Below are positions 1-64,000 of a DNA stretch of 64,000 nucleotides, one piece after another (position 1 is the stretch's first letter; each line of letters starts with the position of its first letter). Made by a program: the position numbers and the translations under genes. The DNA comes from Bolinopsis microptera. Its lineage: Eukaryota > Ctenophora > Tentaculata > Lobata > Bolinopsidae. The stretch is from positions 3,699,096 to 3,763,095 of the forward strand of contig NC_087080.1 of assembly GCF_026151205.1 (NCBI RefSeq), given 5' to 3'. Below the pieces are notes generated by a model. That model was not told the origin of the DNA. It saw only the letters and a program-made list of their open reading frames with translations, and did no database searches.

Positions 1-115
1 AACTCAATATTTTAAAAATCACCCTTGGCCTTGCGGCTCCAAGTTCAAATCTAAACTGTCTATATTGAGAAAGTTCTTTCTCGCCCCTCTGTAGAAATAG
101 ATTATCAATAGACTT
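1..115 (-). mobile_element. Transposon 3'-end fragment (copy of 54.1-kb element)
   Basis: Read on the minus strand, this matches 54115-54210 closely (the words for 'LNLEPQGQG' and the preceding Arg-rich stretch). It is therefore another copy of the C-terminal end of the transposon protein annotated at 53345-54190. The rest of the element lies outside the window. Confidence 0.7.
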
Positions 116-299
116 GCAATCACTAGCAAGCTAGATAAAGCGTAGATTATCGGTCATATACCTCCAGACCAGTTATTTATTAAAATTACCTTCATAAATT
201 ATTTGTGATGATCGAGATTTTATTTGTTATTACTATATTATGTATCATTATGTTTTGATTTTATTTAACAAAGGACATGCAAATGAAAATAAAGACGTG

Positions 300-1060
300 T
301 GATTAATTAAATGTAAAAGCTATCCATTGACAAAACTTTGCATAGCCATGAGTCGCGCGCTACTTAACTGCAAGCGAAAGGGCTATGGTCATGGTTAGAG
401 CAGGATGATGATTTATCACTCTACACTCAACTGTCACGTGACTTTTTGAACCCGTTCTCTAGCGCAGCTGGTCCTGAACGACTATTCGAAACCCTAACCC
501 TCTAATCTGATCCCAACCCTTCACCTAACCATGTGCTTTCGCGCTGCACTGCGGGCGCGCTTGTTTCACCGTGAGGCGGACGCGCGCTACTTGCTACTGC
601 ACGCGCAGGGGCTCTGGATAGAGCAATCCCAACCCTTACACAATCCTTAACAAAAGCATGATATTCTGAAACCCTAACCCTTCACATAGCCATTTGTAGC
701 GCGATGCACTACTGGGTCGCGCCGCGCATCAAATAATTCTTCTCGCAACCACTTCGGTAGATCGGTGAGATGCACCACTGTGCCTCACCGAGCTGCGAAG
801 GATTGACATCGTGAATCAACATAGCCATGTGTATACGCGTACTGCGTGACGCGGTCGCGCGCTACTGCAAGCGAGAGGGCTTTGTATCACGTTGCGACCC
901 CCACGGTCGTTTCACTTTATCGTGCGCGGCGGGTCATACAACGTATGACAAAGAGGGCTCTGGTTAAAGCAACGTCCAAGTCAACAAGTCCAAATCGGCG
1001 CGCTCGCTAGGCTCGTTTTGGTAGGTTATAAATTTACATAAATCGTTTGATCCCGGTGCC
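300..1060. repeat. GC-rich dispersed repeat cluster
   Basis: This is a patchwork of GC-rich words (CGCGCGCTACTGCAAGCG, GCGGGTCATACAACGTATGA and others) in otherwise AT-rich DNA. Parts recur in inverse orientation at 18061-18190 (matching 400-530) and at 21130-22210. The short AACCCTAACCC words near 489 and 668 belong to the repeat and are not telomeric. No gene is visible; the pattern suits a non-autonomous, hairpin-forming element family. Confidence 0.6.
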
Positions 1061-1435
1061 GCGCAGTTTCAATCGGTTTATTAACAAAAAAGCCCAATAT
1101 CTTCATGTCAGATCATGTACAAAGTAATTTTAAACACTTGAGTGTTAAGGCATTACCTAAGCTTTTTAATTTTATTCCGCGCTTCATATGACAGATAATA
1201 CTTTTCTAAATTCAAATGGCGCGCACTGCTTTATTGTTTATTCTGCAAAATGCCATGTTGATGTGAAGTGCATGTAGTAGTGTGCACACGCTGCAACCCC
1301 TTTTCTGTCTGTCTGTTTAACGGGTGATACTCGCAAAATATCTGTTCCGTATATTATATATATATAATATGGACCGTCGACGAGTCCAACTCGGCGCGCG
1401 TCTTGGTAGGTTGTAAACCTACAACGCTAAAAGGG

Positions 1436-1665
1436 GATTGGGCGCAAACAGGGGGGCGTTTTTTTGGCGGGGGCGCCAACAGGCAACGTTGCGTGAGGGG
1501 CATTCAAAATTAAATTGCGGTCTCTTTGAACTGAGCGAATTCATGCATCGTTTTAACTACGAAAATGTTATTCGTGTTTTCGAATATAATCTAGGCGGGT
1601 TTATTGTTTATACAATTATATTTTTGCATTTCTGATTTCAACTGCGATAGTGAAGTCTGGCCGTA
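1436..1665 (+). repeat. Relic of hAT-type MITE plus dispersed repeat
   Basis: The words GGCGCCAACAGGCAACGTT at 1470-1490 are shared with the inner side of the right end of the MITE at 13970-14270. The following 1495-1660 segment recurs, inverted and diverged, at about 31500-31630. The short ORF here has no recognisable product. Confidence 0.45.
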
Positions 1666-2710
1666 GTCTTTATATAATCCTTGAAGGTGACTAGGGCCGG
1701 GTGTTGATCGTACAGTGTGGTTATACTTATATATGCAAATATTTAACTTTGATCAATTATGGTTATACCATATAAGTATATAACCAATATGTTGGTTTCA
1801 AACGTATATTAATATAAGGTGTAGGTTTAATCAAAACAGTTCACTGGCATCATGTGCTATCATTGCCGATTATTTTACACTTACAAGGCCTACCTAGATT
1901 GATCTTATGCTCACAAACCCAACCAAAATATATATATCAGGGAATATTTTCGACGATAATATCTGCAATCTGATATCGTATTTCTGAAATTCTTCAGTCC
2001 CGACTTATTCCATTTTTAGATCTCGATCATTTTTTGTTCTCTAGAATTCTCTAAGTTCAGCTTTAATCCATGGACATTTAAAAGTTTTGTGAGTGTGTTG
2101 AGCACAGTAAGAATTCAAAAAATTTGTGAAGTATTCTTTAAATTTAAATTGTTCTAGAATTAAGCGAGAGCCCACCAATACAATCCCAAATAGGAATAAA
2201 TTATTATTGGATTATTCAATAATCCAAGTGCAATTGGAATATTGCTATTTTTTCATTTTAGGCCTTTTAGTTTATCCCTGAATCTCTCCATCTACTGAAG
2301 ATTCTCAATTATGAAACTTTCAGTTCCATTTGCAGCTAATGTTATATTAATGGTTTCAATTTATTTCCAATTATTTGACCCATATTTTTTAGTCGAACAA
2401 TTTTTTAAAAATAACGATATCAATCTCCTTTTTAAATTGAAAGTAATTCTATACGGGCCTATCATTGGTTATATGAGATGGGACTTCTCCATGAATTATA
2501 ATATCAACTTACCTTAACCTCATTACTGATACAATATTTATCATACACGGGCAAAGTGGTAAGCAAATCGAATTAAACCCTTCTTATCTTATGACTTTTA
2601 AAAGCTTATTTCCAAACCTCTTGCGTTTGCTTCTACTAACTACTTCTAGTTTTACATTTACGCTGCCCTTGTCAATTTGTTCACTGATTTCTACCGGAAA
2701 TATTGTTAAA
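1666..2710. other. AT-rich sequence without recognisable gene
   Basis: No convincing coding exon was found. The N-terminal exon(s) expected for the MPDU1-like gene (about 35-40 residues before residue 1 of the exon at 2719) should lie here or further upstream, but I could not identify them. An ORF at 2311-2517 has only weak resemblance to the expected segment. Confidence 0.4.
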
Positions 2711-2718
2711 TTCAAGGT

Positions 2719-3532
2719 ATGATGGAGGTGGATGGAATGACGATTCTAGGCTATGTTTTGGCCGTGATGGGCTCAGTGGCGTTTATACCACAGATTCAGA
2801 CTATATTGAAATCTAAAAGTGGGGAGGGCTTGGATCTTGTCATGTTCTCTATAGCTGACTTCGTGACGGCTCTTGTGACTTCTCTTTGTATTAAATCAGG
2901 TATTTTAATCTACTGAAGACGATGAACAAATGTTTTTTAAAGCCTCTATTACTGAATCGTATTAATTATTTGTTTCAAGAACCCCTCCAGAATGTTTATG
3001 AATTTACGTTACTAATATCACTGCGTCTAAATTATCTGGACCAATACATTAATTTCTCGATCACTCCAAATATCTTACAAACTATTCCATCTCAGGACTA
3101 GACATCAGCAACTGGGCGGAAGTGATAGTAACGAACATCCAAGTGTTCACAATCCACGCTCTAGCCCGCTACTACCTAAACCAACCGAAACAGCTGTCCC
3201 TCCTTTTCGGAGCAAAGCTTCTGTACATCGCCGTCCTAACAGTAGCACCCCTCTCCTGGATTAAGATTGTGATGAACTGCCTGCTACCAGTGGTGCTATT
3301 TGAACGAGGAGGTGCTGTGTACAAGCACTACAAGAATAAGTCAACAGGGCAGCTGTCTGGGGCTACTCTTTTTCTGCAGTGGGCTCAGATCTCCGGCAGG
3401 ATCTTCACATCGGTCATGTCAGGGGCTGAAACTGATTTCATTGCTCCAATGGTGCTGCAATGCTTCTTTGGGACCATTATTCTCGGACAGTGGTTGTTGT
3501 ACAGATCAGCGAAAGATGAAAAGACAGAGTAA
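2719..3532 (+). CDS. MPDU1: MPDU1-like PQ-loop membrane protein
   Basis: Two exons are clear: 2719-2899 (donor GTATTT) and 3096-3532 (acceptor CTCAG), joined in phase 1 at a Gly codon; together about 205 residues. The first exon has the PQ-loop motif FIPQIQ followed by the conserved KSxEGLDL stretch. The second has the C-terminal signature STGQLSGATLFLQWAQ, then GRIFTS and a final hydrophobic helix ending LLYRSAK, matching the C-terminal half of vertebrate MPDU1 (247 aa). MPDU1 is an ER multi-pass protein needed for use of dolichol-phosphate mannose and glucose in N-glycan and GPI synthesis. The protein is about 40 residues short at the N terminus; an AG at 2715-2716 could be an acceptor, so an upstream exon is likely and Met at 2719 may not be the true start. 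Convergent with the glycosidase gene, 325 bp apart. Confidence 0.85.
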
Positions 3533-3857
3533 GGCCAAGTTGGGGACTTTTATTTAATGTGAAACTTGGTGAAAATTGGGTTGATACAATTTACAAAATT
3601 GAGACGATTCATGTTTTTCTCACAGTATATTTATAAGTTATTATTGTAAAACATAAAACTCGAAAAAGATACAAAACTAAAAAACGTGCAAACTAAGTGT
3701 TAATCTTCTTTATAAAATTGTTCAGAAGTCAAAACAGAACGGGCCGGGAAATATAAATTAGCTTAACGTGCACAAAAAACGTGCACCCATTCTACTGAAA
3801 ACAACATCATAAAAAAGCTCGTCTGAACTCTGATATCAGTTTTCTGCGCCTACATTA

Positions 3858-6800
3858 TTAAAACTGTGACTTGATAGGGGTAACTTTGAACATCTTGCAA
3901 GATCCACTGGGAGGCAGTGTTGCGGTTATCCCATCTGTGTAGACTCCCAGATCCCTGAAATTAGTTTTGAATGTTACACGTAAATCTGTTTTTTATTACT
4001 CACTGAACATATCGAAATATCTTTCGAAAATGGAATGACTGATCGGGATTTCAATAGTTCTTGTAAAATTGTTAGTGTGATATTTCTCATCAAAGAATAC
4101 CGATCCTGCACTGTGAAAGACAGAGAATGTTAAAGAACTCACAAGTGTGTGAAGAGATCCCTAACATGAGCGGTCTTGGTTTTTATCAGGAGTTGTTTGA
4201 AGGTAGCAGTGTAAGGTTTGGGTAGACCGCTGCTGTCTCGTCGGTACATTACAACCGCGTAGCTTCCGTCAGCTAGTTCACGGCTCTGTAACATTAGTTA
4301 TTGATTCGAGAACTGGAAAAAGTTGTCGGTGTTTTAGAGCAGAGATTTTACATCATATCGGCCATTCGAGAACCAATTGCTTGGTTTCAATGTGTTAATA
4401 CACTATACAATATTGAATATACTGTGAAGATAAGGTTAGATATTCTTACCCAGTATTCGTGTTTCTTCTTTGCATCCTGATACACCCGTACACCTTGTTT
4501 TCCCATCGGATCCTGAAAGATAAAACGTACACATAGTATCGGGATGCATTGATGTATAACATTAAAATGTATATACAATCAGCTGTATGGCTGTATTGAA
4601 TCCACACAAGTTATTTCATGCAGCAAGGAGTAAGGACGTGAGCCAGTTAATTAATTCTGTGGTATAGTTCGATCGATTCGATCGATCGAATCGAACGCAC
4701 GCGCGGTCATTATAGACCACATGGCATGTATCAATTTATCGTTTGGTGATCGCGCGCGCGGTAAAACGACTTGAGTCACATGATGGTTGCCAATTCAACA
4801 CCTAAATGTGTTCCTACTGTTACGACAAAGGTCACCAGAGTCAAATTACGGCGATAAAGAACTCGGGACCTAAGACTTGAGGTAGCGAAACGTAAGATAA
4901 TTTCTACACCGGTGCAAGCAGTGCAGAATAATAATCTAATCTACAAACCTGTCGTGAAGGACATAAATTCGATTTTAAAATGTGAATGTGGATAGAATTA
5001 TTGATAAACTTTAAGCACAAACGGAGTTATAGAAACCTGATCTACGGCGATAACTTCCTGGTTCATGAGAATATCTTTCTGCCACTGCCGCAAGGTTCTC
5101 AAATCGTTGCTCATGTAGAGGGGCGCCGCCATCATAGCCCACATCGCCATCTGAACACAAATAGAATATACAGAAGGGGAAATGAGGATAAAACTAACAT
5201 CGTCCTTAACTATAACGGCCTTATTACTTAATTACAGTAAACAAATTAATTACAGTAAAAGAATATGAAGATGAAAACAAACTGTTCGACCGTCTTTATT
5301 CAGATATATTTTGACACAGTTAATGCGATTGTAGGGCCAAGTCAGCACTGAAATACCCGCTCACAGAGTTACTGAAATACCCGCTCACAGAGTTACTGAA
5401 ATACCCGCTCACAGAGCAGCTGAGTCAGTAATGAAATACCCGAAATAGCTGAGTACCTGAGTTTCACTCTGTTCAAAAGACAAGCCGTAATCTCCGATGA
5501 TTAGCATGTCGGGGTCGTTCCAGTTTCCTGGTCCAGCATACGAAGCAAGGTTACCGGCATTGTCACCAAACCTGAGGTAATTCACTGTGTGCTTTTTAAA
5601 TCTCTGTGCTAAATCATCAAATTGAAAATTGAAATAATCTCCATTCATTAAAATTGATAGTTTGAACGCGCACATCATTTTTATATCTATAAATTATTCA
5701 AGAAGTGTGAGATAATTTCATGAATGAATATAATAAATTTAATAATAAATTGATTTATCTATCCAGACCAAGTATATGTATGTTATTATATTACATAAGT
5801 TAAGCCATGCATCATGATTCATGCTATCTCAATTATCACTCAATTACCACTCAATTACCACTCAATTACCACTCAATTACCACTCAATTATCACTCAATT
5901 ATCACTCAATTATCACTCAATTACCACTCAATAATACGTTCAACACTGGCCCAGGAGTCTTGTACATCCTCCGTGTTCCTCCACAGGTTACAGGTTTCTG
6001 CAATCTCAGCGTATGGTATCTTGTCAGTTTCACGATACTCATAGAGCGGCCATTCGCACGAGTAGAGAACGGGGCGCCCGGTCGCATTCAGCGCAGCGCC
6101 AACAGCGGGGAACCCTGAAATATGCATCATGCAGTGGCGCAGTACTCATAGTTACCAGTTTATGATGTTTTGTACGGAGTTCCAGGAGTCCTGAATGTCA
6201 GCGTAGTTCCTCCATAAGTTGCAGTTTTCAGCGATATCACCGTACGGTACGTTGGGTTTGTCGTGAAGGTAAGCGGGCCAGCTGCAGCTGTACAGGATAG
6301 GACGCCCAGTATCGTTCAGCGCTTTAGTGACCGCTGGGTAACCTGCCGCAGACAAAACAGCTTGTGTTACAAATTACAGCATGCTACAATCAACAGTTTA
6401 CACTGGACATTTAACTTGGGATCTATTTGAACTAAGTCCAAAAGGGTATGTACTATGTTGGGTGTTTAGCTTATTATTTTTAAGCTATATCTTAATTTCA
6501 ACATGAACTTTAGAATCAATCACTTGACTATAACCATGGACTATAGACCATTGTCCATTAAACATATTAATATTACATATGTATGTATGTATGTATATAA
6601 TAAATATATCGACTGTAAACATTGACAACAAAGCCTCACATGAAACTGCCCACAATACACCACACGACACGACGGTTCATCAGATTATTGGCATATCACA
6701 TGATACCTTTCCAATTATATGGATCAAAGACCATTGATAACGAGAACTAAGTGAACTGTAACCAGTCATAAAATGAGAACCTAATTAGCAGGATTTAGTA

Positions 6801-9800
6801 AATTAGCTTCCGCATTAGATACTGGAAAATTCAGATCATGAATTCAAAGGCACAGTAGTTTAATCACATGACCTACAATTCGTCACATTATTCACATATC
6901 ACAGATATTTTCCAATTAAATGGATCAAAGACTATTGATCAATAAGTGAACCATAGCCAGTCATAAAATGAGAACTTCATCAGCATTATGAAGACGATAA
7001 GCTTCAACATCAAATATCAAATACTGGAATATCCTGATAATTATTTTGAACAGATAAACGTACCTGTTGAAAACTCTGAAGCGTTGCAATAACAACCATC
7101 TAGTTTCAGAGAATCAATCCCCCAACTAGCAAACAAGTTAACGTCGTCCTCTATGTGATCCTGGGACGGAGATTAGTTAATTGTTTAGTAATTTGTCAAA
7201 GGATTCGATATTTTGACGTGTGTTTTTTAAGATATTCATACTTTTACATCAATTGTAATACATTGGTTTGGTAAATAATTGATACTGTAATTTGTTGTTA
7301 AACACCGAACAGCGCACCGTTAAGTGAAATTTAATAATCGATATACTACATTCTCTGCCGCTTTAGCAATTGAAATGGTCAGGAGGAACACATTCGCAAA
7401 TTTGACATGGTATTATAAAACCATAATAATCGATATGGATCACCTCCCGCCGCCATAACCAAACTGTAAAAGTAAAACGCAATTTTTAGGCTAGTTCTGA
7501 ATCAGCAAATAATATCATAATACCAATTTGAATACAGTCATCATAAACTACATATTATACAAATAAAGGGGGCGAAACCAGTTGCTGTAAACAAAAGTTA
7601 TCAACATTCATTACTCAAACTATATATTACAGATAGATAAATTTAGCTAAAGTTATGATCGCTATTCTGTACAACTAAATAAATATCACTTAAAATAAAC
7701 TTCTTCTAAATAAATATCAAGATTTTTACACTTCCTGCTAAACTAATACCCAGCCAGCAAAATAATAATACGCAGTTTCCTATGAAGCCTCAAGCATATG
7801 ACGTCATGAAATTACATAGCTATATCATCGTCATCATCCTCCAAGTCTAGATTCTTGTTGATGGCCCAGGTACAGAACTCATCAAACAAGATCGTACCCC
7901 CACCGTTAGTATCAATCTTCCTAAACTCTCCCTCGACATCAGCTATCGGCCCAACCCACACCTCAATCATGCTCTGAGATTTCTTGAATTCTTCTACACT
8001 GATTCTGCGATCACCATCCTCGTCTGTACGACAGAAAGCCACCCAGTATTCAAAGTACTGGCGCAGGGAGAGCAGGAAGAACTTGAACTCTCGTAGCTCA
8101 ATGAACTCATCCCCGGAGTCCTTGTTCGATTTGGTGCTGTTTTTAGCGATCTGGAACGCTCTCATAATGGCCGGTTTAGCGTTGAAAATCTGGTCCACTT
8201 TTAGGATGTCCCTGACAGCTTTGTCGACCTCAGCAAGGGAGAGGATGCCGTTTCCGTTGTCGAAATCTTGAAACATCTTCTTGCGCCGTGCTTTGGAGGC
8301 GGGGTCGCTTCCAGTGGGGAGTTTGGCGTTGATTGCCGTCCAGTCAATTTCGGAAGACATAATATTTAACCTGTTAGAGTTTATGTTCAAATCTCATTTT
8401 AAATCGTAACAATTACACAAATAATGCACAGATAAAACATGAAAACAACTACGTGAATCAGAGACAACGTATACGTGTGGTGGGTGCAGATTCGCACTAT
8501 TGACCTAATACTGCACTTTATCGCATCACCATAAAAACAAAAGCGTTTCCAGTAAATCAAAGCAACCAATAACTACATACTAACTGCTACTAAATTAAGA
8601 ATCTTAGCTCAACAAACTTAGAACAATCATAGTCAACATAGAAATACAGTTTCAGTAACTCAGGAAATGAACTGTCTACCAGATCAATGGCGGATCTCAT
8701 GACAAAGGAGAGAGCACACGGATGACACGAATGACAAAACAAAGAGGACACGGCAGGATCATGCCATATAACATCATATCCAGGAGAATCTCACAGTGCT
8801 TCGGACTCAGACAAAAGGCAGAAGGGTGGGAACAAAGATCATTACCAAGGTGGACTTTACAGGTAGCCGAGGACAAGGCTAACGAATTCCGACTCCGAGT
8901 AGAATCAGTAGCAGGATTACAGCTTACATATGAACGTTGGCAAGAGCAAGGTTGTGCACTGAATATGGAGGATCGATCTTGCGACTCCGGTACAAAGTGG
9001 ATAGGAATACAGTTATACTAGAGCCTTGGTGATTTCAACATTTCGTGGGATTTCTCACGTGCTACTTCCTCCTGTTAACAGAACCATTAACAAGTCACGT
9101 GGTTTAGTTGCAGTGTTTAAAGTGAGAGCCACCATTTTGTAGGCCCAGATAGATCTAAATACTAGTGGCCGGGTGGCGAGGTGTTTCTTCCGACACGTGA
9201 GAGAAAATAACCAATGAGCTCCTAGCATTGAACCAGTCGAAACACAAAATCATCGTCACGTGTTAAAACAGGTATGACTCACCTCCCCAGTCCTCACTAG
9301 TATAGGTACTGAGTATAGGTACTAAGTATAGGTACTAAGTATAGGTACTAAGTATAGGTACTAAGTATAGGTACTGAGTATAGGTACTGAGTATAGGTAC
9401 TAAGTATAGGTACTAAGTATAGGTACTGAGTATAGGTACTAAGTATAATAGGTACTAAGTATAGGTACTAAGTATAGGTACTAAGTATAGGTACTAAGTA
9501 TAGGTACTAAGTATAGGTACTAAGTATAGGTACTAAGTATAGGTACTAAGTATAGGTACTGAGTATAGGTACTGAGTATAGGTACTAAGTATAGGTACTA
9601 AGTATAGGTACTAAGTATAGGTACTAAGTATAGGTACTGAGTATAGGTACTGAGTATAGATACTAAGTATAGGTACTAAGTATAGGTATTAAGTATAGGT
9701 ACTAAGTATAGGTACTAAGTATAGGTACTGAGTATAGGTACTGAGTATAGATACTAAGTATAGGTATTAAGTATAGGTATTAAGTATAGGTACTAAGTAT

Positions 9801-12800
9801 GGGTACTGAGTAAAGGTACTAAGCTAAATAGCCTAGATTACCTAAAATGTGGCTTTTGTTCATTAGTTGAATGTGCGAGGGGGTGGATGAAAGATCTTAT
9901 TTTGCTCTCACTCTTTTGAGCAATAAGAGAGATTGGTTATTAACAATAAAATAAATAACAATTTAAGCAACAGTAACACTAAGTATTCGTAGCAACAGTT
10001 GCGTAGCACCAGCCCAACAGTTGAAGATACAACAAAGGAGTACAAGTCTTGAAACTGCAAAATACGGGGAGACAATAAAGATAATATTAAATAAATTCGC
10101 ATTTGAATAAATGTCAAATAATGTTATGGTGAGGATAGTTGGTCACAATTGTTGATTATACCATTTACAGTGATTCAAAGTGAGTTATTCCTATTGACTT
10201 TGCTGCGTTACGCGTACGCTATCCTCATTGGATGATACTAAAAGTTTGCAAATGGTTGGTGCACACTTACATACTACAAGAGCTTAAAAAATTGAAGATA
10301 GCTAATAGTATTGTCTAATAATCTTTAGTCATCACCTCTAATTTAAAATAAATCAATAAACTCGAGATGCAATGAGTACATTTTAAAAAATGGATGGCTT
10401 ATATTAAAGTATCTAAATATCTAAATAGACAATCTTCTAAATTAGAAATGTTTCCGATAAACAACTCTTCAGCATTATATTTGTATTACTTTATTCAGAA
10501 AACTGACAGTTTTAGCGATATAAACACTTAAAATTAACGAATATCGACAGTAGTCTAACCGTAAGAGCCCTCAGTCACATGTAAATGTACTCGATACTAA
10601 AAAATGTGCATGAATTTTGAAAATCAATTTTCAGCAGAGTAACAAGTGATATTATATAATGAACGAATGGTATGTTGTGTTGGAGGATTGTCAATAGAGT
10701 TCCACAGATTATGACCGCAAGTTAGAGCTCCTGTGAACTAGGGAGGAAGATAAAGTGTAAGCTAACTAATTAAAGATATGCTAGCTAACCAGTGACAGAT
10801 TTGTTAATTTCCCAGATGATATCAGAGAGGGCAAACTGCAATACCAACAAGTCTATAAATACTCTCCAATATGCTCCGGGCTCTGAATCTAACAAGTCCC
10901 AAACACTCAAAAAGATCCAACAGCCATAAGACAAAGCGTAATTGAGGTTGCTCTCACTGCTACTGCAAATGGTCTAATACACTTGCACTGTACCATTATG
11001 TGTCAGAATGCGGGGTGCTTTAACAAAGTGAGAAGTGGTACAATAACTTGGAAGTGGGCTGGTAGAAGCTGCCAATAGGATATTGGAATTGTACCACGTG
11101 TGCAAGTAGAATTGTACCACGTGTGCAAGTAGAATTGTACCACGTGTGCAAGTAGAATTGTACCACGTGTGCAAGTAGAATTGTACCACGTGTGCAAGTA
11201 GAATTGTACCACGTGTACAAGTAGAATTGTACCACGTGTGCAAGTAGAATTGTACCACGCGTGCAAGTAGAATTGTACCACGTGTGCAAGTAGAATTGTA
11301 CCACGTGTGCAAGTAGAATTGTACCACGTGTGCAAGTAGAATTGTACCACGTGTGCAAGTAGAATTGTACCACGTGTGCAAGTAGAATTGTACCACGTGT
11401 GCAAGTAGAATTGTACCACGTGTGCAAGTAGAATTGTACCACGTGACGAGGTAAATCGCGGTATATTTTCAAGTAATGGTAATTTGGTTATTATCGGGGT
11501 GAAACAGTACGGGCAGACTACAAGGAAGCATTTTTCATCAATTTAGTAATTTCCAAGTAATCCACTTAGTCCAATCCGTTGACAATTACCACAATTTAGA
11601 ATTTTGTAAAAGTGTGGTAATACCATGTTCTACGAATTTGTAATAGCCTATCTAAAGATAATTTTTCAGGTCAATCAAGTATACAAGAAGTGATTTCATG
11701 TTTGTCATAGCAAGAAATTACAGTAAGTTCCAACCTTAGTACCAGGGTAGCCACCGCAAGTCTTGGTTCCGTAGTCCTCGTATATTCCTATCTTCAGTCC
11801 CATGCTATGTATTGCATCAGCTAGCGCCTGGTGTTACATCATTATACATTGACTATTGTAGGGACATAAACATTTATATCCTGTGTGGCTATGATAAATT
11901 AATACTGAGAATAAATAATGGCAATATTCCAGGAATAAATGCATCAGAAAGTGCAATGAACGACATTTAAAAAAACATGTCAAGGTTTCAAAGTTTGCAT
12001 TATACTAACAGGTATTCCCTCGGGGAAAAGTTCAGGGTTAGATACAAGCTTTCCATCTGCTCCCCTGTCCCTCAACATCCAACAATCATCAATATTAATG
12101 TACTCGTAGCCAACATCTGCATATCCCTCGTATTTCATTAACTTTGCTGAGAATAAATATATTAACTACGCTACTACAGTCACAAACTTCAGTTTATCAA
12201 CCAAATGTCGGTATAATGGTGAAACGTGATTTTAAACTTAAAGACAGCTATTGATAAGTTATATCATAATAACATGAAGCCAGGGAGAGAACATTGTCCT
12301 CCCCCTCTCCCCCTCTCCGGGCCTCTCCCTCGCAGCACTCACCCATTTCCAGGAACAAGTCCGCACTAATGCAGTTGTAGGGATCATTCTTACAATCTGT
12401 GTTACATCTGTACCTCTCCCAATTCAACCTGAAACAACAAATATTATAACAACTATGAACAGAAAGGGATGATTGTTTAATAGTTTAAAACTCTGTTAAT
12501 TATCTTGTTTTACCAGCAATTGAAATATATTTTATCGCAATCCTGCACATTGAGGCCATGTAAAAATAATTACAATACTAGTTTCTTGGTTTATCAGAGG
12601 TTATTTTGGGACAGGTTTACGAATTTATCGAAAATCCCGTTACCTAAACAAATGAAATGAAAAATGTTGAGGGATCTGGCAAACTCCTGGTAAATAGGAT
12701 ATTTTATCTGTTATCAATAAACTTATTATTAATTAATTATCAATAAACTTACCATCCCATTGGAGGTGTCCTGGCCAATCCATTGTCAAGTGCAGTGGAT

Positions 12801-12841
12801 ATGTGTAGGGTACCAAGTAGCAACAATCCTAACAATATCAT
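3858..12841 (-). CDS. GH27 alpha-galactosidase / alpha-N-acetylgalactosaminidase with alternative exon 6
   Basis: Exons in order: 12841-12753, 12428-12343, 12146-12010, 11827-11735, 7160-7064, then either 6A (6342-6156) or 6B (6114-5925), 5571-5457, 5150-5037, 4512-4450, 4285-4143, 3954-3858 (TAA). All junctions are GT-AG and phases agree, giving 406 aa with 6A or 407 with 6B (human NAGA 411, GLA 429). Residues 1-17 are a signal peptide, followed by [13 protein letters not shown]. The nucleophile is Asp156 in LKLDGCY; the acid/base Asp is in the alternative exon; [11 protein letters not shown] and [11 protein letters not shown] follow; the C-terminal beta domain ends TPIKSQF. The enzyme should be lysosomal or secreted and remove terminal alpha-Gal or alpha-GalNAc from glycoconjugates. 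It lies tail to tail with the MPDU1-like gene. Start chosen because the signal peptide begins there. Confidence 0.92.
4660..4700. repeat. GATC-rich palindrome
   Basis: CGATTCGATCGATCGAATCG is a perfect 20-bp palindrome within a run of TCGATCGA words, in the intron between exons 8 and 9 of the glycosidase gene. It has no assigned role and may form a cruciform. Confidence 0.7.
5347..5419. repeat. Three copies of a 24-bp repeat
   Basis: CTGAAATACCCGCTCACAGA-type units, 24 bp each, three in direct succession, lie in the intron between exons 7 and 8 of the glycosidase gene. A fourth degenerate copy follows at 5432-5445, inside the same intron and close to exon 7. Confidence 0.8.
5828..5932 (-). 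repeat. 11-bp tandem array overlapping the exon 6B donor
   Basis: About nine copies of ATTGAGTGGTA / ATTGAGTGATA on the minus strand. The real exon-6B donor, GAGTG|GTAATT, is the first unit. Several downstream units repeat the same GAGTGGTAATT context as potential decoy donors; the variant GTGATA units lack GT at that place. Confidence 0.85.
5925..6114 (-). CDS. Alternative exon 6B: GLA-type specificity loop
   Basis: 190 nt, acceptor ATTTCAG, donor GTAATT; the same phases as 6A and one codon longer. It encodes [10 protein letters not shown], then YSCEWPLY with Glu188 and Leu191, then [14 protein letters not shown] with acid/base Asp217. Glu and Leu are the residues (E203, L206) by which human alpha-galactosidase A selects galactose. 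Protein similarity to 6A is high outside the loop, so the pair arose by exon duplication. Its donor is continuous with an 11-bp tandem array on the intron side. Confidence 0.88.
6115..6155 (-). other. 41-nt GT-AG spacer between exons 6A and 6B
   Basis: On the minus strand it begins GTAACT and ends TTTCAG. It is far shorter than every other intron of this gene (164-4574 nt). It is probably too short to be spliced, and joining 6A to 6B would in any case shift the frame. Confidence 0.8.
6156..6342 (-). CDS. Alternative exon 6A: NAGA-type specificity loop
   Basis: 187 nt, acceptor GCGGCAG, donor GTAACT; enters in phase 1 (completing Gly168) and leaves in phase 2 (TG of a Trp codon). It encodes [10 protein letters not shown], then YSCSWPAY with Ser188 and Ala191, then [14 protein letters not shown] with the acid/base Asp216. 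Human alpha-N-acetylgalactosaminidase uses Ser188 and Ala191 at exactly these positions to admit the N-acetyl group. I infer that transcripts with this exon encode an alpha-GalNAc-preferring enzyme. The exon is open, with no damage seen. Confidence 0.88.
7812..8390 (-). CDS. Calflagin-like EF-hand protein, intronless, nested in glycosidase intron
   Basis: One uninterrupted ORF of 192 codons; Met11 (MSSEIDW) is an equally good start and is favoured by family similarity. The layout follows flagellar calcium-binding proteins (calflagins): an [11 protein letters not shown] segment, a degenerate first EF-hand around residues 42-54 (one residue short), a degenerate second near 94-103, a third with loop Asp123-Glu134 that has Arg in place of the usual Gly, and a canonical fourth, [12 protein letters not shown] (160-171). 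It ends in an acidic tail ([10 protein letters not shown]). There is no N-terminal Gly for myristoylation, unlike trypanosome calflagins. Likely a Ca2+ sensor with one or two working sites. It lies on the same strand as the host gene, inside its 4.6-kb intron 4; the lack of introns suits a retrocopy or an ancient single-exon gene. Function not known. Confidence 0.85.
   Translation of the reverse strand: MNINSNRLNIMSSEIDWTAINAKLPTGSDPASKARRKKMFQDFDNGNGILSLAEVDKAVRDILKVDQIFNAKPAIMRAFQIAKNSTKSNKDSGDEFIELREFKFFLLSLRQYFEYWVAFCRTDEDGDRRISVEEFKKSQSMIEVWVGPIADVEGEFRKIDTNGGGTILFDEFCTWAINKNLDLEDDDDDIAM
8400..9290. other. Intronic sequence, upstream side of the EF-hand gene
   Basis: A 99-codon plus-strand ORF at 8722-9021 has no recognisable family or splice partner and is not called. 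The first 300 bp upstream of the EF-hand start presumably contain its promoter, but no clear TATA box or other element could be assigned. Confidence 0.4.
9298..9825. repeat. 13-bp minisatellite, about 40 copies
   Basis: The unit is AAGTATAGGTACT with GAGTATAGGTACT variants, tandem and nearly uninterrupted (one 3-bp insertion near 9447). It lies in intron 4 of the glycosidase gene. The A/G variant units alternate in blocks, which suggests block duplication. Confidence 0.95.
11083..11446. repeat. 23-bp minisatellite carrying CACGTG boxes, 16 copies
   Basis: The unit is AAGTAGAATTGTACCACGTG plus TGC. Sixteen copies run from the first CACGTG at 11095 to the last at 11440; one copy reads CACGCG and one has TACA for TGCA. 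Because 23 is not a multiple of three and the unit has no stop on the minus strand, all three minus frames stay open. These ORFs are artefacts of the repeat. Confidence 0.95.
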
Positions 12842-13960
12842 CGTGATCCTATGTAAATAATATATTTATACAGTGGTGTTACGTAGCTTCAATTGGAAAT
12901 CTAGTTTGGGATAGGGGTGGATTGTAAATACTTTCTTGATATGAACATTTTAACAGAGTTAGTTAAAGCTGGGAAAAAAATATAAGCATTATAAGTATTT
13001 CCTACTAAATTATATGATTCCATGATTTTATAACTGGGAGACATATCTTTTTAGTGGATTATTTGTAAGTTAGGTTATGTTTTAACAGTTCTTGATATGA
13101 TGATGATGATGATGAAAATCTAAATATCATAGGCTACAATGAGCATTTTAGTAACAAATAGTATGAAAGATCTGAAAATTTTAAAAAATAAAATCCCTAA
13201 AAATATTTACACCCCAAGTTAAAAATTTAAATACTTTATTTTAAAAACACTATATCAAATAAGGTGGTTGATCAGTCACTTGTGTCATTACGACGACGTC
13301 GTTATATCAAGTCAAAATATTCCCCAAAATAAGTTAAAGACGATTCCCGATCGAGAACGTTTTGGTAGAAAAAGTTTCTCAAGTTACATAAATATCATTG
13401 GAAATGCAATTTTATGGATAAAATCAATAAAGCTTACAAGTAAATCCCAAAACAAAGTAACACACCCAACAATGGTTGAGATGTGATACATCCAAGCAGT
13501 CTAAGTCCACAATAATATCATGAGCTAATCTAAAAGTAGCTCCAATGTTCATGTAACCAGACAGGTTCTACCAATCCAAAGAGTTAAGTAGGTTTCCATT
13601 CAGTCAGTAGTAAACAGTGTCTAGCACTGGTCGTCCTAAGAGGGACTCCCCATTTATTACAGGCCTGGATAAGGCCGCGTACATACCAATGGATAGAGCA
13701 TTGGCCGTCTAATATAGGGACTAGACTTGATAAGACAGCACATTTCCTGCCATTATGTTACTTTAAGATGCTGCAACAAATAGATCCGTTTCCCAACTTA
13801 TGAGTAAGTCACTCTGATGATTTTGTGATCAGAACAAATGAGTTTGGAAATGAGTCACAAAAAATAGAGTGTTCTAAAAATTGAACAATAAAACTGATTT
13901 GACGACTACTGGACAACAGTAAAGTAGGAGTAATATTTGCTTAACCAACAGCCCTGCGGA
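12842..13960. other. Upstream flank of glycosidase gene
   Basis: This AT-rich region should hold the glycosidase promoter. It contains a GATGAT microsatellite at 13097-13114 and, near 13665-13720, a tRNA-like word (TGGATAGAGCATTGG) that could be a SINE head. No coding exon was found. Confidence 0.4.
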
Positions 13961-13969
13961 CCCTACTGT

Positions 13970-14270
13970 CAGTGGCGTAATGAAGGGCCCTGCCAACCCC
14001 CGCTGTTGGGGGGGCGCAATCTTAGGGGGCGCCAAATCGTCGTTTGAATGTGGGACAATTTGGAAAAACTTAACTATGGTACTAGCAAAACTGTGTGTTT
14101 TCATGCTCTAGAAACACACTTTTTATAAGATTTTACCGGCGTATCCTCTAAAATCATCTAATTTGGTCAATTTTAGGGAGGGGCGCTAAAAGGGGGGGGG
14201 GGGGCACCAACAGGGGGGGCACTTTTTCAGCAGGAGGGGGGGGGGGCCAACAGGCAACGTTACGCCACTG
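13970..14270. mobile_element. hAT-type MITE with 8-bp target duplication
   Basis: This 301-bp element has terminal inverted repeats CAGTGGCGTAA / TTACGCCACTG. It is flanked on both sides by CCTACTGT (13962-13969 and 14271-14278), a perfect 8-bp target-site duplication typical of hAT transposons. The interior is G-rich (runs of 7-12 G) near both ends. There is no transposase, so it is non-autonomous. A relic of the same family lies near 1470. Confidence 0.9.
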
Positions 14271-14389
14271 CCTACTGTGATACTAAATCGTTGACAAAAT
14301 TTTAGTAGAACAAAGATTTTTAGTATAAATGTGGGACAATTTTTGCAAAACTTACTAAGTACTAAATAGCATTACTTGAAAGTCAGCAC

Positions 14390-14990
14390 ACCCCGGCGAA
14401 TGCCGCGGGCTTCTTGTTGCTACGCGTGTCGCAGAAATTTTTGGACAGAAATTCGTCAGAAGATTGGTTGTCATTTCAGCTACGAACCTTTTGGGGATAT
14501 AAGAGAACTACAGTTCCTTTCCTTAAATGATTTGCAATAGTGGCAATGAAAAATAAAACATCAAATTCTGTCATCCGAACATAAGTGGAGGTCCTAATGA
14601 AATCAAATCAAGGCTTCAAATCGCGTACAATCATTAACACTAAAGAAGTATTGTCAATTGTGATTCCTGATCACAGCAAAGTATATAATGTTGTATGCAA
14701 GCTATAATTAGGAGAAAACATCATGATAGCATAATATTACAGCTTTACAATAATAAATATAAGTATAATATCAAAATTTAACTATTACTCACAGTTAATA
14801 TAAAGACTAGCTTAGCAAACTTAAAACTGGCGGATCTTGAAACTAATCCGCAGCTTCTTTTTTAATGCAACAAAAACATTGAACAGTTATATACATCAAA
14901 CAGTAATTCGAATCTTTAAAAGAGATCTCACACTATTAGTCATTACATATTATGACTATATAAATACCACACAAGATCGTACACATCAAC
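14390..14990. other. AT-rich spacer with a GC-rich palindromic word
   Basis: CACCCCGGCGAATGCCGCGG near 14390 recurs inverted at about 20388-20408, so both lie in copies of a dispersed repeat. Nothing else was recognised. Confidence 0.4.
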
Positions 14991-14992
14991 AG

Positions 14993-15060
14993 CCTGACTA
15001 GCTCGAGCGCCTAATTTCCTAGGCCGAAACCAGAGATGACTGGTTCGATGCCAGCCGTTG
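14993..15060 (+). repeat. tRNA-like sequence, probable SINE head
   Basis: An A-box-like TAGCTCGAGCG is followed about 32 bp later by a good B box, GGTTCGATGCC, inside a T-arm that can pair (CTGG/CCAG). The acceptor ends do not pair, so this is a tRNA-derived SINE or pseudogene, not a functional tRNA. Confidence 0.45.
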
Positions 15061-15689
15061 ACCGTCTAAATTTTTTTTGAAAAAGTCGCTGTTTAAGAGG
15101 GTCCAGTAGCTCATTTTCTCCCCACATAACTTATATTGACTGTTGAGTCTCAACTAGATCTATCGTATTTTCCAGGCTTCAAAGAGTATAGTTGTTTCGT
15201 GTCCCAATTAATTCTAACTCTTCGATTTTAATATCAGCGATCGAGTCCTGAAATATCAATGTAACAATAAGTATCCATCTCAGTTAATTTTAGATCACAA
15301 TTATATAGCTATTGTGTTAAAATATAATGATAGAGTAATTATTTAAAAGCCCCTCTTATCTCAAACTCCTAGTTGTTCATTTTGAATCGGGAGACCACCT
15401 TCTCCAAGATGGAATCTTATACAATACAATTATACTCCTATAATAGTCAGTGATTTAGCGTACGATTTTCTTGAAACTTTCCATAAAGTAAGGAGGTTAT
15501 AGAACGGATAATCTGTGTAAGTTTGGGTGAATTTCTATGTGCCAAATTAGAGATTTCACTTCAAACACAAGAAAAGAGTACTGCAGACGCCGTGTTACCA
15601 CCAAAAATGGCGCGGCGCGGCTCAAAATACAGTGCTGCGCTAAAACTCTATTTGTTTGTTTGTAATTATATCAAATTCTCGAAGACTCC

Positions 15690-16210
15690 AGAAGATGAAT
15701 CCGAGTTCGTGGAAACATTTGTGACAGGATTAAAAACATATTTTTGGCTGTATATGTCCGTAAACTGAGTTGGATTTGCCCTGGTATGATACAGTGTCAT
15801 GAGTACTAACATTTTAAGCCTCCTGTGAATTATTTCCCTGATTCATGGAATGAATAAAATGACCAAAAAATGAACATTGTCTCAGAATGCCCTGGACTGA
15901 GCTGAAACCGATTGGGATCGATTGGTAATGATACCAGAAGTGTCCCTGAGAAGTTTGGTGGGTCTAGCATGTTAAGAAAGGGCTCTGGGGCAATGTTTTC
16001 ATTTTAGTTTCAGAGTAGTTGAGATGGTGGAAACATTTGTGACCGATTTGGAAACATGCCCTTGTAGCCGCAATTCTGCCTGGGCTGACTTGGAATCGAT
16101 CTGGTATGGTAGAGGGACATGTGTACCTACTAACATTTCTAACCACTCAGAAGTCCGAAATATTGCCGAATGGTCGAGAGAAGCAAATATTAGTGTGAGG
16201 GTTAAATGAG
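15690..16210 (+). repeat. Duplicated segment, two diverged copies
   Basis: The segment around GTGGAAACATTTGTGAC at 15708 recurs at 16027 with its downstream sequence, and a third, inverted copy lies at 17715-17830. The short ORFs here are by-products of this repeat. Confidence 0.6.
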
Positions 16211-16269
16211 GAGCTGTACATGATGCATACAGCTCTCTAGAATTCTGCATCTTGCCAACTCCTTTCATA

Positions 16270-17320
16270 TGCGATTATCTATTACCTACTGCAGTGCTGT
16301 TCAATTTTAGCTGTTGTCTGTAACATTGTTACATATCAAGCAATCAGAGAAATTCGTATCAACAGTGTACAGTGTACAGTGTACAGTGTACATTTTACAC
16401 TGCACACTGTGTACACTGTGTGTACAGTGTTCAATTTAAGCTGTTGTCTGTAACATTGTTAAGCAACAGCTTAAATTGAACACAATCAGAGAAATTCGTA
16501 TCAACAGTGTCCAGTGTACACTGTACACTGGACACTGTTGATACGAATTACAGTGTACAGTGTCCAGTGTACAGTGTACAGTGTGCAGTGCTGTTCAATT
16601 TTAGCTGTTGTCTGTAACATTGTTACATTTCAAGCAATCAGAGAAATTCGTATCAACAGTGTACAGTGTACAGTGTACAGTGTCCAGTGTACAGTGTACA
16701 GTGTGCAGTGCTGTTCAATTTTAGCTGTTGTCTGTAACATTGTTACATTTCAAGCAATCAGAGAAATTCGTATCAACAGTGTACAGTGTACAGTGCAGTG
16801 TACAGTGTGTACACTGTGTGTACAGTGTTCAATTTAAGCTGTTGTCTGTAACATTGTTAAGCAACAGCTTAAATTGAACACAATCAGAGAAATTCGTATC
16901 AACAGTGTCCAGTGTCCAGTGTACAGTGTACAGTGTACAGTGTCCAGTGTCCAGTGCAAGTGTCCAGTGTACAGTGTCCAGTGTACAGTGTACAGTGTGC
17001 AGTGCTGTTCAATTTTAGCTGTTGTCTGTAACATTGTTACATTTCAAGCAATCAGAGAAATTCGTATCAACAGTGTACAGTGTACAGTGTACATTTTACA
17101 CTGCACACTGTGTACAGTGTTCAATTTAAGCTGTTGTCTGTAACATTGTTAAGCAACAGCTTAAATTGAACACAATCAGAGAAATTCGTATCAACAGTGT
17201 CCAGTGTCCCGTGTACAGTGTACAGTGTCCAGTGTACAGTGTACAGTGTCCAGTGTACAGTGTACAGTGTACAGTGTACAGTGTACAGTGTACAGTGTAT
17301 CCGTCTAATCTAACCCTAAA
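16270..17320. repeat. Complex palindromic array built on GTACAGT words
   Basis: Runs of the 7-mer GTACAGT/GTCCAGT alternate with copies of a ~100-bp module (CTGTTCAATTTTAGCTGTTG ... AAATTCGTATCAACAGTG). The array contains a perfect 57-bp palindrome at 16493-16549 and three copies of the same hairpin at 16427-16483, 16825-16881 and 17117-17173. Open frames through it are repeat artefacts. Confidence 0.9.
16493..16549. repeat. Perfect 57-bp palindrome
   Basis: The arms are 28 bp and perfectly complementary around a single central C. The arm begins AATTCGTATCAACAGTGTCC and continues AGTGTACA. Confidence 0.95.
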
Positions 17321-17407
17321 GTGGTGTCAAGACTCAAGAGACTAAAATATAGTAAGATTTTCGGTGTCAACAGTCGTTGTATCTGTCGTTGTATCTGCAT
17401 CGTTGTA

Positions 17408-17454
17408 TCACTCTATCGTACGCCTTTTACTTTAAAAGGCGTACGATAGAGTGA
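17408..17454. repeat. Perfect 22-bp hairpin, 3-nt loop
   Basis: The left arm TCACTCTATCGTACGCCTTT plus TA is perfectly complementary to the right arm, with loop CTT. It may be a foldback MITE remnant or a hairpin RNA; nothing nearby decides between them. Confidence 0.9.
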
Positions 17455-18060
17455 CTCCACATTCAATCATCCCATCTATCAACTTAGCAAAAAACTCATG
17501 GCAAACTCACTGTTACATTGTTACTTTTCAAGCAATCAGAGAAATTCGTATTAAAGTGTACAGTTTACAGTGCAGTGTACAATGTACAGTGTTCACTGTA
17601 CACTGTACAGCTAATCACATTTAACAGCGTGTACACATTATAGTGACTAGCAGGAACCCGTCTAATCTAACCCTAAAATGGTGTCAAGACTCAAGAAAAT
17701 ATAGTAAGATTTTCATTTAAGAAATGTTAGTACACATGTCCCTCTACCATACCAGATCGATTTCAAGTCAGTCCAGGCATAATTGTAAATTGCGGCTACA
17801 AAGGCATGTTTCCAAATCGGACACAATTCTGACACAATTCTTTTTTCCTTAATTAGGCTTAATTGTCACCTCTAATTGTGTTTACTCTACACTCTACAGA
17901 CATGTTTAGTTGTACCCTATCTGGATGATATCTGTTCTTATCACGTGACCGGCCTACGTGTTTTCCGATGCTAATTTCAGACCTACTTGATCAGGGGAAC
18001 GCGAACGGTAGTGCTTCAAATGTTCCAAATCTGCTGTTTTCGTCCGTTTCTATCTCTTCA

Positions 18061-18190
18061 ACCTGAGAATATGTTTTGTTAGGGATTGGGTTAAGGTTAG
18101 GATCAGATAAGAGGGTTAATGTTTCGGATAGTTGTTCAGGGTCAGCTAGACTCTAGAGAACAGGTTGAAAAAGTCACATGACAGTCGAAT
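18061..18190 (-). repeat. Inverted copy of the 400-530 repeat
   Basis: The minus strand matches 400-530 closely, including the GTCACATGAC / GAACAGGTT words and the CTAACCC-type stretch. It belongs to the GC-rich dispersed family at 300-1060. Confidence 0.7.
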
Positions 18191-19130
18191 GTAGAGTGAT
18201 TAATCATCATCCGAAAAGATGTCGCTTTCGACTCGAGGATCTGGCTGACAGTCCATATTTCAGAGCCATACAGAAGGATAAACCAAGGGTCGACCGAGGG
18301 CAGGATTTGCTGAGAAGTTTTCTGTTCAACCGGACGATATGTCTAAAATTGAACAACTATAAAGGAGAAAAAAGAAAATGTACAATATTTGGACTACCTC
18401 AGGGGGCTGTACTCTCACCTTTTCAGTCTCCTCTTTATCCTTTACATAGCAGACATGACGCACAACACCCCAGAAGAGGTAAAAAGATATCTAAGCTGCT
18501 ACAAATTTGCTGATGACGGTACACTTATGATTTCCTTCGAGAACATCTCCGGATGCCATGAAAAAATGCAGATGGTATACCTCAATTTCAAGAAACATGC
18601 GTCTCAAAAACTTAAAGAATGCAAAAGAAAGTGGGGTCTTATAACAAAATCAACTAATCGCAACTACGGTCTAAATGTTTACAGCCTCACTCTCCTCCTT
18701 AAGACAATGGTCCTCACTAAACTGTTCTATGCAGCACCTATTTAACTTCACAAGTGTCTCAATCAATTTAAAAGCTTCTGAAATAAAGTAATTCTAAAAA
18801 TATCTGGATCAGTCCTGAACCCACAAAGGGAATTAACCAAAATTGCTCTCCACCTCCCACCACTGGATGTGCAACTCGAAGATCATGAGTGGTGGCAGTG
18901 GTGAGGCCTGCCGTTTCTGTTACAGCTTCATCGATTCTCCCATGCACCAGTTACCTGCAACTAAAAGAAGAGCTGGGTGGGGCAGACTCACATTCCTATC
19001 TAGATGAAGTGTTAACAAAAAGCAACACACAAAAAGCATTCATTAGGAGAGTCGAATTTCTTTGGGGACAGAATGAATCTCTCCAGGACTTAGCCAACTA
19101 AAGACTAGAAAACAAAGACTCTACAAACAT
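18178..19130 (+). pseudogene. Degraded non-LTR reverse transcriptase
   Basis: LPQGAVLSP near 18389-18420 is the RT motif-B region (PQGxxLSP). After a frameshift come LFSLLFILYIADM and KFADDGTL (18490-18530), the motif-C catalytic YADD-like core. Further C-terminal RT/thumb-like words continue to about 19100 across stops (near 18745, 18781 and others). This is clearly a dead jockey/CR1-like LINE fragment. Confidence 0.75.
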
Positions 19131-21120
19131 CTCAAAGAAATAATAACACCTTAAAGAATAAAGAGGGAGGATCCTGGACCCCGAAATCCACCACCTTTCT
19201 GTACTTTCAGAGGTACCAATGTGGGAGGAAACCAGGGCTCATGCTGCCGCTGAGCTAAAGCAGTAGAGGGGATGGCGGCTTCTCTAGGATCTAACACGTC
19301 CTGAAACAGACCAACACTATGTCCCAACGCACTGGTGTTGGGATGTCTGCCCCGGTGCCTGCCCGGGTCAATAAAGCAGTCAAGCATCATGTATGTTAGG
19401 ATGAGCATTCTCAACCAGCAGATGTGGGAACTCCCACAAAAGACCAAAACAGATCTAAAGAGACAATTAGCAAACTCGGAAAAATAGACTCAAATTTGTT
19501 TATATAATTCAAAGCGTATGTTATTGCCCACGTTAAGGGGCCTGTTGATAATTAATTAAATTATTAACTATTTTAGATTTAATGATAATAATAATAATAA
19601 CTTGTTCTGAAAGTACGGTATTTTTATACTATGGGGATATCTAATCAAAGCATGCTATTCAAAATAAAGTACATACCATCGTTCAAAGTCTCCAATATCA
19701 GACGGGCTGACGATCGTTATTATATCGGCTGTGATCTCATATTCGAGCTAATTTAAGATATAAATGCTTATATATCAAACAATTTCATGGTGCATTATCT
19801 CCAATCATCTCGATATACACAGTATAGTTGCTGTAAGCAGCAACAATCAATAGCCACAGTAAACGAAAGATAGGCCGAGAGTAAATTAGATTGCAAATAT
19901 AGCGTAAACCTATTACCAAAGACCAATGCGCAATTACAATGAATGAACAATGACGCGCATTCAAGAAAAATGACTGCAGAAGCAAAGAGATTGACTCTGA
20001 AATCGAATCCATAGCAACAGAGTTCTATTATCCAACGCGAAATACCAAGCATCCCTATATCTTCAAATTTGCGCAAATAATAACATCCTTATGCGCGGCA
20101 CATTGGTTGTAGATTTTCAAAATTCAAATCATAGCCAAAGTTATGGTTAATTTTAAAGCAAGATTTTGAACCAAATTTTGCGTGTAAATTATCCATTTTT
20201 TGTTCATAATTGCTCATAACTTGAACAACTTACGTTGAATCGAATTAAACTCTGCGGTATTTGATAAATGAAACAATTTTCTTCAAAACAAAATAATTTT
20301 AAACCTAAACATTCGCGATTTGACTAAACATGAGTTTTAGGGAAATTCTAAAAATAAAATTTACGCGTTTTGAGCGACGTACGAAGTCCGCGGCATTCGC
20401 CGGGGTGCAGCAGAAGTTCATTAAACTTGTTGAGTCCAGTGAATGCAGGTATACACTGTTTAGGAGGGGATTGATAGAAGAGGCAGCCAGACTCTTGCTG
20501 AATCGGTACTGGAATCTTCACTGATCTCATCAAATGAACTTTTAAAAAGATGCAGTTGTACATCAGAAGTGAAGAAAACTTACGCGAACAGCTTGATTTT
20601 TAGCGCTACTACTGGGTAGTAGATATTTTTTCTTGGATTTGTTGTTTTTTAGTGTTGCGCACTTCACACAATAATATCTCTCTACCAAAAATTCAGCAAG
20701 TGAAAGTAAATACTGTGTAACACTTAAATCACCCATAAGAGGCTTGTATTGGTCTGATGGGTGATTAAACAAAGACCATAGAATATCAAGTTTTTTAAAA
20801 AGAAAAATGGCGCTCGATTCTTATTTAATGATATATTGTGTAATAAATGAAATCATCCGCGCCCAGCAACAATGTGCTCAAATGATTATTAAGTGAACAT
20901 TTTATGTTTTAATTGTATTTTGATCTTAGTTGTTACAAATATTTAACAATGATTAAGCATTACCAAAATTTTTAAAGATTGTGTGTTGGTTTTGAATTAA
21001 TGATTTAAAATTTAATGACTTTGTGGTGTATTTTTTGTTTACTTACAACTTAACTTAATGATTTATTACTCCCTCAGCTCAGCTCTTTACACGTATATTA
21101 TAATGTATATGCGAGAAGCT
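19131..21120. other. Non-coding spacer
   Basis: Possible tail of the LINE fragment up to about 19500, then AT-rich sequence. ORFs of 60-98 codons (for example 19795-20076 minus and 20330-20524 plus) show no family signature and no usable splice context. 20388-20408 contains the GC-rich word shared with 14390. Confidence 0.35.
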
Positions 21121-21129
21121 CGAAAAGAG

Positions 21130-22215
21130 CACCGCGCATTCAGCATTGGGATTGGTGTGCAGTGTGCCGGTTGGAGTTGTCATACGTTGTTCTAACCAGA
21201 GCCCTCTCGCTTGCAGTAGCGCGCGACCGCTTGTGAAACAAGCGCGTCACGCAGTACGCGTATACACATGGCTATGTGAACATACGTTGTATGACCCGCC
21301 GCGCACGAGTGCGCGGCTTCCCCTGTATCGTCGAAACTCTACAGGGGTATAGTGAAGCGACAGTGGCAGTGGGGGTCACCACATGATACAAGGTTGGAGG
21401 ACTTCACCGCTTCGAACGGGCCGCGCAAATTAGCATTCTTGCTTCTCAACCCATCGTCGATCGTTATTCTGCTTCGCAAAGCAACGATCTCAATGGGTTG
21501 ACACCGTCAATCAAGTGTGCCAGGTAAGTTTTTTATGTAATATATTATTGTTTACCAGCTTGATAATATTATATATTGGTCGTTACTTTCACGTATAGCT
21601 CTGCCAATAACTTTTCCAATAACTTTTTGTAATATACTATATAACTAACAGTACAGCGCGTTGCAGCACTTTGCTGGGCCGCGCCGCGCATGAAATACTT
21701 TGTCTCGCAACCAACAAATCATAGCATGGTAAAACTTGCCATACGTTGTATGACCCGCCGCGCACGAGTGCGCGGCTCCCCCTGTATCGTCAGCAAATTA
21801 CTTGACACCCACCATAGTGAAACGACCGTGGGGGTCGCGACGTGATACAAGGTAAAACTACAATTAAAAAAGGTTGGCATCATCAATTATGTAGTACATT
21901 ATTTTTTTATTAAACTGCTGATTGGAGAAATCAGACAAAGAAATTTTGACTATTTAGGGTTATATTTAAAGTTATGGTTAATATAGTGAGGTTACGGTTG
22001 GTTAGGGTTATAATTACTGGTTCTAAGGTTCATGTACAACTGTTAATGTTTTAATTCTAACCGTGAAAAAGTTTTAAGGCTTTACGTACATCCTTTGTCA
22101 TACGTTGTATGACCCGCCGCGCACGAGTGCGCGGCTCCCCTGTATCGTAGAAACTCTATAGTGAAGCGACAGTGGGGGTCACCACGTGATACAAGGGGGT
22201 CACCACGTGATACAA
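21130..22215. repeat. Three copies of a GC-rich hairpin repeat
   Basis: The core CATACGTTGTATGACCCGCC, followed by GCGCACGAGTGCGCGGC, occurs at about 21283-21400, 21736-21855 and 22097-22215. Each copy continues through CCCTGTATCGT and a GTGGGGGTC...GTGATACAA end. GCCGCGCAC/GTGCGCGGC and CATAC/GTATG are inverted repeats within the core. An inverse copy is at 880-955. No protein is encoded. Confidence 0.8.
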
Positions 22216-22890
22216 TACATCCTCTCGTCCATATTAGCATGTATGCACACATAATTGTTTTATTGTAATCACCGCCATAAATTTCATGTTTGATGCTGAT
22301 TGCTAGTAAAGTTAAGTAAAGTTCAATACAATGTAGACTTACTTCATTCAAACGTTCGAATGTAAGCGCACGCATGATCTTTGTTAAATTTTGTGTTGTA
22401 GGGTGTCCAATCCTCGTTTGGACAACTTAGACACGCAGTTTTAACACATAGTTAATTGTAAACGGTACAAAGCACATCAAGCACATCCACTACAGGTAAT
22501 TTATATGATTTGGTTGTCCAGGACACCTTGCAATCTGAACTGTTATGATACTGCTTGTCTGAGATCTTACACGTGTGTGTCCTGTTTCACTCATGTTATA
22601 AGTTTTTGTTTTTGTTTATTTGCTGTCGCCTGTGACACATTACATACACGAGGCACTGTGGCCTGTGTGTAACTGTAATGTACGTTGGAATAATTTAATT
22701 AATTAATTAACTCTCTGCTATGGTAATGGTATTGTATGCAGTCATCGGTGAATAGACATCGGCAGTTTGGGGGGGGGGGGGGGGGGGGGGAGCTTGGGGC
22801 GGCCCAAGCCCCCCTCCCCCAGTCGGTCGGACACCCAACAAAACTGTCAGCCAACTCCCACGAGCCGCCTCTGATATACACAGTATGGAG
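22216..22890. other. Spacer with long poly-G run
   Basis: AT-rich sequence ending in an uninterrupted run of about 21 G at 22770-22790, then a C-rich stretch. No gene was recognised. Confidence 0.5.
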
Positions 22891-22892
22891 AA

Positions 22893-23024
22893 AGATCGTT
22901 TCAGAAAGTTGGCCCTAAATTATGGAATGAGCTGCCTCATGAAATTAAGAATTACATGTCACTGGACTCTTTTAAAGTGTATCTGAAAACGTTTATTTTT
23001 AAACATGCTTATGATATTAATTAA
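22893..23024 (+). pseudogene. C-terminal end of a LINE ORF2
   Basis: The frame GPKLWNELPHEIKN ... SLDSFKVYLKTFIF, ending in TAA at 23022-23024, is the usual C terminus of CR1/L2-type non-LTR ORF2 proteins (PxLWNxLPxxI...SLxxFKxxLK). The rest of the element is absent; 23025-23440 is probably its 3' UTR. Confidence 0.7.
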
Positions 23025-23440
23025 TCTATTATCTTTTCGATGTTTCTACTGTTAAGTGCATACCCTTTACCTTGTAATTTAGTGTATGAAGTCTTTACAA
23101 TTTTCCTTGGTTTGGAACCTATATGTGGATTGCTTTTCAGGTTTTCTTGTATCCTGACTTGTTTTCGTGGCACACCTGTGCATTTTAAGTTGTTGTGCCT
23201 CTATAATCTATTAGTTTAAATTAATATTATTAACTGTAATCAGTAATACACCACCTGCAGATAGTTTGCCAGCCAAATTGGGTGCGAATTTTACAGTTGG
23301 CAGATATGTCCTCTAATCCTGTGTGTTAGGGGCACTACGGCCTTGTAGCATTCCGTCGATACAGAGAGATAGCTTTTACTGGCTTTGAGCAGCTCCTCTA
23401 CTGCAGTGTACTACTACTACTTGTACTTGATTAGGTCTCC

Positions 23441-24799
23441 TCAATCATTCGAGTGGCCTGCACCAATGAACTCCCGTTTGTGACGTATCATCTCCCTCCA
23501 AAGTTTTCGGTCACTAGCCATCTTGCTCGCTCCTTCTAGGTCTATGTCAGTGTTTCCTGTAAACACTGCAGCATCTTCCAGCAAACATTTCCTCCAGTTC
23601 TTTCTTGGACGGCCCCTAGATCTTCTCCCATGCGCAGGGGTCCAGTTAAGCAGGTACTTAGGAAGCCTAGTGTCTGGCATTCTGGTGACATGGCCAAACC
23701 AACGCAGGCGGTTTGCTCCTATGAACGTCTCTACTGGATTTATCTTTGCACGCTCCAGCACTTCAGTGTTTCTAACCCGATCGAGCCATCTTATCCTAAG
23801 TATTCTCCTCAAGCAACGCTGATGGAACACCTCAAAGCGATGTAGCTGCTTTTTGGTTGTGTTCCAAACCTCACTACCATATAACAATATTGTCAAAACT
23901 GCTGCCTTATAAATCCTGATCCATATATTACTCAGTTGATTGAAGGCTCCGGAAGCTTTCTGAATCCTAGCTGACAGCTCACGGTCGATAGTACCGTCGC
24001 TGGAGATAATTGTACCTAAGTACGTAAAGTCACTAACTTGCTGCACTGGCGTGTCTTCAACAGTGATGTTCACTGTGGCTTCTTTCGTGTATGGCCGTTG
24101 AGAGGTTGCTTTACCAATGACCATAGCCTCAGTCTTTTTACCATTGATTCTGAGACCTCCCTGGGCACCATACATACACAAAAGGTCAGTTGTTTCTTGA
24201 AGACCTTCCTCGCTGTTATCCAGTACAGCCATGTCATCTGCATAGTCTGTATCTAACACAGTGATATCATCAACAAGCGGACTGATAGATCTTTGAAGAA
24301 CCGCTCCGTGGGACACCACTTTGTTGCTTTCTGTTCTCTCAGCAGCCACATTGAGGCAGACATTAAAAAGTGGGGGACCCTGAATGTCTCCTTGGCCACT
24401 GCCTGAACTTACTTCAAACCATTCTGATAGTTCACCATTGTGTCTAACAGCACTGACAGTTCCATTAAAGAATGCCTGTATTATTCGAATGTATTTACAT
24501 GGCAGGCCATAATGACTGAAAGCTTTCCAAATATAATTCCTGTCGATAGAATCAAAAGCTGCCTTGAAGTCCACAAAATTTACATACAGGGGGAGATTAT
24601 ATTCAATGCAGTTATGTATAATAGTGCGGAGTGAATAAATCTGATCAATGCATGATCTGTTCTTTCTAAACCCACACTGATTGTCTCGTAGCAAACTTTC
24701 TAAACCGTCACTCATGCGTTGTAATATGATGATTTGATACAGTTTAGATGCTGTAGATCTTAGAGTGATCCCCCTGCAGTGTAGATGCCATAATTTCAA
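23441..24799 (-). CDS. Non-LTR retrotransposon reverse transcriptase, 5'-truncated
   Basis: A 452-codon uninterrupted ORF with the RT motifs in order: CRGITLRSTASKLY (8-21), CGFRKNRSCIDQI (42-54), VNFVDFKAAFDSIDR (73-87, catalytic Asp), SGSGQGDIQGPPLF (132-145), DTDYADDMAVL (183-193, catalytic YADD) and DFTYLGTIISSDG. Then comes the C-terminal RRLRWFGH-like segment (here NRLRWFGHVTRMPD) and GRRSRGRPRKNW. It copies the element's RNA. The apurinic endonuclease domain expected upstream is missing, so it is a 5'-truncated insertion. A TAGTAGTA-like stretch on the minus strand at 23410-23425 may be its 3' microsatellite tail. The ORF is intact, suggesting recent insertion, about 280 bp upstream of the kinase gene start. 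Confidence 0.85.
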   Translation of the reverse strand: MKLWHLHCRGITLRSTASKLYQIIILQRMSDGLESLLRDNQCGFRKNRSCIDQIYSLRTIIHNCIEYNLPLYVNFVDFKAAFDSIDRNYIWKAFSHYGLPCKYIRIIQAFFNGTVSAVRHNGELSEWFEVSSGSGQGDIQGPPLFNVCLNVAAERTESNKVVSHGAVLQRSISPLVDDITVLDTDYADDMAVLDNSEEGLQETTDLLCMYGAQGGLRINGKKTEAMVIGKATSQRPYTKEATVNITVEDTPVQQVSDFTYLGTIISSDGTIDRELSARIQKASGAFNQLSNIWIRIYKAAVLTILLYGSEVWNTTKKQLHRFEVFHQRCLRRILRIRWLDRVRNTEVLERAKINPVETFIGANRLRWFGHVTRMPDTRLPKYLLNWTPAHGRRSRGRPRKNWRKCLLEDAAVFTGNTDIDLEGASKMASDRKLWREMIRHKREFIGAGHSND

Positions 24800-25082
24800 A
24801 TAGTGGAGTCAGCAGGACTCCAATCGATAGACCCAGGCAATCAATTGAACAGCTAGCCCACCAATGGAAATGAGGTTCAGATTGGACCAATTCTATGCAT
24901 TGATCTCTGTGTTGGACTGGAACAAATTGAGTCCCATTCAGCTTTGAATTTGTGATTTAGCAAAACTGGGCCTGATTGATTTGGTCTGTTATCTAGATGA
25001 AACTTTGCTGAGTTGTCAAATAACCGCTTTTTTGTATAGGAATGGTTTAGTGCTGTTCTGATAATGGATAGGGTAAGATATA

Positions 25083-28000
25083 ATGGCTGCACAACCAACA
25101 GCTGAGTTTCCAGAGAGAAGACGTAAAGAAGACAACTTATTGAGGTTAGATTTAAATATTTGTATTCCTTATTTTTGATGTCCATATTGGATAAATTTGA
25201 ACAATGAACATGCACTATAGATCCGAAATGGAGGCTGCGCCAATACAGTAGCTTCTCACCGAGTCAGGAGGTACATAATTCAAATGAGTACCTACTTAAT
25301 TTCTCAAATACAAACGTTTTATCAAATAAAACTAATCCATGTTTCTTCAGGTCGCTCATACACCAGGGATTAGAGACTATAAAATTTGACGATGTGAGGT
25401 ATACACACGAGCTGATTGGGGAAGGGTTTTGGGGTGAGGTATTTAAGGTGAGAACTTCTTGTCGACTATGTTAAATATTTGTAAGTTGATTTTATCAACT
25501 TGATAAGATCAATTATATTGCATGTATATTACTATTGCAATTTCTTTGTTTTGTCGTTTCTGATATGTATCTATAAGTTTGTTTTGGTGACTGGGACTTA
25601 TCACAATATTTAACAAATATTGTCCAGCAGTTGAGTCGTAAATTTGGTTACACTGCTGTGTTTACAACGCAACCACAAATCATATAACATTGTTTTATCA
25701 AGACATGCTATCTACATGAAATGTTTAATATTTATAATGACACAATTGTTGGAGTCTAGATTTATACAGTAATATGGTCATGTTAGTCAGATTGGAGTGA
25801 ATTGTAAACACGCCCTTAATGTTTATTGTTAATGGTCACCATGTTGATTGGTAATGAAGTTAACCCTTTGTTTGAAGACAAAGGGTTGTTGCAAAACTTG
25901 TATCACAAAACTGTGAATAAAGAACCCTCTCATTTTTATTGTCAAGATTGTAGACTATGTTGGTAGAAAACCAAAAGCAAGGATTTTATCACAAGTGCGC
26001 TACAGTACAAAGTTATAAGCCTTAGTTGGTTAATTAACTAGTTAGTAAAACTGTTTACCAATTACTTGGCTAAATTATGATAAACAAAATATTAAAATAA
26101 GACAGAAGTACAGTTAAATGAGTCTTGGTTGTACAATCTGACAGTGTAATCACATGCCGATGCAGTAACTACCACAGGGCGGCGTTGCTCCATAATCTTT
26201 ACAGTCTTCGTTTTCAAAGCAGGAAACTCTACTTTTTTTCCCTGAAAAAGACACTGAATCAATCACCTTTAAACACCTATTATAAAAGTCAGTACCCATA
26301 CGTTGGCCTTTATAGCTCAGTCACTGAGTGCCCAATTTAAATACTTCTTTCTGGTATGACTTAGTACCACCACTGGTTCGAGGAATTTGTCAACTCGAAA
26401 AATATTCGCGTTCATTTTTTTCAAATGGAGGTTCATTTTTACATTTATTTGATAGTTTGGATAGTCGGATCAAGCTAAATGTTATTGAATTGTGTTTGGC
26501 CATTCGAATTACGTTTGTCCTGAAAGAATTAGAACTGTAGCTTCTCAGATGACCGAGATATGAAGCATAACGAGTTTATTCATTACGTGTGATCAGGTGA
26601 TTGGTTTACCTAATCACGTGATAAGGTGCCCCCGTTAACTACCCCGTTAAACATTATGGGAATTGTTAAGGGTGCCCAATTAAGGTGTCGTGTCACGGTG
26701 TCACATAATCACCCAGTCAATTTTGTTAACGAGATACAGAAAATGCTTGATAACTTCGTTATTTCTAATCCGTTTTGCCTCATGTTTTCAGATCATATGC
26801 AACATTTGATAATCTACCGTCTCTGAAAAAAATTAGGCGTTCAGCATGTTCAGAGAAAACAATATAGGTGTTTTAATATTGAATGGGCGTGGTCTAAAAT
26901 ATTAGAATTTTCAAATTTTGACGACGGAATCCTCGAACCAGTAAGTACAGTATGCCATCTGCAAAGCAACAGCTCTCAAATATAAAACACGGCGGAGCTA
27001 TTAAGGCCAACGTATGGGTACTGACTTTTGGCCCACCCTGTATATATTATTTTTTAATGTATATTTATGAAACCTAAATCTTCATCCTTCTCCATTACTT
27101 GTCACTGAGCCAGGGAACCAGTGGAGAACCAAAGTAAAACTTAACAAGCAACTAGTGTGCCACTATCATGCAGTTCAACACAACGTGCAGTTTTCCAAGT
27201 AAAACAGTGCAAAGTATTAAAATTGGAAGTTAAACACTTACTCGGACCGTCTTTGCCTTTAATGAAGCACCACTCCTTCTTCCAGGAATACCTGTCCGAA
27301 CAGTGAGTCTCCGGTTTAGTCCACAGGTTGCCCGGGTGTCTGTTACACTGCTTCCAGCACTTTTGCTGAGGTGGGGTTATTATCAGGAGATTTGTAGAAG
27401 TTATAAGTAGTTGAAAAGCAATATTATTGAGAATATTTGAATATAAGTTACTGCAAGGTATTTACATGACTTACTGCAAGGATCTTGTTGAATGATAATT
27501 GGCGAAAATATGTGGTTCACAGCTTATGAGACCACTGATATGAAAAAATGCGCCGAAAATTCCAGAACATTATAACTGAAACCTACATTGTAACAGCCGT
27601 AGCTACAACCGTATTTCTGATCGCACATCTCTCCGTTAAAGAAGCAAGTGCTGTACGCCAGGCTGACCAGCACCGCCAGTATAATCGTACATCTCATCTC
27701 CAGAACCGACTCTTCAACCAGCTATAGGGAGATTTGCTGTTATCTTCAGTGTTTCCTTACAACGAGTGGTATATGACATCTGTGACGTGTGTGTCTGTAT
27801 TATTGTACATTGCCTCCTCCTTTTAGTGTGCTTAGTCTCCTCTACCATGGTAATCTCCTCTTTTATTCTCTCTCTCCTCTCTACTCGCTTACTTGACGGC
27901 CTCGCCAATCATGTCATGAATATTTCATTAGCTGCGGACTAACGGAGCTGCCGTAATTAGCCATTGTTGCCGGTCCTACCCAGCATATCGCAACATACCG

Positions 28001-31000
28001 GAACCACCTGGAGTGATATCGTAACATACCGCAACCACGCGGAGTGAAATCTTAACATTCCGCAACCACTTGGAGTGAAATCTTAACATACCGCAACTAC
28101 TTGGAGTGAAATCTTAACATACAGCAACCACCTGGAGTAAAATCCTAACATACTGCAACCACCTGGAGTTAAATCTAAAGATACTGCTACCACTTGGAGT
28201 GAAATCTTAACATACCGCTACCATCTGGAGTGAAATCTTAACATACCGCAACCACCTGGAGTGAAATCTTAACATACCGCAACCATCTGTGTTTGTGAGT
28301 GAACCATCCAGTTCATTGTACATTCATCATGATTCATGCTGTGTAAATGTAGCTTAAGATGCCCTGTATATAATGTGTATTGTGTATCTGTAACACTTAG
28401 CAGTATGGGTAGTGGATATTAAGGAGTGGAGATAACACTCAGAGCAACTCGTCAGTATAACTGGTGTTATATAATATATTGGCGTGTTATCTTGTTATGG
28501 ACTGTGTAAGGTTTTCTGGGATACACACTCACCCATGGTCCTGTATCCCCCTGCTGACTCGTTGACGTGTCATATATTTGTAAGGTTGTAAGGTCACGTG
28601 TATGGGCATGTGGTGTCACGTGGTGTCACGTGTGAAGTGCTGTGTTGTGAGATTTGGTACGATTTGTTAGGTTTTTATGTTATCCTGCATTACTGTGGTG
28701 TGCGATGATTTATGTGGCACTTACATTTTTGGTGCTATGATTAAGTATTTGGCAAATATCTCCCTGTCGTGCATCTAATATTAACATTTCTTTACAATCA
28801 AGGCTGTACTTTACACACGATATATCCGCAGAATTTATATTAATATACGTTACAAAATACTAGACTTCAGGGTCTATTTGGTGTAATATGACACGAAGTT
28901 TATTTTGATACGTTACTGACTATACATACTGTATACGTTTACTTAAGGATTACTGTATGTCCTGCTGCCACATTCTTTCATTTTAATAATTTCAATAAAT
29001 AAATGATTTTATCAACTCGATATTATAAATCAACAATCTAAATTGTCACGTTGATTGTTGACATGATTACATTATACATATCATATAATATATTATTACA
29101 TTACATAAACTTCTTGTGTATTTGATTCACATAAAACAGTAGGCTCACGTACTACTATTACAGATAACGAGTGGTGACAATGTTATGGTGTTAAAGACGT
29201 CCAAAGCAGGTGTCAGCAGTGGAACTATACAAGGAGAGCAGCTTACTTTAAATGAGGTGGAGATAATGAGGACACTCCACCATCCTAATATTGTGAGGTG
29301 GGTACACTGACAAACTGACAAACTGACAAACTGACAAACTGTCAAACTGACTGACACTATGTTTTAATACTTAACACTGTTTAAATAACTAATAATTTGA
29401 GGAGGTTCTCAGAAGATGATTAAATTGTAGATTTTAAGAGCCTAACTAACCCTGTGTATTTATTCCCTTCCCCAACCAAAATTCAAGTTATTACCATTAA
29501 ATATATATACATTGTGAAATGAGTAGAGAATGTAACAAATAAATGTAATGTTACAAATAAAAGTGACAGTTGACACTTTGATTTAACGAGGCTCTTTTCT
29601 GGAGACGACTAAGTGAGAAGCCGAATAATAGGTTAAAATGAAACCGGAAATTTTAATAACAGCACAGTTATAATTATCGATTCGCGACTCCAGAACTGTC
29701 AGTCGTCTATAACAACCTAACACTCTTGCACAGACACCTCTTGTACAGACAGACAACATTACTTAATATTCTTGGCTAACTACAATTCCAAGAAAAATAT
29801 CATGTTTGTAACCATACAAATTGTTGTTGTGAAAATTTGTTGAGCACATGTAGTATTTCCATTTTCCATCCAGCTTGATTTAAAAATTCCGACAATACTA
29901 TTGTTTCTATTTCACACAACACATTAACAACATGTTTGTTGTAGAGTGTAAGATATACATTTGAACAGACAAGTTTAAACAACATATTGTAGTGCTACAT
30001 TTCATAGGTACACGCTAATAAAATACTCAAACAAACTTATATATATTACAGTAAATATCTATAAGATATCATAACGACATGTAACATCAGGATACAGATC
30101 ACAGATCTAGACGTTCACTACAACCCCTACAAGGGAGATTTGTTTGGTCACTCTCTCAGCTATGTTGGATAGTTATAGAGAGTAGTTATATTTAGAGTTG
30201 ACTATCTGCGGTACTATAAACTATAAACATGTTGCGCATACCTGAAATAGCTATGTTGCAGATCTGAGTGTGTGATGACAGATATTTGTGGGTGGTCAAC
30301 CAAAATATAGACAAAATAAACCATGTTAAGACCTAGTAAATGGTTAAAGTGGAGGATTGTGTTTGGCAGAGGCCGGGTCAGTGATTATTCAGTGATATAA
30401 AACGTTAACTACTGCTGTCCAGTACTATATTGGATGAGAGGAACTTAACGAGCTATGAAGATGAGATACAGCTGCCTTGAGTCTGGTCTCTATTAATTTA
30501 GGGAGGCGATGGAAACATTAATACGATAAAGATTTCGTTTCAGAAGCTTTTCTAAAAGCATACGATATTAACCGTCGTCAGGTGTTGTTGATTAAATGGA
30601 CCTTGTTATTTTCGGGAGAGTGCTGCACTGGTTTATGTCATTACTACCCTGCCTGCAGCTTGCACGTGTTAAAATAGTTGTTAAAAGAGATTGGGTAACA
30701 ATATTCATTAACTAGACCGACTGAAGATATCACTCTTTAAAAGTTAGCACGTTAGAATGGGTCAATTGCGGGATTATGGCCGCTGCTGACGGACATTACA
30801 TAATTGAAAGCAAATAAATCTTGAATACTCTGCGATTATTTATTTTCTGGTATGTTGAGAATAGAACTATAGCTTCAAACCTTTACCTTACAAAAACGCC
30901 AAAAACAAGATTTAGAGCTTTCCTGGTAGGCGAAATGACGAATAATTCTTACATTCGGTAGAACCATTTCAATATGAATAAACATTCAACATTAAACCGC

Positions 31001-34000
31001 AATGTTGAATACATGCAATACATTTCGATTTTAGCCGCATTTATGCAAGATTTACAAACAAACATATTGCCTAAAAAGCTAAAACTTTTGGTTTTCAAAA
31101 AACTTTGCAAAACAGTTTTCATCATATTGTACGCTGAAAAACAACCATTAACGACTCATTTATAAAGCGCTTGCTGTACTCAACAATAACTATACTCTCA
31201 TGATAAAGTGTGTATTAAGCTACAAGTTCCAGATCGCTGAACTTTAATAATGTTTCAGGTTTTTGGGGTGCTGTGTTACGGATAAGGGCCAGCTGTATCC
31301 GCTACTTGAGGTTAGTAAATACTATACTTCTATACATTTAGTTATTAACATTTAGTTAACATCTACAATCTATATCTTAAATAACTTTACTTTCAACTTG
31401 GTAAACCTCTAGTCCGCTAGTCGTTGTAGCTCACTTAATTCTTAACTGTAAATATGTTTCTACTAGTATAACCCGTGCCTACTGCAGCTGGGACTTCACT
31501 ATCGCAGTTGAAATGCAAAAGTATGAACGAAAACATTTTCGTAGTTAAAGCGGTGCGAAAGTATGAACTCGCTCATTCCAAACAGACCACAATTTAATTC
31601 TGAGTGCCCCTCACATGTTTACTCCTTCATAAAAATATTTATCATTTTTTACAATCCACACATTATTTTCAACTCACCCTGTTTTCTTGATTAAGCCGTT
31701 AGGAAATTACACGCGAACGAACGAATGAACACACATCTTGAGATTATTAGTATAGATATAATTACTAATTAATATAATATCGATTTAATTAAGAGTTGCT
31801 GGGATAGCAGAAAGTTAATAGGAGCTTGACACGATTTCTCAGTGTAGACTTATGTCATTATGTGCTCTCTACTCAGAATAAATATTCAAATTTAATTCAA
31901 AATGCGATATAGAACTTGAGTTAAAGACTAAATAGACAGTCATAAGACACTTTGTCGGGCTGCTGTAATTCTAAGGCAAACCCGGGCCTTATAAATATTT
32001 CAGGAATTCGTCAAAATGCTGCCGCCCTAGATTTAAAGCCTTTGGTGATGCTTTCTGTAAAGTAGGATTACTGTTGCATTTAACAGGCAAGAGTTCTTTT
32101 AATGACTACGAAGCGTATTAAAGTTCAATCAATCATAGGAATATATATGAAAGGAGCTTGGTGACAAAGAATCTATAATGGCATTTGTAATAACCTTGTG
32201 ATACACCGACACTTAATATTTAATATTTCGGATAGCCGCTCGCAATTTTCTCCAAAAATAAACCCCGCCTTCTAAAACTGTAATAACAATGCAATGTAGT
32301 CACTAAATTCAGTAGCACTGCAATCTTAAAGCCTTTCCCCGTCAGTAATCAACAACACATCATGTAACAAATAATCAAACACAATTTCATAAATCTGGAT
32401 CAACTCTATCCTTATTAGACAGTAGACACCGACCAAAGTTCCATGAGAGGAACGGCAAATTAAACAACGAAGAGGCCAGAATGGTGAACTCAAGCATGGT
32501 TATTAGCAGCAGGTTATTCGTCTTCACCGCTTAGTTTAACATGGTTAATATAGTGGTTTCCAGTAATTATTGTCAAAGTCGTACTCTAAACTTCTAAAGG
32601 TGACGGCAATTTTACACTCTGAGCTGTAAAGGATTTAATATTGTCTGTACACGGAGATTGTCAGATTCTTAAAGCATGCCGGGTGCTATGATAATGACAT
32701 GCCGTTCGCCTATTCGCACAGCCTCAAAGGTTGTCTTAGGGCCTCAATTTGATAAGTTATGTTCTAAGTATATGACCTTTTGCCTTGAATTCTTCAACTA
32801 CAGCTGTACTGTTTCAATACATTAACTTAAGTATGTATTGTTTTCTAAAGATGTCAAAACAGCAAGAATAAGTAACTAGGTCACTACTGAATGAGTGAAC
32901 TTATTTGTGAAGTATGTCAGATGTATGATTCACTTGAGATATCTGGCTTTACAATAAATAAATCTAGCGAAAATCAGCCATCTCGGACGCTGTCATCTGA
33001 ATTCTATATTATTACTTACTTACTTTTGAATGACTTGATGATTAGGCAACAAGATTTGGGGCACTAGTATAATTACTACTAGTATAATTACTGTATAGCG
33101 GGTATACTGTATAGTGCCGTATTTTACTCCTACAAATACGATCCTTCAGCTACTCAAGAATTTGATTAATACTCTGTAAGGGCCTCAATACAGTACAAAG
33201 TACGTCAGGCTTATAATAAAATCAAGTTTAAAAGGTTTACACAATATGATTTAATATGTTGTCACGATAGTTAAATAGAGCCCTAGAGGAGCCCAGTAAC
33301 TGTTAAAATAAATGTACAGTAAAAGATTTTAACAAAAGTGGGCGTGTTTTAGCGGCTTATTTCCCAACAACTACTGGTCATGGTCAAACCATGAATCAGT
33401 AAAATGTAACACATGGTGACAATAATATAGAACTAGAACTGAGTATGTACAGAACAAAAGAGAGTATGAAGTATGAACTAACAATTAACACCACAACGCA
33501 CCGGTGTGACTAAAAATAGAAGTTAACTCTGCAATTAACTAGTATTATTGTATTAAACCTCTGGTTATCTTAATAAAGACACTCACACAACTCTCCACAG
33601 TGTAGACTTCATAGTTATGGAAAGAAAAACTTTGGACGAAGTTAGTAAAAAGAGAAATGATCTTCAAAACTCAATCATTGTTGTTTCTCCGACATACAAA
33701 ACCTTGGGGGTGCCGGTGCATGATGAAAACTAATACTAAACAGTAAACAGAATAAAACATCTGCCAACACCACAGTAGTAGATCTGAATTACTGAGTAAC
33801 TCAAAACCATTGTATTACAGGCTAGTCAGCGTTGTAACAGTAAACAACAGCAGCAGTACGAACTACGACTTAGCGAGATCATTGTCGCACGTAATGTTTC
33901 CCGATCATCAAACAAAAATAGGTCACAACATGTATAAAATACTAGCCCACTAATCCCAGTCTGAATTGAGGGGGCGTGGCCCTCATTAACACTCTAAAGT

Positions 34001-37000
34001 TTTTGCGTCACTAACAAAGTAACAACTATATTTTTGAACCATTGACCGCTTCATTGACCGTGATAAACTCCCTTAGACCACCTGTTTTGGGATAAAAACT
34101 TTATTGTAACTCACTTAAAATTAAATCAGTTTGTTCTTAAAGGTGTTAAACATATTAACATGAAGTGGAAAGGGATTAAAGTTGCCTCATGTGGTTTGTG
34201 GGACATGTCTTTTTAAAGGAGTCCTTAGGCCGCACGAAATACAGCGTTGTAAATGTGATAAAGATGGTAAAGGTCCTATGTAAGTGAGGAATGCGTGGAG
34301 ATGGTTGGTGGAGATGAGGGGTGGGGGGTTCCAATGGTGAAAAATGGTGAAATCTTACCTTTTGGATATTCGATTCGCCATAAAATCTTTCACCATTTTT
34401 CACCATTGTAATCCCCCCGGCCCTCCCCCGATGGGTGGAGACTTGAGAGATTTTGTGTACTGTAACATAGAGTCAGAATTACTGCTCGATTTCTGGCCCG
34501 TCAAATTAGAGATTGTTACTGCAAACCGTCAAATCTCGGTGTGATTAGTCTGTTTATTATAAACTGCAGTGTTACTGTACAGTTTATAATAAACACTATG
34601 ACGTCAGGGAAGTAAGCTGTGCCCACATTAGTGCTGAGTTTCGGTTAGAATGGTCTTCGTTAGGATTAGTGTTAAGATTTCAGCAGACATGCAGATATAG
34701 TGTACCAGGGTTAAGCAAATCTTAACTGGCTGTTTAAAATTTACCACAAAATTTAGATATTATATCCTCGAGCTACCAGACTGAAAGATTTCCATGTGCC
34801 AGATCAACTTTTAAACATTTTCCTTTCAGTTCATAAATGGAGGTACGCTAGAGGATTTCCTTATGAACGAAAGTATTGAAATACCTTGGATAACACGGTT
34901 TACGATCGCTTCCAACATTTCCAATGGAATGAAATACCTGCACAACCACAACATCATGCACCGGGATCTTACTAGTTCGGTAAGCTTAGTTGATAAGCGT
35001 GTGTTTCTGCGCCGCACGCAACGTCAACAATGGGATTTTCAAATATTTGTCATATTTGTTCATGTATTTGTCACATAGGGGGGGGTGGGGGGGAGTATTG
35101 AGTAACCCTATTGCCCATTTATTCTTCAACTCTTGGTCAAAATGGGCCGAGCATGGACATCGAAAGGCATTGCTGTTTTTAAGGCTTTGCCCATCGAGTA
35201 TACAAAGTGTGAATGTTTTGGAAGTTTTAATGGCAGAGATGAGCGTGTTATAAAAGTTGTGAGGCACTTAAATACATTCGCACTCTCCATCCAGCCTGCT
35301 GGGATTAATTCACCTAAAACATAAAATATTCATGCTCCAGTGATACAGTAAATACCCGATCTACCGCAAATCTCAAATTTACCGCGGGTAATTTTTTCCC
35401 CGAATTTTTCTTCAGAATTCACTCCAAAATTATAAAATATTCATGCTCCAGTGATATTTGGTACAGTAATTTTCGTCTGGACAGAAACACACTTACATAA
35501 TATATATGCAGTAAAAAACACAAGATGTGCGTGCTCGTGTCTGGTAAATTCCTTACATTCCTCAGAATATACTGCTGAGGATCGCGGAAGCTGCAGACGA
35601 TGTTCAAGTGGAAGCCTTGATCTCAGACTTTGGACTTGCCAAGGACATGAAGATGAAGGAAAGAACTTTGTCCCAAGTAGGAAGTGTGGATTGGATGGCA
35701 CCTGAAGTCATCATGGGTAAGCACAGCACTTTATTGACACTCTCGCACTTTAAATCCTATTTATTGGAGGGTTTTACGTTATATGCACCTTATTAAGGTT
35801 TAAACATTTAAAGATGTGTAAAAGTTATTTTATGGGTTTGTAAAGTTTTGTTATTTAAGTTTTGCTATTTAAAGTCGTTAGGTGTTAGGCACTTGTTGAA
35901 TATTTCATATAATCTCAAGTCTCTACTCTCTCTAACATGCATGTCTTCCATTCCTGAACGTCATACCATATATTTACGAAAGTTAGCGTATATATTAATT
36001 ATATGTCTGAACTAGATACCGACACACCGGCTTCTCCCCCTTATATAATACTCTTTACACTTCACAGGGAAGCAATACAACAAGAAAGCTGATGTTTTCT
36101 CCTACGGTATAATCCTGTGTGAGATGATTGGCCGGTGCGAGGCTGACCCTGAAACTTCTGTCATCCGCACCATCAGCTTTGAAGTGGACTTTGATGACTT
36201 TACCGTGAGGTCGTGCGAGGGTTGCCCGCCTCAGTTTCTGGACTTGGCTAAAGCTTGCTGTCAGGTAAGGAAGGTTGCTCCGTCTCTCCGAGTTGACGTC
36301 AAGTCCGGGCTGGTTCAGGCTTGCCAGGGTGGTCTTCCTCTGGTCGCCGTGTCAACACATTGTCACGTTCTATACTCCTGCCAGGATGCGGCGAAATATG
36401 CGATTATTTGCGTGTCGTGACAGATATCTCGCTGAGAATACATAGCATACCAGCTGCTCGTTACAGCAGAACTCAAAACGCAGGGCTGTGTTAGATACTA
36501 GAAACTTCTAATATTGCATTACACAATTGCACAATATATAATATCTATATATTGTGACTCGTATCTCACCCTTCTTAAGTCTAATCTGCTAAGTAAATCA
36601 AGTGACATTTTACGTCAGAGATATTAGGTCACATTTAACAGCGGTAAAGTTCACGTACGGTTTCCTCCACGTATTTCGTCCGGATTTGGTCATCCACAAT
36701 TCACACCCTAATAATTTCAATGCGTTATGTAAGTGGTTTGGTATGTGAAATATGGGGATGGTATGCAAACTATTAACAAGGTTCGCTCATACTAAGCTAA
36801 AAACCGTTCACTTATAATGAAAATGTTTACTGTGCGTCGGCATAAGATCATCATCAATCTAATATTTAAGAAGGTTCTGGATGTTTATAATATGGTGAGG
36901 CTGCAGGGTAAGATTTAATGCACATTTCTGCACAAATAAGGGTTAATCCGTTATTACAGATACGATTTCTCTAGGTGTTAGAGTTATGTGTAACGGTGCG

Positions 37001-40000
37001 ATCCACCACTAAAAACACTAATTGTGGAATGGCTCCCTGGGAATATTGAACATTTACAAGGAGCATCTACAGGACAACTTACACAAACCCTGTATTACCA
37101 CAATTAATGCTGTGTTCTGTGACCATCTGTACATCATATGTACTGTCCAGTTGTCAAATAAGTTGTATTCATAGAGTACCACTGACCAAGCAAAAGAACC
37201 TGAAATACAGTCCGAGAAAACACACACACACACACTTTCAGTCCAATTGTTGTTAAACAGCATGTTAAAAACACGTCCCCTGTCCAGTTCAGTGCTGTGT
37301 ACTAGAAAGTGGGCAGAAAGATAACAGGTTTTAACAGGGTGGTACACTTTCTCTTGTCAAGTGCTAATACATTTAATTGATAGCAGCACGCAGTGTATGT
37401 GTGCTAAGTGCTGCATGCAGTGAGCGACAGTGTATGTGAAATTGGGGTGCACACTTAAGTGCACATTCCTCTGTATGTGAATTAATAATAGCTAGATAAT
37501 TGCAACACTCGGCAGATTCACAGCGCTGTATTATTCATGTTCAATAGCTGTTCAGTACAGCACAAATTGTGGCAAATTCCTTTGTCGATGGGACAAATTT
37601 TTCCTGGATTCTAGAAGAAAGCGACGGCAATCAGCTGATATGGCTTTTCCTTTGAGTAGGTTGCAGCGATGTGGAGCGGACCTTTCAAAAATTGTAAATA
37701 CCCGCCGCACTGTCGTTTCGCCCTAAATAACACCCTTAATGACACCTACCACCGCGTTATGTCGTCTACCATGTACGTAATGTAGATTATCTAAAGTTAC
37801 GACTCGTCTGATGTAATTGTTGCGGTTTTTGGGAGCATTCCAAATTATGATGTGTTCTAATTAACGGTTAAATTAATTTGCGTTGAGGTTGCAGAGTAAA
37901 CAAATCAGAACCTGGGCGTCGGCCACATTGCTGACAGATAGTGGAATTTCATATACTTACTGTAATACGCGCCAACAAACATCGTGATTTCCGTGGCGCA
38001 AAATCCGCATGATAGAACTAGACTAAGCTAGATAGCTTTACTTAGAACTAGCGCGACCGCGGTTCGATATATATATCTGGTACCGGATCGCGTCGATGGA
38101 CCTCGTCCGGATTTATCTGAGATGAATAAGAATAGCTCTGAGTTAGACGAGTGGGAGCGCCTAGACCAATCCTGTACCACTGGGATTCCCTTGATACATC
38201 ATGATAGTTAGTTAAGTGAAACATTATCCTCTAATCTTGAAAAGAGAGCAAGGTAATGTTCACTTACACAACTATCATGATTTTGAACGATTTTAGAAAC
38301 CCCCCCCCCCATCCCCCCCCCCCGTTTTTAAACAAATTGTTTTCCCCAACAAAAAATTTTAATTTTTGAAAGGGGTTTGGGTGCGCGAACCGGGGGCGGG
38401 GGTGTTTCAATTTTTTAATTTTTTTTCAAATTTCCCCGATTATTAGTTTTTTACATTTTAAATTTTTGGATACAACCTGTTTAAAAGGCCCCAATTTTCC
38501 AAGGTTTCCCCATTTTTTTTTGGGGGTTTTGGAGGGGGATTTTTAAAAAAATTTGAAAAGGCCGGTTTTTCGCCCAAATCAAATAAAACCCCCCATTTGG
38601 TTTTTCTTTTAAATTTAAAAGACGGGGAAACTTTTTGGGGCAAAATGAGGCAATTAAAATTAAAATTTTAATTTCGGGGGTCAAAGTAAAAAAATAGGGG
38701 GCCCGGGGAAAATAGTGGTTTATTTAGTAATGGGAAAAAAGTAAAATTTAAAAAAACAAAATCTTGGTCTTAAAACTACCCCTCATTTTTTTTTCGGCCC
38801 GGATGCTCGAGGGAGCCCGGTTTATCGGGTAAAAAATTTGGGTTTGCCTGGGGACGCGCCCGACATGGGACCCGAACACTGAGAGTTTAAAATTTTCACA
38901 AAAAGAGGCGGAAAAGTTCATTAAAACTATTAGAATTTTTAAGAAACATTGGAAACCCCTGAAATTAGGGAGAGGGTTTTTGTTTTTACGCCTGGGGCCC
39001 CCAAATTAAATGACGGGCTTAATACTTAAAAAATTCGGTTTTTCTTGCTTGTTTTCAAAATTTTTTAAATTTGTAAAACCCAATAATGGCCGAAAAAGGT
39101 TTTTGTTTTTTGTTTCTCGCTCCCCCTTTTTTTCGGGGGATAGGCCCCCCCCCTTTGAAGTTTTACGCTGCTCTAATTATAAAAATTACTCAACTTTTAT
39201 AATCGGTTTGGGGAAAAGTCACTGGGAAATTTATAACCCCAATTTTGAAAAAAACCGACCCGGGGCTGTTAATTGTGGGAGGGGATGCGGGGGAGGTAGG
39301 AAAAACTTTTCGCCAGTTTCCCCCGAATTAGTTTCTTTTTTTAAAAAACCTGGTTAATACTTTTAATTCAGGTTTTTTTGGGTTTTAGACTTTTTCGGTT
39401 ACCCCAAAAATTTGATTTTGGTTAAAAGGCGGCCCCAAAAAGGGAAAAAAATTTTTCCCATTTTGTTGAAAGGGGTGGGGGTATTTAAAATTCAGTTCAA
39501 AGGTAAAAAACTTTGAATTTTTTGGGAACTTAAAAAACCCATAATTACGGGAAAATTTTTTTCCGGGGCCCCCCTGAAAAAAGCCGGAAAGGGGTTTTAT
39601 TTGACTTTTTAAAAAAAAAGGTAAATTTTATGTAGGGCGCTTGAATGTCTATTTTAAAATATACCAGCAATTAACCCTCTGCCACTTAACTTTGGCCTTC
39701 GGACTGATCAAATTAATTACCTCAAGTTTACGAAGACGGACGCTACGAAGACACAAACGGAACACGAGTACCAGCCGCATCAACGAATGTGTGGGCAAAC
39801 AATTATTACCACCAACACCTTATAATAGCAGCACTTTGCCCAAACCTTCAAAAAGCAAAGCAATTTCCAAGTCCAGAACGACGTGGTATATTAGCTCTGA
39901 GTCGGACAACGATGTAACTGACACAGACAGTGACAAGGAGACTTTGACTCCTAAGACACGGAAAAGACTATTAGAAACTCCGTTTGATCTTTTGTCACCG

Positions 40001-41054
40001 AAAAGTCGGCGGAAAATATTTGATTTTAAATTATGTACAAAAAGGTGGAAAAATGACACTCCATGATCAGCAAACAGCACCACAACAACTCTTGACGGAC
40101 CAGAAATGTTATGGCCTGTAAATCTAACACCGGTTCCTTCACAGCCCGTTGGAGGTGCGTTCTCCCGATATTACCAACCCGGCGCTACTACAAGAGTTGG
40201 CTCGACTGAATGAGCACGACGAGATGAAAGCACTAGACGAGCTCTCGGTTCACAGCACTCTGGTCCTCTTCGATCCAGGCAACAACAAGATGCACAAAAG
40301 GAGAGCTAGTGGTGGCAAACACAGTAAGGTTGCACTGCCGGAAGTGCCGTTTGGACGGAGACAATTTTCTAAGAAAAAGAAAATCCGGCCCGTTTGGAAG
40401 AGTGTCTTTAACAAGAACAAGAGTCCAAAACATGATCCGGCTCCCAAGACGATGGGTCTCATTAACTTTTTCAAAAATTTAGGAAGCTCAAAGAGCAGCC
40501 ATAACGATTCGCAGCAGAGCGGTAAATCCAAGATCTCGAAGGGCTACAGTTCGGAGGACAAAGAATCAGGTCACGTGACGAGATTTGCACCTCCCCCTGC
40601 CTCCCCGAAGCACAAGAAACACTCCACGAAAAACCCACCTAAACCGGAGATCCTGTTACCCAGCTATCAAGAGGCCCAGTCCCAGTACAACGCTGAAATA
40701 TCTTCTCCAAAGTTCGATCTAACCCCCACTAACTCTGACCATGAACCCTTCTTCCAGCACCTGTCAGGTGGTGCTTGCAGCTGTGGTCAATGCCGGGAGT
40801 GCATGTTCAGACTTGGAGATGTTCCCCTTCCTGGGCGTCCTCATGCCTTGGTTGCCAGAAACGAAAGTTACCGTGCCATGAGACCCCTCCCTAGAACTCA
40901 ATCTGTTCCGGTGGAGTATGATGCGAATGTCAGTGTTGTTTCTGACAATTCAAACTCTAGTTCCAATGGTGGGGATTCCAATAAAAATCGGTCAAGATCG
41001 TTTAGAGACAAACTTGGTTTTTTACCTGACAAGGTGAAATTTCCAAAATCTTAG
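25083..41054 (+). CDS. TESK/LIMK-like protein kinase with long C-terminal tail
   Basis: Exons: 25083-25144, 25351-25447, 29164-29297, 31259-31310, 34830-34979, 35566-35716, 36068-36264 (continuous in phase, 281 aa), a gap, then tail exons about 39668-40044 and 40145-41054 (TAG). Kinase landmarks: Gly-rich loop GEGFWGEVF (44-52), Lys64 in VLK, HRDLTSSN (159-166), DFG (186-188), WMAPEV, then [22 protein letters not shown] and CPPQFLDLAKACCQ. HRDLTSxN and the EADP/CPPxF words match testis-specific protein kinases (TESK1/2), which phosphorylate cofilin and so control actin. The ~20-residue subdomain XI expected after residue 281 was not found, perhaps lost in poor sequence at 38.3-39.6 kb. The tail has basic Ser/Thr-Pro-rich stretches. 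LIMK-type LIM and PDZ domains are absent; the N terminus is only about 33 residues. Confidence 0.85.
26284..27032. mobile_element. Mariner-like TIR element remnant
   Basis: AAAAGTCAGTACCCATACGT, followed by TGGCCTT, at 26284-26310 recurs inverted at about 26998-27025; pairing extends inward to the CTGGTTCGAGGA words. The right end reads TTTGGCCCACCCTGTA, a typical Tc1/mariner-type terminus with flanking TA; the matching left terminus is lost. There is no transposase. It lies in intron 2 of the TESK-like gene. Confidence 0.65.
27141..27697 (-). CDS. Small secreted cysteine-rich protein, antisense in kinase intron
   Basis: Exon 1 is 27697-27587 (37 codons, donor GTAGGT); exon 2 starts at 27365 (acceptor CCTCAG, phase 0). 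Residues 1-17 are a strong signal peptide (MRCTIILAVLVSLAYST). The mature part is rich in Cys, Trp and Lys, with words such as CSYGCYN, CWKQCNRH and KKEWCF. Exon 2 either ends at 27242 with consensus donor GTAAGT or reads on to a TAA at 27141. It should be an extracellular disulfide-rich peptide of about 80-110 residues. The family was not recognised; possible roles include antimicrobial, venom-like or matrix peptide, none shown. It lies opposite the TESK-like gene inside its 3.7-kb intron 2. Confidence 0.7.
27983..28290. repeat. 31-bp minisatellite, about 10 copies
   Basis: The unit is CTTAACATACCGCAACCACC plus TGGAGTGAAAT, diverged by a few substitutions between copies. It lies about 0.3 kb upstream (antisense side) of the Cys-rich gene start, within the kinase intron. 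Confidence 0.9.
28291..29163. other. AT-rich intronic sequence of the kinase gene
   Basis: No coding segment or repeat was recognised. A short run of 8-bp ACAAACTG repeats lies just beyond the next exon, at 29308-29345. Confidence 0.4.
31490..31630 (-). repeat. Dispersed repeat in kinase intron
   Basis: An inverted, diverged copy of the segment at 1495-1660 (ACTTCACTATCGCAGTTGAAAT; the ACGAAAA...TTTTCGTAGTT hairpin; AATTTAATTCTGAGTGCCCC). Intronic sequence on either side (31311-34829) shows nothing else I can name. Confidence 0.5.
36265..38290. other. Kinase-gene intron or missing-exon interval
   Basis: Contains a short CACACA run at 37222-37234 and no clear exon. The frame near 38090-38160 with PRPDLSEM resembles kinase subdomain XI, but no acceptor in the correct phase was convincing. 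Confidence 0.4.
38297..39630. other. Homopolymer-inflated, probably poor-quality sequence
   Basis: Nearly every run of one base here is lengthened (CCCCCC, GGGG, AAAA, TTTT in unusual density), unlike the rest of the window. This is the look of erroneous consensus, not biology. ORFs in it (38458-38684 minus, 39010-39357 plus) should not be believed. It sits exactly where an exon for the end of the kinase domain is missing. Confidence 0.65.
39668..40044 (+). CDS. Probable tail exon of the TESK-like gene
   Basis: Open frame rich in Ser, Lys and Thr with ISSESDNDVTDTDSDKE and several Thr/Ser-Pro sites (LTPKT, LETPF, LLSPKS). An acceptor candidate lies at 39665-39667 (CCAG) and a donor GTGGAA at 40045. 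Exit phase 2 fits the next exon exactly, leaving a 100-nt intron. Codon usage looks coding. The link to the kinase is inferred from position, strand and phase. Confidence 0.6.
40145..41054 (+). CDS. Last exon of the TESK-like gene
   Basis: About 302 codons after acceptor TTCACAG, ending in TAG. The sequence is basic and low in hydrophobics, with FGRRQFSKKKKIRPVWKSVF near the start, poly-Ser/Asn and Lys-rich patches, a Cys cluster GACSCGQCREC in the middle, and RSFRDKLGFLPDKVKF at the end. No known domain; probably a disordered regulatory tail. A separate gene is possible but no other start is evident: the frame opens by splicing, not at an ATG. Confidence 0.7.
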
Positions 41055-41741
41055 CCTGCCCTTATTGTGTATATGGCGTTTTGTACAATAATTAACCAGG
41101 GGTGTGTTAAGTTTACTTACTAGGTGACTTTATTCTGAAGTCTGATGATTTATTTAATTTTATTTGAAACATTCGATAGGACGATGAGCATTATTCCTGA
41201 AAATGAGCACGAATTTTATACTGTTTTGTTACGTATTATCATTACCATTTCTGACCCAAATAAGTAAATTGTTGTAATATAATTGTAAAGAATTGCTTAT
41301 ATCTTTGAATGCTGAGTGCCCAAAAAAAGTGCATCGATTTTGAAATGTTTCTTCCGCACAACAGATCTAAACTGGAAATCAACCTATAATGTGCTATGTT
41401 ACGCCTGACGTGTATTTTGACACCATTACTACCCATTTACTGTTTATCATTAATTATGGTAATATGTATATTGTTTATATTTATTTTGATATGATGTCCA
41501 TTTTTGTTCCAATATTTCATGTTCCACTGCAACGATTCATTGGTTTTATTTGTATTTGTGTGTGTTCTGATGTATCGATTAATGTTATTTAGACAAACAA
41601 AGTGAATATCAGAAATCAGAAAACTTGCCAACAATGTTTAAAGTATTTAAAGTATTTAATATGCTTTGTGATATTGCAATTGAGTAATCCATCCTAACCA
41701 TGCAGTGCCTTCGCCCTATGGTGGAAACGTTATGTTCATGT
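41055..41741. other. 3' flank of the TESK-like gene
   Basis: AT-rich sequence, presumably the 3' UTR of the kinase gene followed by spacer. No canonical AATAAA was assigned with confidence, and no coding exon was seen. Confidence 0.4.
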
Positions 41742-44700
41742 TCGGGATTTTGGCAACCGGTACCTCAATTTGTTTTCATACCATCATCAATTAACTGACT
41801 AATTGGTCTCTGTGCAAAAATTTCAGCCAATCTGTCAAATTTGTGTTTAGAAATTGTCATATTTGAAAATGGGACAGACTTTTGAAAATATGAATTTTCG
41901 TTTTGTTAAACTTTCTGCAGTGACCTTCCTCCGACAGAAATCAAACTTCCAGCACCTCAATCTTATCATTTGGCACCTATAGTTGACTGACTAACTGTTT
42001 GCAGGTGAGAAATTCAGTCAAAACTGTAAAATTTCAGTCCTGGAAATTTCATCTTCAAAAACTGAAAATGGGACAGAATTTGGGACAATATGATTTTTCA
42101 ATTTTCTTCGGGATTTTGACTTACAGTACCTGGTACCTCAATTTGGTTTCATACCATCATCAATTAACTGATTAATTGGTCTCTGTGCAAAAATTTCATC
42201 AAATCTGTCAAATTTGTGTTCAGAAATTGTCGTATTTGAAAATGGGACAGACTTTTGAAAACATGAATTTTCGTTTTGTTAAACTTTCTGCAGTGACCTA
42301 CCTCCAACAGAAATCAAACTTCCAGCACCTCAATCCTGTCATATGGCATCTATAGTTGACTGACTAAATGGTTGCAGGTCAGAAATTCAGTCAAAACTGT
42401 AAAATTTCGGTCCTGGCAATTTCATCTTCAAAAACTGAAAATGGGACAGAATTTGGGACAATATGATTTTTCAATTTTCTTTGGGATTTTGACTTCCAGT
42501 ACCTCAATTTGGTTTCATACCATCATCAATTAACTGACTAATTGGTCTCTGTGCAAATATTTCATCCTATCTGTCAAATTTGTGTTCAGAAATGTTCATA
42601 TTTGAAAATGGGACAGACTTTTGAAAATATGAATTTTCGTTTTGTTAAACTTTCTGCAGTGAGCTTCCTCCGACAGAAATCAAACTTCCAGCACCTCAAT
42701 CTTATCATTTGGCATCTATAATTGACTGACTAACTGGTTGCAGGTGAAAAATTCAGTCAAAACTGTAAAATTTCGGTCCTGGAAATTTCATCTTCAAAAA
42801 CTGAAAATGGGACAGAATTTGGGACAATATGATTTTTCAATTTTCTTTGGGATTTTGACTTCCAGTACCTCAATTTGGTTTCATACCATCATTAATTAAC
42901 TGATTAATTGGTCTCTGTGCAAAAATTTCATCCAATCTGTCAAATTCGTGTTCAGAAATGTTCATATTTGAAAATGGGACAGAATTTTGAAAATATGAAT
43001 TTTCGTTTTGTTAAACATTCTGCAGTGACCTTCCTCCGACAGAAATCAAACTTCCAGCACCTCAATCTTATCATCTGGCATCTATAGTTGACTGACTAAA
43101 TGGTTGCAGGTGAGAAATTCAGTCAAAACTGTAAAATTTCAGACCTGGCAATTTCATCTTCAAAAACTGAAAATGGGACAGAATTTGGGACAATATGATT
43201 TTTCAATTTTCTTTGGGATTTTGACTTCCAGTACCTCAATTTGGTTTCATACCATCATCAATTAACTGACTAATTGGACTCTGTGCAAAAATTTCAATTA
43301 ATCTGTCAAATTTGTGTTCAGAAATTGTCATATTTGAAAATGGGACAGACTTTTGAAAACATGAATTTTCGTTTTGTTAAACTTTCTGCAGTGACCTTCC
43401 TCCAACAGAAATCAAACTTTCAGCAACTCAATCCTGCCATATGGCATCTATAGTTGACTGACTAATTGGTTGCAGGTGAGAAATTCAGTCAATACTGTAA
43501 AATTTCATCTTCAAAAACTGAAAATGGGACAGAATTTGGGACAATATGATTTTTCAATTTTCTTTGGGATTTTGACTTCCAGTACCTCAATTTGGTTTCA
43601 TACCATCATCAATTAACTGACTAATTGGACTCTGTGCAAAAATTTCATCCTATCTGTCAAATTTGTGTTCAAAAATGTTCATATTTGAAAATGGGACAGA
43701 ATTTTGAAAACATGAATTTTCGTTTTGTTAAGCTTTCTGCAGTGAGCTTCCTCCGACAGAAATCAAACTTCCAGCACCTCAATCTTATCATCTGGAATCT
43801 ATAGTTGACTGACTAAATGGTTGCAGGTGAGAAATTCAGTCAAAACTGTAAAATTTCAGACCTGGAAATTTCATCTTCAAAAACTGAAAATGGGACAGAA
43901 TTTGGGACAATATGATTTTTCAATTTTCTTTGGGAATGTGACTACCAGTACCTCAATTTGGTTTCATACCATCATCAATTAACTGACTAATTGGTCTCTG
44001 TGCAAAAATTTCATCCAATCTGTCAAATTTGTGTTCAGAAATTGTCATATTTGAAAATGGGACAGACTTTTGAAAATATGAATTTTCGTTTTGTTAAACT
44101 TTCTGCAGTGAGCTTCCTCCGACAGAAATCAAACTTCCAGCACCTCAATCTTATCATTTGGCATCTATAGTTGACTGACTAATTGGTTGCAGATGAGAAA
44201 TTCAGTCAAAACTGTAAAATTTCGGTCCTGGAAATTTCATCTTCAAAAACTGAAAATGGGACAGAATTTGGGACAATATGATTTTTCAATTTTCTTCGGG
44301 ACTTTGACTTCCAGTACCTCAATTTGGTTTCATACCATCATTAATTAACTGATTAATTGGTCTCTGTGCAAAAATTTCATCCAATCTGTCAAATTCGTGT
44401 TCAGAAATGTTCATATTTGAAAATGGGACAGAATTTTGAAAATATGAATTTTCGTTTTGTTAAACATTCTGCAGTGACCTTCCTCCAACAGAAATCAAAC
44501 TTTCAGCAACTCAATCCTGCCATATGGCATCTATAGTTGACTGACTAATTGGTTGCAGGTGAGAAATTCAGTCAATACTGTAAAATTTCATCTTCAAAAA
44601 CTGAAAATGGGACAGAATTTGGGACAATATGATTTTTCAATTTTCTTTGGGATTTTGACTTCCAGTACCTCAATTTGGTTTCATACCATCATCAATTAAC

Positions 44701-47700
44701 TGACTAATTGGACTCTGTGCAAAAATTTCATCCTATCTGTCAAATTTGTGTTCAAAAATGTTCATATTTGAAAATGGGACAGAATTTTGAAAACATGAAT
44801 TTTCGTTTTGTTAAGCTTTCTGCAGTGAGCTTCCTCCGACAGAAATCAAACTTCCAGCACCTCAATCTTATCATCTGGAATCTATAGTTGACTGACTAAA
44901 TGGTTGCAGGTGAGAAATTCAGTCAAAACTGTAAAATTTCAGACCTGGAAATTTCATCTTCAAAAACTGAAAATGGGACAGAATTTGGGACAATATGATT
45001 TTTCAATTTTCTTTGGGATTGTGACTACCAGTACCTCAATTTGGTTTCATACCATCATCAATTAACTGACTAATTGGTCTCTGTGCAAAAATTTCATCCA
45101 ATCTGTCAAATTTGTGTTCAGAAATTGTCATATTTGAAAATGGGACAGACTTTTGAAAATATGAATTTTCGTTTTGTTAAACTTTCTGCAGTGAGCTTCC
45201 TCCGACAGAAATCAAACTTCCAGCACCTCAATCTTATCATTTGGCATCTATAGTTGACTGACTAATTGGTTGCAGATGAGAAATTCAGTCAAAACTGTAA
45301 AATTTCGGTCCTGGAAATTTCATCTTCAAAAACTGAAAATGGGACAGAATTTGGGACAATATGATTTTTCAATTTTCTTCGGGACTTTGACTTCCAGTAC
45401 CTCAATTTGGTTTCATACCATCATTAATTAACTGATTAATTGGTCTCTGTGCAAAAATTTCATCCAATCTGTCAAATTCGTGTTCAGAAATGTTCATATT
45501 TGAAAATGGGACAGAATTTTGAAAATATGAATTTTCGTTTTGTTAAACATTCTGCAGTGACCTTCCTCCGACAGAAATCAAACTTCCAGCACCTCAATCT
45601 TATCATCTGGCATCTATAGTTGACTGACTAAATGGTTGCAGGTGAGAAATTCACTCAAAACTGTAAAATTTCAGACCTGGAAATTTCATCTTCAAAAACT
45701 GAAAATGGGACAGAATTTGGGACAATATGATTTTTCAATTTTCTTTGGGATTGTGACTACCAGTACCTCAATTTGGTTTCATACCATCATCAATTAACTG
45801 ACTAATTGGTCTCTGTGCAAAAATTTCATCCAATCTGTCAAATTTGTGTTCAGAAATTGTCATATTTGAAAATGGGACAGACTTTTGAAAATATGAATTT
45901 TCGTTTTGTTAAACTTTCTGCAGTGAGCTTCCTCCGACAGAAATCAAACTTCCAGCACCTCAATCTTATCATTTGGCATCTATAGTTGACTGACTAATTG
46001 GTTGCAGATGAGAAATTCAGTCAAAACTGTAAAATTTCGGTCCTGGAAATTTCATCTTCAAAAACTGAAAATGGGACAGAATTTGGGACAATATGATTTT
46101 TCAATTTTCTTCGGGACTTTGACTTCCAGTACCTCAATTTGGTTTCATACCATCATCAATTAACTGACTTATTGGTCTCCTTGCAAAAATTTTATCCAAT
46201 CTGTCAAATTTGTGTTCAGAAATTGTCATATTTGAAAATGGGACAGACTTTTGAAAACATGAATTTTCGTTTTGTTAAGCTTTCTGCAGTGAGCTTCCTC
46301 CGACAGAAATCAAACTTCCAGCACCTCAATCTTATCATTTGGCATCTATAATTGACTGACTAACTGGTTGCAGGTGAAAAATTCAGTCAAAACTGTAAAA
46401 TTTCGGTCCTGGAAATTTCATCTTCAAAAACTGAAAATGGGACAGAATTTGGGACAATATGATTTTTCAATTTTCTTTGGGATTGTGACTACCAGTACCT
46501 CAATTTGGTTTCATACCATCGTCAATTAACTGACTAATTGGTCTCTGTGCAAAAATTTCATCCAATCTGTCAAATTTGTGTTCAGAAATTGTCATATTTG
46601 AAAATGGGACAGACTTTTGAAAATATGAATTTTCGTTTTGTTAAACTTTCTGCAGTGAGCTTCCTCCGACAGAAATCAAACTTCCAGCACCTCAATCTTA
46701 TCATTTGGCATCTATAGTTGACTGACTAATTGGTTGCAGATGAGAAATTCAGTCAAAACTGTAAAATTTCGGTCCTGGAAATTTCATCTTCAAAAACTGA
46801 AAATGGGACAGAATTTGGGACAATATGATTTTTCAATTTTCTTCGGGACTTTGACTTCCAGTACCTCAATTTGGTTTCATACCATCATTAATTAACTGAT
46901 TAATTGGTCTCTGTGCAAAAATTTCATCCAATCTGTCAAATTCGTGTTCAGAAATGTTCATATTTGAAAATGGGACAGAATTTTGAAAATATGAATTTTC
47001 GTTTTGTTAAACATTCTGCAGTGACCTTCCTCCGACAGAAATCAAACTTCCAGCACCTCAATCTTATCATCTGGCATCTATAGTTGACTGACTAAATGGT
47101 TGCAGGTGAGAAATTCAGTCAAAACTGTAAAATTTCAGACCTGGAAATTTCATCTTCAAAAACTGAAAATGGGACAGAATTTGGGACAATATGATTTTTC
47201 AATTTTCTTTGGGATTGTGACTACCAGTACCTCAATTTGGTTTCATACCATCATCAATTAACTGACTAATTGGTCTCTGTGCAAAAATTTCATCCAATCT
47301 GTCAAATTTGTGTTCAGAAATTGTCATATTTGAAAATGGGACAGACTTTTGAAAATATGAATTTTCGTTTTGTTAAACTTTCTGCAGTGAGCTTCCTCCG
47401 ACAGAAATCAAACTTCCAGCACCTCAATCTTATCATTTGGCATCTATAGTTGACTGACTAATTGGTTGCAGATGAGAAATTCAGTCAAAACTGTAAAATT
47501 TCGGTCCTGGAAATTTCATCTTCAAAAACTGAAAATGGGACAGAATTTGGGACAATATGATTTTTCAATTTTCTTCGGGACTTTGACTTCCGGTACCTCA
47601 ATTTGGTTTCATACCATCATCAATTAACTGACTTATTGGTCTCCTTGCAAAAATTTTATCCAATCTGTCAAATTTGTGTTCAGAAATTGTCATATTTGAA

Positions 47701-50235
47701 AATGGGACAGACTTTTGAAAACATGAATTTTCGTTTTGTTAAACTTTCTGCAGTGACCTTCCTCCGACAGAAATCAAACTTCCAGTACCTCAATCTTATC
47801 ATTTGGCATCTATAATTGACTGACTAACTGGTTGCAGGTGAAAAATTCAGTCAAAACTGTAAAATTTCGGACCTGGAAATTTCATCTTCAAAAACTGAAA
47901 ATGGGACAGAATTTGGGACAATATGATTTTTCAATTTTCTTCGGGACTTTGACTTCCAGTACCTCAATTTGGTTTCATACCATCATCAATTAACTGACTA
48001 ATTGGACTCTGTGCAAAAAATTCATCCAATCTGTCAAATTTGTGTTCAGAAATGTTCACATTTGAAAATGGGACAGAATTTTGAAAATATGAATTTTCGT
48101 TTTGTTAAGCTTTCTGCAGTGAGCTTCCTCCGACAGAAATCAAACTTCCAGCACCTCAATCTTATCATTTGGCATCTATAGTTGACTGACTAACTGGTTG
48201 CAGGTGAGAAATTCAGTCAAAACTGTAAAATTTCAGTCCTGGAAATTTCATCTTCAAAAACTGAAAATGGGACAGAATTTGGGACAATATGATTTTTCAA
48301 TTTTCTTTGAGATTTTGACTACCAGTACCTCAATTTGGTTTCATACCATCATCAATTAACTGATTAATTGGTCTCAGTGCAAAAATTTCATCCAATCTGT
48401 CAAATTTGTTTTCAGAAATTGTCATATTTGAAAATGGGACAGACTTTTGAAAATATGAATTTTCGTTTTGTTAAGCTTTCTGCAGTGACCTTCCTCCGAC
48501 AGAAATCAAACTTCCAGCACCTCAATCCTATCATATGGCATCTATTGTTGACTGACTAATTGGTTGCAGGTGAGAAATTCAGTCAAAACTGTAAAATTTC
48601 GGTCCTGGAAATTTCATCTTCAAAACCTGAAAATGGGACAGAATTTGGGACAATATGATTTTTCAATTTTCTTTGGGATTTTGGCTTCCAGTACTTCAAT
48701 TTAGTTTCATACCATCATCAATTAACTGACTCATTGGTCTCGGTGCAAAAGCTTCATCCAATCTGTCAAATTTCATATTTGAAAATGGGACAGACTTTTG
48801 AAAATATGAATTTTTGTTTTGTTAAACTTTCTGCAGTGACCTTCCTCCGACAGAAATCAAACTTCCAGCACCTCAATCTTATCATTTGGCATCTATAGTT
48901 GACTGACTAACTGGTTGCAGGTGAGAAATTCAGTCAAAACTGTAAAATTTCGGTCCTGGAAATTTCATCTTCAAAAACTGAAAATGGGACAGAATTTGGG
49001 ACAATATGATTTTTCAATTTTCTTTGGGATTTTGACTTCCAGTACCTCAATTTGGTTTCATACCATCATCAATTAACTGAATAATTGGTCTCTGTGCAAA
49101 TATTTCATCCTATCTGTCAAATTTGTGTTCAGAAATGTTCAAATTTGAAAATGGGACAGACTTTTGAAAATATGAATTTTCGTTTTGTTAAGCTTTCTGC
49201 AGTGAGCTTCCTCCGACAGAAATCAAACTTCCAGCACCTCAATCTTATCATTTGGCATCTATAGTTGACTGACTAATTGGTTGCAGGTGAGAAATTCAGT
49301 CAAAACTGTAAAATTTCGGTCCTGGAAATTTCATCTTCAAAAACTGAAAATGGGACAGAATTTGGGACAATATTATTTTTAAATTTTCTTTGGGATTTTG
49401 ACTTCCAGTACCTCAATTTGGTTTCATACCATCATCAATTAACTGATTAATTGGTCTCTGTGCAAAAATTTCATCCAATCTGTCAAATTTGTGTTCAGAA
49501 ATTGTCATATTTGAAAATGGGACAGACTTTTGAAAATATGAATTTTCGTTTTGTTAAGCTTTCTGCAGTGACCTTCCTCCGACAGAAATCAAACTTCCAG
49601 TACCTCAATCCTGTCATATGGCATCTATAGTTGACTGACTAACTAGTTGCAGGTGAGAAATTCAGTCAAAACTGTAAAATTTCGGTCCTGGAAATTTCAT
49701 CTTCAAAACCTGAAAATGGGACATAATTTGGGACAATATGATTTTTCAATTTTCTTTGGGATTTTGACTTCCAGTACCTCAATTTAGTTTCATACCATCA
49801 TCAATTACCTAACTGATTAATTGGTCTCTGTGCAAAAATTTCATCCAATCTGTCAAATTTGTGTTCAGAAATTGTCATATTTGAAAATGGGACAGACTTT
49901 TGAAAATATGAATTTTCGTTTTGTTAAGCTTTCTGCAGCGACCTTCCTCCAACAGAAATCAAACTTCCAGCACCTCAATCTTATCATTTGGCACCTATAG
50001 TTGACTGACTAACTGGTTGCAGGTGAGAAATTCAGTCAAAACTGTAAAATTTCGGTCCTGGAAATTTCATCTTCAAAAACTGAAAATGGGACAGAATTTG
50101 GGACAATATGATTTTTCAATTTTCTTCGGGATTTTGACTTCCAGTACCTCAATTTGGTTTCATACCATCATCAATTAACTGACTAATTGGTCTCTGTGCA
50201 AATATTTCATCCTATCTGTCAAATTTGTGTTCAGA
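41742..50235. repeat. Satellite array, ~366-bp monomer, about 23 copies
   Basis: Head-to-tail copies of a ~366-bp monomer, itself two diverged halves of about 190 and 175 bp. Each half starts GAAAATGGGACAGA, and the two share later words such as GACTTCCAG...CCTCAAT-type segments. Some monomers lack ~14 bp (near 43500 and 44585). Higher-order repeats are visible: one near-identical segment recurs exactly 1,464 bp apart (46139 and 47603, four monomers), and others recur at about 1,084 bp (three monomers). Short ORFs of 60-70 codons are repeat artefacts. The array ends abruptly inside a monomer at 50235. Confidence 0.95.
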
Positions 50236-50273
50236 CTTACCTGAGGACCCCAGGCTTGAGGCTATTATAATTT

Positions 50274-50603
50274 ATGTTTATAATAAGTGTGGGTACTCTT
50301 CCTTACAGCTGTAGACTGGAAATCCTTAATTTGATAACGCGGGCAGAGTGGCGAATACGTGGGGACCTTATTGAAGCTTTTAAGGTTATTAATGGCTTGA
50401 CTGATTATGGTTCAGACTTGTTCAGACCAACCAGATCAGGTCTTTATCTGGTTTCATCCAATAAATGTAGTAAGAGTGTGACAAAGGTCAAGAATCTTCA
50501 GTGTTCTTTTCTTCCAGAGCAGGTTGTTCCTTTTTGGAACAAACTCCCAACGGAGGTGAAGAACTGCTTGACAGTTTTGAGTTTTAAAATTGCAAAGTTT
50601 TAA
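50274..50603 (+). pseudogene. C-terminal fragment of LINE ORF2
   Basis: The frame RLEILNLITRAEWRIRGDLI ... EAFKVINGLTDY ... VPFWNKLPTEVKNCLTVLSF matches the C-terminal region of CR1/L2-type ORF2 proteins (RRxRGDLIxxFKIxNG ... WNxLPxxV). There is no RT core here, so it is a 5'-truncated insertion directly abutting the satellite's end. Confidence 0.8.
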
Positions 50604-52630
50604 AAAGAATATGATTTCTAAATGTATTGTAAATGACTTCCATTTTTGGAATGTTTTGAAAGAGGTTTTAAAAGAATTGAAGGTACCATATACCAGTTAT
50701 ATCAATTATATTAGGTAGTGCGCCATCGACAGTGAGCCGCGCGTGCCGACTGTAGGATGGTTTTTTAGCGCTAATTTCGGCCAGCACAATTTTCTTCAAA
50801 CAAATAGATATTGAGTATTCTTACCGACCTCCGATTGCAACAAAAATTGGTAAGCTTACTCATAGACTTACAAGGAAAGTGTCCGAAAAATTTAAAGCAT
50901 ATCCAATTATCAAACATTATGTTACAGCTAAAAGCAGCGTATATTGCCCCATTTTGATCACTATATCAACTCCGATATCCACCAAATTTTTCGGACAGTT
51001 GTGAAAGCCCTATTGGAAGGTCATCGTCAATTTTCAGAATGATCTCATTTAAGGAACTGAAGATATATCCGAATAATACGACAAAAATCAACGAATTTGG
51101 TCAAATTACGCGACTTTTACAGCTAATTTTGCTCCAAAAGCCGCGCACCATCAAATATAATATGGCACCTAGGCGAAACTCACCGATCTTTCCAAAAAGG
51201 TATGATAAATTTGGTATTGTGAAAATTCTCACAGTCTCTACACTCTAGAAAACAATGGTACAAACATTTTTAAAATCCGAGCAAGTTTATTTTATCGTGC
51301 ACCCCCTAATTATATTTGTAGTTCAAGGGGGCTATATTTATGAGTCGCATTTGAACTTGATTTTTCTTGGAGAAGTTATCTTCGCGCGCCGCTTTCTTCC
51401 CGATGGCAAGTGCTACGAAGTAGCGCGCCGGGCAAAATCATTAACAATGGTCAAATACGAAACATTTATCAAGAACAAAGAAGTATATATAAATTAAATT
51501 TTGTAATGTTGTTTTTATTCATGTCCATGATTAACATTTGCATTGAACATTTGATAAATTATTATGTATTACTTTTAAATTTGATGGAAAAATAGTTATT
51601 TTTCCATGTAGTGTGATGATACTTTTATTTGTAGACATTAGTGATGACATGTTATGTCACAATTTTTACTTTACTTTACTTTACGATGTCAATTCATCGC
51701 GCAGCTCGGCGAGGCCCTTATAAGTAGCACATTTTGCCGATCTAGCGAGGTGGTGGTTGCGAGAAGCATAATTGCGAGAATTAAGCATAATCGAGTGCGC
51801 GGCGCGGCCTAGTAACGCATCATGCTACAAGTTTATGATCATGACCGAATATAGATCAGGCGGAATGATATGACAGGCTGAGCGCCCATTAAAACATTTT
51901 ATTTCCCTCCCGTCTAAAATTTCGAGAAGAATGAAGAAAGCGGCGCGCGTTACTTCGAAGAAATTTAGACGATCAGTAAGATCCGTCAACTGAATTTGGG
52001 CTATATTGGTTTTCTCCTTTTATATTTGAATCGATTAAGTCATAATTAAAAACAATACCTGATATTGCAAAGTACTTTGCACAACTGGAGAGCAAGATCA
52101 TGCATATGCTCATTCCAGCCCTCGATCCTTGGTCGTCCAGTCAACCATTGTAGCACGATGCGTTACTGTGTTACTGTTACTGTGCCGCGCCGAGCTGCGA
52201 AGAATGACATCGTTAATTAAAGTCAACCAGCACGAGAGAGATATCCTCCAACTTCCTGTTTGATTTGGCGGGTTAGGCATAATCAATCCTGTCAGGATAA
52301 AATCCCGTGAATATGCTTACTCAGTAGCACTACACTGACTACAAACTAAAGACATTGTGAGTTTGATTGGACGGTAGTGTGCTGCCATTGATACATGTTA
52401 CGTATCCCGCGCGATAAGTGGCATGCAACGTATGTCAATGCTGCCACTGGTCCGCAACTCACCAGTCCAATCGGTCATCCCTGTTTCCTTGTCGTGTCAT
52501 TGCTAGAAAGGGCAAACACGGTTAGAAGTATTTCGTCACAAAAGAGAGATAAATGTGTGATCAGAAATAACAAAGGACCTCAGCTATATTCTGAACTGGC
52601 AGGAGTTCCAAGACAGCATACGCCTATGTA
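50604..52630. other. Repeat-rich spacer
   Basis: Contains GC-rich words related to the 300-1060 family (for example CCGCGCCGAGCTGCGAAGAA near 52182) and AT-rich sequence. The ORFs of 61-80 codons between 51039 and 52631 have no recognisable product. Confidence 0.4.
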
Positions 52631-52633
52631 GTC

Positions 52634-53296
52634 TATGTAATAAGCGCCATAAGTTGGCACAGAATTTTTTGTCTCTGATTTTGATAAATTTGGTACCAAA
52701 AGTTGCCTCTAAGTGTGAATAATGCAAATTCACCGTGTAGCAAAATAACGTCGAGCTATATGTGGGCCTCCTGTGCATTACAAGAATGTACAAAGGACGA
52801 AAAATGGGCAATTTATTGCTTAAAATGCCTATAACTCCTAAAATATTGAATATTTTGAAATATTTATTACAGTATCGTAATGAGCTTAGTCAGACGCAAC
52901 TTTTGGTACCAAAATTGTAATATTTGAAGCACCAAATTTTCCAAAAATTTGTTCAAAATTTCACACAAGGGACCCTTGTGTTCAGATTGAAAAATTTTGA
53001 AAATAATTTTCCTATAAATCTTAAAATATTAGTATTAAAAGTTTCGCCTCGATGAGCTGATTACGATGCCATAATAATTATGTGATAATAACTGAAAATG
53101 TGAAAGTTATAGGCCAAAACCTAAAAATTTGCGCGAAAAAAGCACGCGCGGCGAACAAGCGCCGTGTAGCATTTTTAGCGAAAATTGCTACACGGTGGAT
53201 TTATTTTATTCACATTTTTAGACAAATTTTGGTACCGAATTTATCGAAATCGGAGAAAAAAAGTTCTGTGCTCGCGCTTGGCGCTTATTACACTGA
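52634..53296. mobile_element. TIR element (MITE-like), ~660 bp
   Basis: TGTAATAAGCGCC at 52636 pairs with GGCGCTTATTACA at 53281-53293. The pairing continues inward, with mismatches, through GCACAGAA-TTTTTT and GATAAATTTGGTACCAAAA, so the arms are about 65 bp. A second internal hairpin, CGCCGTGTAGCA / TGCTACACGG, lies at 53160-53196. No transposase and no clear target duplication. Confidence 0.65.
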
Positions 53297-53344
53297 CTAA
53301 TGGTTGGAAGATCCAAGGAGTGCTTTCTAAATGTGCTGGCTGAA

Positions 53345-54190
53345 ATGTAAACAGGGCATGTCTACCACACCCTTGATTATAAACTAGGTGGATACGTTTC
53401 CATGCGCCACAATACCATACGAGACACTGCTGCTTTCTTCTTACGGGAAGCAAAGTGTAAAAACGTAAGGATAGAACCAGCACTCCTGACAGTCCAACCA
53501 AGTCTCAAGGAAGACTAACACCCAGGATGAAGCCCGTTTTGATGTTGCAGCTGTCGGAATGTATGCACCCTTTGAAAGAACATTCTTTGACATCAGGGTC
53601 ACACATCCTAACTGCGACACAAATACTTTCTTTCCTTTCTTCTTTTTACATTTAAGCCACTAGATAAGATCTATTGAGAGGTGTGTTAGCAGAGCTCTTA
53701 GAAACTGCTGGCTGTAAAGATGTTACCACTGAACCTCTCCTTATGCCTGTCAATGGGAGAGAACTTCCTGCAGGGGCCAACAAAACAGATGGAGCTAGGT
53801 TAGATTTTAGTGCTAGGAGTGTATAGAACCCATTGGAAAGGGTATTTTTAGATGCAAGAGTATTTCATGCTCAAGCTCCTTCCAATAATATTGGCTTTTG
53901 GATCTCCAATGAGTATGTACACTAGCCATGAGAGACAAAAGAAAACATGTACAACAAAAGGATCGTTGAAGTGAAACATGGAACATTTACACCAATAGTC
54001 CTATCAACATAGATGGAGTTCCACACAGTTCAAAGGTATGCAGATGCTGTGGGATATATTAGGAAGCGCCTTCGGTTTGAAATCTTAAGAACAACGGTGA
54101 TTTCTCTCCGGGGAGACAGAGGGGCGAGAAAGAACTTTGTCAATATAGACAGTTTAGATTTGAACTTGGAGCCGCAAGGCCAAGGGTGAT
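53345..54190 (+). pseudogene. Degraded transposon protein, two partial copies
   Basis: Copy 1 (53345-53620) reads RHNTIRDTAAFFLREA, then DEARFDVAAVGMYAPFERTF and FDIRVTHPN. Copy 2 (about 53660-54190) reads TDGARLDFSARS, RVFLDARVFHA, YNKRIVEVKHGTFTPIV, then YIRKRLRFEILRTTVISLRG and LDLNLEP, with stops and frameshifts. The words resemble a C-terminal module I associate with transposon-derived proteins of cnidarians and other animals. The Asp...VEVKHG pattern could be a PD-(D/E)xK-type nuclease, which is inference. The exact transposon family was not identified. Further copies of its end lie at 57395-57655 and, inverted, at 1-115. Confidence 0.65.
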
Positions 54191-54261
54191 TTTCAAAACT
54201 TTGAGTTGTTGAAGGGTTTAGTTTTTTCTTTTTATAGGGTCATTGTGACATTATGTGTATA

Positions 54262-57200
54262 TAGTACAGACAGATCCGTCTGAAAAAATCGATCTGCCGA
54301 CACACAAAGCTTACAAAGGATTTTTGACGTTTTTGAGTCCTAATAGATGTCCTTTATGGCTGACCAACTTTTCCAAACTTTTCCACGTGTCTTAAGGCCA
54401 CTTTTTGCCACTTTACCACTTTTTACCACCTTTCTTGTTTGTCAAATATCTTTAGTTGTGAACATCGTAAAAGGTTGCGGATCAATCGAGTGTGTTCATA
54501 TTACCATGAAGAAAAACTTTTGTTCTAACAATTTTTACGTCAGATAATCATTTAATTGGATAATTATCAATTAGCTAATTAGCAAAATTCTAAAAAATTT
54601 TTATTGGCTCAAAATGATCGGAATAGCTTAAAACACGGAGAAAAGTAGTTTTTTAGAAAAACTTTGAAAATTTTTCACTTACATTTTTTTTTCGAGACTT
54701 GGAAAAATTTCGAAAATTCAAAAAATAATTTTCCGCCAAAAGTGATCAAATCGCATGAAACGCGGAGAAAAATGCTTTTCAAAAAAACTTAGTGAATTTT
54801 TCGTTTCAAGAATACTTAAATCACCAATATTTGTAGTTGGAGTTCAGTAAATCGCGGCAGATTTTAGTAATCAGGAATTACTAAGTGGAAAGGTATGAAA
54901 CTGAAAAACGTTAACCATACGATAAAAGAGTTTCATAACTAATTACAATACAGCCTTATCGATTTTCACAGAAACTGCACCAATGGCACAGTCAAGATCG
55001 AAAGACGAAACGATAGCCTGCTGTACTATCATTTTATTGATTTCAATGATGAATCAGTGGGGTTAAGATAATCACATTTGTAATAAATAAAACCTCTCTG
55101 TACCGTCAATTGTGCTAATCTAAACCGGCCTACCTGGATTACCAGACCTCTTCTTTTCCTCAACAATCAAACCAAGTTGTTCATATAGTATTTGGTGGGC
55201 GATGTAAGTACTTATCGAGCTGTATTCAATCACAATACGACACAATACGTGTATATTATATGGCTCTTAATGAGGTTTATGAAACGCTTAATACCGTGAG
55301 AAACCCGGTATAGAGACGTTTTACAGTTTATCACGAAAACGTATACTTGGCCTCATGGCTCATTTACAGTTCGAAGAAGGCAAGAACAGACCAGGGAAAC
55401 TAAGGAACAGCCAGATCCAGGAAGCAAGTGTAAATACACCTTCCAACACCTACTGTGACTTGTTTTGTATTACCAGACCTCTTCTTTTCCTCAACAATCA
55501 AGCCAAGTTGTTCATATCGCATTTGGTGGGCGATGTAAGTACATATCGAGCTGTATTCAATCACAATACGACACAATGCAATACGTGTATATTATATTAT
55601 GGCCCTTAATGAGGTATATGAAACGTTCTATACCGTACACTTCTCGTTTCTCCCGTGAGAGGCCCGGTATTGAGAGGTTTTACAGTTTATCACGAAAACG
55701 TCTACTTGGCCTCATGACTCTTTGACAGCTCAAAGAAGGCAAGAAAAGACCAGAAAGCTTAAAATGTCAACTCGGTCTTTTCAATGCTCTTCGATCTGTC
55801 CCACATTTATCCCGAGCTGATCATCATGGGCCCCGAATATCCTGCGGGAAGAACCTGTATTTTTACTTCACAACGTCCGGATTTCAAATCAACATCCTCA
55901 ATAACATTAACAATCCTTCCTGATCAGGATCTGTCTCTATTAGCAATTTCCAAAATATCCTGACTCTCGTGGAAAATTTTACTGAATGAATTATTACCGG
56001 TTCTTTACTACCCCTTGCCCGACGCTCGTATTTAAATCTTATCCTTGCCCGTATGTTACCCTTGTTGATTTTACTTTTAGCCGACCCTGACATATGGGGG
56101 TGATTTTATACCGCATAGCAAATGAAGCGGTATGCAGTACAATACAAAACAAGTCACAGTAGGTGTTGGAAGGTGTATTTACACTTGCTTCCTGGATCTG
56201 GCTGTTCCTTAGTTTCCCTGGTCTGTTCTTGCCTTCTTCGAACTGTAAATGAGCCATGAGGCCAAGTATACGTTTTCGTGATAAACTGTAAAACGTCTCT
56301 ATACCGGGTTTCTCACGGTATTAAGCGTTTCATAAACCTCATTAAGAGCCATATAATATACACGTATTGTGTCGTATTGTGATTGAATACAGCTCGATAA
56401 GTACTTACATCGCCCACCAAATACTATATGAACAACTTGGTTTGATTGTTGAGGAAAAGAAGAGGTCTGGTAATCCAGGTAGGCCGGTTTAGATTAGCAC
56501 AATTGACGGTACAGAGAGGTTTTATTTATTACAAATGTGATTATCTTAACCCCACTGATTCATCATTGAAATCAATAAAATGATAGTACAGCAGGCTATC
56601 GTTTCGTCTTTCGATCTTGACTGTGCCATTGGTGCAGTTTCTGTGAAAATCGATAAGGCTGTATTGTAATTAGTTATGAAACTCTTTTATCGTATGGTTA
56701 ACGTTTTTCAGTTTCATACCTTTCCACTTAGTAATTCCTGATTACTAAAATCTGCCGCGATTTACTGAACTCCAACTACAAATATTGGTGATTTAAGTAT
56801 TCTTGAAACGAAAAATTCACTAAGTTTTTTTGAAAAGCATTTTTCTCCGCGTTTCATGCGATTTGATCACTTTTGGCGGAAAATTATTTTTTGAATTTTC
56901 GAAATTTTTCCAAGTCTCGAAAAAAAAATGTAAGTGAAAAATTTTCAAAGTTTTTCTAAAAAACTACTTTTCTCCGTGTTTTAAGCTATTCCGATCATTT
57001 TGAGCCAATAAAAATTTTTTAGAATTTTGCTAATTAGCTAATTGATAATTATCCAATTAAATGATTATCTGACGTAAAAATTGTTAGAACAAAAGTTTTT
57101 CTTCATGGTAATATGAACACACTCGATTGATCCGCAACCTTTTACGATGTTCACAACTAAAGATATTTGACAAACAAGAAAGGTGGTAAAAAGTGGTAAA

Positions 57201-57350
57201 GTGGCAAAAAGTGGCCTTAAGTCACGTGGAAAAGTTTGGAAAAGTTGGTCAGCCATAAAGGACATCTATTAGGACTCAAAAACGTCAAAAATCCTTTGTA
57301 AGCTTTGTGTGTCGGCAGATCGATTTTTTCAGACGGATCTGTCTGTACTA
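54262..57350. mobile_element. Giant foldback element, 1,210-bp inverted arms
   Basis: The left arm (54262-55471) and right arm (56141-57350) are inverted copies of equal length. In spot checks they differ by one base (T54390 against T57222, where A was expected). The spacer is 669 bp and carries a diverged direct repeat of 55140-55380 at about 55470-55735. The outer ends read TAGTACAGACAGATCCGTCT. Target-site duplication is unclear (at most ATA). No transposase; the ORFs in the arms are mirrored and have no family. Best described as a foldback or MULE-like non-autonomous element. Confidence 0.88.
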
Positions 57351-57394
57351 ATACTGTTTGAACAATTTTATTTGTTATGATTTAGGTTCACATC

Positions 57395-57655
57395 ACTGGG
57401 AAAAATAGTCCTATCAACAACAGGTGGAATGGAAAGAGAAGCAAATGCTTTCTCCAAAAAGTTAGCTGATAAACTATCTAGAAAATCAGGTCAAAGATAC
57501 AGTGAGGCGATGACATTTATTAGGAAAAGAATAAGATTTGACTTATTGATAACAACAATTGTTGCCCTTAGATGAGAAAGAGGGATGAAAAGTGGTAGTG
57601 CAGACTGCAGTTAAAATAGCAGATTTAGATGTAAATTTAGAGCCAATAAATTGAA
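57395..57655 (+). pseudogene. Transposon protein 3'-end fragment
   Basis: The frame REANAFSKKLADKLS ... RYSEAMTFIRKRIRFDLL, then VALR and, after stops, LDVNLEPIN, is homologous to the end of the 54.0-54.19 kb fragment but diverged. The shared tail ATAGGGTCATTGTG occurs after both, at 54236 and 57723. It is a separate copy, not the other half of one interrupted element. Confidence 0.65.
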
Positions 57656-57739
57656 TTGGCTACTTTTACTACTTAAAGGGGTTTTATAAAATTTGCTAAG
57701 ATTTTTATTGAATTTGTATATTATAGGGTCATTGTGTTA

Positions 57740-58850
57740 TTTATTATGTGTACATTGTTTGAATTTATTTCTCTATATGAGATCAAATAAGTATTCTGTA
57801 TAATTAGGTATAATTGTTTGAAAAGATTTAGATAAAATACTGAATGGTAAAAGGCGAATACATAGCTGAAAACAGAAAACAGATGTTACTTTGAATTTAC
57901 ATCCAAGAAGCAAATAAGATTGCGGCATGCTTTTAAAGAATTTTATATCAAATCAAAGACTTGGTAGTCGATGGTGCTGTAGATGTGTTGAGTAAGCATC
58001 AAAATTATTAGTTAATGAACTAGTTACTAATAATAACTAAGATGAGACAAAGGACAGAATATTATATCATACAGTCAATCAAGTTGGCATACGATACAAT
58101 AATGTGACGTGATATGATGTGGGCATTGTTAACACGAAACAAAACTGCGCATAATATGAAGTGATCTACAATCAAACCACATACAGATCGACGGCGACAC
58201 CTATGATGCGCGCAGAGTATTTCACGTACTGCAGGCTTGATAATTTCATGATTGGCTTGTCCTCCTTCCATTTTAAAAACTGATTTGATTATTCTTTGCA
58301 TCTTGTAGAAGTTTCTCTGAATGAGCAATTAATGTAGCTGTGTTAATTGCTGTGCAACATACATTCTGGGGCACATGACTTAAGAATAGTCGATAGGTTA
58401 AATCTGAGGCAAGTTATTGACAAAAGTAAATAGGTTGCCTTCTTTGGGACACCTGCATCCTGTACAATAGAGAATGAGCTTGATTACCATTGCTGTTTGA
58501 CCACCAGGCCTTAAGATTTCAACATACAATCGGAAAATAAGTCCTTTCCTGCTATGTATGTAGAACTCCTTCAACTGTTTTATATACTAAATTTGTAATA
58601 TACACCCTATACAACGCGTATCTGTTGTTTAATTAAAATAACAAGTCTGTATTTATGATATTTTCAGCAATAATAATGGGTTCTTGTTGATTTTGTGTAT
58701 TAATTTCAATTACCACTACCATTTTTCCAGTAGTCAGAACTTCCCACACTGAGGGAAGTTATTGCTGTTTTTAGTCGATAGCCAGATTTTGTACAAATTG
58801 ACAATAAAACTTCCCTTTCCTAATTATTCCACTGATCAGAAAACACGTAG
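57740..58850. other. AT-rich spacer upstream of haspin
   Basis: A minus-strand ORF at 58062-58328 (QRNFYKMQRIIKSVFKMEG) has a coding look but no recognised family, and may be a transposon remnant. The haspin promoter should lie in the last few hundred bases; no element was assigned. Confidence 0.4.
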
Positions 58851-58852
58851 GC

Positions 58853-61800
58853 ATGATGAAACAGAAGAGTAAAGTTGTGGCAACATACAGTAAGCGGAAG
58901 CATAAGCAATTCAGGAGGATTGTGAAGGACAACTGGCAGGAACCTGATAATGTTTTTAGTACAAGTGCAACCAGTGGTGAAAATATTTCAATCCCTCTTC
59001 AGCTCCACTCCACGTTTGTTCGTTCTCCTTTGAGCTGCAGTCGGAAATGCATTTCCGGAATAAATTAGAATTGCAATTGATGATGATACCCTATTCAAAT
59101 ACCTGTCATACCAACTGTGTGAAATCTTTGTACAAAACCAATTTTGACAATTGAATTTGTCTAATGTCTGTTTTCGTTAGGCCGATAACCAAAAGGGTGA
59201 GACAGATCACAAAAACAAAGGATATTTCTTCTTTTGAACTTCACCTGATTCTCAGCTTGATGACAGGTATCCCTTAAAGGTATCATCCTTGACACAAATA
59301 CCGTGATCCATTTTGATTATTTATATATAATTTCTCAAATCACTCTTTACTCAGCTTTACATTTTCGCTTTACATTGAAAAGTGGATGTTGCAGTTGTTT
59401 GTTTATCAAGTGTCTTTATTGCAGGATATATCACACCCACGACAAGTTTCTGGGAAGCGAGCATGTCGACGGCCACCTATCTTAAATCTTACTCCAGAAC
59501 CAGAGCCTCAACAAGTATGTGACCTATTTTGCTGGGAATAATGTTCTAAACAGATAAGAAGCTTGCTTGAACTGCACGTCATGTAGGTTTTACAGCCCAA
59601 TGATTTATGTAATGTTCTTCACGATTCTTATAAAATTGAATGTGTTGTTAGTGAAAATCTCATAAATTTGTAACAAAAGCTGAACCAATAAATGGAAAGA
59701 CCTTTAAGAGAAATTGATTCTTGATACTATTTCAACCATTACAATTTTCAGGAAGCTATCGATAAAACTCCTGGACTGTTTGATTCACCCACCAAAACGT
59801 CCGATAAAGAGAACAAATCTCCTGAACCGTTTTTGCAGATTTCAGATGATGACAAAATGGCAGACTTTTCACCAAGTCCAAAAGAAATTCTCTCAGAACA
59901 GCATCAGGAAATATCTCAAGCTCCTTTTTCTTTCGCTCTTTCTGAATTTTCTTCGCAGCTCATAAACACTGTCGGTGACACGAAATGCAACTTTGATATC
60001 GAATCCATTCCAGTTAGAGCAGAGGACAACAATATGTCTCACGAAAATGCCTACTCACCAAGTGCGATGGAGGTCTCAATGAACTTCGCACTTGAAAAAT
60101 CAGAAGAACAAATGTTATCTTTAGACCTGAGTAAAATGTCTGTCAAAGAAAACGACGAACATTCCATTCGTGAATCGAATAAAAATGAAGAATCACCGAC
60201 CAGAGTGTCTTATTTAAATGAAAATGAAGTCTCTCCAATCAAGGTGTCTGAATCAAATGAAAATTTCGAATCTCCAATGAAAGAGTTTGAATCAAATAAA
60301 AAGGACCAGTCTTCGGTTAAAACATCTGCACAAATCGAACTAGTAAACGAACAATCACTAGAGATGTCTATACAAGAGTGAGTTTTCCTTCGGGAAATAG
60401 ATTTGATAAATTCTTTACTGACCACCTTAATTTCTAATTAGATGCACTGACAGCAGAGTTTATTATTCTTAGTCTTACCAAATATAATGTAGTTTTTAAT
60501 TATCCAAGATCATTTTTCCGTGGACCACACCACCTTTCATCGATTTCACGCCTCTTCATATTCAGAGTTGTAAAAGAAGAAAAGATAGCAGCGTTGGATC
60601 GTAGTTTGATGTTAGCAACTACAATACCCTCTTACACCAAGCTGCTCTCCCAGTGCAGGCGGGTTAAAGATCTACAAACTCTAGTGCAGTCTGATATGTT
60701 AGTACTAACTGAGAAATAGTTTAACTTGTAACTATTGATACTGAATTTTAATTTGTGCTCATGTTTTAATGATTCAAGCTCCAATTCAATTGTGTACAAC
60801 CATTACAAAGTAATGGTTGTACACAATGACGACATCATCATTCATTCAATCCTTTGTAAATAGTACATCGATGTTGTATTATTATTTTATTGCATCGTTC
60901 TGAAATCTTACATAGCTGAATCGATATTTACTTTTATCGCAGGAATTGTATCAGAAAGATTGGTGAGGGTTCTTTTGGGGAAGTGTTCATGGGACAGGAT
61001 ACAGTGTACAAAGTAGTACCTGTGGGAGGCGATGAGGAGATTAACGATGTGGAACAGACGACTTTCGAGAACGCTTTTCAGGAGATAGCTGTTAGCAGGA
61101 AACTCTCAGACCTCGCTGGAGATCAGGTATTAAAACCAATCACCAATCCCGGGCATTCCTGTGGAAGATTTTCTGTCTTAGCCTACGGCTTCAGACAGTC
61201 AGATACCTATATCTGTTTAGCTATAAATCTTTCTTTCTCTTCATTAGCCTTACTCATAAATTGACAGGTACAAATGGGGAAAGCGTTTTGCCAACTAAAA
61301 GACGTTGTTTTTTGTAAAGGCAAGTACCCCGAGGTTCTGCTAACTGCCTGGGACAACTTTCAGGGATCCGAAAATCAAAGACCAGGTACACCAACACTTT
61401 CTGCCATCAGCCGTTATGAATTCTTTTGTGACAATTAGAATTCCCAGTGCAACAATCCACCAATTCGCACTCAACAATTGAATTATAGCCATCATTAAAC
61501 ACGCATATATATATATAACATGTACATAATATCATATATCTAGCATTATCGCATACTGGTGAAACACCGCTGGTCTAATTCCACAATGAATAAAACATGT
61601 CTACCCCCGTCAGATATCCTGCCAGAAGATCAGATGTATGTGGTGTTACTGTGTAAGTACAGTGGAGTGCAGCTCGAGGAGTACTGTGCCGCGCACAAGC
61701 TCACCCCGCACCAAGCTCATTCTATAGTCAGGCAGATTTGCTGCAGTCTTGCTGCTGCTGAACAGGTTATAAATGCTATAATATAACTCATCACCATTTA

Positions 61801-64000
61801 TTATCCCTAATTTTCGCCGTTGATTAACATTTCCGTTGATTGACTGATTCATAGTAAAAGTGCCGATTTACATTTATCGTGTGCAAGCCATTATGTGCAA
61901 TTAAACTTTCGTCAACTAACTGTGAACGTTTTCTCAGCTGTACGAGTTTGAACACCGAGACCTACACTGGGGCAACGTTCTAATAGCTGAAACTGGCATG
62001 GAACACGTGGAGTTCACACAGGACGGTAAAACGTACATTCTGAAATCTCACGGGTTGCTGGCCACAATCATTGACTTCACTTTCTCCAGGCTCGAAACTG
62101 GTTAGTTCTAAATGTAATGCAGCCTTAAAATAACGCATTTAATGATTTACGTAACGTCGGATGACGTTTGTCTGGTTCTGTCGAATAATGGAAATATAAA
62201 AGTGGTAGAAACAGGATAGATTATTTGAAAATCACTTTTGAAAAGTTCGTTTTGTGAGTTAACCTCATACGGATTACTTTATTAAATCCTGCTATTAATG
62301 GCGAGCCTAGGGCATGGGCAGCTTTTAAAAGCCTTTATAAATAAACGTGTCTGAACTTTAAATCTTGCGCAAGGTAATATAGCCTAATGGAACAGCTCAT
62401 TCTTAAAATTTAATTTGATCTAAGTCTTCTGCACAGAGGGATGTCTAAATTACGTGGATCTGGAGCACGAGGATTGGTTGTTCCAAGGCGATGTTAAAGC
62501 TGACATACAATATCGGGTCTACCGAGATATGAGATCTGCCTGTAGAAAAAACTGGGCTAAATTCACTCCAAAGGTATGTTTATTTTATCGAGGTTATAAT
62601 TATCCTTAATATGTCTCAGTCGATCATAATTTACTCCACTTACGTTAAAACTCAAGCTGTATGTGTGCCTCCCCAGCCCTCCGGCCCTATTCTATATTCC
62701 CTGGTCGTGGTAAGTTGGGCCCACGCCCCACGGGGCTTTCAAATTCATAAATAAAGCGAACGTTGACAATCATACCATATTAAAATACCATTAGAATGTA
62801 CGGTCAGCCATTAGCTAATAACGAACCATGGCGAAGTAACAAGTCACTAGGTTCCTTACTCTGTACTGAGAAGGACATTCAAAGAAGGAGAATCCTAGCT
62901 GAGATTGCTTTTAAGAACTTTGGAAAAGTATGGTTGTCCGGTAAGAAAATTTCCCTTGAAAGAAAGCTGAGGTTATATGATGCTCAAGTTGTATCTGTAT
63001 TGATTTACAACTCAAATAGTTGGAGTCCTAAGAAAGCAACCATGGAGAAAATGGACACACTCCATCGTAGACACCTCAGGTCCATTTTAAACATCAAATG
63101 GCCTAAAGGTATGATAAGCAACAAAGCATTGTATGAAAGGTGCAAAGTTGAAAAGTTATCCAAGCGTATTGAACACCAGCGGTGGAAGATGTTTTGACAC
63201 ATTCTCAGGAGTATGGAGAACACCCCAGCCCAAACGGCTCTCTCTTTTGCTATTGAATCAGATAATTTATTCATTGGTAGATTGGGGAGACCTAGAATGA
63301 ACTTGTTATCGGTTTTAAGAAGTGATTTAAGTAGTAGAAATTTGCAAATGGACAACTTGCATGAATTGAACGAAATTAGAGATATAGCTGCATGCAACAG
63401 ATGTTGGGAAAATCTTTTTCAAGGGTACAGTTTACCGCATTAAGGTATTTTTAAGAATCATTTTTGTCGGTAAGATCCTGTTTTATAATAATAATAATAG
63501 AATGTAAGTACTGAAAGCACCACTTTTATACGCTAATCTATTGCCTTTTTAACTCACTGGAGACATGATGCGAACTATTTTAAGCAGCTCTTTTGAGATT
63601 GGCTCTGGTGTGAATTGAGAACTCTCTGCTAACTCTAAATATTTCCTCCGCAAGCATTAGCTGGGCAGTCGAAACATTGTCGCTTTTTAGCCTGCCAGAT
63701 TTAACTTCGGATTTAAAATCTTAAATGATGTCGCAATTTTGCGACAGTATTTGGTCCATTCTTTAACGACATAATATATATTTCATACATTTCTGCTGTG
63801 GTTAAATGGATCTTTTATATTAAAAAATTAGATGATACCATGATATTTCATATCATTTATTTTTCAGACCAATCTCCTGTGGCTGCTGTATTTGATCGAC
63901 AAAATGAACATAAAGATCCGTTCATCAAAGTTGCGGCATTTAAGGCAAGCGTTACAAAGTTGTAAAAGCTCCTCTGCTGCGCTTCCAATTGCGTTTAGAT
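58853..64000 (+). CDS. HASPIN: Haspin-type histone H3 Thr3 kinase, cut by window end
   Basis: Exons: 58853 to about 59000 (MMKQKSKVVATYSKRKHKQF start; its donor is uncertain), 59425-59514, 59752-60377, 60566-60697, 60943-61126, 61268-61385, 61614-61765, 61938-62100, 62437-62573, 63868-64000 (continues). From 59425 on, all phases agree. Kinase landmarks: GEGSFGEVF, VYKVV (ATP-binding Lys), LLTAWDNF, FEHRDLHWGNVLI, and IIDFTFSRLE, where DFT replaces DFG as in haspins (DYT in human). Then come QYRVYRDM and TNLLWLLYLIDKM. The ~260-residue N-terminal region has a basic TYSKRK motif like that of chromosome-bound haspins, several Ser/Thr-Pro sites and a KEN box (DKENKSPEP), which fit mitotic regulation. 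Haspin phosphorylates histone H3 Thr3 at mitotic centromeres to recruit the Aurora B complex. Human haspin is intronless; this gene has at least nine introns. Confidence 0.92.
62796..63500 (+). pseudogene. LINE reverse-transcriptase C-terminal fragment in haspin intron
   Basis: The frame 62796-63197 contains LGSLLCTEKDIQRRR, then LSGKKISLERKLRLYDAQVV, LIYNSNSW and LHRRHLRSILNIKWP, the region after the RT core of non-LTR elements. It continues out of frame at 63213-63443 (IGRLGRPRMNLL). It ends in an (ATA)n tail at about 63484-63500, as in 3' ends of LINEs. A 5'-truncated insertion on the sense strand of haspin intron 9. Confidence 0.75.

Follow-up and report, generated by a model that had tools for sequence, protein, structure and literature searches.

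A single GH27 glycosidase gene of the ctenophore Bolinopsis, found in the 64-kb stretch of DNA analysed here (the window), carries two tandem versions of its sixth coding exon, one encoding the specificity loop of an α-N-acetylgalactosaminidase (NAGA) and the other that of an α-galactosidase (GLA). We consider it reasonably probable that the two exons are mutually exclusive and that the choice between them shifts a single lysosomal enzyme between α-GalNAc and α-Gal substrates. In such a switch the second version, 6B, would be used in mRNA, the two exons would exclude each other sterically, the substrate would change with the exon, and the product would be located in the lysosome. If both isoforms are made, a single animal gene would provide both of the lysosomal activities that, when lost in people, lead to Fabry and Schindler diseases. 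The two-residue change involved would be the one with which engineers converted the human enzymes, and gene duplication and exon duplication could then arrive at the same specificity pair.

The gene is complete and lies on the minus strand from 12841 to 3858, a span of about 9 kb with 11 coding positions, one of which exists in two versions. Each isoform has ten introns, and every junction is GT-AG. Coding exon 1 (12753..12841) holds the start codon and encodes a signal-peptide-like N-terminus, followed by exon 2 (12343..12428), exon 3 (12010..12146), which contains D78 and D79, exon 4 (11735..11827), and exon 5 (7064..7160), which contributes the nucleophile D156 and the donor common to both isoforms. 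Next come the alternative exons, the NAGA-type 6A (6156..6342, 187 nt) and 6B (5925..6114, 190 nt), which is of the GLA type at the specificity loop, separated by a spacer of 41 nt (6115..6155). Exon 7 (5457..5571) provides the acceptor common to both isoforms, and exons 8 (5037..5150), 9 (4450..4512), 10 (4143..4285) and 11 (3858..3954, stop codon included) complete a reading frame that is intact from start to stop. The sequence-only reading had placed two tandem versions of exon 6 at exactly these coordinates, both open, bounded by AG and GT, and equal in entry and exit phase. All of this held on recomputation, the phases being identical since both lengths are 1 mod 3. Its description of one gene with two interchangeable exons also stands, as either 6A or 6B alone yields one intact open protein, isoform A of 406 aa or isoform B of 407 aa, which are about 94% identical overall.

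Several other features lie in or near the gene. Intron 4 hosts an apparently intronless EF-hand gene on the same strand (7812-8350, minus; FCaBP_EF-hand, PF22592, 2.4e-23) and two minisatellites, one of 13 nt × 40.2 copies (9299-9823) and one of 23 nt × 15.7 copies (11086-11445). An imperfect direct repeat, its units about 200 nt apart, lies in intron 5 (6676-7046). A reverse-transcriptase ORF is present further along the window (23441-24808, minus; PF00078, 1e-24), and no RNA families or tRNAs were found within the 64 kb.

Membership of the animal NAGA/GLA branch of GH27 is indicated by full-length homology and by a PF16499 score above the cut-off of that profile. Thirteen active-site residues have been listed for these enzymes, 11 of them common to NAGA and GLA and the other two being the specificity Ser and Ala (PMC5445309). 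Residue roles were assigned by alignment to this list, and all 11 shared residues, including the nucleophile and the acid/base Asp, are present in isoform A and in isoform B. Exon 6A encodes SCSWPAY with S188, A191 and Y192, followed by R212 and D216, and 6B encodes SCEWPLY with E188, L191 and Y192, followed by R213 and D217. Both the specificity residues (S188/A191 in CSWPA, E188/L191 in CEWPL) and the acid/base Asp that had been claimed for each exon are thus in place, the latter as D216 in A and D217 in B.

The GLA likeness of 6B is, on sequence comparison, confined to the specificity loop and some associated residues, on a scaffold that appears NAGA-like. The best PDB match of 6A is chicken NAGA (1ktb, 1.9e-21), and the whole of 6B also matches NAGA best (1ktb, 4.7e-20), with human GLA behind (3.8e-16). 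Isoform B in full scores 436.5 bits (8e-130) against 1ktb and 407.8 bits against human GLA (1r46). Among the 6A matches is 3lx9, named α-galactosidase A, which carries SCSWPAY and which we take to be an engineered reverse swap from GLA to a NAGA-type loop. In all, 24 aligned positions distinguish 6A from 6B, and not just the two of the specificity pair. Leu191 accompanies Glu188 in six of the eight aligned family rows with Glu, and Leu is found in none of the 57 rows with Ser. Five residues of 6B, Phe169, Glu188, Leu191, Thr207 and Val217, are associated with the Glu type; this suite was picked from the 6A/6B differences after 6B had been viewed, which makes it partly circular, and the rows are not independent. 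Three of the seven positions tested for Glu-type association (183, 214 and 173) showed none. Some 6B residues are absent from the 65 aligned family members, for example Val183 and Thr214, the latter two positions before the acid/base Asp of isoform A.

In the proposed mechanism, the alternative exon would form the N-acetyl recognition loop and would also supply the acid/base Asp. Splicing of exon 5 to 6A would give a NAGA-type enzyme, in which the small Ser188 and Ala191 would leave space for the 2-acetamido group of α-GalNAc. Splicing of exon 5 to 6B would give a GLA-type enzyme, in which Glu188 and Leu191 would occupy that space and favour α-galactose. The predicted activities rest on residue swaps in the human enzymes. 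GLA is reported to be unable to use GalNAc owing to Glu203 and Leu206, with Ser and Ala needed for GalNAc (PMC8791529). For human NAGA, the S188E/A191L change is reported to raise α-Gal specific activity two- to threefold and kcat/Km about fourfold; the same paper discusses an earlier report of 43-fold and describes wild-type human NAGA as already cleaving α-Gal substrates and degrading Gb3 (PMC5478728). The original statement that exchanging these residues alone swaps the specificity of the two human enzymes calls for a nuance: NAGA with S188E/A191L does gain α-Gal activity, but its kcat/Km rises only about fourfold. Because that gain is small and wild-type NAGA already cleaves α-Gal, the switch in Bolinopsis would likely be less than a clean swap and consist mainly of lost GalNAc acceptance with some gain of α-Gal activity.

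The same results on human NAGA lend weight to a different account, in which both exons are spliced and the isoforms, much alike in substrate range, are set apart by stability, pH optimum, localisation or efficiency. That 6A and 6B differ at far more than the two specificity positions fits this account, as does C. elegans, which is reported to do both jobs with one enzyme (PMC548690). Against it, 6B pairs Glu188 with Leu191 as GLA does, other residues that go with this pairing are also present in 6B, and it is via these two side chains that GLA excludes GalNAc. We regard isoforms of similar range as unlikely, and a change of substrate as the better reading.

6B is an old and constrained exon. 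A tblastn search with 6A finds the 6B stretch at E 4e-25, and the window yielded neither a further copy of exon 6 nor another GH27 gene, the remaining matches having E 0.21 or worse. The two exons share 38 of 62 aligned amino acids (61%), with pN at 0.296 and pS at 0.754, a value that is saturated and beyond correction; shared fourfold codons are identical in 4 of 17 cases, the level of unrelated third positions. When 6A was left to drift neutrally to the same DNA divergence in 5000 runs, the highest amino-acid identity reached was 50%, against the 61% observed, and 10% of the runs were free of stops; this is a rough control, as the drift started at the present-day 6A and not at the ancestor. 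Of the 25 columns in which 90% or more of 66 rows agree, 6B retains 24. The sole loss is Y169F, and F at this position is found in four of the eight Glu188 rows and in none of the 57 Ser188 rows. Because its synonymous sites are saturated while its frame and nearly all of the conserved columns are intact, long-term constraint must have acted on 6B during most of its history. Viral contigs gave no match to 6B DNA and prokaryote contigs none to a degenerate 6B pattern, which is what one expects of an animal gene.

The arrangement of the two exons is that of a mutually exclusive pair, with tandem homologous exons of equal phase whose joint inclusion is non-productive. Joining 6A to 6B, or skipping both, shifts the frame and leads to early stops, and read-through from 6A meets an in-frame TAA right at its donor. 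The spacer measures 41 nt, as against 164-4574 nt for the other introns of the gene, and is probably too short for removal as an intron, which would make the exclusion steric. For human exons, a distance of less than 50 nt from donor to branch point has been used as the steric criterion, with 57 of 629 clusters (PMC5740500). Exclusivity would then be built in, through a spacer that is hard to splice out and through the frameshift that follows double inclusion or double skipping.

The splice signals of 6B are intact and, by a simple score, no weaker than those of 6A. Scored against a general donor consensus, the two alternative exons reach 6.55 and 6.16, inside the span of 0.84-10.57 covered by the other nine donors of the gene. 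The pyrimidine counts of 6A and 6B are equal. Intron 5 and the intron that follows 6B gave no hint of selector pairing: their duplex energy of -117.4 compares with a mononucleotide-shuffle mean of -119.6, and 40 of the 60 shuffles reach an energy as low. An 11-nt tandem array of 9.5 copies (5828..5932, minus) starts within the donor of 6B; the donor-like GAGTGGTAATT recurs in five of the copies, and four more have GATAATT. Slipped 6B donors within this array would shift the frame, so the length of the repeat could tune the output of 6B.

Transcript-derived relatives bear on whether both exons are used. A protein search with isoform B scored 8000 candidates, at least 7282 of them at E ≤0.001, and the best 120 of the 7282 were examined. 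The best match, P0001 (406 aa, from a contig of 1437 bases), is 99% identical to isoform A. With a gene 9 kb long and ten introns to remove for each isoform, so short a contig is most simply taken as spliced RNA, either from this species or from a sister species. An AlphaFold model of P0001 (pLDDT 92.1, pTM 0.89) is of the isoform-A type and is uninformative on 6B. All nine representatives of the near-relative clusters (P0001-P0009) carry the CSWPA of 6A; the P0001 cluster has 6 members and the P0002 cluster 3. A region search scored on 6B alone returned 15 proteins among 32 candidates, the best of them 62% identical, and a search for 6B fragments had no match; the protein database is clustered at 90%, at which level isoform B, about 94% identical to A, could hide in A clusters. 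A fair reading is that 6A is in use, and that 6B is seldom spliced in, restricted to some stage or tissue, or not expressed in the material sampled.

The 6A-only clusters and the lack of a match in the fragment search would also suit a 6B that is a relic, formerly used and now rarely or never spliced, leaving 6A alone functional; the expansion of the 11-nt repeat from the 6B donor points the same way. Against this, saturated synonymous sites, an intact frame and the near-complete set of conserved columns show that 6B was constrained through most of its history, and its splice signals have not decayed relative to those of 6A. A very recent loss of 6B would leave no trace. We judge a relic to be unlikely too, and continue to prefer two working exons.

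The origin of 6B was approached with trees of 65 of the 134 returned proteins, hand-chosen for near relatives and phylum spread, plus the window (66 rows, or 67 with 6B). Most odd-length or tandem-block proteins (P0010, P0011, P0012, P0013, P0020, P0024, P0070 and P0097) were left out, and the coral P0130 and the other Patella isoform, P0048, were omitted as well. Glu or Gln occupies the specificity position in some of the omitted proteins, and the groups tested were named after the trees had been seen. In the gene tree, the window joins its near relatives in a short crown borne on a long stem. When exon 6 is left out (66 rows), Glu188 requires five changes, and a single clade of the eight Glu rows is rejected (p 1.5e-5). 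The tree of exon 6 only (64 columns) places 6B with the 6A exons of its own lineage, in a starred group of 14 rows that also includes two long outside rows and one other. On the exon 6 data, the AU test rejects neither 6B with the Glu rows (p 0.498) nor 6B with the 6A of its lineage (p 0.401). Removal of the trait columns leaves 6B with the Glu rows at a cost of 13.8 or 19.7 log units (AU p 0.184 and 0.21) and 6B with the 6A of its lineage at a cost of 2.6 or 6.0 (p 0.461 and 0.344); neither grouping is rejected there either. Three of nine lineage-diagnostic residues are present in 6B; the same trio is found in none of 56 outsiders, and four outsiders also have three of the nine.

Because grouping 6B with the Glu rows costs 14-20 log units once the trait columns are removed, we think it more likely that the exon was duplicated in tandem within this lineage and that 6B then converged on the GLA type than that the pair is ancient. 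An ancient pair would mean that an early animal GH27 gene had interchangeable GalNAc and Gal exons, and that the scattered Glu/Leu genes of corals, arthropods and gastropods are its descendants, which would have lost one exon or split the pair into separate genes. It draws support from the rejection of the Glu clade outside exon 6 as against its tolerance by exon 6 alone, where an arthropod-group clade (12 rows, including a tardigrade) is rejected (p 0.02). A mollusc clade (13 rows, including an annelid) is not rejected by the same exon 6 data (p 0.142). Overall, we consider an ancient pair improbable.

A search for another GH27 gene in the same genome, proposed in the sequence-only reading, led back to this gene alone. 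In the assembly (264,652,675 bases in 232 contigs), isoform A had 12 matches at E ≤10, which fall on the 12 exons of the gene including 6B, and the PF16499 profile had seven, all in this gene; the search scores the best candidates and the assembly is possibly incomplete, so a very divergent GH27 gene could escape it. The GH36 melibiase profile PF02065, an alternative source of α-galactosidase, had no match in the assembly. An assembly error or a misplaced copy of another GH27 gene, for which we found no supporting point, is hardly credible given the 41 nt between 6A and 6B, their synonymous saturation and matching phases, and the lack of a second GH27 match in the assembly to serve as the source. 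As a separate observation, the nuclear-receptor zinc finger PF00105 had no match in the 264.65 Mb, and the control genomes, which are prokaryotes, were also without matches. Known comb-jelly nuclear receptors are described as being without this zinc finger (PMC3038971), and we note as a lead that its absence fits comb jellies.

The claim that no splice-switched pair has been reported needs some qualification. No GH27 splice-switched exon pair was found in print among the matches listed, but the annotation of a limpet contains two GH27 isoforms that differ only here. Between Patella vulgata X2 and X3 (P0036 and P0048) there are 11 differences over 405 positions, every one of them within 175-199, with CEWPL against CEWPV. 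Biomphalaria pfeifferi X1 (P0013) has a tandem of a CEWPL and a CQWPG block, and doubled acid/base or variant blocks are seen in a further three proteins of gastropods (P0012, P0020 and P0024). CQWPG in a gastropod GH27 protein is a combination without an assigned specificity. Like 6A and 6B, the Patella and Biomphalaria proteins, known from automatically annotated records alone, contain alternative or tandem versions of the homologous block, a hint that it may have been duplicated in gastropods; unlike 6A and 6B, both Patella isoforms keep Glu.

Human NAGA and GLA are of the same fold family by sequence and have Ser188/Ala191 and Glu203/Leu206, respectively, at the same loop. They are the products of two genes, whereas Bolinopsis has one GH27 gene with two exons. 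In C. elegans, one gene, gana-1, serves both activities through a single dual-activity enzyme, and the abstract of that study describes no exon pair (PMC548690). Clear substrate switches via one splice event have been called rare, with CYP4F3 as the named example (PMC7434440). In CYP4F3A/B, the exon chosen determines whether the one enzyme acts on LTB4 or on arachidonic acid; this is a tissue-specific human P450 for which the switch, unlike that of the GH27 pair, was shown experimentally (cited in PMC7434440). The closest working analogue is coq-2 of C. elegans and helminths, in which the tandem mutually exclusive exons 6a and 6e remodel the enzyme core, as proposed here, and change two residues beside the substrate, which switches from 4HB to 3HA (PMC7434440). 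The enzyme and pathway are different, and coq-2 has RNA and genetic proof (PMC7434440), whereas the GH27 switch is read from DNA. Unlike in coq-2, the two alternative residues of the GH27 pair reproduce a known pair of paralogues, NAGA and GLA. The principle is already known from coq-2 and CYP4F3; we rate the GH27 exon pair as real and unusual, and the proposed switch would be a new instance of a rare kind.
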